Source: Thermoleptolyngbya sichuanensis A183 (GTDB lineage: Bacteria > Cyanobacteriota > Cyanobacteriia > Elainellales > Elainellaceae). Taken from it: a stretch of 64,000 nucleotides of DNA. Every line of letters starts with the position of its first letter. Position 1 is the first letter of the stretch. Position numbers and translations under genes: made by a program. This document shows, one piece after another, positions 1-64,000 of this stretch. The notes under the pieces are model-generated. The model saw only the letters and a list, made by a program, of their open reading frames with translations. It had not been told where the DNA came from and did not search any database. Where the stretch lies: contig NZ_CP053661.1 of the NCBI RefSeq assembly GCF_013177315.1, forward strand, positions 5,022,001 to 5,086,000, in the 5' to 3' direction.

Positions 1-141
1 AATAGGATGATGAGCAGAGCGCTGGCCTTGCGCCTCGTGCCAGTTCTCCCAAACGCTGCTGTCAATAAATCGCTGCAAGCCTCGTAGCCACTCGGACTGG
101 CCATCCAAAATCACCAATCCAAAATCCAAAATCAACCCCAT
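1..141 (-). CDS. Possible 5' part of a gene running off the left edge
   Basis: A minus-strand frame is open from an ATG at 141 to the first base of the window (47 codons, no stop). Its first codons lie inside a run of ATTTTGG-type repeats (101-137) and read as repeat-derived hydrophobic sequence, so the true start may be a later GTG or TTG near 112. After the repeat the peptide looks protein-like (SEWLRGLQRFID, then WENWHEAQGQR). I do not recognise the family. It would be divergent from the AzlD-like gene at 173. With so little sequence it could also be non-coding. Confidence 0.25.
   Translation of the reverse strand, partial: MGLILDFGLVILDGQSEWLRGLQRFIDSSVWENWHEAQGQRSAHHPI
101..137. repeat. 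ATTTTGG/CCAAAAT short repeat tract
   Basis: A run of CCAAAAT-type heptamer-like units. Related tracts lie in intergenic DNA at 1803-1849, 10804-10840, 18994-19040 and 62024-62058, always outside confident genes. Confidence 0.6.
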
Positions 142-172
142 CCCCCATCTCGGTCTTCAATATCTCACCGTT

Positions 173-472
173 ATGTCCCTCACCGTCCTCATCCTCCTTG
201 CAGGCATTGGCACGTTTCTCATGCGAACAGCGGGCGTGTGGCTACCCGAAGCGTGGGTTCCCACCCGATGGCTGGCTTACCTGCCGCTGGCGGTGATTTT
301 GGCAATGGCGGTGGCGAGTGTAATGGGATTGGTGAGCCAACCATCTGAAACAGTGGCAACGATTTTGACAACACTGGCGGTGGTGGGCGGAGCGCTGTGC
401 AAATGGCCACTGGCGGTCTGTATTTTGCTGGGATGCGGGGTGTTTGGCATGGTGTCATCCCTTGCCTGGTGA
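173..472 (+). CDS. AzlD-type branched-chain amino acid transport protein
   Basis: This 99-residue, almost wholly hydrophobic protein has the size and three-to-four-helix pattern of AzlD (PF05437), the small subunit that works with AzlC in exporting branched-chain amino acids and analogues. An N-terminal segment with LMRTAG near residues 16-21 matches the usual start of the family (TxxxR). AzlC normally lies directly upstream; no azlC is recognisable in the 172 bases available, so the partner is either left of the window or elsewhere. The next gene starts 36 bases downstream on the same strand, so the two may be co-transcribed, though their functions are unrelated. The family call rests on size, hydrophobicity and motif only. 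Confidence 0.7.
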   Translation: MSLTVLILLAGIGTFLMRTAGVWLPEAWVPTRWLAYLPLAVILAMAVASVMGLVSQPSETVATILTTLAVVGGALCKWPLAVCILLGCGVFGMVSSLAW

Positions 473-508
473 TCTGGCGCTGTTTGCTTTATTGTTGCTA
501 CGCAGCTT

Positions 509-1603
509 ATGAACCAGGGCTGGGTCTATCGAGAGCAGGTGGCGCGGCGCGACGTGGGGCGATCGCTCCTGGATTATTACAGCCAGCGCTATCCGCACTC
601 CAGCCGCGACGAGTGGCAAAGCCGCATTGCCCAGGGGCAGGTTTTGGTGAATGGTCAGCCAGTTTCGGCAGACTATGTGCTGTGCCTGGGGCAGCAGCTT
701 GCATACCATCGTCCCCCATGGCAGGAACCCGACGTACCGCTGGCGTTTGACATTTTGCATGAAGATGCGGACGTGCTGGTGGTGGCGAAGCCGTCGGGGT
801 TGCCTGTGCTGCCGGGGGGCGTTTTTTTGCAACATACACTGCTGGGGCAGTTGCAGCAGCGCTACCCGCAGAACCCGCCAACGCCCGTCCATCGTCTGGG
901 ACGGGGGACTTCTGGTTTGGTGCTGCTGGGGCGATCGCCCGCCGCAAAATCTCGCCTCAGCCAGCAGATGCGCGACCAGACGCGACAGGCAGAGATCTTG
1001 TTACAGTTCATTGCGGATTTATGTTCGCCCTCTAGTTCTCCTCCCGGTTCGCCCTCCAGTTCTCCCTCTGGTTCGCCCCGGCGTTCACACCTGAATTCTG
1101 GTTGGTATACCCCGGATATTCTCCAATCTGAGAATCTGGGCGATCGCCCCTTACGAAAAACCTATCTTGCGCTAGTCGGCCCTAGCGATCTGCCTGATCG
1201 CTTTACCATTACTCAGCCCATCGGCAAGTTGTCCCATCCGGTTCTCGGCTACGTGTATGGTGCTGCGCCTAACGGTTTGCCTGCCTACAGCGAAGGACAG
1301 GTTTTGCAGCGGCAGGGCGATCGCACCCTCGTCGAGATGACCATCCTCACCGGCCGCCCCCACCAGATTCGCATTCACCTAGCGGCGGTGGGCTATCCCT
1401 TGCTGGGTGACCCGCTCTACGCTCCTGGCGGCACGCCCCGCACCTTTGACATGGAAGCCGAAACGACCGAAGCGTCTGATGAAAAACTGCCCGTTCCTGG
1501 CGACTGTGGCTATTGCCTGCACGCTCACCATCTCACGTTTTTGCATCCCACCTACGCGCAGCCCATGAGGTTCACGCTTCCTGCACCCTTTGCACGCAGT
1601 TAA
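509..1603 (+). CDS. RluA-family pseudouridine synthase, catalytic Asp replaced
   Basis: A 364-residue protein. Residues 1-75 resemble an S4-like RNA-binding part, followed by an RluA-type catalytic core. Motif II, usually HRLD-x-x-TSG, is present at residues 128-136 as HRLGRGTSG: the codon at 899-901 is GGA (Gly131), where the family normally has the nucleophilic Asp. The other core motifs look intact: KTYLALV after the insertion, and TGRPHQIRIHL with YPLLGDPLY toward the C-terminus. Between them is a Ser/Pro-rich insert (about residues 172-195) encoded by short direct repeats. From memory, a plant and cyanobacterial subgroup also has HRLGRGTSG, so this is probably a lineage feature and not a recent mutation. 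Whether it still isomerises uridine cannot be told from sequence. The ATG follows azlD by 36 bases. Confidence 0.85.
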   Translation: MNQGWVYREQVARRDVGRSLLDYYSQRYPHSSRDEWQSRIAQGQVLVNGQPVSADYVLCLGQQLAYHRPPWQEPDVPLAFDILHEDADVLVVAKPSGLPVLPGGVFLQHTLLGQLQQRYPQNPPTPVHRLGRGTSGLVLLGRSPAAKSRLSQQMRDQTRQAEILLQFIADLCSPSSSPPGSPSSSPSGSPRRSHLNSGWYTPDILQSENLGDRPLRKTYLALVGPSDLPDRFTITQPIGKLSHPVLGYVYGAAPNGLPAYSEGQVLQRQGDRTLVEMTILTGRPHQIRIHLAAVGYPLLGDPLYAPGGTPRTFDMEAETTEASDEKLPVPGDCGYCLHAHHLTFLHPTYAQPMRFTLPAPFARS

Positions 1604-2148
1604 GGGATTGTTTGAATAAGGAATTGTTTGAATCCCTTCTCACCGAATACTCCCATTCGTTCACGCCCAGTCCTTCACGCCCAGTCCTTCACGCCCAGTC
1701 CTTCACACCAACGATTCAGAACATGATTTGTCAAATACTCTCTCAATCTGTCGATTGATGCTATGAATGCTGATTGGTGCTATGAGATATGGATGTTATG
1801 CCGATTTTGGATTTTGGATTTGCGATTTTGGATGGGTAATTTTGGATGGCGGGTCGGGCATCTGCGGGGCTTTCAGCCATCTCATCCGTAGCGCCATTGG
1901 GGGAACTCCTATCAGCGGTCAGTGCGGTGCGTCAGACGGTACGGCTGTCAAACTGCGTGGCATGGCCGGGTCAGACGATCCCGTTCTCTATGATTCTTCG
2001 TAATTCTTCGTATCCGGTCGTACCTGGTTTTTGTGTTGTGAAATTTGTGTTGTGAAATTTCTGTTGTGAAATTTGTGTTGTGAAATCTGTGTTCTTGAAT
2101 TCTCGAAATTGACTTTTAGGCCCATCGGGCAAATGGTGCAGGCTTGCT
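1604..2148. other. Non-coding gap with several short tandem repeats
   Basis: No convincing gene. A hairpin begins at the stop codon of the previous gene: AAGGGATT (1602-1609) pairs with AATCCCTT (1631-1638), and the sequence between contains a direct repeat of TTGTTTGAAT. Three perfect copies of a 14-base unit (TCACGCCCAGTCCT) occupy 1661-1702. An ATTTTGG tract lies at 1803-1849. The promoter of the P-ATPase must lie in the last part, but no clear -35/-10 pair stands out. Confidence 0.6.
2027..2096. repeat. 14-bp tandem repeat upstream of the P-ATPase
   Basis: Five slightly diverged copies of a 14-base unit with consensus AAATTTGTGTTGTG (two heptamers) end about 50 bases before the ATG at 2149. 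It may lie in the 5' untranslated region or beside the promoter. Confidence 0.8.
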
Positions 2149-4956
2149 ATGAGTAGAGGCAATCGACCGGACTATGCGCTGACGCGAAGGGGAACGGGAG
2201 ACGGGACACGGTGGTATGCACTAGAGCCGCAGGAGGCACTGAGCCAGATCGGAACCGACCCGCGCAAAGGGCTGAGTCAGGCTGTAGCGAGCGATCGCCT
2301 CTCTCAAGATGGCGCAAATGAACTGGCCGAGCCGCCGCCCAAAAGCGTGCTGCGGATGCTGTGGGAACAGATCACCGCAACGACTGTGGTGGTGCTGATT
2401 GTGGCGGCGATCGCCTCGGCGCTGCTGGGCGATTTTGAAGACGCGCTGGCGATTCTAGCGATCGTGGTGTTCAACGCGGTGCTGGGCTTTACGCAGGAAT
2501 ATCGGGCTGGCAAAGAGTTTGCAGCGCTGAGAAAAATGGCGGTTCCCAAGGCGCGGGTGCTGCGCGATGGCGAGTGGCAGCAGATCTTGGCGCGAGAAGT
2601 GGTCGTGGGCGACATCGTCCAGCTAGAGGACGGTGACCAGGTTCCAGCAGACTGTCGCCTGCTAGAAAGCACCAACCTGCGGACTCAGGAAGCCGCCTTC
2701 ACGGGCGAGTCGGAGTCGGTAGAAAAGCAGGTGGCCAAGATCGACGGGCAAGATCTGTCGCTGGGCGATCGCCGCAACATGGTCTACATGGGCACGGTTG
2801 TCACCTACGGACGCGGGCGTGGGCTGGTGGTTGCGACGGGCATGGACACAGAACTGGGCAAAATTGCCGACTCGATCCAGTCTGTGGAATCGGAGCAAAC
2901 GCCCCTGCAAAAGCGCCTCGATCAACTGGGCAAGCGGCTGGCGATCGCCGCTCTTGCGCTGGTGGCCCTCATGTTTGCTATTGGTCTGGCGCGGGGAGGC
3001 AATGTAGAAGATCTGTTCCTGACGGCGGTCAGTCTGGCCGTGGCGATTATTCCCGAAGGGTTGCCCGCTGTGGTGACGATCGCCCTGGCCATCGGCTCGC
3101 GGCGGATGCTGAAGCGGCAAGCCCTGATCCGCAAGCTGCCTGCGGTGGAAACCCTCGGCTCCGTCACCACAATTTGCTCCGACAAAACGGGCACGCTGAC
3201 GGAAAACCGCATGACGGTGAAAATCCTGGCGCTGGCAGGCGAACAGGTGGAACTGCGCGAATCCTTTGCCGAAATTACCTCCCGGCTAGATGGCAACAAG
3301 TCCATCTTTCGCCCCGGAGACGGCGTGCCGCTGAGTGCGCCGATCGCCCTGACGCTGGGAGGCAGTGCCCTCTGCAACAACGCGCTGGTCAAAGAAGATG
3401 AGGACGGCAAAGACAAGGCGCTGGGCGACCCGACGGAAATCGCCCTGGTGGTCGCAGCCGATCGTCTGGGCCTGAGCAAAGAAGAACTAGAAGTGCTACT
3501 GCCTCGCGTTGCCGAAGCACCGTTCGACTCCGACCGCAAACGGATGACGACGATCCACCAGTGGGGCGATCGCCAGGGGTGGGAGTCTTCCAATGTGGGC
3601 AAGCTGGTGCTGAGCCTGGTCAAGCTGCCCAATGCGCCCTACATTGCCTTCACCAAAGGGGCGATCGACGGAATGCTAGAGGTGTCTACCCGCATTTGGG
3701 ACAACGGGCAAAAGCCGCTTGATGCCAACATGCGCGATCGCATTTTGCAAGATAACGACCGGCTGGCCAGCATGGGCACTCGCGTCCTCGGTGTGGCCTT
3801 TCGCTTGCTAGACGAACTGCCGCCTCCGGGTCGAGAACTAGAAGTCGAGCAAGACTTGGTGATGGTGGGGCTAGTGGGAATGCTCGATCCGGCGCGGCCC
3901 GAAGCCAAAACCGCCGTGCAAACCTGCAACGCAGCAGGCATCCGCACGGTCATGATCACAGGCGACCATCCCCTAATGGCCCGCACCATCGCCCGCGATC
4001 TGGAAATTGCCACCAACGACAAATACCTGACCGGGCAGCAGCTTAACCAGCTTTCCACGGAGGAACTAGAGCAGCAGGTGGGCGAGGTGTCGGTCTATGC
4101 CCGCGTCTCGCCCCAGCAAAAGCTAAAGATTGTGGAAGCCCTGAAAAATCGCGGCGAAATTGTCTCCATGACGGGCGACGGGGTAAACGATGCGCCGGCC
4201 CTGCGCAAGGCAGACATCGGCGTGGCAATGGGCATTACGGGCACCGATGTCGCCAAAGAAGCGGCAGACATGGTGCTGCTGAATGACAACTTTTCCACCA
4301 TCGTCGCAGCGGTCGAAGAGGGGCGCGTCATCTACGACAACATCCGCAAGTTCATCCGCTACAACCTGACGGGCAATGTCAGCGGCGTGGTGCTGATGCT
4401 GCTGGCTCCGCTGATTGCCATGCCCCTGCCCCTGCGACCCATTCAGATTCTCTGGATCAACCTGCTGGCAGACGGGCTGCTGGCCCTGGCGTTGAGCGTG
4501 GAACCTGCCGAGAAAAACGTGATGCAGCGTCCGCCCTATCCGCCGGGCGAAAGTGTATTTAGTCGGGGCGTGGGGCGCGATATTGTGTGGATCGGCATCC
4601 TCATGGGCATTACCTTCCTCGGCTTTGGCTATTGGGCCTGGTCTACGGGCCGCCCCAACTGGCAAACAATGGTGTTTGCGACGCTGGCGTTTTCTCGGAT
4701 CTGGCTGGCCCTGGCGATGCGGTCGGAACAGCGCCTGCTAGCGCGAATTGGGCTGCTCAGCAACAAGCCAATGCTGGGCGCGGTGCTGCTCACCTTTGGG
4801 CTACAAATGCTAGTGATGACGCTGCCAGTCCTCCAGCGCTGGTTTGAAACTCAGCCGCTCACAGGCGTTGAGTTGTGGGCCTGCGTGGGGGTCAGCACGA
4901 TCGGCTTTTGGGCAGTAGAGTTGCAGAAGCTGGTGAGGAAGTGGGCGGGGCAATAA
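2149..4956 (+). CDS. P-type cation-transporting ATPase, Ca2+ (type II) class
   Basis: A 935-residue P-type ATPase of normal type II length. It has an N-terminal cation-ATPase segment, actuator motif TGES (185-188), phosphorylation motif DKTGTLT with Asp345, and hinge motif TGDGVNDAP (675-683). About ten membrane helices are distributed in the usual 2+2+6 pattern. Helix 4 carries PEGLP (302-306), and helix 6 carries Asn771 and Asp775 in WINLLADG. This is the PEGL / N-x-x-x-D arrangement of SERCA/PMR1-like Ca2+ pumps and of cyanobacterial PacL, and unlike heavy-metal CPx pumps. The likely role is ATP-driven Ca2+ (or Mn2+) export at the plasma membrane or sequestration at the thylakoid. The last 39 bases of the gene are duplicated beyond the repeat that follows. 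Confidence 0.93.
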   Translation: MSRGNRPDYALTRRGTGDGTRWYALEPQEALSQIGTDPRKGLSQAVASDRLSQDGANELAEPPPKSVLRMLWEQITATTVVVLIVAAIASALLGDFEDALAILAIVVFNAVLGFTQEYRAGKEFAALRKMAVPKARVLRDGEWQQILAREVVVGDIVQLEDGDQVPADCRLLESTNLRTQEAAFTGESESVEKQVAKIDGQDLSLGDRRNMVYMGTVVTYGRGRGLVVATGMDTELGKIADSIQSVESEQTPLQKRLDQLGKRLAIAALALVALMFAIGLARGGNVEDLFLTAVSLAVAIIPEGLPAVVTIALAIGSRRMLKRQALIRKLPAVETLGSVTTICSDKTGTLTENRMTVKILALAGEQVELRESFAEITSRLDGNKSIFRPGDGVPLSAPIALTLGGSALCNNALVKEDEDGKDKALGDPTEIALVVAADRLGLSKEELEVLLPRVAEAPFDSDRKRMTTIHQWGDRQGWESSNVGKLVLSLVKLPNAPYIAFTKGAIDGMLEVSTRIWDNGQKPLDANMRDRILQDNDRLASMGTRVLGVAFRLLDELPPPGRELEVEQDLVMVGLVGMLDPARPEAKTAVQTCNAAGIRTVMITGDHPLMARTIARDLEIATNDKYLTGQQLNQLSTEELEQQVGEVSVYARVSPQQKLKIVEALKNRGEIVSMTGDGVNDAPALRKADIGVAMGITGTDVAKEAADMVLLNDNFSTIVAAVEEGRVIYDNIRKFIRYNLTGNVSGVVLMLLAPLIAMPLPLRPIQILWINLLADGLLALALSVEPAEKNVMQRPPYPPGESVFSRGVGRDIVWIGILMGITFLGFGYWAWSTGRPNWQTMVFATLAFSRIWLALAMRSEQRLLARIGLLSNKPMLGAVLLTFGLQMLVMTLPVLQRWFETQPLTGVELWACVGVSTIGFWAVELQKLVRKWAGQ

Positions 4957-5070
4957 AGAAGAGGGAAGAAGGAAAAAAGAAGAGGGAAGAAGGAAAAAAG
5001 AAGAGGGAAGAAGGAAAAAAGAAGAGGGAAGGTTGCAGAAGCGGGTGAGGACACGGGCTAGGCGATAAAG
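4957..5070. repeat. 21-bp purine tandem repeat followed by a copy of the preceding gene's tail
   Basis: Directly after the stop codon come about three and a half copies of a 21-base purine unit built from three heptamers (GAAGAGG GAAGAAG GAAAAAA). Bases 5032-5070 then repeat the final 39 bases of the P-ATPase gene (4920-4958), including the stop, with about six differences. The arrangement looks like a tandem duplication of gene end plus repeat. Confidence 0.8.
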
Positions 5071-5125
5071 CCTTTATGATAGAAGAAGTTAAGAAAACTT
5101 CAATATTCTCCGTAGCCTCTTATCT

Positions 5126-6022
5126 GTGACTTCTCAACTCACCGCACCCCAACCCCTCGAACGGCTCAACTGGGACTGGCAGGGCCACACTATCCGCTAC
5201 ACTGTGCAGGGCGCGGGTCAGCCGATGGTGCTGATTCATGGCTTTGGCGCAGCAATTGGGCACTGGCGCAACAATATCCCCGTGCTGGCGGCGGCGGGCT
5301 ATCGCGTGTTTGCGCTGGATCTGCTAGGCTTTGGCGGATCGAGTAAGCCGGCGATCGCCTACAGTTTGGAACTCTGGCAAGCCCTGCTCAAAGACTTCTG
5401 GGCCGCCCACATTGGCGCACCGGCTGTGTTTGTCGGCAACTCCATCGGCGCATTGCTTAGCCTGATGATGGCCGCCGACTATCCCGATCTAGTACAGCGC
5501 GTCGTTTTGCTCAATGCAGCGGGCGGGCTAAACCATCGCCCAGAGGAGCTAAACCCACTGCTGCGGCTAGTGATGGGCGTGTTTACCCAACTGGTGAGTT
5601 CGGAACTAGTGGGGCCGTTTTTGTTTGAGCAAGTCCGCAAAAAGCCGCGCATCCGCCGCACTCTGATGCAAGTCTACCGCGACCACACCGCCATCACCGA
5701 TGAACTGGTGGAACTGATCTACGAACCCTCCTGCGACCCCGGCGCACAGAAGGTCTTCGCCTCAATTCTCACGGCTCCGCCCGGCCCCAGCCCTACGGAA
5801 CTGCTGCCCCGCGTGCATCAGCCCATCCTGGTGCTGTGGGGCGATGCCGACCCCTGGACTCCGATTACAGGCTCCAAAATCTACCGAGAACTGGCGGCCG
5901 CCGAACCCGATCGCGTCCAGTACACGCCTATCGCGGGGGCCGGCCACTGTCCCCACGACGAGTGCCCCGACACGGTGAATCGGCTGGTGCTGGACTGGTT
6001 GAGCGCGGGGAACCGGGGATGA
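5126..6022 (+). CDS. Alpha/beta hydrolase (single-domain, plastid/cyanobacterial type)
   Basis: A 298-residue alpha/beta hydrolase starting with GTG. It shows the oxyanion segment HGFGAAIGHW (38-47), the nucleophile elbow GNSIG with Ser106, a late Asp in WGDADPWTP and a C-terminal His in GAGHCPHDE, so the catalytic triad is complete. The HGFG...HWR pattern and cap region resemble cyanobacterial and chloroplast hydrolases, a group that includes pheophytinase-like enzymes; the substrate cannot be assigned. The stop codon overlaps the ATG of the next hydrolase gene (ATGA at 6019-6022), so the two are almost certainly translated together and may act on related ester substrates. Confidence 0.88.
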   Translation: MTSQLTAPQPLERLNWDWQGHTIRYTVQGAGQPMVLIHGFGAAIGHWRNNIPVLAAAGYRVFALDLLGFGGSSKPAIAYSLELWQALLKDFWAAHIGAPAVFVGNSIGALLSLMMAADYPDLVQRVVLLNAAGGLNHRPEELNPLLRLVMGVFTQLVSSELVGPFLFEQVRKKPRIRRTLMQVYRDHTAITDELVELIYEPSCDPGAQKVFASILTAPPGPSPTELLPRVHQPILVLWGDADPWTPITGSKIYRELAAAEPDRVQYTPIAGAGHCPHDECPDTVNRLVLDWLSAGNRG

Positions 6023-6720
6023 GTTTGCCGACGGTCATTTTGCCGGGGTACTTTGCCGATGCTGCGCCCTATCGGGAGATGGAACGGGCGCTCGAAGGGC
6101 TGGGCATTTGGGCCAAGACCGTTCCCCTGCGGCGACGAGACTGGGTGCCAACGCTGGGCGGCCGCTCGATGACTCCAATTTTGGAAAAGCTGGATACGAC
6201 GGTGCGCTTGGTGCAGGCCGAAACGGGGGGCGATCGCCTCAATTTGGTTGGTCATTCCGCAGGCGGATGGATTGCCCGGATCTATCTGGGTGATGTGCCG
6301 TACCAGATTCATCCCAGCGATGCGGGCAAGACCTGCCTCTGGAAAGCGCATCCCTCGGTGGCAACACTGGTGACGCTGGGCACGCCCCACATCAGCCGGG
6401 AGCGCTGGACACGGCGCAACCTGGACTTTGTGAAAACGCACTATCCCGGCGCGTTCTATCCGCAGGTGCGCTATGTCTGCGTGGCGGGCAAGGCCGTGTA
6501 TGGGCAGCGGCGACCAGGAACCTGGTTTGCCCACAGCAGCTACGAAATGACCTGCGGCGTGGGCGGCTGCTGGGGCGACGGCATTACGCCCATCGAAGCA
6601 GCCCACCTGGAAGGCGCGGAAAATATTACCCTGCCGGATGTCGTTCATTCGCCGCGACCGGGGCGGCTCTGGTACGGCTCGCCGGAAATCGTAAGCCAGT
6701 GGGCAAAATATCTGACGTAA
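6019..6720 (+). CDS. Alpha/beta hydrolase, lipase/esterase-like
   Basis: A 233-residue protein beginning at the ATG that overlaps the previous stop codon. A longer upstream reading frame exists but lies inside the previous gene and is not protein-like. It starts with a lipase-like strand (VILPGYFADA) and has the nucleophile elbow GHSAGG near residues 80-85, followed by a segment with WIARIYLG and TLGTPH, as in PGAP1/lipase-like esterases. A late Asp and a C-terminal His (DVVHSP) could complete the triad. The coupling by ATGA overlap points to a two-enzyme unit with the upstream hydrolase. It is probably soluble, and the substrate is unknown. Confidence 0.85.
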   Translation: MSLPTVILPGYFADAAPYREMERALEGLGIWAKTVPLRRRDWVPTLGGRSMTPILEKLDTTVRLVQAETGGDRLNLVGHSAGGWIARIYLGDVPYQIHPSDAGKTCLWKAHPSVATLVTLGTPHISRERWTRRNLDFVKTHYPGAFYPQVRYVCVAGKAVYGQRRPGTWFAHSSYEMTCGVGGCWGDGITPIEAAHLEGAENITLPDVVHSPRPGRLWYGSPEIVSQWAKYLT

Positions 6721-6783
6721 AACCTGTGACTTGGCCTCCGCTTGGCTGGAAATCAAGTCAAAGCTTCCCAAAAACCCAGAACA

Positions 6784-6812
6784 CTTATCGCAAGTGCGGA
6801 AGTCCTGTTCTT
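6784..6812. repeat. Decayed end of the 88-bp MITE-like element
   Basis: The sequence ACTTATCGCAAGTGCGGAAG, continuing to TCCTGTTC, matches one end of the 88-bp element at 32544-32631 (CTTATCGAAAGTGCATAAGTT). Only this end is visible. It lies between two convergent genes. Confidence 0.5.
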
Positions 6813-8408
6813 TTAGGGCGTGGTTGGTGAGGGGCTAGCAGGAAGGGGCGCAGGGATGGTCTGCGCGGGAGCCGCCGGACTGGGTGCGGCAGGGCTGGCG
6901 GGGGTAGCCTGCGGCGCGGGTTCGTCGGGTGTGCCCAGGATGCTAGGGTTGCCCGTGTCGAATACGCCCGCCACGCAGGCAATCATCATGGTGGCCAGCG
7001 TGCCCACAAACAGCGCCTTCCAGCCCAGTTCGGAAATGTCTTTGCGGCGAGAGGGAATCAGCGCTGTGGTGCCGCCGACAAAGATGCCGACCGAGGCCAG
7101 GTGCGCGAAGCCAGAGAGGGCATAGCTGACGATTAACAAAGCGCGATCGCTCAACACGCCATCCCGCGAAGCAGCCGCCAGCGATTGGTAGGGCGGAATC
7201 GCTGTCTCAAACAGGCGACGACCGATAATCACCGACGAAGCCCAGAGTTCGCTCCAGTCGAGCGATACGCCCGTTAGCACTGTCAGCGGCAAAAACAGCG
7301 CCCCCAGGATGTTTTGCAGCGTAATCACCTGAAAGACGTTGCCAATGGGGCCAGGAATACTGGCCAATGCCCCAAAAAATTGGTTGACTAGATACACCAA
7401 ACCCAGGATCAGAATCAGCACAGCGGCGATCGCCACGGCCATTTTCACCCCGTCTAGTGCGCCCACAATGGCGGCATCCAGCGGACTGACCCGCTCAATC
7501 GGTTCCCCCGCGACGGTTTCTTGATGCACGGGTTCCGTCCGCGCCACGCCTGCTTCAAAGTCTTCCACTTCTTCGTTCAGCGCCTGATCGAGCGATCGCT
7601 CATCGGGGATGCCGCCTGCGGTCACGGGCACGGTCCTTTCCGGCAGCAAAATCTTCGACAGCACAAAACATGCCGGAATCGCCATCACCGAGGCTGACAC
7701 CAGATGCCCCAGGATATTGGGAAACACAGGCTTCAGGAAGCTCACGTAAATGGCCAGCGTAGACGAGGCCGCCGTGCCAAAGCAGCAGGCCAGAATCGCC
7801 AGTAGCTCGCTGCGGGTCATGCTGGCCAGAAACGGCTTCACCACGATCGCCGCCTCAATGCCCACAAAAATATTCGCCGCGCCGCTCAGGGATTCTGCCC
7901 CGCTCAGCCGCATCGCGCGATAGAAAATCCGAGCAAAAAAGTTCGTAACAACCTGGATGATCCCCAGGTTATAGAGCAGTGCCATCAGCCCCGAAAAGAA
8001 AATGACCGCTGGCAGCGCTCGAAACGCAAAAATATACCCCAACTGAATGCCACACAGCCCCGGCAGCACCTCTCCCGGCTGCGCTGGCGCACAGGTGCCC
8101 GATGCAGGCAGGGGCGACAGCACCAGCGGCTCCTGACCTGGCAGCGGCACGAACCGATTGCCAAACACAAACCGTGCGCCTGCGTCGGCTGCGTCAAAAA
8201 TCACGTTCAGCAAATCGGTAAACCATTGCAGAAAAAGCTGCGTAATCGGAAAGGCAAACACCAAAAAGCCTAGAATCAACTGAAGCAAGATGCCCCAGAT
8301 GACCACTCGCCAGGGGAAATATTTGGGATTGCGGTTTTCGGAAAACAGCCACGCGACTGCACACAGCCCGAAAATTCCAATGAAGGAGATTAAGTTCAGA
8401 ATCGACAT
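6813..8408 (-). CDS. Concentrative nucleoside transporter (CNT/NupC family)
   Basis: A 531-residue multi-pass membrane protein of the CNT family, which imports nucleosides with Na+ or H+. It has an N-terminal helix pair with FPWRVVIWG, a gate domain, and a C-terminal nucleoside-recognition region with GTAASSTLAIYVS. The signature that normally reads NIFxGQTEAPLL(I/V)KP is changed here to NIFVGIEAAIVVKP (179-192): one residue shorter and without the Gln-Thr pair that contacts nucleoside in characterised CNTs. Two additions stand out: an acidic cytoplasmic loop (about 258-310) and a Pro/Ala/Ser tail (about 490-531). The gene is convergent with the hydrolase pair. Substrate range may differ from classical CNTs. 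Confidence 0.9.
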   Translation of the reverse strand: MSILNLISFIGIFGLCAVAWLFSENRNPKYFPWRVVIWGILLQLILGFLVFAFPITQLFLQWFTDLLNVIFDAADAGARFVFGNRFVPLPGQEPLVLSPLPASGTCAPAQPGEVLPGLCGIQLGYIFAFRALPAVIFFSGLMALLYNLGIIQVVTNFFARIFYRAMRLSGAESLSGAANIFVGIEAAIVVKPFLASMTRSELLAILACCFGTAASSTLAIYVSFLKPVFPNILGHLVSASVMAIPACFVLSKILLPERTVPVTAGGIPDERSLDQALNEEVEDFEAGVARTEPVHQETVAGEPIERVSPLDAAIVGALDGVKMAVAIAAVLILILGLVYLVNQFFGALASIPGPIGNVFQVITLQNILGALFLPLTVLTGVSLDWSELWASSVIIGRRLFETAIPPYQSLAAASRDGVLSDRALLIVSYALSGFAHLASVGIFVGGTTALIPSRRKDISELGWKALFVGTLATMMIACVAGVFDTGNPSILGTPDEPAPQATPASPAAPSPAAPAQTIPAPLPASPSPTTP

Positions 8409-8492
8409 TTGAGGTTGTCCTCTCTGAGAGATATCCGGGTCGTCATGGTCATGCGGCTACATGCAGCTATTTAGGCAGCTATTTAGACTGAC

Positions 8493-8634
8493 GCAATGTG
8501 CAACTTTGCCGATTCCCCCCACCCTGCATCCCTCTCCCAGAGCAGGAGAGAGACTTCAAGCCTCGCTTGCTCCCCTGCTCCCGACTGGGGAGGAGAGTTT
8601 GGAGCAGGAGGGCTGATTGAAAGTTGCACATCGC
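8493..8634. repeat. REP-like palindromic element, copy a
   Basis: Terminal inverted repeats of 15 bases with one mismatch (12 perfect: ATGTGCAACTTT at 8496-8507 and its complement at 8620-8631) enclose the motif CCCTCTCCCAGAGCAGGAGAG and a second, GC-rich palindrome. Relatives lie at 9299-9357 (partial), 15445-15569 and 61632-61771. It fills most of the gap upstream of the CNT gene. Confidence 0.75.
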
Positions 8635-8886
8635 GCTAGACTGCGCTAAACCACCCGCTCAATCACCCGCTCGGTCACAAACTGAAGAATCGATAGGACG
8701 ACCTGCTCGCGCAGTGGGTCGCACGGTGGGTCGCGCAATTCCAAATGGGGCAACTTGCTGACGGCCTCGCTTTGGATTTTACATAAGACGGGGGGAAAGG
8801 GATAAAAATTTCTGTGTGGGTTCACTGAAAATCCAGCCGCTTGACGAGTCGGATAGGATAGGGATATTCCTTTCCCACACCTGCTC

Positions 8887-9225
8887 ATGGACGCTTTTGC
8901 TCTCGTGCCGCCCGACTGGACAGAGGCGGCAGTTCACGCCGTTGAGTTTTGTTGTCCAAGCTGCCGCTTGTCCTGCTCCGAAGCGCAGCAAGTGTGGATT
9001 AATCGGCGATCGCCCGTCTTTACCCATGACCATCGCCGCAAGTGGCAGGAATTTTATCACTGCGCCTGCGGGACGGCCTGGTGGGCCTGGAGCAGCGATC
9101 GCCCACCCACCGACCTCACGCCGCTAGAATCGCAGGGCGATCGCCCCGACACCACGCCGACCCTGTTTCCCGACTACCTGCTGGGCGGATTTGACGACCT
9201 GCCCGACGTTTATCAAGGTGAGTAG
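8887..9225 (+). CDS. Conserved cyanobacterial protein with Cys-rich zinc-ribbon-like core
   Basis: A 112-residue protein. It has a CCPSC pair near residues 23-27 and a CACG pair near residues 59-62, spaced as in a zinc ribbon, with Trp-rich flanks (WQEFYHC, WWAW). The C-terminal third is acidic and ends in FPDYLLGGFDDLPDVYQGE. I have a general recollection of proteins like this in cyanobacteria but know no function. A metal-binding, nucleic-acid- or protein-interacting role would be typical of the fold. The stop codon lies within a short tandem repeat (9213-9268), so the exact C-terminus may vary between strains. Confidence 0.7.
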   Translation: MDAFALVPPDWTEAAVHAVEFCCPSCRLSCSEAQQVWINRRSPVFTHDHRRKWQEFYHCACGTAWWAWSSDRPPTDLTPLESQGDRPDTTPTLFPDYLLGGFDDLPDVYQGE

Positions 9226-9268
9226 TTGCAAGGTGAATAGTTGCAAGGTGAGTAAAGGTGAGTAGTTG
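9213..9268. repeat. 15-bp tandem repeat at a gene end
   Basis: Four imperfect copies of AAGGTGAGTAGTTGC. The first copy supplies the stop codon of the upstream gene. Confidence 0.7.
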
Positions 9269-9298
9269 AAGAAGCAGGGGAGTCAGATCCGTCACGCG

Positions 9299-9357
9299 AG
9301 AAGCCGGATCGAAATCCCTCTTCCGCTCTGAGAGCGGGATTTAGAATGAGGGTGAAA
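9299..9357. repeat. REP-like element, partial copy
   Basis: Contains AGCCGGAT, CCCTCTTCCGCTCTGAGAG and ATGAGGGT, matching the right half of the element at 61632-61771. It lies just downstream of the PiT gene (minus strand). Confidence 0.65.
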
Positions 9358-9365
9358 AAGCTGCA

Positions 9366-10625
9366 TCAATGCGTTAGGCTGATTAATCCCCAAAAAATTG
9401 CAGCGGCCAGTCCGCCACAAAGCGGAATCGTGCCCACCCACGCCAGACCGATCTGACGCACCATGCTCCAGTGAATCTGGCTGTTGCGCTGGGACAGACC
9501 AATCCCCACGACTGCGCCGACCAGCGCGTGGGACGTAGACACGGGCAGTCCCACCCGCGAGGCGATCAGCACGGTCGCGGCGGTGGCCAGTTCTGCACAG
9601 AGGCCGCTGCTGGGTCGCAGCGCGACAATGCCTTCGCCGATGGTGGCGATGACGCGCCCCCCCCACACCGCCAGCCCACCCACCATGCCCAGCGCCCCCA
9701 GCCCCAAAATCCACAGCGGTAGGATTGCCTCATCCCCGGCAGGCTGCGTCAGGTGGACAATTGTCGCCAAGGGCGCGATCGCATTGCCGACATCGTTTGA
9801 GCCGTGGGCAAAGGCGACAAAGCACGCGCTGATCAACTGGAATCGCGCCATGATCTGCTCGACAGGATTGACCAGCTTGACGGCAATCCCCTCCCCATTT
9901 TCTTCGGTAGGATTTGGCGCATCAGACAACGCCACAGGACGAGCGGCGATCGCGCTAAGGCCCAGAGTGGCGATCGCCCCGGTGGCCAGCGCCAGCGTGT
10001 GGGGCGGTAGGTTAATTTGGGCTGAAATGGCAGGTTGCAGCCCAGGCAGCACAATCAGCCCAAACCCGCTGACCAGCACCAAACTCAGCCAGGGTAGCCA
10101 TTCATAGGTCTGCTGGAGCGGCTGCGGAGCCTGCAAGATGCCGCGCCGCAGAACGGTATAAACCCCAGCGGCGATCGCCCCGCTAATTAGCGGCGTGACC
10201 AGCCAAGTGAGGGAAATTTGACCCAGCAGGGACCCGTTCACGGAATGCAGACCGGATGCCGCCCAGCCAAACCCGGCGATCGCCCCCACAACGGCATGAG
10301 ACGACGCGACGGGCAGCCCCAGCCGCGTGGCCAGATTAAGCCACAGCCCGCAAGTCAGCAGCACAGACACCATGCCCAGCACCAAAACCTGGGGCGTATC
10401 GGTGAACTGATCTGGACTGACCACGTCGCTGGCCAACGTGTCCACCACTCGCCGCCCAAACAGCACTGCTCCTGCAAACTCCAGCACTCCGGCGATCGCC
10501 AATGCCTGCCGCAGCGACACCGCTCCCGATCCAACCGACGTGCCCATTGAATTCGCCACATCGTTCGCGCCCAGGTTCCAGGCAACGTACAGGGCTAATC
10601 CACTGGCAATCACAATCCAAATCAC
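9366..10625 (-). CDS. PiT-family inorganic phosphate transporter
   Basis: A 419-residue integral membrane protein with the two internally repeated signatures of the PHO4/PiT family: GANDVANSMGTSVGSGA (19-35) in the first half and AHGSNDVGNA in the second. Each is followed by a (P)VS/ASSHA(L/V)VGA segment. These transporters move phosphate (often as metal-phosphate) with H+ or Na+ at the plasma membrane with low affinity. The start is a GTG at 10625; the segment upstream is repeat-rich and not protein-like. No pst or pho genes are nearby, so regulation by phosphate cannot be inferred. Length and motif spacing are normal. Confidence 0.92.
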   Translation of the reverse strand: MIWIVIASGLALYVAWNLGANDVANSMGTSVGSGAVSLRQALAIAGVLEFAGAVLFGRRVVDTLASDVVSPDQFTDTPQVLVLGMVSVLLTCGLWLNLATRLGLPVASSHAVVGAIAGFGWAASGLHSVNGSLLGQISLTWLVTPLISGAIAAGVYTVLRRGILQAPQPLQQTYEWLPWLSLVLVSGFGLIVLPGLQPAISAQINLPPHTLALATGAIATLGLSAIAARPVALSDAPNPTEENGEGIAVKLVNPVEQIMARFQLISACFVAFAHGSNDVGNAIAPLATIVHLTQPAGDEAILPLWILGLGALGMVGGLAVWGGRVIATIGEGIVALRPSSGLCAELATAATVLIASRVGLPVSTSHALVGAVVGIGLSQRNSQIHWSMVRQIGLAWVGTIPLCGGLAAAIFWGLISLTH

Positions 10626-10646
10626 GCTGCTTGCGCTCCACGCTAC

Positions 10647-10686
10647 GGCTTAATGGCTTAATGGCTTAACGGCTTAATGGCTTAAC
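10647..10686. repeat. 8-bp tandem repeat
   Basis: Five perfect or near-perfect copies of GGCTTAAT/GGCTTAAC lie just upstream of the PiT start codon on the other strand. Confidence 0.85.
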
Positions 10687-10803
10687 AATGACAAGACGGC
10701 TGTCTATAGGCGGTCAATCACTCCTCACAGACTTTCCAGCATCAATTCTTCTGAGTCTCGCTAAGAATGAGATGACTGGAAGCCCCGCAGATGCCCGACC
10801 CCC

Positions 10804-10840
10804 GTCCAAAATCGCCCATCCAAAATCAAGAATCCCAAAT
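10804..10840. repeat. CCAAAAT short repeat tract
   Basis: Same family as the tract at 101-137. It abuts the MITE-like element that follows. Confidence 0.6.
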
Positions 10841-10844
10841 CCAC

Positions 10845-10933
10845 AGGACTTACGCACTTTCGATAAGTTTTCTGGACTTTGGACGATTTCTCGCGGGCTA
10901 CGCCTGCAAGAAATCGTCCAACTGCGTAAGTCC
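10845..10933. mobile_element. 88-bp MITE-like element, copy 1
   Basis: Terminal inverted repeats GGACTTACGCA at both ends and an inner palindrome (GACGATTTCTCGCGGGC paired with GCAAGAAATCGTC). No coding capacity. Further copies lie at 32544-32631 (opposite orientation) and 50334-50420. It is probably a non-autonomous, transposase-mobilised repeat, but the parent element is not in this window. Confidence 0.7.
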
Positions 10934-11061
10934 CAATCAAGAATCGGTGCAATGCCTGACCTCGAAATATTCCGACAACATTATTGAGAATTGCAAATAA
11001 CCCCCCTTAAGCTCTCACAATTTCAGGATTCAGCGTTAACGTAAGGGGCAGTTTCTCCCCC

Positions 11062-11673
11062 GTGTCTCTGGGTTTCGGCGTGACTCGAAAAACCAAGTCA
11101 ACCCGTAAGTCGTCTTCGAGCAGCGCAACCTCTCCGGCTGCGGTGCCTCGGCGATCGCTCAAGCGGGCGAGTCAGGCGTTGACTGCGCTCCCCGACACCC
11201 CCCCCGAACCGGCAAAGGAGTGGTCAATTCGAGAGGCGATCGCCTTGCTGCAAGACGTGATCCTCGCCGCCCTCGACAAAGGCTATAGCCAGGAAGATGT
11301 GGCTGCGCTGCTCAACCAGGCAGGAATTCCCGTCTCCCCGTCGTCTTTGCGCTATTACCTGACCCGGCTCAAGCAGTCGGCTGCATCTCGGACTGCGCCC
11401 GTGCGCTCCAGGCCCGCTGGACAGAAACCCAAACAGCAGGCCCGTGCGATCGCCCCCGCCGCACCTGCGATCTCACCCCCAGACCCCACACCCCCCGCAG
11501 AAGCCCCTGCAAACCGCCCCCCTGCAAATCACTCCGCCTCAAACCGTTCTGTCGAAAATGTCATCGCCTACCTGCTCGATAAACCCGAAACACCCCCGCT
11601 AAGAGCAACCGATATCGCTCCAACTCAGAAGTCGTCAACCTCCGAGCAAAAACGCAAAAAGCGAAAGAGATAA
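11062..11673 (+). CDS. HTH-like protein with basic low-complexity tail, paralogue 1
   Basis: A 203-residue protein starting with GTG; a second in-frame GTG at 11080 is a possible alternative. It has three parts: a Ser/Lys/Arg-rich head (1-45), a helical core (53-105) and a Pro/Ala-rich tail ending in a KKRKR cluster. The core shows SIREAIALLQD, ALDKGYSQEDVAALL and SPSSLRYYL; this pattern resembles the GYSxEEIAxLL...S.sTLkrYL helix-turn-helix region of plasmid and mobilisation regulators. A paralogue with the same core lies 373 bases downstream on the same strand. A DNA-binding role, perhaps nucleoid-associated because of the histone-H1-like basic composition, is inference. Confidence 0.7.
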   Translation: MSLGFGVTRKTKSTRKSSSSSATSPAAVPRRSLKRASQALTALPDTPPEPAKEWSIREAIALLQDVILAALDKGYSQEDVAALLNQAGIPVSPSSLRYYLTRLKQSAASRTAPVRSRPAGQKPKQQARAIAPAAPAISPPDPTPPAEAPANRPPANHSASNRSVENVIAYLLDKPETPPLRATDIAPTQKSSTSEQKRKKRKR

Positions 11674-12046
11674 CCTTGTTACCGTTTTGCTGAACGCGGG
11701 CGCGAACGGGTCACAGCGTCCCTCAAATATCCCGTTCCCTGCCAAAGGAATAGCCTTGCCTCAGCAGCGAGACTGTGAAGAAGAGGCGGAGTTGACACGG
11801 CAAAAAGCAAATCAATCAAGATTGGATCAGGAAAATTGATAGAAATTGTTCGCTTTTGGATACACTAAGTTATCCACTTTGCAACCCCCACTGCAACCTG
11901 CTCAATTGGGAATCGCCGACTCCAAGAACAGCGTACGAATAGCGTACGAATAGAACCGCTGAATAGAGCGGCGAATCGATTCTGATCACCTCTGACCCTC
12001 AGCCTGACCGCAGAAACACTCGCTCATTGACCCAACCTTTACCACT
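11674..12046. other. Gap between the two HTH-like paralogues
   Basis: No gene seen. The stretch 11800-11880 is AT-rich and is the most likely place for the promoter of the second paralogue, but no -35/-10 pair with normal spacing is clear. A short direct repeat (GCGTACGAATA, twice) lies at 11931-11952. Confidence 0.4.
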
Positions 12047-12571
12047 ATGACTACCACCAAAAAACGCCTTCCCGGCACTGTCCTGGTTCAGCAAGAATCC
12101 ATCGAACAGGCCACCAGCCTGCTGGAACAACTCCCCGAAAAGCCCAAAGAAGTTTGGTCTCTGCGGGAAGCCATCGAGCTGCTGCAAGACTCCATTTCAA
12201 CCGCGCTCGACCGTGGCTATAGCCATGAGGAAATTGCTGCGCTGCTAGCCGATAAGAACATCAAAATCAGCGTCTCTTCCCTCAAACGCTATCTGGCTTC
12301 CACCAAAAAGGACAAATCGGGCACTGCAGGCAAAACTCGCCGCCGCCGCAGCACCGCCGTTCAGAAAAAAGCCGTGACCGAGGCCGCTGCCGCGCTGCCA
12401 GAGGTCGAACCTGCCGCGTCCGAAGAACCCGCTGCCACCCCCAAAAAGCGCGGCCCCCGCACCAGCAGCACGCGCAGCACCACCGCCGCCAAAACCAAGT
12501 CTCCCCGCACTTCGACCAAGACGAAGACCACTTCTACAACCTCGACTCGCGGCCGTAAAAAACAGGCCTAG
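12047..12571 (+). CDS. HTH-like protein with basic low-complexity tail, paralogue 2
   Basis: A 174-residue protein. The core (36-84) closely matches the upstream paralogue: SLREAIELLQD, ALDRGYSHEEIAALL and SVSSLKRYL. The tail from residue 85 to the end is almost entirely Lys, Arg, Thr, Ser, Ala and Pro (TKTKTTSTTSTRGRKK near the end), as in histone-H1-like bacterial proteins. The N-terminus is short and lacks the Ser-rich head of paralogue 1. Core conservation with diverged tails suggests gene duplication followed by tail drift. I infer DNA binding; the target is unknown. The next gene is not obviously linked (302 bases downstream). Confidence 0.72.
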   Translation: MTTTKKRLPGTVLVQQESIEQATSLLEQLPEKPKEVWSLREAIELLQDSISTALDRGYSHEEIAALLADKNIKISVSSLKRYLASTKKDKSGTAGKTRRRRSTAVQKKAVTEAAAALPEVEPAASEEPAATPKKRGPRTSSTRSTTAAKTKSPRTSTKTKTTSTTSTRGRKKQA

Positions 12572-12873
12572 AGCAGCCGGGAAACATCCGCAACGATGCA
12601 ATACGCTTCTGTGGGTCAGTGTCTCTGCGGGATCAACGTTTCGCAGGTATTTTCTATTAGGTTACGGCTAGGTTACAGCAATTTTGTACATTTGCTACCG
12701 TTCACGCTACCTCTCAAGAGGAACGTTGCAAAATCTTACCTATCTCTGCAGAAGCCTTGCGCTGAGTCCCCCAGACGCTAATAATTGGGGCTATTCGTGA
12801 ACTCGATCGCCTAGCTTCGGTCACTGGCGCAAAGCGTTGGTGGGGGCTGGTGATTGCGCTTTTAGGAGGCTCC
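12572..12873. other. Intergenic region before the kinase gene
   Basis: No gene. A direct repeat of TAGGTTAC occurs in an AT-rich stretch (12658-12690) that could be a promoter area. The region ends with a strong ribosome binding site, AGGAGG at 12864-12869. Confidence 0.4.
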
Positions 12874-13821
12874 ATGTCCCACCGACCTATCATCCTTGGC
12901 ATTGTTGGCGATAGTGCCGCCGGAAAGACGACGTTGACTCGCGGCATCGCGCAGGTGCTCGGCGAAAACGATGTGACCGTCATCTGCACCGACGACTATC
13001 ACCGCTACGACCGCAAACAGCGGGCTGAGCTGGGAATTTCTGCCCTACATCCCGACTGCAATTATCTCGACATTATTCAGCAGCACCTCTCGCTGCTGCG
13101 GACGGGACAGCCCATTTTAAAGCCGATTTATAACCACAGCAGCGGCACCTTCGACCCGCCAGAGTATATCAAACCTAAGCGATTTGTAATTGTGGAAGGG
13201 CTGCTGGGCTATGCCACGCGAGGAATGCGCGACAGCTACGATGTTAAAGTTTATTTGGCTCCGCCGGAAGACCTGCGCCACACCTGGAAGATAAACCGCG
13301 ATACCCGCAAGCGTGGCTATACCCGTGAGCAGGTCATCAAGCAAATCCAGCAGCGCGAGTCGGACTCAGAAGCCTTTATTCGGCCGCAGCGGCAGTGGGC
13401 GGATGTCGTAGTGAGCTTCTATCCGCCCAGCGATAACTTAACGCAGGATGAACTGCTGCTGGCGGTGCGGCTGGTGCTGCGTCCCACGATTCCCCATCCA
13501 GATTTCAGCAGCATTATTGGCGACGGAGAACATGCAGGCGGTGCGGTGCGGCTGGGGCTAGACCGCGACATGGGCAAGCCTGTGGACGTAATGGAGATCG
13601 ATGCCCACGCTACAGCAGAGCAGGTGCGAGATCTGGAGCGCAGCCTGTGCCAGGAGGTGCCCTACTTGGGTCAGTTTTGCAGTCTGGAGGGCAATCCTGG
13701 AATTGGCAAGCTGATTGGCACCACTGGAGAGACGCTGCAAAGCTATCCACTCGCCATTACTCAACTGCTGATTACTTATCACATGCTGAAGGCTGCGAAC
13801 GTTTCTGCAAACGTTGCCTGA
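12874..13821 (+). CDS. Phosphoribulokinase-family kinase lacking the P-loop cysteine
   Basis: A 315-residue P-loop kinase. The ATG at 12874 is chosen because AGGAGG sits four bases upstream; an upstream GTG at 12850 is less likely. The P-loop reads GDSAAGKTT (12-20), followed by TVICTDDYHRYDRKQR (35-50) and the phosphoribulokinase-like segments KPIYNHSSGTFDPPE and VIVEGL. It resembles Calvin-cycle PRK throughout, but Ala16 stands where cyanobacterial PRK has the regulatory Cys19; the second cysteine (Cys41 equivalent, here Cys38) is kept. Thioredoxin-type disulfide switching of the PRK kind is therefore impossible. The C-terminal third is unlike classical PRK. It is probably a second, non-photosynthetic PRK/uridine-kinase-like enzyme; the substrate is unproven. 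Confidence 0.8.
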   Translation: MSHRPIILGIVGDSAAGKTTLTRGIAQVLGENDVTVICTDDYHRYDRKQRAELGISALHPDCNYLDIIQQHLSLLRTGQPILKPIYNHSSGTFDPPEYIKPKRFVIVEGLLGYATRGMRDSYDVKVYLAPPEDLRHTWKINRDTRKRGYTREQVIKQIQQRESDSEAFIRPQRQWADVVVSFYPPSDNLTQDELLLAVRLVLRPTIPHPDFSSIIGDGEHAGGAVRLGLDRDMGKPVDVMEIDAHATAEQVRDLERSLCQEVPYLGQFCSLEGNPGIGKLIGTTGETLQSYPLAITQLLITYHMLKAANVSANVA

Positions 13822-13979
13822 CGGTGAGATTCTAAATGGCATTCTAAAAATCAGGAAATTTTGGTTCGTGAGATCCATTCTGATTTGACCTCCGTATTTG
13901 TGTCTAGAGCGCCAACCCCCTTCCCCGGATAGGCGTTTTTATAAGCCTTGCTCTAGGCACATTAGGAGTCAATTAAACT

Positions 13980-15272
13980 ATGGAACCCCCCTCCGAGATC
14001 GCAGTTTGTACTTTCTTACAGCGGCTTATCCCCCGCCGATCTGGGCTAAGGCGGGCGATCGCCCTCAGCACTCTCGCAGGCTGCCTTTCGATCACCGCAC
14101 TGGGTCTGACGAGTGGCTTGCAGCCTGCACCGCTACAGGCCTCTGACCACGATGACGGCGATATCGACGTTCGCAGCCGCGCCCTCAGCCTGACCGATCT
14201 CTACGTCTTTCGGGAAATTGACCAAAACACGGCGGCCCGTGCGGGCGACCTGATCTTGGTGCTAAACACGAACCCGCGATCGCTCGCTCGCCAGCAATAC
14301 TACTTCAGCAGCAACGCTCAGTACGACATCAAGATTGCGCGAGTTGCCAATGTCAACAATGCCCCCGTACCTCAGCCCGATCTGACGCTGCGGTTCACCT
14401 TCTCGCCTCCCAATAAAGGCAATCGCCAGGTCGTCACCCTGACCACCATCGACAGCAGCGGGCAGACCAGCAGCACCAATACCACCACCAGCGGCGGCCG
14501 CATTCTCACCACGTCCATCACCGATGCGGCCCCTCGGCTCAATACCGTGCGGGTGCGGGGCGCTAATCTCACGGTTTTTGCGGGGTTGCGCGAAGATCCC
14601 TTCTTTTTTGACGTGGAGGCCTACTTCCGCGTGCGGGCGGCGGTCGCAGGCTTTGGCCCAGCAGCGAGCTTCCGTTCGCCCGACACCGCCCTCGACTTTA
14701 CCAAAGGGTACAACGTCAACACTATCGTCGTGCGGGTGCCGCAGCAGCTCCTAGCAGGCGGCAGAGCGGTCAACACCTTCGACCTCTGGGGCACGATCAA
14801 CATCCGCGACCCCCGCACAGGTCAATTTACCCAGGTGGAGCAGATTGCCCGGCCCGGCATCAACGAACTGCTGACCACTGGCTCCCAAACCATCTACGAA
14901 ACCTATAACCGGACGCAGCCTGCCCGGTTTAACTCATCCGACAGCACCGTAATTCGAAACAACATCACAGCCGTTCTGAAACTGGTGGGCAACAACGACA
15001 CGCGGGCAAACGCGCTGGTGCGGGCGCTGCTGCCAGACGTAATGCGGATTGACACCACGGTCCCCAGCGGCTATGGCAACAAGTTCAATGCGCTGGGTTC
15101 CCCGGCAGCAGGCCGGCGGCTGCTGGATGACGTGGTAGATGCGTCGCTAAACATCGTAACCAACGGGGCTATTACCACCGACAATGTTTCCTACAACGGC
15201 ACACCCGGCAATCCGGCGCAGGGGCATCAGCCGCTGGCGACCACTTTCCCCTATTTAGCACCACCCAATTAG
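13980..15272 (+). CDS. Exported DUF4331 protein
   Basis: A 430-residue protein. A twin-arginine-free, Sec-type hydrophobic stretch (about 27-48) precedes a likely cleavage site before SDHDDGD near residue 55. The mature part matches DUF4331: SDHDD at the start, LTDLYVF, and the hallmark FAGLREDPFFFD, followed by a long beta-rich region. The family is of unknown function and is exported or surface-exposed. Here it heads a same-strand set with a TPR protein and a Ni/Co exporter, an arrangement I believe recurs in other bacteria. The acidic Asp/His-rich mature N-terminus could bind metal; this is inference. AGGAG lies 12 bases upstream of the ATG. Confidence 0.85.
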   Translation: MEPPSEIAVCTFLQRLIPRRSGLRRAIALSTLAGCLSITALGLTSGLQPAPLQASDHDDGDIDVRSRALSLTDLYVFREIDQNTAARAGDLILVLNTNPRSLARQQYYFSSNAQYDIKIARVANVNNAPVPQPDLTLRFTFSPPNKGNRQVVTLTTIDSSGQTSSTNTTTSGGRILTTSITDAAPRLNTVRVRGANLTVFAGLREDPFFFDVEAYFRVRAAVAGFGPAASFRSPDTALDFTKGYNVNTIVVRVPQQLLAGGRAVNTFDLWGTINIRDPRTGQFTQVEQIARPGINELLTTGSQTIYETYNRTQPARFNSSDSTVIRNNITAVLKLVGNNDTRANALVRALLPDVMRIDTTVPSGYGNKFNALGSPAAGRRLLDDVVDASLNIVTNGAITTDNVSYNGTPGNPAQGHQPLATTFPYLAPPN

Positions 15273-15275
15273 GGT

Positions 15276-15302
15276 AGGACTGACGCAGTTGCGATCAGTC
15301 CT
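15276..15302. repeat. Perfect hairpin directly after the DUF4331 stop
   Basis: AGGACTGA (15276-15283) pairs with TCAGTCCT (15295-15302) around an 11-base loop, CGCAGTTGCGA. Arm plus loop resemble the end of the 88-bp MITE-like element (AGGACTTACGCAGTTG), so it may be a remnant. No T-run follows, so it is not a classical terminator, but it could stabilise or attenuate the transcript. Confidence 0.6.
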
Positions 15303-15444
15303 GTAGAGGTTAGGGGTGAGGGTGAGAGTTTCTCTCTCAGCGCCAGATCAGGGAGTTAAGGTGTTTCTCCTGATAGGCTTCGATTCCTGTTCTCACCGGG
15401 CAAGATTCCCCAACCCCTGAACCAGGGCACTAATATACTTCACG

Positions 15445-15569
15445 CAGCAATTTCAGCCCTCACCTTAAATCCCTCTCCCAGAGCGGGCGAGGGACTTCAA
15501 CCCCATATCTAGCTCCCCTTCTCCCCGCTTGGGAGAAGGGGTTGGGGGATGAGGGCAGTAAGTTTGCTG
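15445..15569. repeat. REP-like palindromic element, copy b
   Basis: Bounded by CAGCAA...GCCCTCA and the inverted TGAGGGC...TTTGCTG. The interior has CCCTCTCCCAGAGCGGGCGAG and CTCCCCTTCTCCCCGCTTGG, which form two strong stems. It lies between the DUF4331 and TPR genes, in the transcript if they are one operon. Confidence 0.75.
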
Positions 15570-15624
15570 TCTCAAGTCTGTTAGTGCCTAAACCAGGGCA
15601 GCTTTTCAAGCTAAAGGAATTGTC

Positions 15625-17040
15625 ATGAACACGCTGAATAGTTTGAGTTCCAGCAGGCGGGGATGGCTGCTGGCGGCGGTGGGATTGTCGGCCACCAGTG
15701 CCGTGCTGTGGTTCACGCAGGCAGGCGGGCCGGCACTAAATCGACTGGGCGATCGCCCTTCTCGCCATCTCGATGCCCCCTACCGCTACCCGTTTTTCGT
15801 TAGCACCTCCGGCAGCGCAACGGCACGACTAGAGCAGGAAATTGCCCATTTTCAGGAGCGCGTCCGGCAGATGCCTGCCCAGAGCGTAGCGCAAGGACTG
15901 GAGCAGTCGGCGCTGGCGCTGGGCTATTTGAAAATGGCGCGGCTGACAGGGCAAAGCCACTGGTATCTGCTGGCAGACCAGACGGCGCAGGAGGCGCTAA
16001 GGTCCATGCCAGAACACCCAGAGGCGATCGCCGTGTTGGCACGGGTGGCAGAGGCACGGCACGACTTTGATCAAGCACTGGCGCTGGCAGTACAACTGGA
16101 TGGGTCGAAAGAGGCGCTGAGCGTCCAGGCAGCGGTGCATCTGGCAAGAGGCAACCTGGTAGCAGCGGCTGAGGCGGGCGATCGCCTCGTTGATCAAACC
16201 CTGAGTCCAGCCGCCTTTACCCAACAAGCGCTAGTGCGGGCAGCCCAAGGAGACGATGAGGGCGCATTGCAAAGTTTCCAATACGCCCTAGAGGTTGAGG
16301 AAGCAGGCGATCTCGGCAGTGCCGCCCGCACGCGCACGCTGCTCGGCCGGTTCTATTACGAACGGGGACAGCTTGATTTGGCGCGGGGTCTGTATCATGA
16401 GGCGCTGCGAATTTTGCCGAGTTACCTGCCCGCCCGCCTGAACCTGGCCCAGTTGGCGCTGCGGCAGGGGCGCTATGGGCTGGCGGCACAATACTATCGC
16501 CAGGTCGAGGACATGGGCAGCGCCGCGACAGTTTACGAACCGCTGGTGCAGCGGGGACAGGCCCGACTGAAGCCCCTGCAACACCAGCCCGCCCAGGCAG
16601 AAATCCACTGGGCAAACGCCGAACTGCAACTGCGGCAAACGCTGGCAGAGACATCGGCGGATTCTAGCGCCTTTGGCTTTGGGCATCGGCGTGACCTGGC
16701 GCGATTGCTGCTGGAGCGGGGCCGCCCAGAAGACACCGCCGAGGCGCTGGCGCTGATGGAAGCGGAGGTCAAGCAGCGGCGCGACGCAGACACGCTCGAT
16801 ACCTACGCCTGGGCGCTGGCACAGATGGGGCGCTGGCAGGAGGCTAGGGAGGTGGTTCAAGCGGCGATCGCCCTGGGCACTCGTGATGCAGCCCTGTGCG
16901 ATCGCGCCGCCCAAATCGAGGAAGCCCTGGGCAACCCAGCGCAGGCCGCCGCCTATCGCCAGCAAATGCTTGAGATCGATCCCCAATTTGATCAAAACGC
17001 ACGTCATGCCGCTGGTCTAGGCATAGGCTTGGGCGGCTAG
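15625..17040 (+). CDS. Membrane-anchored TPR protein
   Basis: A 471-residue protein with an N-terminal anchor or signal (hydrophobic about 13-30), then tetratricopeptide-like helical repeats from about residue 85 to the end; clear TPR consensus appears in LGRFYYERGQLDLARGLYHE and YLPARLNLAQLALRQGRYGL. It is probably held on the outer face of the plasma membrane or in the periplasm, where it would act as a protein-interaction platform. It sits between an exported DUF4331 protein and a Ni/Co exporter on the same strand, so I infer that it works with them. AAGGA lies six bases upstream of the ATG. No enzymatic motif is visible. Confidence 0.8.
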   Translation: MNTLNSLSSSRRGWLLAAVGLSATSAVLWFTQAGGPALNRLGDRPSRHLDAPYRYPFFVSTSGSATARLEQEIAHFQERVRQMPAQSVAQGLEQSALALGYLKMARLTGQSHWYLLADQTAQEALRSMPEHPEAIAVLARVAEARHDFDQALALAVQLDGSKEALSVQAAVHLARGNLVAAAEAGDRLVDQTLSPAAFTQQALVRAAQGDDEGALQSFQYALEVEEAGDLGSAARTRTLLGRFYYERGQLDLARGLYHEALRILPSYLPARLNLAQLALRQGRYGLAAQYYRQVEDMGSAATVYEPLVQRGQARLKPLQHQPAQAEIHWANAELQLRQTLAETSADSSAFGFGHRRDLARLLLERGRPEDTAEALALMEAEVKQRRDADTLDTYAWALAQMGRWQEAREVVQAAIALGTRDAALCDRAAQIEEALGNPAQAAAYRQQMLEIDPQFDQNARHAAGLGIGLGG

Positions 17041-17114
17041 CGAAATGACATTCATCGTTTGTATTTGCGGATCAGTTCTATTCTCTTCTACTGCATGGAT
17101 TCATGCATTGATCT

Positions 17115-18980
17115 ATGGATAAACTCATGCGTAAACCAGGTCGCTCTCGATACTGGGCGTTGTTCTCTGGAGTCGTCACAGTGATGCTGTGGCTGGGACT
17201 GGCGGCTCCTGGGCAGGCCCACTGGGCAGATTTGTCCGTTGCGGAAGTGCGCGTGGCAGAATCCACTGTGGAAATGATGCTCACCTATCCAACCGGGCTA
17301 ACGGCGTTTGCCGATGGCGATCGCAACGGTCAACTCTCTCCCCAGGAAGTGCGCGACCATGCCACCACGCTACAGGCGTTTTTGGGCAGCCAGATTCGGA
17401 TGCTGGATGGCGATCGCCGCCCCGGTACGCTCACCCTGGAACCGCTGGAAGCCAATGCACCTTTGCCTAACAGCGTCCGCCTCGCGCCAAACACCACCCA
17501 CAGCACGCTACGCCTTACCTTTGCCTGGCCCCAGCCTGTTCAGGGGGTGCAAATTCACTACGGCCTGTTCCTGCCCGATGTGCCCACGGCAAGCTGCCTG
17601 ACCACAATTCTACAAAACGGGCGGCTGCGGACGTTTCTGTTTACCCCAAGGCAACAAACCCTGGCCCTTGCGCCAGGACTGCCCGGACTCGGCACAGGGG
17701 AACTGCTGCTGGCGATCGCCGGAGCGTTTCTCTGGGGCGCGATTCACTCCATGTCGCCAGGGCACGGCAAAACGATCGTCGGCGCTTATCTGGTAGGCGA
17801 ACGCGCCACGCCCAAACATGCAGTATTCCTAGCGCTGACGACCACCATCACCCATACCCTCGGCGTGTTTGCGCTGGGGCTAGCGACGCTGTTCGCGGCT
17901 CAGTACGTGCTTCCAGAGCAGCTTTATCCCTGGCTAAGTCTGGCATCGGGCGCGATGGTGGTTGGGATTGGTCTGAATCTGCTGCATCGTCGGCTACGTT
18001 CAAAACCCGATTCGCATCAGCATGACCTAGTACATCATAATCTGCATTCCAGCTTGAGTTCCAAATCACCGTCTAGCAGTCATTTCCATTCACATCCTCA
18101 GCCTCATAAATCTCATAAGTCTGCCGAGCCTAATCAAGTGTATTCAGAAGATCATTATCATTCACAGAATTTGGTTCATGTGCCTGCCCTGGTTCGTGCT
18201 CACGATTCCTACAGGCTGCAAAAAAATCCGCGTGGGCTTCCCCATAGCCGTTCTCCTGAACATTCCCACTGTGCTTCTCAGGACGATCGAGGAGATTCTC
18301 ATAAGCATCCTAATAGCCATGCCTATGGAAATTCCCATGAACATTCTCATAGACATCCGTATGAGAATTTCCATAAATCTTCTCGCGAGGATAGTCTTGA
18401 GTACCCGAATGAGCCTGTTTGCCAGCCTTCTCATGAGCATTCGCAGGAGTCCTCTCACAAGCATTCCCGTGAGCATTCTCATGAATACTCCCACGGACAT
18501 TCCCAGAGGCATTCCCATAAATACTCCCAGGAGCATTCTCATGAACACTCCCGCGGACATTCTCATGAACACTCCCGCGGACATTCTCATGAACACTCCC
18601 GCGGACATTCTCATGAACACTCTCAGGGGCATTCTCATCTGCCGCCCGGAGCGGATGGTGAACCTGTGACTTGGCGCAGTCTGGTAGCGCTTGGCGTTTC
18701 GGGAGGGCTGGTGCCCTGTCCGGCGGCGCTGGTGCTGCTGCTGAGCGCGATCGCCCTGGGTAAAACTGGGTTTGGGCTAGTGCTGGTGCTGGCTTTTAGC
18801 CTGGGGCTGGCAGGCGTGCTGACGGGGTTGGGGCTGCTGCTGGTGCGGGCCAAGCACTGGTTTTGGCGAGTGCCTACGCCCCAGCGGTGGACGCATATCT
18901 TACCCTTGGTTAGCGCGGCGGGCATTACGCTGCTGGGCGTGGGGATTTCGCTTAAGGCGCTTACGCAACTATTGCTGTGA
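17115..18980 (+). CDS. Ni/Co exporter (RcnA/NicO-like) with EF-hand loop and giant His-rich loop
   Basis: A 621-residue fusion-like protein. A signal or first membrane helix (15-32) is followed by an exported domain (about 36-195) that contains a textbook EF-hand calcium loop, DGDRNGQLSPQE (67-78). The transporter core follows: GAIHSMSPGHGKT matches the HX(4)GHGK-type motif of NicO/RcnA nickel-cobalt exporters, and a second half begins at GVSGGLVPCPAALVLLL. Between the halves is a roughly 210-residue loop (about 295-510) packed with His, Ser and Glu, its end encoded by perfect 24-base repeats of HSHEHSRG. His-rich loops in this family bind metal before export. Expected function: efflux of Ni2+ or Co2+ across the plasma membrane. 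The EF-hand in the exported domain is unusual. Confidence 0.88.
   Translation: MDKLMRKPGRSRYWALFSGVVTVMLWLGLAAPGQAHWADLSVAEVRVAESTVEMMLTYPTGLTAFADGDRNGQLSPQEVRDHATTLQAFLGSQIRMLDGDRRPGTLTLEPLEANAPLPNSVRLAPNTTHSTLRLTFAWPQPVQGVQIHYGLFLPDVPTASCLTTILQNGRLRTFLFTPRQQTLALAPGLPGLGTGELLLAIAGAFLWGAIHSMSPGHGKTIVGAYLVGERATPKHAVFLALTTTITHTLGVFALGLATLFAAQYVLPEQLYPWLSLASGAMVVGIGLNLLHRRLRSKPDSHQHDLVHHNLHSSLSSKSPSSSHFHSHPQPHKSHKSAEPNQVYSEDHYHSQNLVHVPALVRAHDSYRLQKNPRGLPHSRSPEHSHCASQDDRGDSHKHPNSHAYGNSHEHSHRHPYENFHKSSREDSLEYPNEPVCQPSHEHSQESSHKHSREHSHEYSHGHSQRHSHKYSQEHSHEHSRGHSHEHSRGHSHEHSRGHSHEHSQGHSHLPPGADGEPVTWRSLVALGVSGGLVPCPAALVLLLSAIALGKTGFGLVLVLAFSLGLAGVLTGLGLLLVRAKHWFWRVPTPQRWTHILPLVSAAGITLLGVGISLKALTQLLL
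18534..18638. repeat. 24-bp in-frame tandem repeat inside the Ni/Co exporter
   Basis: Three perfect copies of a 24-base unit encoding His-Ser-His-Glu-His-Ser-Arg-Gly (18534-18557, 18558-18581, 18582-18605), a fourth with substitutions (18606-18629) and a partial fifth. More degenerate copies extend upstream to about 18420. The perfect units suggest recent expansion and likely length variation between strains. Confidence 0.92.
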
Positions 18981-18993
18981 GGTGCTGTGAGGG

Positions 18994-19040
18994 TGATTTT
19001 GGATTTTGGATTGGCGATTTTGGATTTTGGACTGGCGATT
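18994..19040. repeat. ATTTTGG short repeat tract
   Basis: Same family as at 101-137. It lies just after the Ni/Co exporter and before the 106-bp element. Confidence 0.6.
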
Positions 19041-19049
19041 TCCGTAGAT

Positions 19050-19155
19050 TAAGTAGGTAGACATTAATAAACATAAACCCCAAAGATCCTGCGCCGCCGG
19101 CTGCGCGGGCGGCGCAGGGTTCAGGATCTGTTTTTTAATCTGATCCATCTACTTA
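19050..19155. mobile_element. 106-bp MITE-like element, copy A
   Basis: Ends are TAAGTAG at the left and CTACTTA at the right (imperfect terminal inverted repeats extending about 20 bases). The centre holds a strong GC hairpin (CCTGCGCCGCC paired with GGCGGCGCAGG). A copy of about 90% identity lies in the opposite orientation at 44496-44602. No coding capacity. Confidence 0.8.
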
Positions 19156-19230
19156 TTTTGACGATTGTTTGACCGGATTTTTGAGAACGTGACTGCAATT
19201 TCATCGTGAGTAAATTCTGAGCAAACTCCT

Positions 19231-19665
19231 ATGCTGAAATACATCCTGTTGGTGCTGTCTGGTGCTGGGGCGATCGCCCTTCTTCCGCAAGCCACCCTCA
19301 GCAATCCGCTTGATAACCGCGACCTGTCTTGCTATATGGAAACCAGCAGCGGGCAAGTGCTGGATCTGAATCGACTGTGTGGCAACTCGACTCGTCCTCC
19401 GGCTGCTGCGCCCTATCCAGTCAGTCCGATGTCTCGTCCGCCCTCTCTTAACAATCCTGGCAGTAATGGCGGTAGCACGACTCCGACGGGCCGCGACCCG
19501 GACTTGTTGCTCAACGAAGAGCCACTTTCCGCCACGCCGATCGAGGATGAGCCTTACTTTACGCCCGTTGTTCCCATCTATGACACGGCGGGTGCCAATA
19601 GCCGCATCAGCGTGAACAACGGTCGGTGCGTGGTGCTGGATGCACAGGGTCGCCGCTGCCCATAG
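19231..19665 (+). CDS. Small exported protein with conserved Cys pair
   Basis: A 144-residue protein with a clear Sec signal peptide (about 1-24, cleavage near LSNP). The mature start, DLSCYMETSSGQVLDLNRLC, matches a pattern I recall from small secreted cyanobacterial proteins (CYM-x-T-x-x-G-x-V-x-DL-x-x-LCG), with two cysteines likely to form a disulfide. A Pro/Ser/Asn-rich linker follows, and the last residues, VNNGRCVVLDAQGRRCP, hold another Cys pair. It is probably periplasmic or extracellular. No function is known to me. It stands alone between the repeat-rich gap and a convergent membrane protein gene. Confidence 0.75.
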   Translation: MLKYILLVLSGAGAIALLPQATLSNPLDNRDLSCYMETSSGQVLDLNRLCGNSTRPPAAAPYPVSPMSRPPSLNNPGSNGGSTTPTGRDPDLLLNEEPLSATPIEDEPYFTPVVPIYDTAGANSRISVNNGRCVVLDAQGRRCP

Positions 19666-19764
19666 CACGCTCCCGCTTGCATCCAGTTGTCTTGGCGAAA
19701 CAATTCTGGCTGCTGCTGGGGTTGAAAGATGATTACCAAGCGATCGCCCGTGTGGGTTGCCCTG

Positions 19765-20739
19765 CTAGTGTGGACGCTGGACTCCCAGTTCTCGCCATGC
19801 CAGCGCCGCGCCGATGGCCTCTGCCAGCGTGCTGATCAGCCGATAGAGGGCGACAACGCTGAGCAGAATGGCGGGCGCAAGCTGGTTGCCCAGGAGGGCA
19901 ATCGCCGTTGCCTCGAACACGCCAATGCCGCCCGGTGCGCCAGGAATCACCAGTCCCAGCAGCCACGCAAAGCTGAACCCGCTGATCAGCGGCAGCCATT
20001 GGGCCGGCGCAACGGGCTGCAAGGCCAGGGCGATCGCCACGAACCCCAGCCCCCGCAGCGCCACAAACAGGAGTTCTCCCAGCAGCGGCCGCAGGGGATA
20101 GCGCTTGAGCTGCCAGGGTTTAGCCTCAGATGGCACAGAAGACGGCGCAGAAGACGGCGCGGAATCTGCCAAATCTGCGGCGGCATCAGCCGTCTTTTTG
20201 CCCCTGCCCTTGAGCCGCCGCAGCACGGACAGCACTGGATTTAGCACGCGGGGATGCACGCCTGCCAGCACGATGACCAGACTCAGCGCCTGCACGCTCC
20301 AGTTTGCCTGCCGAATTCCCACTAGCCCCAGCATCAGGGCCGCCGCCGCCATCAGCAGCGGTTCCAGCAGCACGCTGAGGGTCGCCGCACCCAGGGAAAT
20401 GCCGCGCTTCTGCGACGCGACCACCCGCCCATAGAGATGCCAGACGTTTCCCGGCAGATACTTGGCAATGTTGGTTTTCAGGTAGGTGCGCGTGGCCCAG
20501 AGCGCCGGAACGGGCTGAGCCAAATCGCCCAAAATCCAGCCCCAGACCCAACCCGTCCAGAGATGGGCGATGAGGGTGATCAGCAGGGCGATCGCCAGCA
20601 GCCTCCAGCCCGCCCCCTCGATCCGAATCTGCGCGACCTCTGCCCAGTGTCGCCGCACCGCCTGCGCCAAAAAGAACAGCGCCCCGCCGAAAATGGCCCA
20701 GCGGAGGAAATCTTTGGGGCGGAGGTTTATAGATGGCAT
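19765..20739 (-). CDS. Lysylphosphatidylglycerol-synthase-type membrane protein (UPF0104)
   Basis: A 324-residue protein with about eight membrane helices and the family pattern of the LPG_synthase_TM domain: YLKTNIAKYLPGNVWHLYGR near residues 86-105 and PGAPGGIGVFEATAIALL in the C-terminal third. In MprF this domain flips aminoacyl-lipids, but stand-alone members are of unknown role and often accompany glycosyltransferases. The synthetase domain is absent, so lysine transfer is not expected. A lipid-flippase-like role at the plasma membrane is an inference. The upstream region (minus strand) is a purine/pyrimidine repeat tract at 20742-20862. Confidence 0.82.
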   Translation of the reverse strand: MPSINLRPKDFLRWAIFGGALFFLAQAVRRHWAEVAQIRIEGAGWRLLAIALLITLIAHLWTGWVWGWILGDLAQPVPALWATRTYLKTNIAKYLPGNVWHLYGRVVASQKRGISLGAATLSVLLEPLLMAAAALMLGLVGIRQANWSVQALSLVIVLAGVHPRVLNPVLSVLRRLKGRGKKTADAAADLADSAPSSAPSSVPSEAKPWQLKRYPLRPLLGELLFVALRGLGFVAIALALQPVAPAQWLPLISGFSFAWLLGLVIPGAPGGIGVFEATAIALLGNQLAPAILLSVVALYRLISTLAEAIGAALAWRELGVQRPH

Positions 20740-20741
20740 TG

Positions 20742-20862
20742 GGGAAGAACGAAGAGGGAAGAGGGAAGAACGAAGAGGGAAGAGGGAAGAACGAAGAGGG
20801 AAGAATGGGTTTTCGTTTTTTGGTTTTCGTTCTTCGTTCTTCGTTTTTTGGCTTTCGTTCCA
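20742..20862. repeat. 21-bp purine repeats followed by complementary pyrimidine tract
   Basis: Units of three heptamers (GAAGAAC GAAGAGG GAAGAGG) run to about 20805, then a tract rich in TTCGTTCTTCG follows. The two halves are partly complementary, so a long imperfect hairpin is possible. It lies between two minus-strand genes. Confidence 0.75.
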
Positions 20863-20886
20863 TCATCTCATCATCCCTTCCCCCCC

Positions 20887-22911
20887 TTAACTCCGCATCT
20901 CCTCAAACCCTTTGAACGCCCGCAGCCGTTCGTGGACGGTGTGATACAGCGTTGGGTCGTCGCCTTTGAAGCCGACGAGGCTGTAGAGCATTACCTTTTC
21001 GTCTTTGCGCCCTTTGAGTTCCTGTGCGCCAATGGGAACGACTTCCACCTGATCTTGCACCAGGGCGTAGAGGGAGTCGGTGATCAGGATGTCAGTCCAG
21101 AAGTTGCGGGTGAGGGCTTCGACGCGGCTGGCAATGTTCACGGCATCGCCAATCAGGGCAAATTCGCGGCGGCGGATGGAGCCGATGTCTCCAGCGATCG
21201 CCTCGCCAAAGTTGATCCCCACGCCGTTGAACAGGATCGGTTTGCCTGCCCGCTGCCACTCGGCTTGCAGAACGGAGAGCGATCGCCGCATCGCCAGCGC
21301 CGCCCGAATCGCGTTCAGCGCATCGGTTTCTGCACCGTGGGAAATGGGCGAGCCAAACTCCGCCATAATCGCGTCGCCGATGAACTTGTCAATCGTGCCA
21401 CCTGCTGCCAGGATTGCCTCCACCATTGCATTCAGGTATTCGTTAAGCTGCTCAAGCAATGCTTCTGGCTCTAGCTCCAGCGAGAGCGTGGTGAAGCTGC
21501 GAATGTCGCAAAACATCACCGCCGCCTGCACCCGCCGCCCTTTCAGGAGGGACTGAAAATCGCTGGAATGGTGTGTCAAAATTTCCTGCACGATGGGCGC
21601 GGCGACGTAGCGCTCTAGGGTGGTTCGCAGGCGACGACGCTCAAGCTGGGTATGGATCGTGCCCGTGGTGAGGCAGGTTGCGCCGCTGAGGAAGAGGCCC
21701 AAGCAGGGCACGGCTACGGGCCAGATCTGCTGTCCTGCGGTGAAGCTGAGGTAGCCGATCGTGCCCCAGAGGGCGATCGCCCCCACCGCCAGACTCATCT
21801 GCATCACGGGCTGCCGAATCAGCGCCATGAGCGCCAGCCCGCCGCCCCCCACCAGCGCCAGCACAAACCAGCCCCGCTCCTGCGCCGTCGGCAAGGCACT
21901 CTGAATCACGCGGTCTTGCATCAGCGTGGCGATGGCATTGGCGTGAATTTCCACCCCCGGCATCGTTTCCGAAAAGGGCGTGGGAATAAAGTCATTGCCG
22001 ACATCGTTGGACAGCGGCCCAATTAGCACAATTGCATCCTGAAACGTCCCCTGGCGCTGGTGAACGGCCCAGTTTGTGGGGTCGAGGACATGCCAGAAGG
22101 GAACCCGCCGAAACGTCGTCGGCGGCCCGTAGTAGAAAATGTCGCCCGTGGTCACCGCCGGAATTTCAAGCTGGGCCGCCCGCAGCGTCGCCACCGCAAA
22201 GGAATCCAGCCCCTCGCCTATGCCCTGGGGTTGCAGCACTTCGGCAATCAGATTGTCTGACAACTGGTACACCCGCTTGTCGGCATCGCGCAAAAAGTTA
22301 ATCAGCCCAATTTGCGTCATCGCCGCACCAAAGTCGGGATTGGGCATCACGATCTGGCTCTGTTCGCCGCCGTCGGGCGTGCCAAACACCTCATAGTTTG
22401 CCGCCAGCACCGCCCGCCCCGGATGCCGCCGGAGCACCGCCGCAAGCTGGCGATCGTCCGCTGGACCATACAGGCTGGGATCGGTCAGCACCAGATCGAC
22501 AGACACCGCCCGCGCTCCGTTGTCTAGCAGCCGATCGATCACTTGGGCATAGGCTGCCCGCTGCCAGGGCCAAATCTCAATCGGAGCCAGTTCGGGATAG
22601 CGGTCGGGGTCTGCCTGCACGTCTGCTCCCCGCGCCAGCGATTCCTGGTCGATCGCCAGAATTACGATATTGGCAGGTGGCTCTACCTGGCCCCGCAGCC
22701 GAAAGAACAACACCTGCGCCTGTCGCTCCATCCACTGCACCGTGCCCAGGTCAACGCCCGTGGCGATCGCCCCCGTCACCGCCCACAGGCCAATTAGCCC
22801 ATAGCCCAACACCTGCCAGGGCGATTGCGCTAGGGGTGCTTGGTCTGCCGGGGTCGTTTCGGAACGCAGCGCGGGCAAGGGTCGAACGCGGCGCAGTGGT
22901 TTGAAAAACAT
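20887..22911 (-). CDS. CHASE2 - transmembrane - class III adenylate/guanylate cyclase
   Basis: A 674-residue receptor cyclase. A first helix (about 36-55) leads to an extracytoplasmic CHASE2 sensor (about 60-340), then three membrane helices (about 345-425) and a catalytic domain from about 460. Metal-binding aspartates are Asp469 (FCDIRSF) and Asp513 (IGDAIMAE). Lys509, the first adenine-specifying position, and Asn592 and Arg596 (transition-state residues) are present. The second specifying position, normally Asp or Thr in adenylate cyclases, is Ala585 (EFALIGDAVN). cAMP production is likely; relaxed nucleotide selectivity is possible. Such proteins couple an external signal to cyclic nucleotide signalling at the plasma membrane. 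The gene is divergent from the HAD gene. Confidence 0.92.
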   Translation of the reverse strand: MFFKPLRRVRPLPALRSETTPADQAPLAQSPWQVLGYGLIGLWAVTGAIATGVDLGTVQWMERQAQVLFFRLRGQVEPPANIVILAIDQESLARGADVQADPDRYPELAPIEIWPWQRAAYAQVIDRLLDNGARAVSVDLVLTDPSLYGPADDRQLAAVLRRHPGRAVLAANYEVFGTPDGGEQSQIVMPNPDFGAAMTQIGLINFLRDADKRVYQLSDNLIAEVLQPQGIGEGLDSFAVATLRAAQLEIPAVTTGDIFYYGPPTTFRRVPFWHVLDPTNWAVHQRQGTFQDAIVLIGPLSNDVGNDFIPTPFSETMPGVEIHANAIATLMQDRVIQSALPTAQERGWFVLALVGGGGLALMALIRQPVMQMSLAVGAIALWGTIGYLSFTAGQQIWPVAVPCLGLFLSGATCLTTGTIHTQLERRRLRTTLERYVAAPIVQEILTHHSSDFQSLLKGRRVQAAVMFCDIRSFTTLSLELEPEALLEQLNEYLNAMVEAILAAGGTIDKFIGDAIMAEFGSPISHGAETDALNAIRAALAMRRSLSVLQAEWQRAGKPILFNGVGINFGEAIAGDIGSIRRREFALIGDAVNIASRVEALTRNFWTDILITDSLYALVQDQVEVVPIGAQELKGRKDEKVMLYSLVGFKGDDPTLYHTVHERLRAFKGFEEMRS

Positions 22912-23001
22912 GGTGAATCACCCTTAACCGTAGAATGAGAGCGGCCTCGTGCCGTGCGATCGCCATTTGCCAAACGAAGGACACCCAGCAGAATCATCCG
23001 C

Positions 23002-23667
23002 ATGATCAAAGCCATCATTTTTGACCTGGATAACTGCCTCAGTGCGGCTGATGAACCCGGAGCCGAACTCCTAGAGCCTGTATTTGACGCAATTCGGCAA
23101 GCCAATCAGGGAACCTTGCCCGACGACGTTCTGGAAGCCGCGCTGGGCGACTGCTGGTATCATGCGCTCGACTTTGTGGCCAAAAAACACGACTTCTCAG
23201 ACGAGATGCTGGCGGCGGGGCAGGCCGTGATTTCGCAAACTCGCGTTAGCACGCCGATGCGGGGCTACGGCGATCTGCACGTCCTAGCAGAACTGCGGGG
23301 TGACCCACTGCCGATGCTGTTTCTGGTTACGTCGGGCTTTCGCCCGCTTCAGGACAGCAAGATTAAGGCGCTGAGCATGGAGCAGCCTTTCGAGCAGTGG
23401 TTTACCGGGATCTACATCGATGCAGTTGATGACCCCAACCGCACTAGCAAGCAGGACATTTTTCAAGCCATCCTAAACGCCCATCAGTTCTGCCCTGCTG
23501 AGGCGCTGGTGGTAGGGGACAATCCTGACTCGGAACTGGCCGCGGGCGATCGCCTTGGCATCCCCACAGTGCAAATCCTCCGTCCTGGCGTGGCCCCCAC
23601 CAATCTTGCGACCCATCACATCCGCACCCTGCACGAACTCAAAGCGCTCGTTGCAGCCCAGACCTAG
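23002..23667 (+). CDS. HAD-superfamily hydrolase
   Basis: A 221-residue HAD phosphatase. The ATG at 23002 is preferred over an upstream GTG at 22954 because the fold begins immediately with IIFDLDN (Asp8 and Asp10 as nucleophile and acid). Motif II is FLVTSG, Lys occurs in the middle region, and motif IV is VVGDNPDSE. The cap is small and helical, as in pyrimidine-nucleotidase or phosphoglycolate-phosphatase-like members. Substrate is unknown; a house-cleaning phosphatase is plausible. It is divergent from the cyclase (91 bases between starts) and convergent with the FecR gene. Confidence 0.85.
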   Translation: MIKAIIFDLDNCLSAADEPGAELLEPVFDAIRQANQGTLPDDVLEAALGDCWYHALDFVAKKHDFSDEMLAAGQAVISQTRVSTPMRGYGDLHVLAELRGDPLPMLFLVTSGFRPLQDSKIKALSMEQPFEQWFTGIYIDAVDDPNRTSKQDIFQAILNAHQFCPAEALVVGDNPDSELAAGDRLGIPTVQILRPGVAPTNLATHHIRTLHELKALVAAQT

Positions 23668-23677
23668 AAAACCAGAC

Positions 23678-24664
23678 TTAGAAAAACGGTATCCGCAGCC
23701 CCGGCACAGGCAGCCCCGGCACTCCTGGCAGCGACAGCCCTGGATAGATCCGCTGAAGCGTACTCTGAATCGCAGCGTACCCCGGCAGCGATTGCAAATA
23801 GCCGTTGAACAGGCTGCCCGACAGAATGGCGTTAATTTCTTCTAGCGTGATGTCTTCGACCGGGCCCAGGGGCGAGCCGCGCCGCGTGGCGACCTTTTGC
23901 CCCGCCGACAGCACAACCGTATTCTCTGGATCGGCTGACTCTGTAACCGGACTGGGCAACGGACTGGGCAAGGGACTGGGCGAGGGGCTAGGGCTGGGCC
24001 GGGTGGACGGAATCCCCAGGCTGGGTCTGCGAGGCAGCGAAAGCTGTTTAGTGCCTCGCCGAAAGCGCGATCGCCCTTCTAGTCGCTCCATCAGGGAACT
24101 GGGTTCTATAAAGCCAGCCTCGTTCTTCGTCACCACGACCTCACCTTCCAGCACCTTGATTTCCTCTCGCCCGTCGTCGTCCACCTCCAGAATGTAGGTC
24201 GTGCCGCGCACCCCCGCCGTTACAGACGACGTACAGCCGTTTACCGCGCCATTCACCAGCAGCACACCACGCTGAAGCTGAGCGCATTGCCCCACCGTCA
24301 GCACCGAGTTATTGGACAGCCGCGCCACAGCCCCAGTATTAAAATTGACCTGGGCACGGGCCCGACCCGTCCGCACCTGCTGCCCTCGGTTGGCCACATC
24401 GTTGACCCGCGCCTGCCGATTTTGAATAAACACCTGATTGCCGTCCAGCACTTCTGTAATGGTGCCGCGCGTGACGCTGGTCTGCGCCTCCGATACCTGC
24501 GCCACTGCCCCCATCACCAGCACCACCCAAAACCCGATCAGCAGGCTCGACACGAAGCGCCGCCGCAGCCCGAAAATTTGCCCGAAAACTCGTCCCAAAA
24601 TTTGCCCGAAAACCTGACCCGAAACCCGTTCCAGAAACCCGATCGAGGATTTTCGATAAGGCAT
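23678..24664 (-). CDS. FecR-domain exported protein
   Basis: A 328-residue protein with start ATG at 24664 (a GTG ten codons upstream is possible). The N-terminus contains a repeated VFGQI(L/F)G segment encoded by short repeats, then a signal anchor (about 38-57). The FecR domain covers about 60-180, with VRTGRARAQVNFNTGAVARL and VTAGVRGTTYILEV. A Pro/Ser-rich linker follows, and the C-terminus is rich in Pro and Gly. FecR-domain proteins elsewhere sense or bind at the periplasmic side; stand-alone cyanobacterial forms without a sigma factor are of unknown role. There is no TonB receptor or ECF sigma factor nearby. It converges on the HAD gene with ten bases between. Confidence 0.85.
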   Translation of the reverse strand: MPYRKSSIGFLERVSGQVFGQILGRVFGQIFGLRRRFVSSLLIGFWVVLVMGAVAQVSEAQTSVTRGTITEVLDGNQVFIQNRQARVNDVANRGQQVRTGRARAQVNFNTGAVARLSNNSVLTVGQCAQLQRGVLLVNGAVNGCTSSVTAGVRGTTYILEVDDDGREEIKVLEGEVVVTKNEAGFIEPSSLMERLEGRSRFRRGTKQLSLPRRPSLGIPSTRPSPSPSPSPLPSPLPSPVTESADPENTVVLSAGQKVATRRGSPLGPVEDITLEEINAILSGSLFNGYLQSLPGYAAIQSTLQRIYPGLSLPGVPGLPVPGLRIPFF

Positions 24665-24812
24665 GATTGCACCTGCACATCTACAGAACTCCACTGATCC
24701 ATTCAGGCATTTGCCAGGGGATTCCGTGAAAAACTTCCGTAAATTTTGGGAGATGCTTCAGTAAACTTTTGGATGTTTTTTACACTGCGATCGCCATTTT
24801 GCGATCGGTGGC

Positions 24813-26345
24813 TCAGGCTTCAATGGCAAAGTCGGTTGGGTCGATGTCCCAGTTGACCCAGCGGGCAGCTTCGCGGGCGGTTCGCAGGGTCGGCGGCACT
24901 CGAAGGACGTGAATTTGCCGGGTGCTGGGACAGGTCATCTGGAGCAGCAAAAACGGCTCCACGTCTGGATGGGTCGGGATGCGGCAAAGCACGTACTCGC
25001 GCCAGCAATCGACGCTGCGAGACTGGAGTGTGCGGGCGATGCGCTCATAGCCAATGCCTTGAATCAAAATCTGGCGCAGGGTTGCGTTGGTTTCTTGGAG
25101 GAGCCAGCGGGGCTGCCAGTGGGCAATGGGAGTCTGTCCATACTTGGGCGGCAGGAAAACCCCGTGATGTGCATAGAGGCGTGCGCCATCGGCAAAGGCG
25201 AGGGCAGGCTGTCCGTCTGCGTGGAAGCGGCCCTGGCGATCGCACTTGAGGCAGATGGGGCGATCGCCCACCCAGCAGGTTCGTCCCCCTGCGATCACAT
25301 AGCCCGTGGATTGCATCAGGTGGCGCAGCGCCTTCCAGCGAACCGGGTCAGGCTGATAGCCCAGTTCCGCCTCGCAAAAATCCAGCATCGTGAAATAGGG
25401 AGCCAGCAGGCTAATTTCCAGCGAGAATCGTGCTAGCAACTGAGCGTTACGCCATGAGCCGTTGGATAGCACAAATTGCCATTGAGCCTCCGTCCACAGG
25501 CGTTGATCAGCTCGTCGAGCCTGCGCCTGCCAGTCCTCAAAATCACGACGATTCAAAAAGTCTCTGGCGAAGTGCGAGCTATAAAGTTCATCCTGGGGGC
25601 GATCGCTATTAATGCAGATCTGCCAGACGGCTCGCAACATCGACTCCGGAAACTGCCAGTGGAGCCTCTGAAATTCCCACAGTATCCAGACTTGCCAGAA
25701 GTTAATCCCGTGCAGGGGCGATCGCCAGTCCGTGCCAACCCAATCAGCCACTTGCCGCCATTTGGGGTCGGCTTGCGCCCTGGGGCTGCGGAACCCCGAC
25801 TGATAGACGGAGCGCTCGGTACATTTCAGAAAATGGCGATCGCAGACTGTGGTCACCAGAGCGCTCACAGACGAACACAAAACGCCCAACAAAAACATTG
25901 CGGCAATTCCAGCAGGCAGCGTTCCCCATAGGGTAATGCGGGTCAGCAGCCTGAGAGAATCATCCACCGCTTTTCCTTCAAGTTCAGACACCGCAGCAGT
26001 CAGCAGACACCTGATAAACACCACCGCCCCGCCGCCCCAGATTGTGCCGACGACGATTGCCACCCCTATTGTTGATACCCACTCTTCCCAGTTAGAGCGC
26101 ATTTTTTGCAATCGCTGGCCCAGTGGGCGATAGGTCAGCGCATCGGTCATCGCGCTGATCACCCCTGGGCACACCACAACATTAGGGGCTGGCTGCCCAA
26201 ACGCCGCATAAAACTCCAGCACGCGCTCTGTCACCTGCTTGGCATCGACGGGTTGCGTTGTATGGGCCAGGTCAACCCACTTTTGGCGGCAAGCTTGCAA
26301 GCGCGATCGCTGTTCAGGCGTAAGCGGAGTCCGCAGATCGGTCAT
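24813..26345 (-). CDS. DUF6745-like protein with two N-terminal membrane segments
   Basis: A 510-residue protein. It begins with a helical segment (WVDLAHTTQPVDAKQVTERV, 23-42) and a VVVCPGVISA motif, followed by two hydrophobic segments (about 91-115 and 139-165). The long C-terminal part has many Trp and Cys residues and ends with LRVPPTLRTAREAARW near residue 482. This beginning and end match my memory of DUF6745 proteins, found in actinobacteria, cyanobacteria and others, whose function is unknown. The gene is preceded 21 bases upstream by a small gene that also accompanies DUF6745 elsewhere, so the two are probably one functional unit. The membrane segments may be an elaboration; many relatives look soluble. 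Confidence 0.72.
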   Translation of the reverse strand: MTDLRTPLTPEQRSRLQACRQKWVDLAHTTQPVDAKQVTERVLEFYAAFGQPAPNVVVCPGVISAMTDALTYRPLGQRLQKMRSNWEEWVSTIGVAIVVGTIWGGGAVVFIRCLLTAAVSELEGKAVDDSLRLLTRITLWGTLPAGIAAMFLLGVLCSSVSALVTTVCDRHFLKCTERSVYQSGFRSPRAQADPKWRQVADWVGTDWRSPLHGINFWQVWILWEFQRLHWQFPESMLRAVWQICINSDRPQDELYSSHFARDFLNRRDFEDWQAQARRADQRLWTEAQWQFVLSNGSWRNAQLLARFSLEISLLAPYFTMLDFCEAELGYQPDPVRWKALRHLMQSTGYVIAGGRTCWVGDRPICLKCDRQGRFHADGQPALAFADGARLYAHHGVFLPPKYGQTPIAHWQPRWLLQETNATLRQILIQGIGYERIARTLQSRSVDCWREYVLCRIPTHPDVEPFLLLQMTCPSTRQIHVLRVPPTLRTAREAARWVNWDIDPTDFAIEA

Positions 26346-26366
26346 GGCTGGAATCCTCTCGCTCGG

Positions 26367-26708
26367 CTAATCTTCCACAGAACGAAAAACGACCTGCTGC
26401 TGTTCCGTTCCCACATACTCGCGCTGAATCCGAACCTGCCAAAGGCCCCTTGGAATATCAATCGGCTTGTGTTCTTCGTGGACTAATCGGGCAGACTCCG
26501 ACCGGACACTGAGATACAACGTGCCATTGCGTTCGTATAGCTCCGCCTCGCCGTCCGCAATGCGGTGTCGATGTCCAGTCACCTCTCCTTCTGCCAGCGT
26601 CAAATGGTTCAGTCTTTGCGCTCGGTCTAACAGGGCGGGTTGCCGCTGTGCCAACTCGCTGGACTCCACAGGGGTCAAAATCACATCACCCTGGCGAATC
26701 GGATTCAT
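26367..26708 (-). CDS. Small partner protein of the DUF6745-like gene
   Basis: A 113-residue, probably soluble, beta-rich protein. It opens with RQGDVILTPV and contains LAEGEVTGHRHRI (39-51), LYERNGTLYLSV and LVHEEHKPIDIPRG, then ends with a QREYV segment. The GDV(I/L)L.PV ... LAEGE(V/A)TGHAH ... HEEH ... REY pattern recurs in small proteins encoded next to DUF6745 genes. The conserved His residues (GHRHR and HEEH) could form a metal or cofactor site in a cupin-like barrel; this is inference. It lies 21 bases upstream of the DUF6745-like gene on the same strand. Confidence 0.72.
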   Translation of the reverse strand: MNPIRQGDVILTPVESSELAQRQPALLDRAQRLNHLTLAEGEVTGHRHRIADGEAELYERNGTLYLSVRSESARLVHEEHKPIDIPRGLWQVRIQREYVGTEQQQVVFRSVED

Positions 26709-26819
26709 ACCACTTCCTCCAAATCAAAATTCTCGAAACCTGCGGCGCAAGTTTCAAGCACCTATTGAGTGCAGGCAGAAGGGTTATGCCTCTGGCTGAA
26801 TGCGATGGGTCTCATCCAG

Positions 26820-27536
26820 CTAAAGCGGAGGCTGTTGGCTTAGCTTGAGATAGGCCTGTTGTGCCGCCGCCTGCTCCGCTGCTTTTTTAGACTGGCCCTT
26901 CCCGATTCCCACACACTGATCCTGAATCCAAACCTCTGCGACAAAGCGCTCCGGATCGCCGTAGTCTTGCCCTACTTCGGTCACGCGATATTCTGGCAGG
27001 GCGCGATAGCGACTTTGGGTAATTTCTTGCAGTGCGCCTTTGTGATTTTGGCGGGTGGGGTCTTGGGCAATGTCAGCGGCGATCGCCCGGAAGTGGCCAT
27101 CTAGCCACGGGCGAATTAGGCTGAGATCCTGGGTGCTGAGGTAAAACGCCGCCACCATTGCCTCTAGCGCGTCTGCCAGACGGGTTTCTCTGCCCACCGG
27201 ATTTGCATAGGCAGCGGCTCCCATCAGCAAGTAGCGCTCCAGGTTGTACTGATCAGCGATGGTAGCCAACGTGCGATCGCTCACCATGATGCCCCGAAAC
27301 GCCGACAGTTCTCCCTCCGGCAGCTTAGGATATAGCTCATATAGCAGTTCCGCCGCCGCCAGCTTCACCACCGCATCGCCCACAAACTCCAGGCGCTCAT
27401 AGTTCTTGCTAGCCGAAGCCGTCGCATGGGTCAGCGCCTGATCCAGCAGCCCCAAGTCCACCGGAGCCATTGCAGACAGACCCAGCTTTTGCATCAACCC
27501 ACGCAGTTTCGTTTCACGAGAAGGATGGAGAACCAT
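26820..27536 (-). CDS. rnc: Ribonuclease III
   Basis: A 238-residue RNase III of standard bacterial layout. The N-terminal nuclease domain has the signature ERLEFVGDAV (47-56) with Glu50 and Asp54, and the second metal-binding pair Asp122 and Glu125 in ADALEAMVAAFY. The C-terminal double-stranded-RNA-binding domain covers about 165-233 (KGALQEITQSRY, GKGQSKKAAEQAAA). It cleaves double-stranded RNA in rRNA maturation and regulation. The first 23 bases overlap the end of the upstream pentapeptide-repeat gene on the same strand, caused by a 21-base repeat tract (27545-27628) that carries the upstream frame into rnc. The family is usually present in one to three copies in cyanobacteria. Confidence 0.95.
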   Translation of the reverse strand: MVLHPSRETKLRGLMQKLGLSAMAPVDLGLLDQALTHATASASKNYERLEFVGDAVVKLAAAELLYELYPKLPEGELSAFRGIMVSDRTLATIADQYNLERYLLMGAAAYANPVGRETRLADALEAMVAAFYLSTQDLSLIRPWLDGHFRAIAADIAQDPTRQNHKGALQEITQSRYRALPEYRVTEVGQDYGDPERFVAEVWIQDQCVGIGKGQSKKAAEQAAAQQAYLKLSQQPPL

Positions 27537-28254
27537 TTGTCACGCTTCCCTCTTCGTTCTTCCCTCTCCCCTCTTCGTTCTTCCCTCTCCCCTCTTCGTT
27601 CTTCCCTCTCCCCTCTTCGTTCTTCCCATCCAGCCTCGTCCCCCGCACGCAGGCCCCCGACAGATTTGCCCCGTCCAGGTTCGCGCCTTCTAGTTCAGCG
27701 CAGAGCAGGTTTGCGCCGACCGCGTTGGCTCCAGCCAGGTTCGCGTCCTGGAGGTCGGCAGATTCCAGGTTCGCTTCGGTTAACACTGCGCCTTGCAGGT
27801 TTGCCTGCCGCAGGTTGGCGTGTTGCAAATTGGCGTTGCTGAGGTTTGCGCCGCGCAGGTCTGCCCCGCGCAGATCGACCCCGCTCAGGTTCACGCCCAT
27901 CAGGTTGGCACCGCTGAGGAATGCGCCCGTGAACACGGCACGGGTGAGATTTGCCTGCATCAGGTTTGCGCCGCGCAGGTTGCTGCCGCGCAGGTCGGCC
28001 TCGCTGAGGTTGGTCTGCATCAGGTTTGCGCCGAGAAAATTGGCCCGCAGGTCGGCGCGGCTGAGGTCGCAGCCCATCAGGTTTGCCCCGTCGAGCCGCG
28101 CCCCGCTCAGTTTGGCGACAGTGAGGCTGGCTCCGGTGAGGTTGGCTCCGGCCAAGTTTACCCGCGACAGGTCTGCGCCTGCCAGGTCTTCGTCTTGCAG
28201 GTCGGCTCCTGCAAGCTGCTTTAGGGTTCCGGCGTGGATTTCTTTAATGTTCAT
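27514..28254 (-). CDS. Pentapeptide-repeat protein with repeat-derived C-terminus
   Basis: A 246-residue protein; the ATG at 28254 is preferred over a start 18 codons upstream. After a short head (NIKEIHAGTLKQLAGADL), nearly all of residues 12-205 consists of A(D/N)LXX pentapeptides, predicted to form a right-handed quadrilateral beta-helix. From about residue 208 the sequence becomes four copies of a heptapeptide GKNEEGR, encoded exactly by the 21-base heptamer repeats at 27545-27628, and translation ends inside rnc. The C-terminus is thus a repeat insertion, not part of the fold. Function unknown; such proteins act as DNA mimics or protein scaffolds. It is likely co-transcribed with rnc. 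Confidence 0.9.
   Translation of the reverse strand: MNIKEIHAGTLKQLAGADLQDEDLAGADLSRVNLAGANLTGASLTVAKLSGARLDGANLMGCDLSRADLRANFLGANLMQTNLSEADLRGSNLRGANLMQANLTRAVFTGAFLSGANLMGVNLSGVDLRGADLRGANLSNANLQHANLRQANLQGAVLTEANLESADLQDANLAGANAVGANLLCAELEGANLDGANLSGACVRGTRLDGKNEEGRGKNEEGRGKNEEGRGKNEEGSVTNGSPSFS
27545..27628. repeat. 21-bp heptamer-based tandem repeat within the pentapeptide-repeat gene
   Basis: Four copies of a 21-base unit (three heptamers) read on the minus strand as GAAGAAC/GAAGAGG-type sequence. It is in frame with the pentapeptide-repeat gene and adjoins the rnc start codon. Confidence 0.9.
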
Positions 28255-28383
28255 GGGCGGTTCAGAGCGTTCAAACCGGGACGTGATGCAAAGGGGGACA
28301 GGATGCAAACCGGGGCACTATGTAAATTAGACACTATGCAAATTGGGCACTGTGCAAACCAGAACCCTGTGCAAACCAGGATG

Positions 28384-29826
28384 CTAAGGCGCTTCGACAG
28401 GACTGGAAAGTTGCGACAGCCCCAGCACATCCTCCTCCGAGTGGGAGTCGAGTAGCCACAGTCCAGAGGCGATTTTGGGCAATGCCGCAGGCAGGCTGAG
28501 TCCTTGCTGGATTCCGGCAATCAGCAGCGACAGTGTTTCCACCAGCTTGGGATCCCATTGCTGGCCCTGTTCGGCTTTGCACTGGTCGAGGGCGATGGTC
28601 AGGTTTTGCAGGGGGTCGGCGCTGGGCTGGGCATTGAGATGGGTGACGTGGGCTTGAAAGGCGATCGCCAGCCCCAGGATTCTCGACTCTAGGGGAATTT
28701 CATCGCCGCGTAGCCCGGCCGGATAGCCACGCCCATCCCAGCGTTCGGTGTGGTGAGCGAGAATGGTGGCGATCGCCTTCAGACGGTTCATCCGCCGCAG
28801 CAATTGGGTTCCCGGAATCAGCGGACAGGCCAGGGGCACCGTCGCGTCTTCGTCATACCGAGACGACGCGCCCGGACTTAGCACGGGCCCCCCCGACTCG
28901 ATCCGCGCAATGCGGTGCAGCAGGCTGGCCAACTGGAGCCGATGAAGTTGCCAAGCAGGGAGGTCGAGCAAATTCCCCATCGCCTCGGTGAGCGTCGCCA
29001 CTTCGGCGGCGGCCATCGGGTTGCTGAGGTCTGTCAGGTCGATCAGTTGGGCAATTCGCAAATAGGCTTGCAGCTCGTTGGAAATCAGGTTGTCGTTGAC
29101 CGAGAAGCGATCGCGAAACTCTGCCTGGGGGTCTGCCGCCTGATGGGTTTGCAGATAGTCCACCACCCGCGTCACGATGTCGCCCAGGTTGTCGGCTGTG
29201 GGGGAGCTGCAGAGCGCGTCGACCTGCTGGACTTGGGCGGCGATCGCGCTGAGTTGCTGGGTCAACTGCTGCTGAAGCTGGGGGTTATAGCGGCCAATGT
29301 GGGCGATCGCCAGTTCCGCCGTTTCCAGCACCAGCGACGGCTCAAAGGTCCATAGTCCGTAGAACTTGCGCTCTAGGTCATGGGTCGGCACGCCTGCTTT
29401 GAGATAGTCTGCTTCCGCCAACTCCTGGCACAGCACCATTGCCGTATAGTCTGGCGAAACGATAATCAAATGCCACTCCTGCGCCACCGGGTCGGCATCC
29501 TCCAGGCTGACCAGCGCCACGTTGTCCCGCTGGCTGGTGGGGTGTTCGGCAAAGCCCGCATCGTCTGCTGCCAGAATCACGATCTGCGGAGACTTTTCGG
29601 CGATCTGCCCATAGCGGTCGGCTTCCTGCAAATACCACTTGCCCCGCTGAAATGCCGTAATCATCAGCGGCGAGTAGTCATGCTCCAAAATCGAGTCTTC
29701 TAGCGCGTGGCATAGGGCGACGAGCGTGTTTTTGTAATAAACTCCAAAGTTGAGCGGGCGCTTGCCCTGAGACTGGCTGCCTTGGTGAGCATCCCTCAAC
29801 TGTTGCAAGATTGATCCGGTTAGCAT
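28384..29826 (-). CDS. DICT-domain sensor with degenerate HD-GYP domain
   Basis: A 480-residue protein (ATG at 29826; a longer frame to 29940 would overlap gntK). Residues 1-160 match the DICT sensory domain common in cyanobacterial signalling proteins (SILQQLRDAH, GVYYKNTLVALCHALED, LERKFYGLWTFEPSLV). The C-terminal half resembles HD-GYP: HH at 358-359 and WDGRGYPAGLRGDEIPL after it. The metal-binding HD motif, normally HDIGK, reads HRIAR (304-308), and the later Asp of the VADVFDAL-type motif is replaced (AIAFQAHV). Hydrolysis of cyclic di-GMP is therefore doubtful; binding without catalysis is possible. It is probably a cytoplasmic signalling protein. Confidence 0.8.
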   Translation of the reverse strand: MLTGSILQQLRDAHQGSQSQGKRPLNFGVYYKNTLVALCHALEDSILEHDYSPLMITAFQRGKWYLQEADRYGQIAEKSPQIVILAADDAGFAEHPTSQRDNVALVSLEDADPVAQEWHLIIVSPDYTAMVLCQELAEADYLKAGVPTHDLERKFYGLWTFEPSLVLETAELAIAHIGRYNPQLQQQLTQQLSAIAAQVQQVDALCSSPTADNLGDIVTRVVDYLQTHQAADPQAEFRDRFSVNDNLISNELQAYLRIAQLIDLTDLSNPMAAAEVATLTEAMGNLLDLPAWQLHRLQLASLLHRIARIESGGPVLSPGASSRYDEDATVPLACPLIPGTQLLRRMNRLKAIATILAHHTERWDGRGYPAGLRGDEIPLESRILGLAIAFQAHVTHLNAQPSADPLQNLTIALDQCKAEQGQQWDPKLVETLSLLIAGIQQGLSLPAALPKIASGLWLLDSHSEEDVLGLSQLSSPVEAP

Positions 29827-29897
29827 CCTGGCGATTGGCGGTGGTGCAAGACTTCTTGCTTCGATTCTCGCAGACTTTTCCGGTTCATAGGAAATCT

Positions 29898-30470
29898 CTA
29901 TGGGTCGCGTTTGGGACTCTCTGGGTGGAGGCGCTGCCACCAGGGGAGATTGAGAGCCGGAAACTGCTGGGTTGCCTGACGGAGCCAGTCTGCCACGATG
30001 GCATCGGGGGGCAAACTGCCGTCGATTCGGATGACGGCCTCTTCGGCAGACACAGGTTCAAAGGCGGCAAGCTGGCTATTTAGCATTTCCAGCTTCATGT
30101 AGTGGTTCAGGCGATTGGATAGCCGCCGCTCTAGCTCTGCTGGGGGCACATCCAGCCAAACCAACTGCACCCCACCGGGCGCGGCGAGTTGGGTACGGTA
30201 GGCCCGCTTGAGGGCAGAGCAGGTGATTACGGTTTCGCGGCGGAGGGCGATCGCCCGCTGAATGTCGTCCTGCATATCCAGCAACCACTGGCGGCGATCG
30301 CCCTCGTCGAGCGGAATCTGGGCTTGCATTTTGGCGATATTGGCTGGGGAATGGCGGCGATCGCCCTCCAGAAAATCGCACTCTAGCCACTGCGCCAGCC
30401 GCCGCCCCACGACGGTCTTGCCGGAACCTGCGACACCCATGACGATCCAGACGATGGGGAATTGGGGCAT
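29898..30470 (-). CDS. gntK: Gluconokinase (GntK type)
   Basis: A 190-residue P-loop kinase. The start ATG at 30470 has GAGG nine bases upstream; a further ATG five codons earlier exists. The Walker A motif is GVAGSGKT (12-19), followed by DFLEGD, a CSALKRAYR segment and WLDVPPAELERRLSNR, all typical of thermoresistant gluconokinase. It phosphorylates D-gluconate to 6-phosphogluconate, feeding the oxidative pentose phosphate pathway. It lies 20 bases downstream of the PucC-type transporter gene and is likely co-transcribed with it, although the functions are not obviously related. No gluconate permease is nearby. Confidence 0.9.
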   Translation of the reverse strand: MPQFPIVWIVMGVAGSGKTVVGRRLAQWLECDFLEGDRRHSPANIAKMQAQIPLDEGDRRQWLLDMQDDIQRAIALRRETVITCSALKRAYRTQLAAPGGVQLVWLDVPPAELERRLSNRLNHYMKLEMLNSQLAAFEPVSAEEAVIRIDGSLPPDAIVADWLRQATQQFPALNLPWWQRLHPESPKRDP

Positions 30471-30490
30471 GGATTGAAGCCTCATAGAGC

Positions 30491-31912
30491 CTAATCCAGC
30501 TCTTGCTGAAGCACAGCGGCGATCGCCTCTTTGGCTTTGAGCTGAAACTCCTGCACGTTCACCCGATCCAGCAGGCGCACGGCAAATAGCATTCCCAAAA
30601 TGGGCAGGGCAAACACAAAGCTGTAGGCGAGGACGGGCGACCCAAACAGCACCCGCCCCGCATCCAGCGCCGCACCGCCCAGCACCGCCGCCACCGCCCG
30701 CGACATGGCCTGCGCCAGCCCCCACGCGCCGACGAACGTACCCGCCGTTTCTGCCGCAGTCAAATCCAGCATCAGGCTAATTGCGCCGTTGGTCGTCACG
30801 CCGGAGGCTAGTCCAAAAATCAGCATCGCCAGGTTCAGCATCCGAGGATTGGCCGAAAAGCCCGCCAGGATGATCAGCACAAAGCTGGCGGCGACAGCAT
30901 AGCAGCCCAGTTTTGCGGTGCGGTGTTTGCCAATGCGCGGCACGATCAGAAAGCCCGTCGTGGCAATGCCGATCAGCGTGCCCAGTCCCCAAAAGGCGTT
31001 GAGCCGGGTGGATTCGGCAATAGACATACCAAACACCTCGCCGCCGTAAGGTTCCAGCACCGACTCCTGCAAAAACAGGCTGAGGGTCATCATCATCAAA
31101 AAGCTGAAGAATAGCCCCGTCTGGCGGCTAGCGGTTAGCACCTTGAGCGATCGCCCCAGGGTAATGCTGTCTTCCCGGTCGGCAATCATCGAGCGCGATC
31201 GATAGCGCGAAAAGGTCTTTTCAACGCCCCAGGTGGCAATTAGCGTCAGCCCAAACACGATTGCTGGAATGATTAGAAAGATCCGGTTAATCGAAGCCCG
31301 CACCAGTTCTAGGGGAGCGTCCGAGTCGATCTGTCGCAGCAGCCCGCTAGAGGCGATCGCCCCCACAATAATCCCCACCATCAGCATCGACCAGACAATG
31401 CCCACCAGCTTCGGACGGTTGTCTTCATCCGACACATCCACCAGCAGCGCCGTAAAAGGCGTAGAACTGGCGCTAATGGCCAGCCCATACAGCGCAAACA
31501 CCAGCGCCAGCAGCGCAATCCACGCATAGGTCGCAAAGCCCCAGCCCGCTGCTTGGATGCTGTTGTTTAGCCGCCACACCACCTGAACCGCCAGAAACGA
31601 AGCCGTGGTAAACAGCGCCGCCCCCAGCCAGACGTAGCCGGTGCGGTGGCTCTGGCCCAGCGGTTTGGAATCGGACAGTTGCCCAAACCACACCCGCGAT
31701 GGCGCAACAAACTGGTTCATGGCGATGGTCGCCGCTACGATGGTTGCGGGCAGGGCCAGTTCTTTGATCATGACGCGGTTCAGCACGCCCAGCGTCAGCA
31801 GCGACATAATGCCCAGGCCCATCTGAAACAGACCCAGCCGAAACATGGTGGGTAGCCCCAGCTTGACCGTCGGTTGAGCCACTGCCGAGCTTATAAACTC
31901 TCCTTTAGCCAT
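30491..31912 (-). CDS. BCD-family (PucC/LhaA-like) MFS transporter
   Basis: A 473-residue protein with about twelve membrane helices. Its opening (MFRLGLFQMGLGIMSLLTLG, about 23-42) and the segment LNRVMIKELALPATIVA match the PucC/BchC2/LhaA branch of the major facilitator family, seen in phototrophs. In purple bacteria PucC and LhaA assist light-harvesting complex assembly or pigment delivery. Cyanobacterial members have been linked to chlorophyll handling, but transport substrates are unproven. It is located in thylakoid or plasma membrane. It shares a likely transcript with gluconokinase and follows an Lrp-type regulator gene by 34 bases on the same strand. Confidence 0.88.
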   Translation of the reverse strand: MAKGEFISSAVAQPTVKLGLPTMFRLGLFQMGLGIMSLLTLGVLNRVMIKELALPATIVAATIAMNQFVAPSRVWFGQLSDSKPLGQSHRTGYVWLGAALFTTASFLAVQVVWRLNNSIQAAGWGFATYAWIALLALVFALYGLAISASSTPFTALLVDVSDEDNRPKLVGIVWSMLMVGIIVGAIASSGLLRQIDSDAPLELVRASINRIFLIIPAIVFGLTLIATWGVEKTFSRYRSRSMIADREDSITLGRSLKVLTASRQTGLFFSFLMMMTLSLFLQESVLEPYGGEVFGMSIAESTRLNAFWGLGTLIGIATTGFLIVPRIGKHRTAKLGCYAVAASFVLIILAGFSANPRMLNLAMLIFGLASGVTTNGAISLMLDLTAAETAGTFVGAWGLAQAMSRAVAAVLGGAALDAGRVLFGSPVLAYSFVFALPILGMLFAVRLLDRVNVQEFQLKAKEAIAAVLQQELD

Positions 31913-31946
31913 GAATGTGTCCTAGCAAGTTCATCAAGTAAAAGAG

Positions 31947-32414
31947 TCAGGGATGGCGGGGACCGTGATCGATGGTGCGGCGGGTGACGGGGGACGAGAG
32001 GACGATGAGCGTTGTCACCTGGCTATTGGTAAATCGGTCGATCAGGGATTCTAGATGGGCCACGGAGGCCACGGCAACCTTAGCAATGTAATCGTCGCTG
32101 CCCGTGACGCGGTGGCACTCCAGCACTTCGGGCATGGACTGGAGGCGATCGCTCAGGCGGGCAAACTCGCCCGGAAACGACTCGATTCGCATAAACGCGA
32201 TGATGCTATAGCCCAGTTTAGACAAATCCAGTTCGACGCGATAGCCCGTAATGATGCCCAACTCCTCCATGCGGCGGATGCGATCGACCACCGCCGGAGC
32301 CGACAGCCCAACGCGCCGCCCCAGTTCGCTGTAGGACAGCCGCGCATCGTCTTGGAGCGATCGCAGCAGCGCCCAGCCTGTGTCATCTAGGAGCCTTTCT
32401 ATTTCCAAGCTCAT
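31947..32414 (-). CDS. Lrp/AsnC-family transcriptional regulator
   Basis: A 155-residue regulator. An N-terminal winged helix-turn-helix (about 8-58, with LGRRVGLSAPAVVDRIRRME) is joined to a RAM ligand-binding domain (about 68-145; GSDDYIAKVAVASVAHLE). The family senses amino acids or related metabolites and forms octamers. It lies 34 bases upstream of the PucC-type transporter and gluconokinase genes on the same strand, so it may regulate its own operon; the ligand is unknown. The TATTCTAGATATAGAA region just upstream (32491-32506) is AT-rich and palindrome-like, a reasonable operator position. Confidence 0.92.
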   Translation of the reverse strand: MSLEIERLLDDTGWALLRSLQDDARLSYSELGRRVGLSAPAVVDRIRRMEELGIITGYRVELDLSKLGYSIIAFMRIESFPGEFARLSDRLQSMPEVLECHRVTGSDDYIAKVAVASVAHLESLIDRFTNSQVTTLIVLSSPVTRRTIDHGPRHP

Positions 32415-32543
32415 AGGGCAAAAACTGCTTCGTTTTTAAGTTTATTAAGCGGTTCCACCTTTGATTCAGGCTGTGCATTCCCAAATCCACCTTCTATTCT
32501 AGATATAGAAGGCATTCCACGGATGGATATTCCTAATTTGAGT

Positions 32544-32631
32544 AGGACTTACGCAGTTGGACAGTTTCTCGCGGGCTGCGCCCGCAAGAAATTGTCCAAA
32601 AACCGAGCTTATCGAAAGTGCATAAGTTCTG
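32544..32631. mobile_element. 88-bp MITE-like element, copy 2 (opposite orientation)
   Basis: Same element as at 10845-10933 but inverted. Ends are GGACTTACGCA and TGCATAAGTTCT. It lies between the Lrp-type regulator and the small gene at 32658, ending 14 bases before that gene's GGAGG ribosome binding site, so it may contribute to the upstream leader. Confidence 0.7.
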
Positions 32632-32657
32632 TTGAGTTCAGTTTGGAGGTTGAATTT

Positions 32658-33047
32658 ATGAAATCGATCAATCTCTTTACGCCGATTGCTCATGGCTTTG
32701 AGGTTCTGTTCCGTGGGAAAACTCAGTCCGTGTCATCGCAACGCACGACGCAGCCATCCGATGACCTCGCTACTCAACTCACGTTGAGTCTGAAGCAGCT
32801 TGAACAGTTCAAAGCAGCCGCGACGACTCAGTTTACTCCCACGGCGGATTCCGCTCAGCGCCAGCGCAATGCATGGCAGGGATTTGTTCGTTGGTTGACC
32901 CAAGCGCCAGAACTGCGCGTCTGGCAGACCCGACATGCCAGCGGGCAGGTGGACTGGCACGCCTATGACCCAGAGCGCGATCGCCACTTTTCGACCGATT
33001 CTGAAGACGAAATGCGGCGCTGGATCGAGGCACGCTACGCAGGATAA
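32658..33047 (+). CDS. Conserved small protein, function unknown
   Basis: A 129-residue, probably soluble protein. The ATG at 32658 is chosen because GGAGG lies eight bases upstream (32645-32649); the frame extends further upstream only through the MITE-like element. It opens with KSINLFTPIAHG and ends with a segment rich in aromatic and charged residues (WQGFVRWL, VWQTRHASGQVDWHAYD, MRRWIEARY). The composition suggests a compact alpha/beta protein. I think it is conserved in cyanobacteria, but I cannot name a family. It is convergent with thiL, 20 bases away. Confidence 0.65.
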   Translation: MKSINLFTPIAHGFEVLFRGKTQSVSSQRTTQPSDDLATQLTLSLKQLEQFKAAATTQFTPTADSAQRQRNAWQGFVRWLTQAPELRVWQTRHASGQVDWHAYDPERDRHFSTDSEDEMRRWIEARYAG

Positions 33048-33066
33048 AGAGAGCAGGGGCTGACCC

Positions 33067-34137
33067 CTAATCTCCAAAATGCTGAAACCCCTGGTCGAGA
33101 CGGAGAGACTCATCGGGGGTTTCGCCCGTTTCGTCTCGCAAGATCACATCGTGGCCGGCAACAATGTCGCCGACAATGGCGGAACCCGGCAACTGAGCCT
33201 GGAGCGCTTGGGCGATCGCCCCCGGCAGGCACATCACCAGTTCAAAGTCTTCGCCGCCATACAGCGCCCAGGCGATCGCCTGCGGTTCTCCCACCCAGTC
33301 CACCAGCCCCACGGGGAGCGGAATCTGGCGGCGATGCAGCACCGCGCCCACGCCGCTGGCCCGGCAGATTTGCAGCACCGCGTCGGCGAGTCCATCGCTG
33401 CTGTCCATTGCAGTGAGCGGGGCAGTTGGGGGGTTGAAGCGCCCTTTCCCGTCAGTCTCCCCCTCTCCTGCGGCCCCGCAGGCCCGCAACAGCGGCATCA
33501 CATCCAGCCGGGGCAAAGGACGCTGATGGGCGCGGATCAGGGCAGCGCGATCGCCCTCGGTGAGGCCCTCGCCTTGCTCAGGATGAATCAACAACTCCAG
33601 ACCAGCGCGAGAGGCTCCGTGGGGGCCCGTGACCCAAATTACGTCGCCCGGTCGGGCCGTAGCGCGACGCAGGACATGGCCTGGGTCTACTTCGCCAAAG
33701 GCGGCGATCGCCACGGTAAACACGGGCGATCGGCAGAGATCCCCGCCGACAATCGGCGTGTTGAATTGGCTCAGACAGTCGGTCATGCCTTGATAAAGCT
33801 GCTCGATCCAGTCCACAGGCAGATCACCGGGCAGCCCCAGCCCCACGGTAATGCCCAACGGCGCAGCGCCCATCGCCGCCAGATCCGACAGGTTCGCCGC
33901 TACGGCCCGCCAGCCCGCATCCGCAGGCGACGTGGTGATCACGCCCGGCGAGGCCAGCCCGACGCTGAAGTGAACGCCATCCACTAGCAAATCTTCGGTG
34001 ACGACGAGCGATCGCCCCGGCGAAACCGTCAGCAGGGCCGCGTCGTCGCCAACCATCCCCGCCGGGCAAAAGGTCTGAATGCGACGGAGCAGGCCCTGTT
34101 CGCCGAGGTGTTTGACTTGCAAGGATTCAGATACCAT
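33067..34137 (-). CDS. thiL: Thiamine-monophosphate kinase
   Basis: A 356-residue PurM/ThiL-type enzyme that converts thiamine monophosphate to thiamine diphosphate with ATP, the last step of thiamine cofactor synthesis. The diagnostic pieces are GDDAALL near residue 28, [13 protein letters not shown] and [12 protein letters not shown] in the N-terminal half, GGDL, and SSDGLADAV with [11 protein letters not shown] in the second half. An insert of about 20 residues ([17 protein letters not shown]) is encoded ahead of the SSDGL motif. The start at 34137 is 27 bases from the divergent obg start, so both promoters must be compact or overlap the genes. Confidence 0.93.
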
Positions 34138-34164
34138 CAGAAAAGCGGATTGGCAAGAGTGGGA

Positions 34165-35175
34165 ATGCAATTTATCGATCAGGCGGAAGTCGAAGTTGAG
34201 GCCGGAAAAGGCGGCGATGGGCTGGTGGCCTTTCACCGGGAGAAATACGTGCCTGCGGGCGGGCCGTCGGGCGGCAACGGCGGGCACGGCGGCTCGGTGA
34301 TTTTAGAAGCAGCGACGGATTTGCAGACGCTGCTCGACTTTCGCTATGCCCGCAAGTTTAAGGCAGAAGACGGGCAGCGCGGCGGCCCGAAGAATATGAC
34401 CGGGGCTTCGGGGAGCGATCGCCTGATTCGCGTCCCCTGCGGCACGATGGTTTACGATGCCGAAACCGGCGAACAGCTCGGCGATTTGGTGCAGCCCGGC
34501 CAGCGGCTTGTTGTCGCCAAGGGTGGCAAGGGCGGGCTGGGCAACAAGCATTTTCTCAATAACTTTAACCGCGCCCCAGAGAAGGCCCTGCCAGGGCTTC
34601 CGGGTGAACAGCGCCTCATTCGTCTGGAGCTAAAGCTGCTGGCAGAGGTGGGCATTATTGGTCTGCCCAATGCGGGCAAGTCTACGCTGATTTCGGCGCT
34701 GTCGGCGGCGCGACCCAAAATTGCCGACTATCCCTTCACAACGCTGGTGCCCAACCTGGGGGTCGTCCGCAAGCCCACGGGCGACGGCACAGTGTTTGCC
34801 GACATTCCAGGGCTGATCGAGGGAGCACACCTGGGCACAGGACTGGGGCACGACTTTTTGCGACACATCGAGCGGACGCGCGTGCTGCTGCACCTAATTG
34901 ACGCGACACAAGACGACCCGATCGCCGCTTACCAGGTGATTCAGGACGAACTGGAAGCCTATGGCCGCGGCCTGCCCAATCGCCCGCAAATTTTGGCACT
35001 GAATAAGGTCGATGCGCTGGGGGGTGAGCGGAAACGGGCGGAGGCGATCGCCGCTGAACTGCACCGCCTCAGCGGTCTACCCGTGTTCCAGATTTCTGCG
35101 GTGGCCCGAGTGGGTCTGGAGGCGCTGCTTCAGGAAGTCTGGCGCGTGCTAGATAGCGTAGAGGTGGAAGTTTAA
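34165..35175 (+). CDS. obg: Obg/CgtA GTPase
   Basis: A 336-residue ribosome-associated GTPase. The Gly-rich Obg fold covers 1-157 ([16 protein letters not shown], then [12 protein letters not shown]); the G domain begins with GLPNAGKST (166-174), followed by [16 protein letters not shown] and NKVD. It lacks the extra C-terminal OCT domain of some Gram-positive forms, as is usual for cyanobacteria. The protein acts in 50S subunit maturation and stress signalling and is normally essential. The ATG at 34165 is chosen over an upstream GTG (34108) because the Obg fold begins there and the longer frame would run into thiL. Confidence 0.95.
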
Positions 35176-35195
35176 CCTGGCTCTCAGCCGACCCA

Positions 35196-36074
35196 TCACG
35201 CCTTCTTTCGCACGGCGACCTGGTGTGACTGGTGCAATAGCTCAAGCTGACTCTTGAAGGTGGCGAGAAAGGCATCGATCGCCTCTTTGGTGCCGTAGCC
35301 CGTTAGCCCAAAGTCGTAGTCGTCGAAGATGAGGATGCCGCCGGGTTTGAGGACGAGCCAGCTTAGCAGGCCGTCGGTCATCACGTCGGGCGCGTGGTGA
35401 GAGCCATCGACATAGATAAAGTCGAAAGAATCCAGGGGGAGCGATCGCACGACATCCTTGGATACCCCGACTCGCTTGGTCACTTTCTCGGCAGCCCCAG
35501 TGCGGGCAATGTTCGCATCAAACCGGGCTTCGATGCCCTCGGTGTCGTGATCCAGCGACAGATTTTCGGAACTGCCCGCAAAGGTATCGACGCAGGTCAG
35601 CCGCGCCGTGGGATGGGTCAGCACATTTTCCAGCAGCCAACAGGCCGATCGCCCCTCCCAACTGCCAATCTCCAGCGCATTTAGGTTTTCCCGCCCCGCC
35701 AATGCCTGAAGCTGTTCCTGCCAGAGCCAGACGTTGCGGCTAAACCAGTCCTGAGTAAACTCATAGCCCTTGGCTTGAACGTCATCCTGGTATGCAATCC
35801 GCTGCAATTCGGCGCGGGCTGGGGCCAGGTCAGGACAGAGTTCGAGCGCCTGCTGAAAGTAGCCAATGGCGCGATCGCGCTCCCCCATATTCAGATACGA
35901 CACGCCGATGTTGTAGAGCAGCCGCGCCTTCTGAAACGCGCTCAGGTCTGGCGCAGCGTCGAGCGCCTGCTGAAAATAGGACAGCGATTGGGCAAAGTCG
36001 CCCTGGCGATAGAGCGTGTTGCCCAGGTCTACGTAGGCTTTGATCAGGCGTTCGGTGGGGCTGAGTGGCTGCAT
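35196..36074 (-). CDS. TPR - class I SAM methyltransferase fusion
   Basis: A 292-residue two-part protein. Two to three TPR motifs (about 1-95; GNTLYRQGDFAQSLSYFQQA, YFQQALELCPDLAPA) are followed by a Methyltransf_24-like Rossmann domain with EIGSWEGRSACWLLEN, CVDTF, FDFIYVDGSHH and FDDYDFG. Such methyltransferases often modify sugars, macrolides or glycan ends; the TPR part suggests docking on a partner protein. The substrate is unknown. The gene is convergent with obg, 20 bases away. The upstream gap (36075-36420) has no other gene. Confidence 0.82.
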   Translation of the reverse strand: MQPLSPTERLIKAYVDLGNTLYRQGDFAQSLSYFQQALDAAPDLSAFQKARLLYNIGVSYLNMGERDRAIGYFQQALELCPDLAPARAELQRIAYQDDVQAKGYEFTQDWFSRNVWLWQEQLQALAGRENLNALEIGSWEGRSACWLLENVLTHPTARLTCVDTFAGSSENLSLDHDTEGIEARFDANIARTGAAEKVTKRVGVSKDVVRSLPLDSFDFIYVDGSHHAPDVMTDGLLSWLVLKPGGILIFDDYDFGLTGYGTKEAIDAFLATFKSQLELLHQSHQVAVRKKA

Positions 36075-36420
36075 AGTGAGCTAGAGCGTTGAATTGAGAG
36101 CGTCTTTAAGCGTCTATCTTTAAGCGTCTTATTTGAGCGTATAGGGTTGAGGTCGGCGTGGCGCGTGAGGCTTTGTAAGGGTTTTGTAATTTCGGCATCC
36201 GCAAAGCTCTTATTTTACTGGGAAGACTCCTTGCATTTCTCACCATTTCCATCCCCTCCGTCGAGGTCGTAGCGGGGTGAAAGTTTGGAGAACGCTGGGT
36301 CTGCCCATGCGATTTCGGTTCGCTGGCTTGAAAGGAAGCGGGCGATCGCGTCACAATAGAATTAGTTAAATTACTTAACACTTTTAATTTCCCTTATTCA
36401 TCTGCCTTTTGCGCTCCGAC
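36075..36420. other. Intergenic region between divergent genes
   Basis: No convincing gene. There are three short copies of AGCGTCTTTAAGCGTCT-type sequence (36098-36140). An AT-rich stretch with TTAGTTAAATTACTTAACAC (36363-36382) is the likely promoter area of the hydroxylase gene. Confidence 0.4.
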
Positions 36421-37749
36421 ATGGTTTTAGATTCGCGTTCTTTGGTTGACCACGCTGGCTCGGTTTTAGAAATTTCAAATCAGCAGAGCGTTTCCCAACC
36501 CTCTCCGGTAGACAGTTTTACCCATCGGCTGGATTATGACGTGGCGATCGCCGGAGGGGGCATCGTCGGGCTAACTCTGGCCTGCGCGTTGAAACATTCC
36601 GGGCTGCGGGTGGCGGTGATTGAGGCGAAGCCCATCGAGGCGGGCTTTTCCTGGCGGCGAGCCTACGCGCTAACCCTGATGACGGGGCGCATTCTTGCAG
36701 GGCTGGGGCTATGGGACAAAATTCTGCCGCAAATTGCCACCTTTCGCCAGATCCGGCTGGCAGACGAAGACTCGCCCGCCGTGGTGACGCTCCAGCCCCA
36801 AGACCTAGGCACAGCGGAACTAGGCTATGTGGGCGAACATCACGTCTTGCTGCGATCGCTCTACGAAGCCCTAGACAACACGCCCAACCTCACTTGGCAC
36901 TGCCCCGCAACGCTGGTGGCGGTGGACTATAAATCCGATCACGTCACTCTGCATTTGGAGCAGGAGAGCGAACGGCGGCAATTCACCACGCAACTGCTAG
37001 TGGCGGCGGACGGAGCGCGATCGCCCCTGCGAGAATCGGCGGGCATCGGCACCCACGGCTGGCAATACTGGCAGTCCTGTGTGACGGCGGTGATTCGCCC
37101 CGAAAAAGACCACGGCAACGTAGCCCGCGAACACTTCTGGACGAGTGGTCCCTTTGCCACGCTGCCGCTGCCCGACAACCGCTGCCAGATCGTGCTGACG
37201 GCTCCCCATGAAGAAGCCAGGGCGCTGCTAGAGACAGAAGAATCGGCATTTCTGGTAGAGCTAGAGCGACGCTATGGCGGGCAGTTGGGGCGGCTGGAAC
37301 TGGTGGGCGATCGCGCGTTGTTCCCGGTGCGGCTGATGCAGAGCGATCGCTACGTGCAGCCCCGGCTGGCGCTGGTGGGCGACGCGGCACACTGTTGCCA
37401 TCCCGTCGGCGGTCAGGGGCTGAATCTGGGCATTCGGGATGCAGCGGCGCTGGCAGAGGTGCTAACCCAGGCACACGCCACAGGCAAAGACTTGGGCACC
37501 TTGCCCGTGCTGAAGCGCTACGAGCGCTGGCGAAAGCTAGAGAACTTAACAATTCTGGGCTTTACCGACCTGCTGGATCGCACCTTCTCCAACCGCTGGC
37601 GTCCGCTGGTGATGGCGCGACGGCTGGCGCTGCGGCTGATGGCCGGGCTGTGGCCGCTGCGGTTTCTGGCACTGCGGCTGATGACGGGGCTGGGCGGGCG
37701 ATCGCCCCAACTCGCCCAACACCCTGGAAAACCCCAACTAGAGCGTTAG
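36421..37749 (+). CDS. FAD-dependent hydroxylase, UbiH/Coq6-like
   Basis: A 442-residue flavoprotein monooxygenase. The ATG at 36421 is preferred over a TTG four codons earlier. A dinucleotide-binding motif, AIAGGGIVGL, is at 43-52, the DG motif appears in LLVAADGARSPLR, and the GD motif is ALVGDAAHCCHPVGGQGLNLG. The length and motifs fit the UbiH/UbiF/Coq6 group, which hydroxylates quinone rings. In cyanobacteria the natural substrate is uncertain (plastoquinone, another quinone or a tocopherol precursor), and an O2-dependent ring hydroxylation is the most one can say. An Arg/Leu-rich tail (about 395-430) could be membrane-associated. Confidence 0.88.
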   Translation: MVLDSRSLVDHAGSVLEISNQQSVSQPSPVDSFTHRLDYDVAIAGGGIVGLTLACALKHSGLRVAVIEAKPIEAGFSWRRAYALTLMTGRILAGLGLWDKILPQIATFRQIRLADEDSPAVVTLQPQDLGTAELGYVGEHHVLLRSLYEALDNTPNLTWHCPATLVAVDYKSDHVTLHLEQESERRQFTTQLLVAADGARSPLRESAGIGTHGWQYWQSCVTAVIRPEKDHGNVAREHFWTSGPFATLPLPDNRCQIVLTAPHEEARALLETEESAFLVELERRYGGQLGRLELVGDRALFPVRLMQSDRYVQPRLALVGDAAHCCHPVGGQGLNLGIRDAAALAEVLTQAHATGKDLGTLPVLKRYERWRKLENLTILGFTDLLDRTFSNRWRPLVMARRLALRLMAGLWPLRFLALRLMTGLGGRSPQLAQHPGKPQLER

Positions 37750-37824
37750 TGAGGCCTGTAGTACCGGGCTTTCAGAGAAAAGACGCTACACTAAACTGCA
37801 TTTGTCGGTTCATGTGTTTGCGCT

Positions 37825-39447
37825 ATGGAATCCCTAATTGAACCTGTCTCGATTGAAGAAAACTTAAAGCAGTTTTTGCTGGTGATCTCGGCGGCGCTGA
37901 TTATCGCCGTACTGCCGCAGAGTATCCCCTGGATGCGGAAGCTGCCCTACACCGTGCTGCTGGTGATCGCGGGCATGGGGCTAGCGCTGCTGGATATTCA
38001 TTTCTTTTCGCCATCGCCAGAGCTAATTCTGTGGATCTTCCTGCCGCCGCTGCTGTTTGAGGCAGCGTGGAACATTCGATGGCGCGAACTCCGCCGCAAC
38101 CTGGTTCCCATCGCGCTCTATGCCACGCTGGGCGTAGTGGTGACGATCCTGGGCATTGCGTTTGCGCTGGCGCAGTGGGCCGATTTTCTCTGGCCGGTGG
38201 CACTGCTGACGGGCGCGTGTCTATCGGCGACCGACCCAGTGGCAGTCAGCACGCTGCTACGCGAACTGGGCGCACCCTCGCGGCTCAAGGTGCTGGTAGA
38301 AGGCGAGAGCATGTTCAACGACGGCACGGCCGTGGTCGCCTTTAGCCTGCTGCTGGGGCTGGCGACGGGCACAGAAACCTTCGATCTGCAAAACCTGATT
38401 GTGGAATTTGCCTCGGTCGTAGGCATTGGCGTGGGCGTGGGGCTGCTGGTGGGCTTTGGCATTTCGCTAATCACCAAACAATTTGACCTGCCGCTAGTAG
38501 AGCAGTCCTTGACGCTGGTGGGAGCCTACGCCGCCTATCTGATTGGCGAAAACCTGGGCGGATCGGGCGTGATCGGCACCGTCACCGTCGGGCTGATCAT
38601 GGGCAACTTTGGGTCGCGGGTGGGCATGAACCCCCGGACGCGGGTGGTGGTCAGCGAGTTTTGGGAATTTATCGCCTTTTTCTTTAATTCCATCCTGTTT
38701 TTCCTGATTGGCGACCAATTGCTGATCGACTCGGTGTGGTCGGGCTTGGCGGGCATTGCCGTGGCGATCGCCGCTGTTTTGGTGACTCGCGTCGTGGCGA
38801 TCGCCCTGCTCACGGCCATCAGCAACCGCATCACCACTGTCGATATCGGCTGGAACCTCCAGACCATGCTGTGCTGGAGCGGGCTGCGGGGTGGCGTTGC
38901 GCTGGCGCTGGCCCTCAGCGTGCCCGAAACCGTGCCCCAGCGAGATGCCCTAATCGCGGTGGTGTTTGGCACGGTGTTTTTCACCATCCTGGTGCAGGGC
39001 ATCACGGTCAAGCCGCTGTTGCAGGCGCTCGACCTGATCCAGGCAAACCCAATCCAGCAGCAGTATCTAGAACTCATCTCGCGGGAAACCGCTCTGCAAA
39101 AAGTGCTGGACTATATGCAGCAGCCAGGCACTCGCGCAGGCATCGACCCCGCTGCGTTTCGCGCCGAACAGTCCACCATCGAAGCAGAATTGCACAAGTT
39201 GCAGCAGCAGAGCCAGTCCCTTTGTCAGCAAAACCCATCCCTGGCTGAGTTGGGCATCGAAACCCTGCGGAAAGAACTGCTGGCTGTAGAGTCCAACGCC
39301 TACTACGAGCTGGTGCAACTGGGCCGGCTGAGCCAAGAGCCGCCCGCGCTGCTGGAATCAATCATTAACGACGAGGAAAATCCTCACACTCCAGAACCAG
39401 CCGCCAAGCCAGAAATCGCCCCCATCGCCGCCACCAAAGAAAGCTAA
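37825..39447 (+). CDS. CPA1-family Na+/H+ antiporter (NhaP/NHE type)
   Basis: A 540-residue protein with about twelve membrane helices and a cytoplasmic tail. The hallmark ion-binding segments are SATDPVAVS and GESMFNDGTAVV, with the Asn-Asp pair of electroneutral CPA1 exchangers; the end of the membrane part contains WSGLRGGVALALALS. The tail (about 420-540) is helical, rich in Gln and Glu, and ends in Pro/Ala. It exchanges Na+ (or Li+/K+) for H+ at the plasma or thylakoid membrane for pH and salt homeostasis. It lies 75 bases after the hydroxylase gene and could share its transcript. Confidence 0.92.
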   Translation: MESLIEPVSIEENLKQFLLVISAALIIAVLPQSIPWMRKLPYTVLLVIAGMGLALLDIHFFSPSPELILWIFLPPLLFEAAWNIRWRELRRNLVPIALYATLGVVVTILGIAFALAQWADFLWPVALLTGACLSATDPVAVSTLLRELGAPSRLKVLVEGESMFNDGTAVVAFSLLLGLATGTETFDLQNLIVEFASVVGIGVGVGLLVGFGISLITKQFDLPLVEQSLTLVGAYAAYLIGENLGGSGVIGTVTVGLIMGNFGSRVGMNPRTRVVVSEFWEFIAFFFNSILFFLIGDQLLIDSVWSGLAGIAVAIAAVLVTRVVAIALLTAISNRITTVDIGWNLQTMLCWSGLRGGVALALALSVPETVPQRDALIAVVFGTVFFTILVQGITVKPLLQALDLIQANPIQQQYLELISRETALQKVLDYMQQPGTRAGIDPAAFRAEQSTIEAELHKLQQQSQSLCQQNPSLAELGIETLRKELLAVESNAYYELVQLGRLSQEPPALLESIINDEENPHTPEPAAKPEIAPIAATKES

Positions 39448-39458
39448 CCCCTGAACCC

Positions 39459-39992
39459 TCAACCCCAGGGACCCGGTGGCTGCTCCGGCAGCTCTTCGGA
39501 ATGTACCTGCTGGTCATACAGTTTGAACCCGCGAGACTGGTAGTTTTTCAGCGCGTAGGGGCCATCCAGGCTGCATGTATGCACCCACACCCGCTTTGCC
39601 CCCATGTTCCAGGCTTGCTGCGTGCCCACGGTCAGCAAGTGTCCACCCAGCCCTTGCCCCATGAACTGCCCCAATAGCCCAAAGTAGGCAATTTCCACAT
39701 TCTCATCGGGCTGCGCCTCCAGTTCTACATAGCCTGCTGGCGTACCCGACACATAGGCTACCCAGGTTTGCACCTGCGGGCGATCGAGATAGCGCAACCA
39801 CTGCTCATAGCTCCAAGACAACCGCTGGAGCCAATACCAGTCGCCCCCGACTGCCGTATAGAGAAAGCGGCTAAACTCTGGCGACGGAACCTCGGCCTGC
39901 ATGACCACTAGATCGGCACGGCTGGATAGGGTGGGGCGCAGCCACTCTGGGCTGAGCATTTCCAGATACCAGGTGGTGACGGGGGTGAGCAT
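39459..39992 (-). CDS. GNAT-family N-acetyltransferase
   Basis: A 177-residue GNAT protein. Motif A, for acetyl-CoA binding, is GQFMGQGLGGHLL (108-120), preceded by the VEIAYFGLL strand and followed by VWVHTCSLDGPYALKNYQSRGF, the usual YxxxGF ending of motif B. An N-terminal substrate-binding part contains WLQRLSWSYEQW. Substrate not predictable. It is convergent with the antiporter gene and lies downstream of the sugar kinase gene on the same strand (93 bases apart). Confidence 0.88.
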   Translation of the reverse strand: MLTPVTTWYLEMLSPEWLRPTLSSRADLVVMQAEVPSPEFSRFLYTAVGGDWYWLQRLSWSYEQWLRYLDRPQVQTWVAYVSGTPAGYVELEAQPDENVEIAYFGLLGQFMGQGLGGHLLTVGTQQAWNMGAKRVWVHTCSLDGPYALKNYQSRGFKLYDQQVHSEELPEQPPGPWG

Positions 39993-40085
39993 GGGAGAGG
40001 ATTGGGTTGTGGATGGGCAGGGGGAAAAGTAAAGCGGGCAGAGCGTGCGTCCTGAATCCCTGCCTTCTGTCTCCTGACCCTTCTT

Positions 40086-41564
40086 TCAAAGCTGCGATCG
40101 CACTGCCGGATAAAGTTGAGCAAAGCGCTGATGGGCGGTTTCTAGGGCAGGGGAAGGGGAGTTAGGAATGGTGATCTGCGGGGCGGGGGCAATTTGCGTC
40201 GCGCTCCCTCCAGGAATCGCCTGCTTCTCTTTCCAGGGTTCTCCTATTTGTCTATCTTGCCCGATTCCCAGCCGCGCCAGCAGAGCGGCTCCTTTGGCCG
40301 AGGCCGATTGGGTTTCGACGCTGTGTAGCGGACGCTGAAGCACATCGGCCAAAAGTTGTCGCCACTGGGGATGCAGGCTGCCGCCGCCCGCCAGATACAG
40401 GGTATCGGGATTTGCCCCGGTTGCCTGGAGTGCCGCAAAGCCCTGAGCAATAGCAAAGGCAACGCCCTCTAGCGTGGCGCGGGCCAGGTGGGCGCGGGTG
40501 TGGTGCAGCCCCAGCCCAATCCAGGCCCCGGTGGGGGTGGGATCCAGGTGGGGGGTGCGTTCTCCGGTGAGGTAGGGCAAGCACACCAGCCCGTCGCAGC
40601 CCGGTTCCACGGTAAACGCCTGGTCGTAGAGGTCGGCCCAGCTTAGGCCCAGCAGTTGCCGCACCCACTCTAGCGCCAGCCCCGCATTTTGCATGGCGGC
40701 GAGGGTATACCACTGATTCGGGAGGGCCGCATGAAACAGGTGGGTGCAGCCGTGCGGGTCGAGGGTGGGGCGATCGCCCACCAGCGTAATTTGTGCACCC
40801 GTGCCGACAGTGAGCTGGCAATCTCCAGCCGTAGTTAGTCCGCTCCCCAGCAGCGCGGCGGCAGTATCGGCGGCTCCGGCCACTACGGGCAGATCGGCAG
40901 GCAACCCTAGATGCTCGGCGGCGCTGCGGGTCAGGGTTCCGGCGATCGCCCTCGAAGCCACAATTGGCGGCAGCCAGTCGGTTCGCAGGTGCAGGGCCTC
41001 CAGCAGGGCGATCGCCCAGGTTCCCGCTGCCACATCCGCCATCAGCGTACCCGAAGCGTCCGAGGGTTCCGTCGCCGCCTGTCCCGTTAGCCGCAGCCGC
41101 AGCCAGTCTTTGGGTTGCAGCGCCCAACGGGCCATCCGATATACCTCCGGTTCTCCCTGCCGCAGCCACAGCAGGCTCGGCCCCGCCATGCCCACGGTCA
41201 GCGGGTTGGCCAGCGGCCGCAGCGCCTCAGTTCCCAGCGCCCGATAGTGTTCTAGCTCATAGTGCGATCGCCCATCGGCCCAGAGAATCGCCGACCGCAG
41301 CGGGTTTCCCGCCCCATCACACACCACCACGCCATGCATTTGCCCCGACAGCCCGATGGCTTGCACCTGCGCAGCATAGGACTGAACCACCTTCCGAACG
41401 GCGATCGCCCCTGCGTTCCACCAGTCCTGCGGGTCGCTTTCGGCCCAGCCCGGATGGGGCGCATTCACCGGATACGGATGGGAAGCTTCAGCGATGACGG
41501 TTCCATCAGCGCTCATCAGCAGCGCTTTTAGGGAACTGGTGCCGAGGTCAATTCCAAGAAACAT
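40086..41564 (-). CDS. xylB: Xylulokinase-like FGGY sugar kinase
   Basis: A 492-residue FGGY-family kinase. It begins with FLGIDLGTSSLKALL (phosphate 1 motif) and has GLSGQMHGVVV (the xylulokinase-type catalytic loop region), ILWADGR, a GAADTAAALLG segment, YLTGERTPHLDPTPTGAWIGL and a late AGGGSLHPQWRQLLADV (adenosine motif). These fit xylulokinase well, although some cyanobacterial and plant relatives phosphorylate D-ribulose or other ketoses. Xylulose phosphorylation feeds the pentose phosphate pathway. A short unstructured insert near residue 450 is rich in Ile, Pro and Thr. No xylose isomerase is nearby. Confidence 0.85.
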   Translation of the reverse strand: MFLGIDLGTSSLKALLMSADGTVIAEASHPYPVNAPHPGWAESDPQDWWNAGAIAVRKVVQSYAAQVQAIGLSGQMHGVVVCDGAGNPLRSAILWADGRSHYELEHYRALGTEALRPLANPLTVGMAGPSLLWLRQGEPEVYRMARWALQPKDWLRLRLTGQAATEPSDASGTLMADVAAGTWAIALLEALHLRTDWLPPIVASRAIAGTLTRSAAEHLGLPADLPVVAGAADTAAALLGSGLTTAGDCQLTVGTGAQITLVGDRPTLDPHGCTHLFHAALPNQWYTLAAMQNAGLALEWVRQLLGLSWADLYDQAFTVEPGCDGLVCLPYLTGERTPHLDPTPTGAWIGLGLHHTRAHLARATLEGVAFAIAQGFAALQATGANPDTLYLAGGGSLHPQWRQLLADVLQRPLHSVETQSASAKGAALLARLGIGQDRQIGEPWKEKQAIPGGSATQIAPAPQITIPNSPSPALETAHQRFAQLYPAVRSQL

Positions 41565-41949
41565 TGGGAAAAGGAAAAGGGAAAAAGGAAAAAGGAAAAA
41601 TAAACAAGGGGCTAGATAAGCAGGAAATGTGAGGGTGAGTGACTGACTTCAACCGTTTAACCCCACTCCACCCCGCCAATCACCCTGTCTCCTCAGATCT
41701 GCCTCTTAAAGATCTGCCTCTTGAAGAATAGACGTGCCTCTTAGCGGCGGAACTTGCCTTTGGCACAAGCAGTCTGCTAACTCGACCCACTTGCCTGTAG
41801 AATGAATCCAACTTTCGGCGCTGGTGGTGCCAGGGAAAAAATCTCTGACGAGCGGCGTTGCTGCAACCGTCTAAACTTTCCCCCGATGACCCAAACAAGC
41901 CCCAAATCAACGTCCGTTTGGGCCTGTAATTAAGGAGTATTAAGTCGTT
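41565..41949. other. Gap with purine tract and upstream region of tic22
   Basis: A purine-rich heptamer-like tract (41572-41606) follows the xylB start. A direct repeat of GATCTGCCTCTT(A/G)AAGA occurs around 41696-41730. I do not accept a 76-codon minus-strand frame here as a gene. AAGGAG at 41931-41936 is the ribosome binding site for the following gene. Confidence 0.5.
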
Positions 41950-42747
41950 ATGAGGTCACTATTTCAACGGAGTGCGGCGATCGCAGTAGCAAGCGGCATC
42001 GCGTTGACTGGTCTATTAGCGGGTGGGCTGCGCGTCTTGGCGTTGACCACCGAGCAAGTCATGGAACGTCTCCGCCCCATCCCTGTGTTTGCAGTTACCG
42101 ATGCCGATGGCACCCCGCTCGTTGCCACAACTGGGGAAGGAGATAACGCCACCCCCGTCGCAGGGGTCTTCATCAGCCGTCAAGACGCGCAGCAGTTTGT
42201 CGAGGGACTGAAATCTCGCAATCCCCAGCTTGGCAACTCGGTGCAAGTGACAACCGTTTCGCTGGCGGAAATTTTTGAACTGGCGGTGCGCCAGCAAAAC
42301 GACGATGATGCCCTGCGGTTCTACTTCGTGCCCATGCGTCAGCAGGTCGAGTCGGCCCGCACGGTACTCCAGCAAAATCGGCAAAATCCTGAGAATTTCG
42401 AGGGTGTTCCGCTGTTTTTCCTGGAATCGACCCAGGAGGGCGGTGGCTATCTCACCATTCAGCAGGGGAACCAGCGGGTGATTCCGATTTTCTTTACGCA
42501 GCAAGACTTGCAGGCAATGGTGACCCGGATTACCCAACAAGAGCCGAGTTTGGCAGGTCGGACGCGGGTTCAAGTGACCAGTTTGGAAACGCTGATCCAG
42601 ATTTTCCAAAGCAGCGATGATCCTGATTTGAATCAGGTGGTGCTGGTGCCGCCTCGCGAGACGCTGGAGTATATCCGGACGTTGCAGCCCAATGGCGGCA
42701 CAGCACCAGCCGGGGGCGGTCGCAATAGCGGCGGCAGAACCCGCTAG
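41950..42747 (+). CDS. Tic22 homologue, exported chaperone
   Basis: A 265-residue protein with a Sec-type signal peptide (about 1-31, cleavage after VLA). The mature region contains the Tic22 pattern: VMERLRPIPVFAVTDADGTPL, PVAGVFISRQDAQQFVEGL and VPLFFLESTQEGGGYL with VIPIFFTQQDL, which form two related halves. Tic22 in cyanobacteria is found in the periplasm and thylakoid lumen and is thought to be a chaperone for outer-membrane protein delivery; the chloroplast relative sits between the two envelopes. The Gly/Asn-rich tail is short. It is followed 18 bases later by prmC, probably in the same transcript. Confidence 0.9.
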   Translation: MRSLFQRSAAIAVASGIALTGLLAGGLRVLALTTEQVMERLRPIPVFAVTDADGTPLVATTGEGDNATPVAGVFISRQDAQQFVEGLKSRNPQLGNSVQVTTVSLAEIFELAVRQQNDDDALRFYFVPMRQQVESARTVLQQNRQNPENFEGVPLFFLESTQEGGGYLTIQQGNQRVIPIFFTQQDLQAMVTRITQQEPSLAGRTRVQVTSLETLIQIFQSSDDPDLNQVVLVPPRETLEYIRTLQPNGGTAPAGGGRNSGGRTR

Positions 42748-42764
42748 TCCCTGCTGTTGAAGCT

Positions 42765-43664
42765 GTGGTGAAGGAAACGGTAGCGGGCGATCGCCTCTGG
42801 CAGTGGCGACAATTGGCGCGTCAGGCGGCGATCGCCCATCAGGTCAGTCCAGCAGAGGTCGATTGGCTACTGCAACAGGGGGCCGACGTGGAGCCGCTGC
42901 TGCTGAAGCTGGGTCCACCGTTTCCACCAGAAATTTCGCTCAGCCGTTCCTTGGCTGACCTGACCCGGCTTTGGCAGGCGCGGCTGCGTGACCGAGTGCC
43001 CGTGCAATATCTGGTCGGTCGAGTTCCCTGGCGAGAGTTTGACCTGGCTGTGTCGCCAGCGGTTCTGATTCCCCGTCCAGAGACAGAACTGCTGATCGAC
43101 CTGGCAAACTCAGCGGCCTTGCAATATGGCTGGCCGGTTCAGGAAGTCAGCCGTTGGGCCGACCTGGGAACGGGCAGCGGGGCGATCGCCCTTGGGCTGG
43201 CCTCGGTCTTTCCGCTGGCTACGGTTCACGCGGTTGACTGGAGTGAACCCGCCCTGGCGATCGCCCGACAAAATGCTGATGCTGCTGGCTTGGGCGATCG
43301 CATCCAGTTTCACCAAGGCTCCTGGTTCGAGCCGCTAGCCTTCCTTGCCGGACAGCTACAGGGCATCGTCTCAAACCCGCCCTACATTCCCACCAGTGAT
43401 TTAACCCACCTAGACCCAGAGGTAGCTCGCCACGAACCCCACGCCGCGCTCGACGGCGGCCCCGACGGGCTAGACTGCATTCGCCACATTGTCCACACGG
43501 CCCCCCACTACCTGAAACCGGGCGGACTCTTGCTGCTGGAAATGATGGCCGGTCAGGCCCCAGCCGTCGCCCAACTCCTCAGCAACACGGGGCAATACGC
43601 CACGGTTCAGATTCATCCCGACCTGGCCGGAATCGAGCGATTTGCCGTCAGCGTGAGAAGGTGA
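42765..43664 (+). CDS. prmC: Release factor glutamine N5-methyltransferase
   Basis: A 299-residue HemK-type enzyme that methylates the Gln of the GGQ motif in release factors RF1 and RF2. It has the N-terminal helical bundle, the IPRPETELLID motif (102-112), SAM-binding DLGTGSGAIA (133-142) and the substrate-amide-binding NPPY (204-207). The start is GTG at 42765, with an immediately following GTG as an alternative. It lies 18 bases downstream of tic22. The tail of the gene runs up to a purine/pyrimidine repeat tract (43681-43797). Confidence 0.95.
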   Translation: MVKETVAGDRLWQWRQLARQAAIAHQVSPAEVDWLLQQGADVEPLLLKLGPPFPPEISLSRSLADLTRLWQARLRDRVPVQYLVGRVPWREFDLAVSPAVLIPRPETELLIDLANSAALQYGWPVQEVSRWADLGTGSGAIALGLASVFPLATVHAVDWSEPALAIARQNADAAGLGDRIQFHQGSWFEPLAFLAGQLQGIVSNPPYIPTSDLTHLDPEVARHEPHAALDGGPDGLDCIRHIVHTAPHYLKPGGLLLLEMMAGQAPAVAQLLSNTGQYATVQIHPDLAGIERFAVSVRR

Positions 43665-43680
43665 TAGGCAATAGGGACTT

Positions 43681-43797
43681 GAAGGAAGAGGGAAAAAGGA
43701 AGAACGAAAATAGAAAAGCGAAAACCTGCTCTTCCCTCTTTCCCTTCTTCGCTCTTCCCTCTTTTCGTTCTTCGTTCTTCCCTCTTCGTTCTTCCCT
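43681..43797. repeat. Purine tract followed by complementary pyrimidine tract
   Basis: GAAGGAAGAGGG-type heptamers on the plus strand are followed by CTTCCCTCTTTCCC-type sequence that can pair with them. It separates the convergent genes prmC and 43799-44290, so a large imperfect hairpin here could act as a bidirectional transcription end. Similar to 20742-20862. Confidence 0.75.
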
Positions 43798-43798
43798 C

Positions 43799-44290
43799 TC
43801 ACTTTCCCCACAGCGTCGTGTCCATCCGCGCCCGCAACTCTTCGGGAAACTCGCCCGTATGCACCTGTTCCCGCAGCGCCTCTGGATCACCCCAGGACAC
43901 CAGTTCCAGATACGTGCGGGCTGCGCCCAGCGGATTGCCGTCTAGGTCAAAGAGTTCCAGCCAGCCGTCATCGCCATCGGTCGTCGTCACCACGGCATAC
44001 ACCGCGCCGTTGGGTGCGCCCTCCATCGGCACTTGAGAAACAGACACCGAACCCCAGTCGTGCTGCATCACGTGTTCATCGTAAAAATCGTAGGCAGCCT
44101 GGACACTGGCGGGCAGGGGAGGCGTGCTTGCAATGCCGATGCCACCGATCGCATTCTGACGCAGCGGCATTTCCTCAGTCGCATCTTCTCCGCTTTGATA
44201 GGCGGCGTATTTGGCTTGCCAAAAGGTTTTGAGTAGGCTGGCACACTGCTGCTGCACGGGCGTTGGGTCTGGGCTGAGCGGATTATCCAT
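43799..44290 (-). CDS. Conserved cyanobacterial protein, function unknown
   Basis: A 163-residue, acidic, probably soluble protein. The ATG at 44290 is chosen because the longer upstream frame is not protein-like. It has an N-terminal helical part (CASLLKTFWQAKYAAYQSG), then a beta-rich region with GSVSVSQVPMEG, VYAVVTTTDGDDGWLELFD, GAARTYLELVSW and an end of LRARMDTTLWG. The pattern of a small globular sensor or binding protein is all that can be seen. It is convergent with prmC, with a repeat tract between. No catalytic motif is seen. Confidence 0.7.
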   Translation of the reverse strand: MDNPLSPDPTPVQQQCASLLKTFWQAKYAAYQSGEDATEEMPLRQNAIGGIGIASTPPLPASVQAAYDFYDEHVMQHDWGSVSVSQVPMEGAPNGAVYAVVTTTDGDDGWLELFDLDGNPLGAARTYLELVSWGDPEALREQVHTGEFPEELRARMDTTLWGK

Positions 44291-44495
44291 ATTAGGAGAA
44301 TTTATTGGGAGAATTACCTTGGGAGAATTACGCAGTGGTGAGGTGAGCGATAGTGGTGAGCAGGGTTTCGGTGGGTAGCGTACCGCAGTCGAGGCGCGGC
44401 ACAACGGGGAAATTTGGCATTGAACCGTTGCCTTAACCCTTTGCAATCCGTAGAATAGCGCGAGTTTCAGATTAGCTAAAATCCCCTGTGTTTTC

Positions 44496-44602
44496 TAAGT
44501 AGATAGACCAGATTAAAAAACAGATCCTGAACCCTGCGCCGCCCGCGCAGCGGGCGGCACAGGGTCTTTGGGCTTTATGTTTATTAATGTCCACCTAACT
44601 TA
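44496..44602. mobile_element. 106-bp MITE-like element, copy B (opposite orientation)
   Basis: Reverse complement of the element at 19050-19155 with about 90% identity, bounded by TAAGTAG and CTAACTTA. The central GC hairpin is conserved. The element ends 28 bases before the ATG of the tsaC gene, so it must occupy that gene's promoter or leader region. Confidence 0.8.
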
Positions 44603-44629
44603 TTGTGGTGTCTGTGATACCTCTCTGCT

Positions 44630-45250
44630 ATGCCGCAAGTGTCTCTGGCTGAACTGGTTGATGTCGCTCGGCGGGGTGCTGGGCTGATTAGCTTCCCGAC
44701 GGATACCGTGCCCGCGCTGGCAACGCGACCAGATGCGGCGGGGCTGATCTATGCCGCCAAGCAGCGGGACGAGCGCAAGCCGCTGATTTTGATGGGCGGC
44801 AGTGTGGAAGATTTGTGGGCGTTTGTGGCAGGGGATAGAGCGGCAAAGGCGCAGTGGCAGGCGGCGGCAGAGCGCTACTTTCCGGGGGCGGTGACGCTGG
44901 TGCTGCCTGCGGGCGATCGCCTCCCCCGCGCCATGAACCCGACCGACCCAACGACCATCGGCATCCGTGTACCCGACCATGCCCTAGCCCGACATCTGCT
45001 GGCGCAGACAGGCCCATTGGCCACCACCAGCGTTAACCGCTCTGGAGAACCCGCGTTGCAAAATCTGTCAGACATTAACGCACAGTTTCCCGATGTTTAT
45101 ACGCTGACCGAAGCAGCACTGGACGAACTGGGGCGATCGCTCTCGGTGTCTGCCACCTATGCGGGTTCTGGAACCCCCTCAACGGTGGTGAAATGGACGG
45201 ATCAAGGCTGGCTCGTTTTGCGGCAGGGCCAGGTCGTTTTCCAGCCATAG
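44630..45250 (+). CDS. tsaC: L-threonylcarbamoyladenylate synthase (YrdC/Sua5 type)
   Basis: A 206-residue YrdC-domain protein. It shows FPTDTVPAL (22-30), AAKQRDERKPL (42-52; the Lys and Arg that bind substrate) and TTSVNRSGEPAL, the conserved SxN motif. It makes threonylcarbamoyl-AMP from Thr, bicarbonate and ATP, the first step of t6A tRNA modification. It lacks the extra Sua5 domain, so it is of the short TsaC class. The MITE-like element ends just upstream. The CHAD gene follows 49 bases later on the same strand. Confidence 0.93.
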   Translation: MPQVSLAELVDVARRGAGLISFPTDTVPALATRPDAAGLIYAAKQRDERKPLILMGGSVEDLWAFVAGDRAAKAQWQAAAERYFPGAVTLVLPAGDRLPRAMNPTDPTTIGIRVPDHALARHLLAQTGPLATTSVNRSGEPALQNLSDINAQFPDVYTLTEAALDELGRSLSVSATYAGSGTPSTVVKWTDQGWLVLRQGQVVFQP

Positions 45251-45299
45251 GCTGCAAAAGCCGTAAGTTAAGATAAGACTAAAAATTGGTAAATTTCCT

Positions 45300-46274
45300 A
45301 TGAAAACCGAGCAGCGGAGCAAGGGCAAGCAACCCAGGCAAAGCAAGCAAATCAGGCAACCCAAGGAACAGCCAACGCCTCAACCCTTGACCTTGGGAGA
45401 GTATGCCCATCGCATCGTGGACGAGCAGTATCGCCAGATGGTGAAGCACGAAAAGCACGTCCTGGCAGATACCGACCCGGAGCATCTCCACCAAATGCGC
45501 GTTCATAGCCGTCGGCTCTATACGGCACTGCAAGTATTCGGAGCCGCCATCGATTTGCCCAAGGCGGCACATTCCAAGCGCGTGCGATCGCTCACCAAGG
45601 CACTGGGCAAACTGCGGGATCTGGACGTGCAAATCGCCACGCTCCAGACAGACTATCATCCCCATCTGAGCCAGCCAGAGCAGGCGTATCTCGAAACGGT
45701 GATCGCCGCACTCCAGCAAAAGCGCCGCAAAACCCTTGCAGGCACCCGCGACATCCTCAGCCAGAGCCGCTATCAAGACCTGAAAACCGCCTACGAAACC
45801 TGGCTCAGCGCTCCCCGGTTCACGCCACTGGCTCAAATCCCCATTGTGACCGTTCTGCCCGACCTGCTCAGCCCGTTGCTATCGACCTCGCTGCTACACC
45901 CCGGCTGGCTCATTGCCACCGAAGCGTTGACCGAAGACACCGCCCCAACGCTGCACGACCTCCGCAAAGCCTGCAAGCACGTTCGTTACCAGGCAGAGTT
46001 TTTCGTCAGCTTCTATGGCGCTCAGTTCAAAGCCTGGATCGCTGGGCTAAAGTCGCTACAAGACAGCCTTGGTAGCTTGCAAGATATTCAGGTGCTGCTG
46101 GAGCTGCTATCCGACGTGCTGCCCAAAGGCACGGAGCTATTAGAACTGCGGCAAATGGTGCAATCCAACCAGCAGCAAATTTTGGCGAACTGGAACCAAA
46201 CACGCCTCCAGCATCTCGACCCAGCCTCGCGCTACCAGCTTTATGAAATGCTGCTCCAGCCAGTGTTAGAGTGA
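45300..46274 (+). CDS. CHAD-domain protein
   Basis: A 324-residue, helix-rich protein with the CHAD (conserved histidine alpha-helical) domain over most of its length. A basic head (KTEQRSKGKQPRQSKQ) is followed by HLHQMRVHSRRLYTALQVF with conserved His and Arg, LGKLRDLDVQI, and, in the second half, LHDLRKACKHVRYQAEFF and SLQDSLGSLQDIQVLLE. The family binds inorganic polyphosphate through conserved basic residues and is found with polyphosphate granules or triphosphate-tunnel enzymes. No CYTH domain or ppk gene is adjacent. A good terminator follows (46442-46471). Confidence 0.92.
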   Translation: MKTEQRSKGKQPRQSKQIRQPKEQPTPQPLTLGEYAHRIVDEQYRQMVKHEKHVLADTDPEHLHQMRVHSRRLYTALQVFGAAIDLPKAAHSKRVRSLTKALGKLRDLDVQIATLQTDYHPHLSQPEQAYLETVIAALQQKRRKTLAGTRDILSQSRYQDLKTAYETWLSAPRFTPLAQIPIVTVLPDLLSPLLSTSLLHPGWLIATEALTEDTAPTLHDLRKACKHVRYQAEFFVSFYGAQFKAWIAGLKSLQDSLGSLQDIQVLLELLSDVLPKGTELLELRQMVQSNQQQILANWNQTRLQHLDPASRYQLYEMLLQPVLE

Positions 46275-46441
46275 TGCAGCATTGACGCACTGATAAATGA
46301 GCTGGCGCACTGAGATTGACACGCCGAGAAATGACCGGAGGAGGAGTGAACCGGGTGAGAGAATTGCTCACCCCCTTATCCCCGCTCCGCCCCATCTCCC
46401 CGCCCTCTTTGTTTTGCAACAAAACTTATCACTTCTCTCAG

Positions 46442-46471
46442 CCTGATTCCATCCACAGAATCAGGTTTTTT
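46442..46471 (+). terminator. Rho-independent terminator after the CHAD gene
   Basis: CCTGATTC (46442-46449) pairs with GAATCAGG (46458-46465) around an 8-base loop and is followed by six T. It isolates the apcE transcription unit. Confidence 0.85.
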
Positions 46472-50118
<3,647 letters not shown>

Positions 50119-50231
50119 GAACCGGGCAGTAGGGCTTGGGAGTTAGGGCGGTCGGTCTATGCGGCTTATGCGGCTGCCCTGGCTGGATCGTCTAGTCAAG
50201 CTCACAGGCTGATTTGACCCGTTGAATAGAA

Positions 50232-50267
50232 AAGCCTCGGCATAATTCTCCGCCGAGGCTTTTTTTG
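50232..50267 (+). terminator. Strong Rho-independent terminator after apcE
   Basis: AAGCCTCGGC (50232-50241) pairs perfectly with GCCGAGGCTT (50252-50261), followed by a T-run to 50266. It lies 114 bases after the stop codon. Confidence 0.92.
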
Positions 50268-50333
50268 GGCAAGAGTCAGGGGAATCAGAGGGCAGGGTTA
50301 ACTGGTAGACCCAACCCTCAACCCCAAACCTTC

Positions 50334-50420
50334 AGGACTTACGCACGATAAGTTTTCTAGGATTTTGGACGATTTCTCGCGGGTGCAGCCCGCGAGAAAT
50401 CGTCCAACTGCGTAAGTCCT
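50334..50420. mobile_element. 88-bp MITE-like element, copy 3
   Basis: Same orientation as the copy at 10845-10933, with AGGACTTACGCA at the left end, GCGTAAGTCCT at the right, and a perfect inner palindrome of CGATTTCTCGCGGG around a short loop. It lies between the apcE terminator and the end of the DUF1824 gene. Confidence 0.75.
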
Positions 50421-50424
50421 AACC

Positions 50425-50841
50425 CTAATCCCACAAATCTAGGGGTAGATGCCCATAGAGGTCGTTGATGTCGTCGGGATCAGCAGACTGACAGGAAACT
50501 AGCACGCCGCGATGCTCACCAGGATAAGTGTCTACGTAGCACAGGCTTGATTTGGGATTGAACTTGAGATAGACCGGGCCTTCCAGCGAAACCGCTGGCG
50601 GCTGGGGTGCATAGCCAAGGGCGATCGCATATTGTTCTAGAGCAGCCCAACCTTCTGCCTGAGAACTGGCGCAAACCCCTAGCATTTGGTAATCCGAGTG
50701 CTGTGCGACCAGCCTCAGCGCTTCACGGAGACTCGCTTTTTCTTCAGCCGACTGCACAGACGCAGCAGTCTGACAATCGAACTGCTTGAGCAGGCGATGG
50801 GCCTGGTCGCAGGTGAGGGCGATCGCCTTAGAATCCGTCAT
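50425..50841 (-). CDS. DUF1824 family protein
   Basis: A 138-residue cyanobacterial protein of DUF1824; the ATG at 50841 is preferred over a TTG four codons upstream. The C-terminal signature is clear: PVYLKFNPK, CYVDTYPGEHRGVLVSCQS and INDLYGHLPLDLWD. The N-terminal half is helical (EKASLREALRLVAQHSDYQ). DUF1824 structures known to me are small alpha/beta folds with no assigned function; the family is nearly confined to cyanobacteria and plastid-bearing relatives. It lies 31 bases downstream of the Pro/Ala/Glu repeat gene on the same strand and is probably co-transcribed. Confidence 0.88.
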   Translation of the reverse strand: MTDSKAIALTCDQAHRLLKQFDCQTAASVQSAEEKASLREALRLVAQHSDYQMLGVCASSQAEGWAALEQYAIALGYAPQPPAVSLEGPVYLKFNPKSSLCYVDTYPGEHRGVLVSCQSADPDDINDLYGHLPLDLWD

Positions 50842-50872
50842 AACTCTGGCCAATCCCTAAGCTAATCCCTAA

Positions 50873-51733
50873 CTATGCCTTAGAGGTTTCCGGTTCGGCA
50901 GCGGCCTCAGGCTCCGCAGTTTCTTCATCAACAGGCGCTTCTGCCACAGGTTCCGGCATAGGTTCGGGTTCGGGCGCAGGTGCTTCGGCCGCAGGTTCCG
51001 GCATAGGTTCGGGTTCCGGCTCTGGCGCGGGTGCTTCGGCCGCAGGTTCCGGCATAGGTTCAGGTTCCGGCTCTGGCGCGGGTGCTTCGGCAGCGGGTTC
51101 GGGTTCCGGTGCAGGCGCTTCGGCAGCGGGTTCCGGATCAGCAGCGGATTCTGGTTCGGGCGCGGGTGCTTCGGCAACAGGTTCGGGTTCCGGTGCAGGC
51201 GCTTCGGCAGCGGGTTCCGGATCAGCAGCGGATTCTGGTTCGGGCGCGGGTGCTTCGGCAGCGGGTTCGGGTTCCGGTGCAGGCGCTTCGGCAGCGGGTT
51301 CCGGTGCAGGTTCCGGTTCCGCAGCAGGCTCAGGTGCAGGCGCTTCAGCCACCTCTGCAACGACTTCCTCTGGGACAGCTTCTTCGGCGACAACTTCTGC
51401 TGTTGCTGCTTCTAGTGCTGCGTCCTCGGCTGCGATTTCCTCTGGCGGCGGCTCTTCAACGGTTTTTTTCTGGCTTGGCTTGGGCCCGCGCATCAGGGCA
51501 GGGCTAACCGAGGGCGAGGGGCGATCGTCTCGATCACGCCCGCCTTTGCCCTTGCGACGCTGGCGATCGCCCGATCGGGAATCATCCGATCGCTCACGCG
51601 GCGACTCATCTCCACCTGTACGTTCGCCTTTTTTAACCGGGCGCGGCTTGTTGCCGCCGGATGGAGTGCTAGAAGTAGTCTCAGACGCTTCCTGGGTCTG
51701 ACGCTCAGATTTTTTGATAGGACGTTCAACCAT
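50873..51733 (-). CDS. Charge-segregated low-complexity protein (basic head, PEPA-repeat tail)
   Basis: A 286-residue protein without a globular domain. Residues 1-90 are basic and hydrophilic (VERPIKKSERQ, RRKGKGGRDRD, ALMRGPKPSQKK), a head I recall as conserved in cyanobacterial proteins of unknown role. Residues 92-286 are acidic and built from Ala/Glu/Pro repeats such as AEAPAPEPE, AADPEPAAEAPAPEPE and PMPEPAAEAPAPE, encoded by imperfect DNA repeats of 15-80 bases. The layout suggests an intrinsically disordered adaptor that binds nucleic acid or ribosomes by its head. It lies between rsmB and DUF1824 on the same strand. Confidence 0.75.
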   Translation of the reverse strand: MVERPIKKSERQTQEASETTSSTPSGGNKPRPVKKGERTGGDESPRERSDDSRSGDRQRRKGKGGRDRDDRPSPSVSPALMRGPKPSQKKTVEEPPPEEIAAEDAALEAATAEVVAEEAVPEEVVAEVAEAPAPEPAAEPEPAPEPAAEAPAPEPEPAAEAPAPEPESAADPEPAAEAPAPEPEPVAEAPAPEPESAADPEPAAEAPAPEPEPAAEAPAPEPEPEPMPEPAAEAPAPEPEPEPMPEPAAEAPAPEPEPMPEPVAEAPVDEETAEPEAAAEPETSKA

Positions 51734-51828
51734 AACGCTCAGCTATACCCTGCCGCAACAATCATTCACTATCTGTTAATCGTAACAGTGCAGGTCAAAC
51801 GCAACCGAGATTCGCACCGAGATCGACG

Positions 51829-53235
51829 TTATTTTGCCATATCCCCCTGATCTGGATTGCCAGCAGGCAGGGTGCGGTCGCTGGAAATCAGTCTTGCCAT
51901 AAAAAAGCCATCCAGGTCGTGCTGATGGGGCAAAATGCGAAGCCAGCCCTGCGGCTGTTGAAACTGGATAGCGGGATGATCGGTGGGCAGCAGGTCGATT
52001 TTCCACTGAGGCTGGGCGGCCAGAAAATCCTGCACAACGCGCTCGTTTTCGTCAGGATGCAGCGTGCAGGTAGCATAGACCAGCGTACCGCCCGGTTTGA
52101 CCCAGGTAGCGACGCGGTGCAGCAGTTCAGCCTGTAGCTGGGAAAGCTCCTGCACAGAGTCGGGGGTTTGCCGCCAGCGGGCATCGGCATGGCGGTGCAG
52201 CGTGCCCAGTCCCGAACAGGGCGCATCCAGCAGCACCCGGTCTGCCTGCTTGGGGAACTGGGTGAGGGTGCGGCTGTCGCCAGGACAGAGTTGGATGCTG
52301 GTGAGTTGCAGTCGTTCGGCATTTTGCAGCACTTTTTTGAGGCGGTTGGCGCTGCGATCGCCCGCCCAAACCACGCCGCGATCGCCCATCAGTTCTGCCA
52401 GGTGCGTCGTCTTGCCGCCCGGCGCAGCGCAGGCATCGATCACCGTTTCCCCAGGCTGCGGGTCGAGCAGCATCCCCACAAGCTGGGCGCTGGCATCCTG
52501 CACCGACCACCAGCCCTCTGCATAGCCCGGTAGCGCTGGAATTGCGCCCCGATGGTTTCGCAGCCGCAGCGCTTGGGGAAAGCCCGTCAACCGTTCCACG
52601 GCTACGTCCGCCGCCTGCATGGCGGCCTCCACCTGTTCTACCGAAGCCCGCAGGGGATTTACCCGCAGGTCAATACTGGGCGGCTGATTAAACCAGTTGC
52701 AGAGTTGCTCAGCATCAGTTTCGCCAAATTGGGCGATCCACTGCTGCACGATCCAGTCGGGCATACTGTGTGCAATGCCGATGCGCGAAACCGGGTCGGC
52801 TGGCAGGTTCAGCGGGTCACCCGCCTCGCGCTCTGCGGCTTGTCGAATATACCCCCGCAGCAGCCCGTTCACGAAACCCGCCAGCCCTGCAAAGCCGTTG
52901 CCCTTGGCCAGGTCTACGGTTGTATCGACTGCCGCCGAGGGGGGAATGTGGCTGAGATAGCGCAGTTGATAAAGTCCCAAATGCAAGATGAGTCGCAGAT
53001 TGGGCGGCTGCTGGTCGGCGGGTTTTGTGGCCAGTTGGCTAATTAGGGCATCGAGGGTGCGCTGTCGCCGCACACAGCCGTAGACCAGTTCGGTGGCCAA
53101 GCGGCAATCGCGCTCCGACAGATCACCCCGGTGCAGCCGTTTGTCCAGCGCCGCATCGGCAAATGCGCCCCGCTCTACATCCCGCAGCGCGTCTAGGGCA
53201 ACCTGCCTCAAGTTTTGGCCTACAGTTTGACTCAT
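51829..53235 (-). CDS. rsmB: 16S rRNA m5C967 methyltransferase
   Basis: A 468-residue RsmB (Sun) protein that methylates C967 of 16S rRNA. The N-terminal NusB-like RNA-binding domain covers about 1-150 (RQVALDALRDVERGAFADAA, LVYGCVRRQRTLD), and the C-terminal NOL1/NOP2/Sun catalytic domain has SAM-binding VIDACAAPGGKTTHLAELM, DAPCSGLGTLHRHADARW and YATCTLHPDENE, with both catalytic cysteines. Length is slightly above the usual 430 residues. It begins a likely transcript with the PEPA-repeat and DUF1824 genes. The plus-strand gene at 53322 is divergent. Confidence 0.95.
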   Translation of the reverse strand: MSQTVGQNLRQVALDALRDVERGAFADAALDKRLHRGDLSERDCRLATELVYGCVRRQRTLDALISQLATKPADQQPPNLRLILHLGLYQLRYLSHIPPSAAVDTTVDLAKGNGFAGLAGFVNGLLRGYIRQAAEREAGDPLNLPADPVSRIGIAHSMPDWIVQQWIAQFGETDAEQLCNWFNQPPSIDLRVNPLRASVEQVEAAMQAADVAVERLTGFPQALRLRNHRGAIPALPGYAEGWWSVQDASAQLVGMLLDPQPGETVIDACAAPGGKTTHLAELMGDRGVVWAGDRSANRLKKVLQNAERLQLTSIQLCPGDSRTLTQFPKQADRVLLDAPCSGLGTLHRHADARWRQTPDSVQELSQLQAELLHRVATWVKPGGTLVYATCTLHPDENERVVQDFLAAQPQWKIDLLPTDHPAIQFQQPQGWLRILPHQHDLDGFFMARLISSDRTLPAGNPDQGDMAK

Positions 53236-53321
53236 ACTGACTACCGTAGCTAAAAAGCTGGTGCGAAAATCAGATCTGCCCTAGTTTGGCGCTCAAAACC
53301 TGTTTCCCAACGCAATCCTCG

Positions 53322-55028
53322 ATGCAGCGCTCGATACCCCGCTCAACCCCCCGACTCGCACAATTCTGGACCCTCAAAACCCAGTGGCTCTGGGCGATCG
53401 CCCTCTGCACGCTGATTGCCATCCTGTCGGGTCTGAACTTTTCGGCATACTATTCGCCCAGTCTTAACTCTGATCAGGCAATCCATGTGCTGATGGCAGA
53501 GGATCTGCAACTGCCCGCCGATTTTTACTACTGGGGACAAGATCGCCTCGGCAGCCTGGAACCTATCCTGGCGCACGGTTTGCTGACCCTGCTGCCGCTG
53601 CGCCCGGTAGTGGCGATTTCAATCGTTCAGTATGCGATTTTGATCGCGGGCTTTTGGATGTTTGCCCGATTCTTCAAACAGCCACTCATCAGCATCATCC
53701 TGGCGCTGGTCTGGTTTTTGCCGCTCGACTCTTTTGTCGAATTGGTGCTGCCCGCCCATCCCTACAGGGCGCAGTTTCTGATGGTTGGCGCTGCGCTGCT
53801 GTTGGGCCGCCAGTTGCTAACCAAGTCCAGACCCGGCGAAGCATTAAATCATCCGTTGACCCTGGCGGCGATCGCCCTCTGCGCGTTTCTGGCGATTTGG
53901 ATTTCCGACTTTTCAGCGCTGATCTTTTTTTGTCTGGCCGTTGTGCTGGTGCTGATCCGGCTGGGCGATCGCCCCACATCTGCTGACCAAACTGCTAGCC
54001 AAACTGCTGACCAAACTGCTAACCAAACCTTCTGGCAGCGTATGGGGCTATCCCGGCTCGACCTGCTGGCCTTGGGGCTGACTTCGCTGGCCGGCATTGG
54101 GTTTATCGCCTTTGCCAAGAGTCAGGCAATGCGCCGCAATGAGAACTATGGCACCCTGAGCAGTCCCGACCAGATCTGGGCCGCCACAACGCACCTGGCG
54201 ATCGCCGCCTGGGAAACCCTTACCTTTCAGCACGGGCCGCTGCTGGGGGTTCATGCCGTTCTGGTGTTGGGCAGCGTGGCAACGATGGGGTACCTGTGGA
54301 TGAAGGGGCGATCGCACGCCCTCCGACTCTCGCCCTGGTTCTCCTACTTCCTTGCTGCCGCAGTTCTCAGCTTTGCCGCGCTCCTCTGCCTCGCCTGGGT
54401 CTATCACAATCGCGTCAGCCTGCGATATTTTGTGCCCGTCTATCTGCTGCTGTGGCTAGCAGCGCTCAGTTTTTTGCAGCCCCTCAGCGGCCCCTGGTTT
54501 CGCCGCTTGGGGCTGCTGCTGCTGGGCACGGCGCTGGTATCCAGCCTAACGCTGCCAAACGTGCTGTCATTCAAGCGCCCGCCCTCCACCATCGCTCGCC
54601 TACAGCCACTTCAGACGCTTGCACCCGCCGCCTTTATCGCCCAGCCTGGGGGGCCTTATCTGTTTTGCGCGGTTGACCCCGCAAACCTGGACTGTACTCC
54701 CGCAAGTGTCAACTGGAAAGCCGCCTGCGATGCAGACTCCCCGCTCAGCAATTCTCAGGAGCGATTGACCAGAATTTCCCGTCCCCGCTGTCCCCGCTGC
54801 ACTCGGCGTGCCCTCGCTGCACCGACGATTTATGCAGTCAAGGGAAAGTGGCTGGAGGCGGTGAGCGCTGCCGACGATCCATTTCCCAGGGAAATGCAGC
54901 AGTTTGGACTGTGTTTGGTGAAAGTCGGCGAGCCGATTCAGGTGAGTAAATATTTGATGGCTCCCTATAGGCTCAAAACGCCCAAGCTCAAAACGCCCAA
55001 GCTCAAAACGCCCGCGCCGTCTCCTTAA
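53322..55028 (+). CDS. Multi-pass membrane protein, GT-C-glycosyltransferase-like
   Basis: A 568-residue membrane protein with ten or more hydrophobic helices and a C-terminal soluble part. The ATG at 53322 is preferred over a TTG at 53286. After the first helix comes a loop, NSDQAIHVLMAEDL, reminiscent of the acidic DxD/ExD-type loop of GT-C enzymes that use lipid-linked sugars; this is only a resemblance. A Thr/Gln/Ala/Asp repeat (TADQTASQTADQTANQT) and a C-terminal LKTPK repeat are encoded by short tandem DNA repeats. The soluble end contains six or more Cys in CRPRCTRR-like spacing. It neighbours a methyltransferase and a polyprenol-sugar synthase-like gene, suggesting cell-surface glycan or lipid modification. 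Confidence 0.65.
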   Translation: MQRSIPRSTPRLAQFWTLKTQWLWAIALCTLIAILSGLNFSAYYSPSLNSDQAIHVLMAEDLQLPADFYYWGQDRLGSLEPILAHGLLTLLPLRPVVAISIVQYAILIAGFWMFARFFKQPLISIILALVWFLPLDSFVELVLPAHPYRAQFLMVGAALLLGRQLLTKSRPGEALNHPLTLAAIALCAFLAIWISDFSALIFFCLAVVLVLIRLGDRPTSADQTASQTADQTANQTFWQRMGLSRLDLLALGLTSLAGIGFIAFAKSQAMRRNENYGTLSSPDQIWAATTHLAIAAWETLTFQHGPLLGVHAVLVLGSVATMGYLWMKGRSHALRLSPWFSYFLAAAVLSFAALLCLAWVYHNRVSLRYFVPVYLLLWLAALSFLQPLSGPWFRRLGLLLLGTALVSSLTLPNVLSFKRPPSTIARLQPLQTLAPAAFIAQPGGPYLFCAVDPANLDCTPASVNWKAACDADSPLSNSQERLTRISRPRCPRCTRRALAAPTIYAVKGKWLEAVSAADDPFPREMQQFGLCLVKVGEPIQVSKYLMAPYRLKTPKLKTPKLKTPAPSP

Positions 55029-55096
55029 GGGATGAAGGGGCAGTTGGAGGGTTGCCAGGGCTTGTGCGTATGGTTTGAGACACTGACTGAGCCAAA

Positions 55097-55789
55097 TCAA
55101 CGGCGAACGGCGAACAGCGACAGGTTCGACACCCAGCCCAGCAGCCGGGTCGGGCGATAGTAGAGCGTCAGGTCGGGCGGGAACAGTTGCTTAAACTCCG
55201 AGAGCGTCAGCAGGTTGAGGTTGGCTTCTTTTGCCCAAAAATCGTGTCCCAAAAGCCGCAAAATTCGCCGAAACCAGCGGGCCGGCAGCCAGTGAATCAG
55301 CGGCAAGATGGTGTGAAATTCCACCGGATACCAGCGGTTGGGCGTGGCGATATAGACTTGTTTTCCGACGCGGCAGAGTTCCTGAACGAAGGCTCGCTGC
55401 TGTGCCCGACTGCCGACGTGTTCAATGACGGCAAAGCTCACCACCAGGTCAAAGCTCTGATCGGCAAAGGGCAAATCTAGGGCGTTTGCCTGGACAAACT
55501 TTAGGCCCGGAAACTCCTGTTCAAGGAAGGATGCATCCTCTAGCCCAACGGCGGTGATGCGGTCTGGATAGGGATAGGCCTTTTCAAAAAAGTTGCAGTC
55601 TTCGCGGCGATCGAGCGTTACGCCGACATCGAGTACTGTAGTGTCGGGGGTGGGCCGGGCCAGATCGAGGAGCGATCGCACCATTCGCTTGCGGGCATAG
55701 AGCGACAGCTTGCTGACTAACCCCAGCAGATTGGGTTGAACGTAGCTGCTATTCTGCTCTGGGACAGATGCATGATTGAAGGAACTCAT
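55097..55789 (-). CDS. Class I SAM-dependent methyltransferase
   Basis: A 230-residue methyltransferase. The SAM-binding fold shows VLDVGVTLDRR (about 53-63; the Gly-rich loop is altered from the usual ExGxGxG), FVQANALDLPFADQSFDLVVSFAVIEHV, and an end with WFRRILRLLGHDFW. The AVIEHV motif after SFDLVV is characteristic of the Methyltransf_11/25 type. The altered Gly-loop and the helical tail suggest a substrate such as a lipid or glycan. It is convergent with the membrane protein at 53322 and lies downstream of the DPM1-like glycosyltransferase on the same strand. Confidence 0.82.
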   Translation of the reverse strand: MSSFNHASVPEQNSSYVQPNLLGLVSKLSLYARKRMVRSLLDLARPTPDTTVLDVGVTLDRREDCNFFEKAYPYPDRITAVGLEDASFLEQEFPGLKFVQANALDLPFADQSFDLVVSFAVIEHVGSRAQQRAFVQELCRVGKQVYIATPNRWYPVEFHTILPLIHWLPARWFRRILRLLGHDFWAKEANLNLLTLSEFKQLFPPDLTLYYRPTRLLGWVSNLSLFAVRR

Positions 55790-55866
55790 CTACTCCACCG
55801 GGATTATCTTCTAAAGACAGGCTTTAGACAGGCTGTGAGAGAGGCTTGAATGCAGCACGTCTGGGT

Positions 55867-56982
55867 TTAGTTCGGCGGCTGTCGCAGAGGAGGCGATGAC
55901 CCTGGCCCGGCCACCTCGCGCACTCGGTAGATGGGTCGTCCTTGGGACTCATGGTAAGTTCGCATCAGCAGCTCTGCCAGCAGCCCAAAGCAAAACAACT
56001 GCACCCCAGCCAAGAAAAGAACAACCGCGAGGATCAGCAGGGGGCGATCGCCAATGTCTTGCCCCCGCACAAACTTGAGAAAGCCCAGATACAGTCCCAC
56101 AAGCGTGCTGGTACCCATCAACACCAGCCCCCACAGCCCAAACACATGCATCGGGCGGGTCAGAAACTTTTTCATGAAGGCAATGGTGAACAGATCCATC
56201 ACCACGCGAACCGTGCGCCCCAGCCCATACTTACTCTTGCCAAACTGGCGGGCATGATGACGCACGGGCACTTCAGTAATTCGCGCCCCTTCGATGTAGG
56301 CAAGGGCAGGCAAAAAGCGGTGCAGTTCGCCGTAGAGGTTCATGTCTTCCACCACCTCTGTCCGATAGGCTTTGAGGGAACAGCCGTAGTCATGCAGCTT
56401 TACGCCCGTGACGGAGCCGATCAGCGCGTTGGCTATTTTAGACGGCAGCAGCCGGGTCAGCGCTGCGTCCTGCCGATGTTTGCGCCAGCCGCTTACCAGG
56501 TCATAGCCCTCGTTGAGCTTGGCCACGAGCATGGGAATATCGGCCGGGTCGTTTTGCAAGTCGCCATCCAGCGTCACGATCACCGCGCCCCGCGCATGGT
56601 TAAAGCCCGCGGCCATGGCGGCTGTCTGGCCATAATTTCGCCGCAGCAGCACGGCCCGCAAGTCGGTGCGCTGTTGTGCTAGTTGCTTCAGCAGGGCAGT
56701 GGAGCCGTCTTTGGAGCCGTCATCAACGCAGACGATTTCGTAGTCCATCCCGCTGGCTTGGAGCGTGGAGGCGATCGCCTCGATCAGCCGGGGCAGGCTC
56801 TCCACTTCGTTGTAAATCGGCACCACCACCGAGAGGGCTGGTGCAGCGGTATGGCTCTCTGCCCCATTTAGCTGCTCCCTTAGCTGCCCCTCTAGTCGCC
56901 CCTCAACCGGATGCGTATCCACCGGATGCCCATCAACTGGATGCATCAATTTCGGATCTTGCGAAGAAAAAGAAGTCGTCAT
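55867..56982 (-). CDS. GtrB/DPM1-like polyprenyl-phosphate glycosyltransferase
   Basis: A 371-residue family 2 glycosyltransferase. The ATG at 56982 (GAGG just upstream) is chosen over a TTG twelve codons earlier. The catalytic domain has VPIYNEVESLPRL (55-67), VDDGSKDGS (86-94) and DGDLQNDP (139-146), followed by GWRKHRQDA and KLHDYGCSLKAY. Two C-terminal membrane helices (about 275-300 and 312-342) fit GtrB-type enzymes that move a sugar onto polyprenyl phosphate at the cytoplasmic face. The disordered head contains HPVDGHPVDTHPVEG, encoded by short repeats. It likely supplies lipid-linked sugar to a GT-C enzyme such as the neighbouring membrane protein. Confidence 0.88.
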   Translation of the reverse strand: MTTSFSSQDPKLMHPVDGHPVDTHPVEGRLEGQLREQLNGAESHTAAPALSVVVPIYNEVESLPRLIEAIASTLQASGMDYEIVCVDDGSKDGSTALLKQLAQQRTDLRAVLLRRNYGQTAAMAAGFNHARGAVIVTLDGDLQNDPADIPMLVAKLNEGYDLVSGWRKHRQDAALTRLLPSKIANALIGSVTGVKLHDYGCSLKAYRTEVVEDMNLYGELHRFLPALAYIEGARITEVPVRHHARQFGKSKYGLGRTVRVVMDLFTIAFMKKFLTRPMHVFGLWGLVLMGTSTLVGLYLGFLKFVRGQDIGDRPLLILAVVLFLAGVQLFCFGLLAELLMRTYHESQGRPIYRVREVAGPGSSPPLRQPPN

Positions 56983-57105
56983 ACCACCTCGGGCATCCTG
57001 AAGGCAACCTGGCTGCAAGCCTAGACAATCTACCTAGACAACACGCCTAGACAAAAAGTTACGGAGTACGCTTTACAAAATACGCGACAAGGTACTCTGT
57101 GAAGA

Positions 57106-58701
57106 TTATTCAACACGATGGTCATTTGGGAAAGATGGTGTGCCAGCGTTGCGGACACGCACCACCTTGCTCAGCAGGTCAAACCAGAAAGATGACCCCA
57201 TTGAAATCGCAATTCCTGTAATCAGCCAGCCCAAAATCCGCTTGGGAATCGAAATAAACAGACTGGTATTGGGCGGAAACTGTTGCAAGCGGTTGCGCCG
57301 GTTCCAGCCGATGGGTAAAGGGATATCGTCCAGCACCGTATCGACCGCATCGCGAACGTCTGCCAGTTCTTGCTGAAGGTTGGGCGCTGCTGCGCTAGGT
57401 GAAATGGGCGTTGTATCCGGCGGCAATGCGCTGGGTTCCAGCGTGCCAAAACTGGACTCGCCAAAACTGGACTCGCCAAAACTGGGAGAATTTGGAATTG
57501 GCAATGGCTGTCCAGTGGTGGAGAAGGCTTCACGAAACCGGGTGGGCGCTTGGGGCGACTGGCTCAGGAGTTGGTTGGCGCTTTCGGACACCGCAGCCCG
57601 AATCGCCGAATCTCGCGACAGGCGATCGACCACAAGAAACGTGTCTGCATTGGTCGCCGCTGCCAGCAAAATGCCCAAAATAATCGCCACCCCTTTGGCA
57701 TTGCGTCTGTAAACGCCGGATGCTCGATCCATCGAACGGTTGAACCAGTTCTCTACTTCTTGCTCCAGTTTGCGTAGCCCGTCCTGGAGTCCGTCTGACC
57801 GCATTTGCGCCTGGTTTGCCAGGATGATCAGGTTTTGCTTGAGATGGGGAGGAAGCTGGCTGATGCGCGATCGCACCTGAATCACTGCATCCTCTAGCTC
57901 GGCAGGCAAATTGCTGCGATTGTTCAGGACAAGCGCCATCACCTCGCCAATGGTCGGCTCCAGTTTTTTCATTTGCACGGCCTGTTTCAGGTAGGGCAGC
58001 CGCCCCAGGATGATGTCTTGACAATGGTGGTTGTTCTTTAGGTACGCCTCGGTGCTGTCGATAAACAGGCGAATCTGCTCCGTCGCCAGATCCATACTTC
58101 GAGACAGCGAAATCCGGTTGCTGCGAAAGTCGTCGCGAATGTTTCGGAGTCGCTGCCGCAGCCCTTCAAATTCCGCTTCTAGAAGCGAGTCGTCGCCGAC
58201 GCTGTTGCGGAGCGATTTGAGGATATCTTCTACCAGCGCCAGCTTTTCTTCGCCCAATCGGCACATGGTGTAGTCGCTAATTTTTTGAGTCAGGCGTTCG
58301 ACATCCAACTGCTGGAGGAGCGCATCGGCAAACGTCTTGGATGGAATGTAGGAAGGGCCGCTGAACTGGTTGCCAAACACATTGCGAGCGCCCGTGACGC
58401 TGCGATAGAGCGCCCCGATATTGCGAGACACCCGGCGAAACAATCGGGGCAGGGTTCCTTTTGCTTCCTGGTTGAGCGATCGCATCAACGGGCTGCTGTA
58501 CAAATTGTCGATAAAGGTTTGATAAGTGCTGACTTCTTCTGCATTACCCGTGAGCAAAATCTCGATGGACTTTTTGAGATGGTCGGCCCGCCATTGCAGC
58601 AGCGTTGCGAGGAGTTCCTGAAGTTCTGAAGCCAGCAAACTGAGGATAAGAAATAGGAAAATAACCCCAAGCGTAATATCAAAAATGATCGGCAGACTCA
58701 T
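57106..58701 (-). CDS. Large membrane protein of unknown function
   Basis: A 531-residue protein; the ATG at 58701 is preferred over a GTG five codons upstream. An N-terminal helix (about 5-28) is followed by a long, coiled-coil-like helical region (ELQELLATLLQWRADHLKK to about 345), a second hydrophobic segment (about 340-360), a Ser/Pro/Phe-rich linker with SFGESSFGESSFG, and a C-terminal helix (ILGWLITGIAISMGSSFWFDLL). The last part, GSSFWFDLLSKVVRVRNAG, is a pattern I recall at the end of unnamed bacterial membrane proteins. The gene has no obvious partner. A structural or mechanosensing envelope role is possible, but nothing shows it. Confidence 0.65.
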   Translation of the reverse strand: MSLPIIFDITLGVIFLFLILSLLASELQELLATLLQWRADHLKKSIEILLTGNAEEVSTYQTFIDNLYSSPLMRSLNQEAKGTLPRLFRRVSRNIGALYRSVTGARNVFGNQFSGPSYIPSKTFADALLQQLDVERLTQKISDYTMCRLGEEKLALVEDILKSLRNSVGDDSLLEAEFEGLRQRLRNIRDDFRSNRISLSRSMDLATEQIRLFIDSTEAYLKNNHHCQDIILGRLPYLKQAVQMKKLEPTIGEVMALVLNNRSNLPAELEDAVIQVRSRISQLPPHLKQNLIILANQAQMRSDGLQDGLRKLEQEVENWFNRSMDRASGVYRRNAKGVAIILGILLAAATNADTFLVVDRLSRDSAIRAAVSESANQLLSQSPQAPTRFREAFSTTGQPLPIPNSPSFGESSFGESSFGTLEPSALPPDTTPISPSAAAPNLQQELADVRDAVDTVLDDIPLPIGWNRRNRLQQFPPNTSLFISIPKRILGWLITGIAISMGSSFWFDLLSKVVRVRNAGTPSFPNDHRVE

Positions 58702-58777
58702 CGCGCAACCCCTCACCCTGCCCCAATGGGCGATCGCTCTAAATTAAAAACCAAGCGTCTATCAAAAAGCCCCAACC

Positions 58778-58807
58778 AAAAGCGGGCCCCCAAAACCGGA
58801 AGCCCGC
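58778..58807 (-). terminator. Candidate terminator for the small zinc-ribbon gene
   Basis: On the minus strand, GCGGGC and GCCCGC pair around a 14-base loop (plus positions 58782-58787 and 58802-58807) and are followed by four T. It lies about 140 bases downstream of the stop of the gene at 58947. Confidence 0.45.
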
Positions 58808-58946
58808 CTATTAGTTTAATCGTAGTTTTTCGGCATGATACATCAAACTCGTCGCCGCCGCTGATAACGCGGACTGTGGTGCAGATAGTCATGCAGATTG
58901 CGACGCAGAATTACGACAGGCACAACGCAACATGACACAGATTGGG

Positions 58947-59138
58947 CTACACCGACTGAAGCACGCGGTTGGTTCGCAGGCTCAACGCCACAGGTGCAGC
59001 AAGCTGAACTTGCTGCCGCGCCTGAATTACATCTGCGAGGTTTGGCATTTCTTGCCAGCAGTGCGTACAAAACCAGTAGACACGATTGTGTCGCGCATGG
59101 CGCAACAAAGGCTCAGAGCAGCAAGGGCAAAGGTTCAT
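58947..59138 (-). CDS. Small zinc-ribbon protein, cyanobacterial
   Basis: A 63-residue protein. The N-terminal half is a compact four-cysteine zinc ribbon: CPCC at residues 4-7 and CTHC at 24-27, with LLRHARHN and VYWFC between them. The C-terminal half is helical (NLADVIQARQQVQLAAPVALSL). I recall closely similar small proteins (CPCCS...LLRHxRxNxxYWFCxxCxQEMP) across cyanobacteria with no known role. A regulatory or RNA-binding function would suit the fold. It stands apart at the edge of the AT-rich island. Confidence 0.8.
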   Translation of the reverse strand: MNLCPCCSEPLLRHARHNRVYWFCTHCWQEMPNLADVIQARQQVQLAAPVALSLRTNRVLQSV

Positions 59139-60423
59139 GGCTTTATAAGGAGCGCTTGATTATGAAGCGAGAAATACAGACAACGAGGAATGCAGGATTC
59201 AGATCTGCCTGAAGAAGCTATCCGAGTAAGTTTCTTTAGCTCTCGCCGAGCATTACTTCAATCGGTTAGGTCGATAAAGAAATGCGTCTAATGCGTCTAA
59301 ATATGTGTTATGTGTTTAACGGCATGTTTCTAAAACCTTCTCTTTAAGTCTAGCGTTCAACAAAAACCTGAAAAGTTTCTAGAGGAACACGATCGAATTT
59401 TCAGAGGTCGTCCCTGAGGAAGATTCTAAAGAACACGAATTACTGCCCTCTCTAGCCGAACCCCAGCAGTCCAAGACTCACAAGCTTAGTCTTGCGTTCT
59501 TAATTTCGCAGTCTTAGTCAGAAAAATTTGACTTCCTAGACTTGAACTATTCCAGAATCAGACTATTTCCAATGAAGATGAAAAAGGATAAGAAAGGATG
59601 AAGGATAGAAGTTTTTCAGAATGACTCGACTTAGCTGGCCGATAGAAGGCTAGTTGATAGACGGCTGATTGACAGATAAAAATACGGTTTAGTTCAATCG
59701 AGATCAATCTCACAATTAACCAAAGAGTCAACCAAAGAATCAATCACGCAAGATAATGCTTAGTCTTGTCCTCCACTTATCATTGTTGAACATAATTAAT
59801 GGACGTGCAAGACTTCTAAAGAAAATGTTACAAGCTTCGTCGTGAGAGTTTACGCTTTGAACATCAATTAATTTGCTTCTTGATTTGCTTCTGTCAAGGC
59901 GAGATTTAAATATTTTGTATAGAGTTTGGAGTGTCTGCTCTCTGCGCTGTGACTAAAATCTGGCATTTGCAAGTCATAGGCAAAAATAGATTGCTCAGGC
60001 GATAAAATTTGTATCATTTAAGACGCAAAACTGGTATCGAGTTGTACGAATTAACAGTCAGGTGATCTCTGCGATTTGTTAGAAATTGCATCCAGAATTT
60101 GCGGATGCTGATGCTGCTCTGGCCGTGCCCGCAGGATGGCGTAACGCTTTATTTCAGAAACACTGTTTTTCCTGTCATATCCTGAATGTTGTGCTATGCA
60201 AAAATAATGATTGTGCTAAGCACAGATACAGAATTTCCGCAAAAGTAGAACGTATCCCTTTGAACTCATCGGGTTGCATCCTGATTTTGCGCGTTGAGTT
60301 TTGCGCGTTGAATTTTGCGTTTGGAGAAACTCGCGCTACTCTGAAAAGCCAGAATGTGGATTCAACGGACGCTACCAGGACTCTACAAAGATTAGGAAAG
60401 ATTAGGAAAGATCAGGACTGCAC
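59139..60423. other. AT-rich, HIP1-free region without recognised genes
   Basis: About 1.28 kb with visibly lower GC than the rest of the window and no GCGATCGC site (none between 58737 and 60718). Short ORFs of 61 (minus, 59558-59743) and 113 codons (plus, 60086-60427) have no protein-like features. Small repeats occur: a 14-base TTTTGCGCGTTGAG unit (60285-60326) and a 10-base AAAGATTAGG unit (60387-60416) beside the next start codon. I saw no tRNA or known RNA motif. It may contain promoters, small RNAs or decayed foreign DNA. Confidence 0.55.
60387..60416. repeat. 10-bp tandem repeat carrying a ribosome binding site
   Basis: Three copies of AAAGATTAGG (last one AAAGATCAGG). The final AGG lies seven bases before the ATG at 60424, so the repeat supplies the likely ribosome binding site. 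Confidence 0.75.
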
Positions 60424-61596
60424 ATGACAACGTATGACTGGATTGTGGTTGGGGGCGGGGTTGCTGGATCGGCACTGGCCTACGAGTTAGTCAAACTGGG
60501 GAGTTCTGTGCTGCTGCTAGAGCAGTTTGCTGCGCCCAAGAATGGAACACGCTATAGCTATGGTGGGATTGCCTACTGGTCGGGTAATACTCCCCTGGCT
60601 CAGCAGCTTTGCCAGGAAGGAATTGAGATTCATCGCCAGTTGTCGGACGAGCTGGAGGGAGACACGCAGTTTCGTGAACTAGACCTGGTGCTGGTGATCG
60701 AGCCAGGGGAAGATGTGGGGGCGATCGCCCAGTCCTATCGCTCGTGCTGGATTCCGCCGCAGCCCATCAGCGTAGAATTTGCCTGCGAACTGGAGCCACT
60801 GCTGAACCCGGCGGCTTTGGGTGGGGCGCTGCACACCACGCACGGCCACGTCAGCCCTGAAGCAACAACCCTGGCCTATCAGCAGGCATTTCGGCGGCTA
60901 GGCGGCGAGATGCGGCTGGCGCAGGTGACGGGTTTTGTGCGGGAGGGCGATCGCACGACGGGCATCACAACCCCAACAGGAACGCTGAGCGCGACCGGAG
61001 TCATTGTCAGCGCGGGGGGATGGAGTCGCATCCTACTGCGGCAGGCGGGGCTGTCTGTGCGGATCTACTTTTCTCAGGCAGAGCTAATTGAAACACCGCC
61101 AAATACGCCGACTCAGACGCACACGCTGATTATGCCTGCTGCGCTAAAACGCTTTGAGCAGGAGGCCGCGGCCGGTGCAGCAGATGCGCGGTGGAATCAG
61201 CCCAATCAGGAAGTCGTGCCGCCCATTCTGGACGAGGGCGTGATCCAGTTCAAAGACGGGCGGATTCGGATTGGTCAGGTGACGCGCATGATTAGCAGCT
61301 TGGAGCCGGAGGTTGATGCGGCGGCCAGCGAGTCTGCGCTACGCCAGGCCGTGGGGCGGTTCTTGCCCAGCCTCAAGGAGGTTCCGGGAACCTGGAGTCG
61401 CTGTCCTGTGGCGTTTAGTGGCGATCGCCTGCCGCTGGTGGGGCCGGTTCCCGGTGCGGAGGGGATGCATCTTTTCTCTGGGTTTAGCAATCCCTTTGCG
61501 ATCATGCCGCCCCTGGCCCGCCGCTATGCCCGCCACCTGGTGGAACAGCCCGATCCACTGCTGGAGGGTCTGAGTCCGGGACGGTTTGGAACGTAG
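60424..61596 (+). CDS. FAD-dependent oxidoreductase (DAO family)
   Basis: A 390-residue flavoenzyme of the D-amino-acid-oxidase/glycine-oxidase group. The FAD-binding motif is VVGGGVAGSALAYEL (7-21), followed by VLLLEQF (the acidic end of the second strand). A GVIVSAGGWSRILLRQAG segment in the middle and DRLPLVGPVPGAEGMHLFSGFSNPF near the C-terminus are typical of the family. It oxidises an amine or amino-acid-like substrate and passes electrons to O2 or a quinone; the exact substrate is not predictable. The gene follows an AT-rich island but is itself GC-rich, like its other neighbours. Confidence 0.85.
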   Translation: MTTYDWIVVGGGVAGSALAYELVKLGSSVLLLEQFAAPKNGTRYSYGGIAYWSGNTPLAQQLCQEGIEIHRQLSDELEGDTQFRELDLVLVIEPGEDVGAIAQSYRSCWIPPQPISVEFACELEPLLNPAALGGALHTTHGHVSPEATTLAYQQAFRRLGGEMRLAQVTGFVREGDRTTGITTPTGTLSATGVIVSAGGWSRILLRQAGLSVRIYFSQAELIETPPNTPTQTHTLIMPAALKRFEQEAAAGAADARWNQPNQEVVPPILDEGVIQFKDGRIRIGQVTRMISSLEPEVDAAASESALRQAVGRFLPSLKEVPGTWSRCPVAFSGDRLPLVGPVPGAEGMHLFSGFSNPFAIMPPLARRYARHLVEQPDPLLEGLSPGRFGT

Positions 61597-61631
61597 CGTA
61601 GGTTCTTGATTTTGGATATGCGGCTTTGGAA

Positions 61632-61771
61632 GGATGTATCCCAGTGATGCAAATTCGCCCTCATCCCCCGACCCCTTCTCCCGTTTTGGGAGAAGGGGAG
61701 CCGGATTCAAAGTCCCTCTCCCGCTCTGAGAGAGGAATTTAGGGTGAGGGTTCCCAAAGTGGGATGTACCC
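61632..61771. repeat. REP-like palindromic element, copy c
   Basis: Contains CGCCCTCATCCCCCGACCCC, CTTCTCCCGTTTTGGGAGAAG, CCCTCTCCCGCTCTGAGAG and TGAGGGTT, with an outer ATCCCA/TGGGAT pair. It is the same family as the copies at 8493-8634 and 15445-15569, in opposite orientation to the latter. Confidence 0.75.
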
Positions 61772-61814
61772 GTTTGGAAAGCCAGCAACGGAGTGCTAAC
61801 AAACCACCAACAAA

Positions 61815-61839
61815 AAAGCCACCCTTGCGGCGTGGCTTT
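61815..61839 (-). terminator. Candidate hairpin terminator
   Basis: AAAGCCAC (61815-61822) pairs with GTGGCTTT (61832-61839). On the minus strand it is followed by a run of six T, which suits transcripts from the AllA-like gene; on the plus strand only three T follow. Confidence 0.45.
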
Positions 61840-62023
61840 GAGGAGCATATTCAGGAGGTTTATAGACGTTCTGGCTAGGCGAGGAGCTTGGTTGTTAGCT
61901 AGGTGTCTATACCGTCTAGTATGCGGGGTGCAACCCTTCCAGCCAGTGACATGGGCAAACCCGACTGGGTGATTGTGACAGGGCGATCGCGTGATTTACG
62001 TCACTGTGAACCGCAAATCACAC

Positions 62024-62058
62024 AATCGGAAATCCAAAATCGCAAATCCAAAATCGAG
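62024..62058. repeat. CCAAAAT short repeat tract
   Basis: Same family as at 101-137; it abuts the end of the AllA-like gene. Confidence 0.55.
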
Positions 62059-62061
62059 AAA

Positions 62062-62553
62062 TTAGCCCACCAATTCAAACTGAATGCCGTGGCTCTGGCG
62101 AAAGTCGTGGGTCTGGTGGTCGATGAGGTTGGTATCGCTGAGTTCCAGGTTATAAAAATCCACCGTGTCCTGGTCGAAGTAGGGGCCAGCGTGCCAGGTG
62201 CCCAGGTTCAGCTTGATAAAGCAGGTGCCCGGAATGTGGAAGGCGGCGATCGCCTCCAGTTCCGGCTGATCCAATTCCGACGGCGGCGCAACCGCAATCA
62301 GCCAATCCTTGCCCTCCAGCGACCCCAGACATTGGGTACACTGCCGATGGCGCGTAATCCGAGAAAACTGCCGGCCTCGCTGGTGCAGCCGCATGATGTA
62401 AAACCGAGGAATGCCCCGATCCAAACAAAGCTGAGCATCATCGGGGCCAAACCGCGCCCCATCAGGACTGGCAAAAATCACCTGCCCAAACGGCCGAAAC
62501 GCCTCTACCGAAATGGGCTGCACCACAAGCTGACGAACGACTGACGTTGGCAT
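62062..62553 (-). CDS. Ureidoglycolate lyase (AllA) family protein
   Basis: A 163-residue, beta-rich cupin-like protein. The order of motifs fits AllA: AFRPFGQVI (18-26), a HRQCTQCLGSLEGKDWLIAVA segment with the conserved His, and the C-terminal FIKLNLGTWHAGPYF with VDFYNLELSDTN. AllA converts ureidoglycolate to glyoxylate and urea in purine breakdown. No other allantoin genes are nearby, so the cyanobacterial member may act on another substrate. It lies 30 bases downstream of gpsA on the same strand and is probably transcribed with it. Confidence 0.85.
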   Translation of the reverse strand: MPTSVVRQLVVQPISVEAFRPFGQVIFASPDGARFGPDDAQLCLDRGIPRFYIMRLHQRGRQFSRITRHRQCTQCLGSLEGKDWLIAVAPPSELDQPELEAIAAFHIPGTCFIKLNLGTWHAGPYFDQDTVDFYNLELSDTNLIDHQTHDFRQSHGIQFELVG

Positions 62554-62583
62554 GGGTCACCCTCCCTGTCTTTGCTCTTTGCA

Positions 62584-63576
62584 CTAATCTTCCGACTTTA
62601 AATCCCGCTCCATGAGCGCTTCCACTGCCTGCTGCGGCGTGATTTGCTCATTTAACAGCAGATAGACTTGGTGAGCGATGGGCATGGGGATTTGCTCCCG
62701 CTGGGCCACATCAAAGAGGACATTGGCCGTATTCACGCCTTCGGCCGTGCCTTCCAGGTCTGCCAGCACCCGCGACAGAGAAAGCCCCTGGGCAAGCTGA
62801 TAGCCGACCTGATAGTTGCGGCTGAGGGGACTATTGCAGGTGGCCAGCAGGTCGCCCAGTCCCGACAGTCCAAAAAATGTATCGGTTTCGCCGCCCAGAT
62901 AGGTGCCCACGCGAATGATTTCTGCCAGGGCGCGGGTAATCAGGGCAGATTTGGCATTCGTGCCCAGTTTCAGCCCGTCGCACACGCCCACGGCGATCGC
63001 AATCACGTTTTTTAGCGTGCCGCCCAGTTCAGTGCCCAGTGGATCGGTATTCGTATAGACCCGGAAGCGCTCGGAGGCAAACACCCGCTGCACAAACTGC
63101 GCCGCCGCCGCGTCGCTGCTGGACACCACCGTTGCCGCCGGGAGGTCTTGCATGATTTCCTTGGCCAGGTTGGGGCCCGAGAGGACGGCGATCGCCTGCT
63201 GCGGCAGGGCATCCCGCCAGAGTTGGGTAGGCGTGCGCCCGGTTTCTGGATCAAGCCCTTTGGTGGCGCTGACTAGGATAGTCGCCGGGTCTATTCCGAT
63301 TTGTCCCAAACGCGGTGCCAATTCCACCACGCCCTTAATCGACATCGCAGACACCAAAATTTCAGCCCCGATTAGGCTGTCTTCGATGGGCGCATGAAAC
63401 CGCCGCGACCAGCGCCGCACCCGATGCCCATTACGCTCTGCTAGCGTGGCCAGAGTGCCGCCCCAAGCTCCAGCCCCCAACACTGTCAGATTCACGGTCG
63501 GTCGAAGGGGTACTGGCTTGGGCAGGCTTGCAGCAGACACGCTTTCCGCAGAAAAATTCGCAGGCTGAGCCGTCAT
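62584..63576 (-). CDS. gpsA: Glycerol-3-phosphate dehydrogenase [NAD(P)+]
   Basis: A 330-residue GpsA that reduces dihydroxyacetone phosphate to sn-glycerol-3-phosphate for membrane lipid synthesis. The nucleotide-binding motif is GAGAWGG (34-40). The catalytic region shows GPNLAKEI, the GTLKNVIAIAVG Lys segment, and FGLSGLGDLLATC with SRNYQVG. The N-terminal 28 residues before the domain look disordered, so a start further in is possible. It overlaps the upstream small membrane protein gene by four bases (ATGA), so the two are translationally coupled. Confidence 0.94.
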   Translation of the reverse strand: MTAQPANFSAESVSAASLPKPVPLRPTVNLTVLGAGAWGGTLATLAERNGHRVRRWSRRFHAPIEDSLIGAEILVSAMSIKGVVELAPRLGQIGIDPATILVSATKGLDPETGRTPTQLWRDALPQQAIAVLSGPNLAKEIMQDLPAATVVSSSDAAAAQFVQRVFASERFRVYTNTDPLGTELGGTLKNVIAIAVGVCDGLKLGTNAKSALITRALAEIIRVGTYLGGETDTFFGLSGLGDLLATCNSPLSRNYQVGYQLAQGLSLSRVLADLEGTAEGVNTANVLFDVAQREQIPMPIAHQVYLLLNEQITPQQAVEALMERDLKSED

Positions 63577-63782
63577 AGGAGCCGTCCACCCAACGAAGCC
63601 GTCCAGGAGATCATCCGCGCCACCCAGCCGCTGCTGTGGGCGAACGGTAGGGCTGAGAGATCGACGGGTGCAGGGATCATCTCGCCTCGCCAGTCGAGCA
63701 GTTGCACGATCAGCAGGTAGGCAATGCTCAGCAAAATGGCGATCGCCCCTGTAATCACCGCTACCACTTTAGATCGATCCAT
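63573..63782 (-). CDS. Small single-helix membrane protein coupled to gpsA
   Basis: A 69-residue protein; the ATG at 63782 is preferred over a GTG five codons upstream. A hydrophobic helix (about 4-26; VVAVITGAIAILLSIAYLLIVQLLD) is followed by RGEMIPAPVDLSALPFAH and a second, weaker helix. I recall similar small proteins next to gpsA in cyanobacteria (MxRS-VVA-ITGAI...QLLD-RG-M-PAP). The four-base overlap implies coupled translation with gpsA. It may be a membrane partner for lipid precursor synthesis; no function is known to me. Confidence 0.78.
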   Translation of the reverse strand: MDRSKVVAVITGAIAILLSIAYLLIVQLLDWRGEMIPAPVDLSALPFAHSSGWVARMISWTASLGGRLL

Positions 63783-63828
63783 TGCACCACGCCTCACACG
63801 CTATTAAAGGGGTTTGTTTAAGAAGTCT

Positions 63829-63927
63829 GGGCACCTCGATTAATTGCCTTATTGAGAATCTTAGGAGCCTGAAACCCTTGTTTTCTCGTAGCTATTCTCA
63901 AGAGGATCTGAATTTTTCGAGGTGCCC
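63829..63927. repeat. 99-bp inverted-repeat element at the right edge
   Basis: GGGCACCTCGA (63829-63839) and its perfect complement TCGAGGTGCCC (63917-63927) enclose a second inverted pair, TTGAGAAT (63852-63859) with ATTCTCAA (63894-63901). It looks like a MITE or insertion-sequence end. It is followed by a tandem repeat TGTTCAAGAAGGC (63944-63972). Confidence 0.65.
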
Positions 63928-64000
63928 GTCTGTTCAATAGTTTTGTTCAAGAAGGCTGTTCAAGAAGGCTGTTCAAGATCCCTGCCGGAGGGACTTGATC

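Follow-up and report, generated by a model that had tools for sequence, protein, structure and literature searches.

The window, a 64,000-nucleotide stretch of the Thermoleptolyngbya sichuanensis A183 genome, contains three genes on the forward strand in the order DUF4331, TPR protein, and NicO-family permease (Table 1), at the positions given in the original prediction. The gaps between them, 352 bp (DUF4331/TPR) and 74 bp (TPR/NicO), hold no open reading frame of at least 100 amino acids, in agreement with the claim that no other gene intervenes. The first product matches the DUF4331 model (PF14224) at 198.6 bits, against a gathering cut-off of 27, and covers profile positions 1 to 421 of 421. 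The Asp/His cluster with which the mature protein had been said to open is present as SDHDDGD just after a likely signal peptide, and the predicted cut at A54|S55 would leave a mature start of SDH. The second product matches TPR families (Pfam TPR_2, 4.4e-15), as predicted, whereas its proposed membrane anchor is suggested by a single feature, a hydrophobic N-terminal stretch.

Table 1. Features of the DUF4331-TPR-permease cassette (positions in the window)
Feature	Position	Strand	Evidence
DUF4331 protein, exported, 430 aa	13980..15272	+	Pfam PF14224, 198.6 bits; the genome's only DUF4331 match
Predicted mature N terminus Ser-Asp-His (residues 55-57), ATCUN-like NH2-x-x-His	14142..14150	+	LQA|SDH, (-3,-1) rule
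TPR protein, 471 aa, with hydrophobic N-terminal segment (likely anchor or signal)	15625..17040	+	TPR Pfam matches; homologues after DUF4331 in relatives
NicO-family permease with exported N-terminal domain, 621 aa	17115..18980	+	Pfam PF03824, 58.6 bits; the genome's only NicO match
Permease exported domain, predicted mature start His1 (residue 36)	17220..17690	+	PGQA|HWAD
EF-hand-type loop DGDRNGQLSPQE within the permease exported domain	17313..17348	+	Asp/Glu conservation; weak PDB profile match
His-rich loop linking membrane segments 3 and 4, 215 residues, 49 His	18006..18650	+	Expected to be cytoplasmic; topology inferred from the exported N-terminal domain

The third product clears the gathering cut-off of the NicO family (27.7 bits). 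Among NCBIfam models, it is best matched by NF007454 (nickel/cobalt efflux, which we take to be RcnA-type), at 116.5 bits, below the curated cut-off of 195. By simple hydropathy, the protein probably has a signal peptide and then some 160 residues of exported domain, besides about six hydrophobic membrane segments, which bears out the expectation that this protein has an exported domain of its own. The NiCoT TM2 motif (R/K)HAXDADH(I/L) (PMC7689651) is absent from the window permease, and HSMSPGHGK is present at residue 211. In the EF-hand-type loop of the exported domain, conservation of the first Asp and of the last Glu is 90% or more across 38 rows, and the exported-domain profile weakly matches EF-hand proteins in the PDB. 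Because this loop is conserved in relatives, a structural Ca site is plausible; however, nothing indicates Ca as the cargo, an option that had been raised.

The three genes belong to an old gene set that is held together, with conserved order, across several phyla. Of 137 assessable exported-type DUF4331 loci, 101, spread over six phyla, have TPR as well as a permease gene of the NicO or HupE/UreJ type beside DUF4331, a linkage beyond chance, in a census whose neighbor profiles were built from the same loci; at 36 of the 137, one or both partners are missing on the same strand. The predicted enrichment of DUF4331 near such permeases is thus found, and this lends support to a link between DUF4331 and metal. 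In cyanobacteria, 25 of 26 exported DUF4331 loci have both partners, and in relatives the TPR homologues come after DUF4331. The third slot is occupied by a HupE/UreJ-type permease in 72 of 100 cassette stretches (HupE_UreJ_2 was confirmed by Pfam in the three scanned relatives L154, L140, and L045), and L045 keeps the window-type exported domain on a HupE_UreJ_2 membrane part, a module swap. The cassette also occurs on annotated plasmid records of Nostoc, Streptomycetaceae/Streptomyces, and Lichenicola. Some arrangements vary: the clusters of L098 and L128 each contain a further pair of HupE/UreJ-type genes (those of L128 are Pfam verified), and three loci with other orientations are not counted among the 101, namely, L086, in which TPR and HupE are divergent from DUF4331, and L087 and L098, in which they lie downstream on the opposite strand. 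We regard the DUF4331-TPR-permease set as almost certainly a conserved functional unit.

The tripeptide pattern (S/A)-x-H was seen in 148 exported DUF4331 proteins, and for 146 of these its position agrees with the (-3,-1) rule (other offsets, 0 to 109); because the search patterns already contained (S/A)-x-H, residue +1 provides no independent count, and the independent counts are those of residues -1 and -3. A cruder earlier pick of the N terminus had given 133/142. Eight DUF4331 frames had no match in this count: six pieces without an N terminus, L072 (MSDHFDG), and L144, whose start was called too far upstream and in which the motif is seen nevertheless. Ten leaderless DUF4331 proteins begin with M/V-S-x-H (L072 was judged by eye). 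Whether exported or leaderless, DUF4331 N termini are so placed that processing would yield NH2-(S/A)-x-His, which resembles the ATCUN motif for Cu/Ni; this feature is new here. An ATCUN motif is defined as a free N-terminal Xaa-Zaa-His in which Zaa is not Pro (PMC12929937), and the SDH of the window protein would fit this definition once cut at A54|S55. Judging from the motif, we lean slightly toward ATCUN-type metal binding by DUF4331.

The rows of alignments A2 and A4 were trimmed at the motif, which in part forces His3 and His1 to be invariant there; the SHRE motif, present in 80/80 GTDB loci, is independent of this trimming. Further invariant DUF4331 residues are D19, a GRR segment, and a DDxVD segment. 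A role of the N-terminal Ser as a catalytic nucleophile was rejected as a rule because Ala stands in its place in 10 of the 148 exported proteins. Cleavage two residues later, which would expose a His1, was also rejected; it suits the SSH types, but just 4 of 43 non-SSH proteins fit.

The predicted structure of the window DUF4331 protein is poor (pLDDT, 61), whereas that of a classical relative, L140, is predicted to fold well (pLDDT, 86; pTM, 0.89) into a beta-rich part followed by helices. In the L140 model, residues 1 to 15 have a pLDDT below 50, so the N-terminal tail is predicted to be unordered. Neither model had a Foldseek match at an E value of 0.001 or better, and the best VIA-align hit (Z = 5.2) was to an antibody fold; we claim neither a known nor a new fold. 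A sequence search returned no solved DUF4331 relative, and the DUF4331 profile had one match among solved structures, a xylanase (E = 0.32), which was taken as chance. One scan with the window protein confirmed no viral relative. DUF4331 was not mentioned in the literature searched, although other names or papers elsewhere are possible.

A corresponding N-terminal pattern exists on the permease. In 92 of 99 permease homologues (an unconstrained pick, for which two of 101 proteins gave no result), the first His past the hydrophobic stretch of the signal lies at a (-3,-1)-compatible site; an earlier pick that admitted a His only after Pro or a small residue gave 95/99. The arrangement recalls the anglerases Ang-1 and Ang-2, which have a signal peptide, an exported domain with a His1 start, and a Ni/Co-type permease (PMC12537917). 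The window permease shares the predicted His1 straight after the signal peptide, and the HupE-type cassette members have the anglerase architecture at the sequence level. However, anglerases are fused to a HupE/UreJ-2 membrane domain, whereas that of the window permease is NicO, with DUF4331 and TPR as further members of the cassette. The solved Ang-1 (9GCE) was not among the matches listed by PDB sequence and profile searches with the permease exported domain. The published His1 domains on HupE/UreJ-2 favor Cu over Ni: Ang-1 and Ang-2 bind Cu at 74 nM and 62 nM, respectively, and Ang-1 binds Ni at 220 nM (PMC12537917). In the text of that paper, by word search, DUF4331, TPR, tetratricopeptide, NicO, and ATCUN do not occur.

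The neighborhoods of relatives contain nickel-related genes. NikR was found in only 4 of 161 stretches (one seed). In L154 (Nitrospira moscoviensis), NikR and a gene for a TonB receptor (Plug domain) are divergent from DUF4331, in a cluster that also has TPR, HupE, and a TonB-like gene, which scores under the Pfam cut-off. Genes for TonB receptors are common. In L201, DUF4331, TPR, NicO, and NikR follow one another on one strand; in L116, NikR is 2.8 kb off, and in L109, it is found beside a lone DUF4331 gene, 3.3 kb away. The NikR linkage suggests uptake. DUF4198 directly follows DUF4331 in 7 of 80 GTDB loci and in L200, and several DUF4331 genes without TPR/permease partners have DUF4198 after them. 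One DUF4198 protein binds Ni with a Kd of 18 nM (PMC12537917); DUF4198 is not nickel exclusive, however, because the papers listed for it include some on the regulation of iron and on Zur. As an exported, metal-binding protein with a metal-type N terminus, DUF4198 would resemble DUF4331, but it is of another family and has His1 rather than His3 (PMC12537917).

In the A183 genome, urease is present, and neither a NikR_C match nor a NiFe hydrogenase was found. Because a second Ni/Co importer with CbiM and CbiQ exists (L210), behind a protein whose start is of the A|HGVD type, the cassette is not the only Ni/Co route of A183, and its candidacy as sole Ni importer was rejected. A cobalamin riboswitch about 5 kb from this system, on the other strand, does not settle the CbiM/CbiQ substrate. 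Neither the window cassette nor any of 10 sampled relatives yielded a metal riboswitch; riboswitch control of the window cassette was rejected, its one match, to a microRNA family far below the gathering score, being chance. The relatives share no upstream motif beyond a common GCGATCGC-type palindrome, and promoter- and terminator-like patterns around the window cassette are no commoner than in shuffles.

That the cassette handles metal is highly probable, and we consider nickel to be probably its main cargo. The original idea that the exported partners sense, bind, or receive Ni/Co is supported as to a metal role, by their metal-binding-type N-terminal motifs and by the NikR and DUF4198 linkage in relatives. 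We give even chances to a specific model built on these sequence features, a three-part envelope module that acquires metal, most likely Ni(II), with Co(II) or Cu(II) possible, and whose permease imports it. DUF4331 would be exported, and signal cleavage would free a flexible tail, NH2-Ser-Asp-His, for ATCUN-type metal binding, to which the acidic residue in position 5 may contribute. The TPR protein may serve as a scaffold on which DUF4331 meets the permease, whose exported domain, with a His1 start like that of the published anglerase domains, would take the metal over from DUF4331. The NicO membrane part would then move the metal inward, where the His-rich loop may buffer it.

The direction of transport, for which import is the reading we favor, bears on the original assignment of the third gene as an exporter. 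RcnA belongs to the NicO family. It resembles the window permease in this and in its His-rich loop (67 aa with 17 His in Escherichia coli [PMC11247825]), but the window permease scores below the nickel/cobalt efflux cut-off and differs in its exported N-terminal domain and its cassette partners. The cassette might serve detoxification, with NicO expelling cytoplasmic Ni/Co and DUF4331 sequestering the expelled metal in the periplasm; the top NCBIfam match, the long His-rich loop, and the other importer of A183 would fit this. However, His-rich loops between helices III and IV are found in UreH importers as well (PMC4284471), and the described members of the HupE/UreJ group, which prevails in the third slot, import (PMC4284471, PMC7689651). 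These secondary Ni/Co importers share the six-helix permease, although in the window an exported domain is joined to NicO and the A183 genome has no HupE_UreJ_2 (PF13795) match at an E value of 0.001. Because the efflux score is below its cut-off, most cassettes carry HupE/UreJ-type permeases, and NikR adjoins the cassette in L154 and L201, the exporter reading is unsupported; once the default, it is now an unlikely rival.

Still less likely is that the cassette feeds or buffers copper, or mixed metals, rather than nickel. ATCUN and mono-His-brace sites hold Cu(II) strongly, and ATCUN peptides bind Cu very tightly, yet the neighbors are NikR and DUF4198, the permease families are Ni/Co ones, and no copper gene was recognized beside the listed cassettes by eye, without a systematic census. 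We give the lowest probability to DUF4331 and TPR forming an unrelated envelope structure or enzyme in which the N-terminal metal is structural (e.g., Ca or Zn) and the permease merely supplies it. The exported loci that lack partners and the leaderless cytosolic forms fit this view, and because D19, GRR, and DDxVD are invariant too, the DUF4331 fold may have an active site of its own; however, the permease association would remain to be explained, and the N-terminal tail of the L140 model is predicted to be unordered.

Envelope metal acquisition would give a widespread family without known function a specific role, the capture of metal through an ATCUN-like tail. Tentatively, DUF4331 may be a nickel-carrying family whose defining NH2-(Ser/Ala)-x-His-x-(Asp/Glu) tail is enforced, through signal peptidase in exported forms and through methionine removal in cytosolic ones; with the TPR adaptor and the His1-domain NicO/HupE permease, it may form a widespread, undescribed envelope nickel acquisition pathway along which each N-terminal chelator hands the metal on to another. 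The His1 anglerase permeases would thereby be extended from single proteins to a three-gene system that is kept across phyla and on plasmids too, and NicO genes of this kind that are read as exporters may work in the opposite direction.

A DUF4331 gene, a TPR gene, and a permease gene lie in order on the plus strand of the window, as the original prediction had it, with spacers of 352 bp (DUF4331-TPR) and 74 bp (TPR-NicO). The genome is a single 5.53-Mb contig, in which whole-genome searches found one DUF4331 match and no NicO match except the third cassette gene. The DUF4331-TPR spacer (15273-15624) carries a repeated palindromic element of the CCCTCTCCC / GGGAGAAGGGG type. Immediately 5' of the cassette is a phosphoribulokinase/uridine kinase family gene (12850-13821); a homologue is also upstream in a stretch from the same genus (L070), and none turned up in the other cyanobacterial stretches that were searched. 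The long reading frames that overlap the His-rich repeat (18162-18638, minus strand; 18178-18669, plus strand) are probably shadows of the permease gene's repeated codons, not genes.

Cassette genes in the window
Gene	Position	Strand	Basis
DUF4331	13980-15272	+	gene call + family match
TPR	15625-17040	+	gene call + family match
NicO permease	17115-18980	+	gene call + family match

DUF4331 was found in 18 of 291 genomes drawn evenly from the Cyanobacteriota, in 18 of 40 relatives, and in 14/249 and 22/119 genomes from the phyla of a Noviherbaspirillum locus and an acidobacterial locus, respectively. From a single GTDB scan with a classical DUF4331 alignment, the best 80 of 487 confirmed matches were used, and two plasmid queries matched 17 and 34 records. 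The neighborhood set comprised 161 stretches: 38 cyanobacterial (window included), 80 GTDB, 9 plasmid (hand-picked for variety), 14 pseudomonad, and 20 acidobacterial. The acidobacterial stretches represent 16 of the 22 genomes with DUF4331, the other six being five with weak matches and one already among the GTDB 80. Two GTDB stretches were removed as duplicates of genomes already in the set.

Exported DUF4331 loci were assessable (n = 137) if the sequence extended 3 kb or more downstream or both partners had already been seen; same-strand partners were counted up to 6 kb away, using neighbor-gene profiles derived from the very loci then counted. TPR and permease genes were both present at 101 loci (cyanobacterial, 25/26; GTDB, 58/72; plasmid, 5/8; pseudomonad, 7/13; acidobacterial, 6/18), which represent 100 stretches because a second, terminal DUF4331 in L169 re-counts one TPR-permease pair. 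On the upstream side, the same criterion gave both partners at 5 loci. Gene order differs in 6 of the 101; the incomplete loci have TPR only (10), permease only (3), or neither (23). By record titles and taxonomy, complete cassettes occur in Cyanobacteriota, Pseudomonadota, Verrucomicrobiota, Nitrospirota, Actinomycetota, and Acidobacteriota (the last assigned via the phylum sampled around the acidobacterial locus), and a Bacteroidota plasmid has the DUF4331-TPR pair only. The cassette is a real, old gene set, plasmids included.

The proposed link of DUF4331 to Ni/Co is supported by TPR and permease genes at 101/137 loci and by NikR and DUF4198 linkage in relatives. NikR was found in 4 of the 161 stretches. 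In Nitrospira moscoviensis (L154), it lies with a TonB-receptor gene on one side, the other side holding DUF4331, a TonB-like gene, TPR, and HupE_UreJ_2; in L201, DUF4331, TPR, NicO, and NikR share one strand (NicO-NikR gap, 260 bp). NikR is 2.8 kb past the cassette in L116 and 3.3 kb from a lone DUF4331 in L109, where the intervening genes look molybdate related by eye. DUF4198, one member of which is reported to bind Ni with a Kd of 18 nM (PMC12537917), is downstream of DUF4331 in eight stretches (L082, L085, L095, L096, L102, L111, L113, and L200) and adjoins it in 5 of the 23 loci without TPR and permease. TonB-receptor genes are close to many cassettes; this linkage is weak because such genes are common and because, in the GTDB set, all but one of the twelve that lie just upstream on the same strand come from related betaproteobacteria.

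The third gene had been labeled an exporter, a label that is not supported: the permease is of HupE/UreJ type in 72 of the 100 cassette stretches and NicO in 28 (20 cyanobacterial, 4 acidobacterial, 3 plasmid, and 1 GTDB), a ratio that is no census of nature because the 80 GTDB classical-query matches dominate the set, and the window NicO scores 116.5 bits against a nickel/cobalt efflux model, under the cutoff of 195. Its loop of 215 residues, including 49 His, fits RcnA (PMC11247825), but a His-rich loop is also described at the equivalent place in UreH importers (PMC4284471). Published accounts treat HupE/UreJ proteins as importers of nickel or cobalt (PMC4284471, PMC7689651), and import is thus favored for the cassette. 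Pfam HupE_UreJ_2 was confirmed in all three permeases scanned (L154, L140, and L045). The L045 permease has an exported domain matching the window's (1e-33) on a HupE_UreJ_2 membrane part without a match to the window's; thus, the permease is exchangeable while the exported domain, DUF4331, and TPR stay. The window genome has urease, and neither NiFe hydrogenase nor NikR was found in it. It also has a second Ni/Co importer (CbiM and CbiQ), and therefore the cassette is not its only Ni/Co route. In that CbiM-CbiQ-ATPase region (L210:6722-9848, same genome), a gene ahead of the transporter encodes an exported protein, likely cut between A and HGVD, which is possibly a further case of an N-terminal His protein next to a Ni/Co importer.

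A cut leaving (S/A)-x-H obeys the (-3,-1) rule in 146 of 148 exported DUF4331 proteins with an N terminus, the two exceptions having Pro at -3; cuts at other offsets comply in 0 to 109, the latter mainly SSH-type proteins cut two residues further on. An acidic residue (Glu or Asp) occupies position 5 in 154/157. The ten leaderless proteins start M/V-S-x-H, and methionine removal would leave NH2-S-x-H. We infer from these sequences that two processing routes would yield a free amino group two residues ahead of the conserved His, as the Cu/Ni-binding ATCUN motif requires. Residues 1 to 15 are unordered in the better of two structure models, the one of a classical relative (L140), as would be expected of a tail. 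For the permease, 92/99 proteins have the first His past the signal's hydrophobic stretch at a site that fits the (-3,-1) rule; the invariance of DUF4331 His3 and permease His1 in alignments is partly by construction. The permease's exported domain has an EF-hand-type loop; across 38 rows, its first Asp and its last Glu each show at least 90% conservation. Franco Cairo et al. (2025) report that His1 domains on HupE/UreJ-2 bind Cu, Ang-1 also Ni (PMC12537917); a word search of that text found no mention of DUF4331, TPR, or ATCUN.

Several loci depart from the DUF4331-TPR-permease arrangement. None of the ten leaderless loci has both partners; L166 (Rhizobium) has a HupE gene, and L072 has a TPR gene, apparently without a leader, after its DUF4331 (MSDHFDG), possibly a cytosolic version of the pair (L072:6050-8275). 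By eye, DUF4331 is apparently split into two exported proteins in four stretches (L043:2955-4403, L045:6305-7896, L046:8512-10097, and L185:6634-8087), the N-terminal half starting (S/A)DH and the C-terminal half having a lipoprotein-like Cys ending its signal stretch, which suggests two separable domains. In L087, L098, and L128 (e.g., L128:8687-10521), the region downstream of DUF4331 encodes a small exported protein (no Pfam match for the L128 copy), joined in L098 and L128 by two HupE/UreJ-type genes. A Streptomycetaceae plasmid cassette has an annotated class F sortase gene between DUF4331 and TPR (L168:6839-7582).

Our best reading is that the cassette serves to capture and take up a metal, most likely nickel, through two N-terminal chelators arranged in series.
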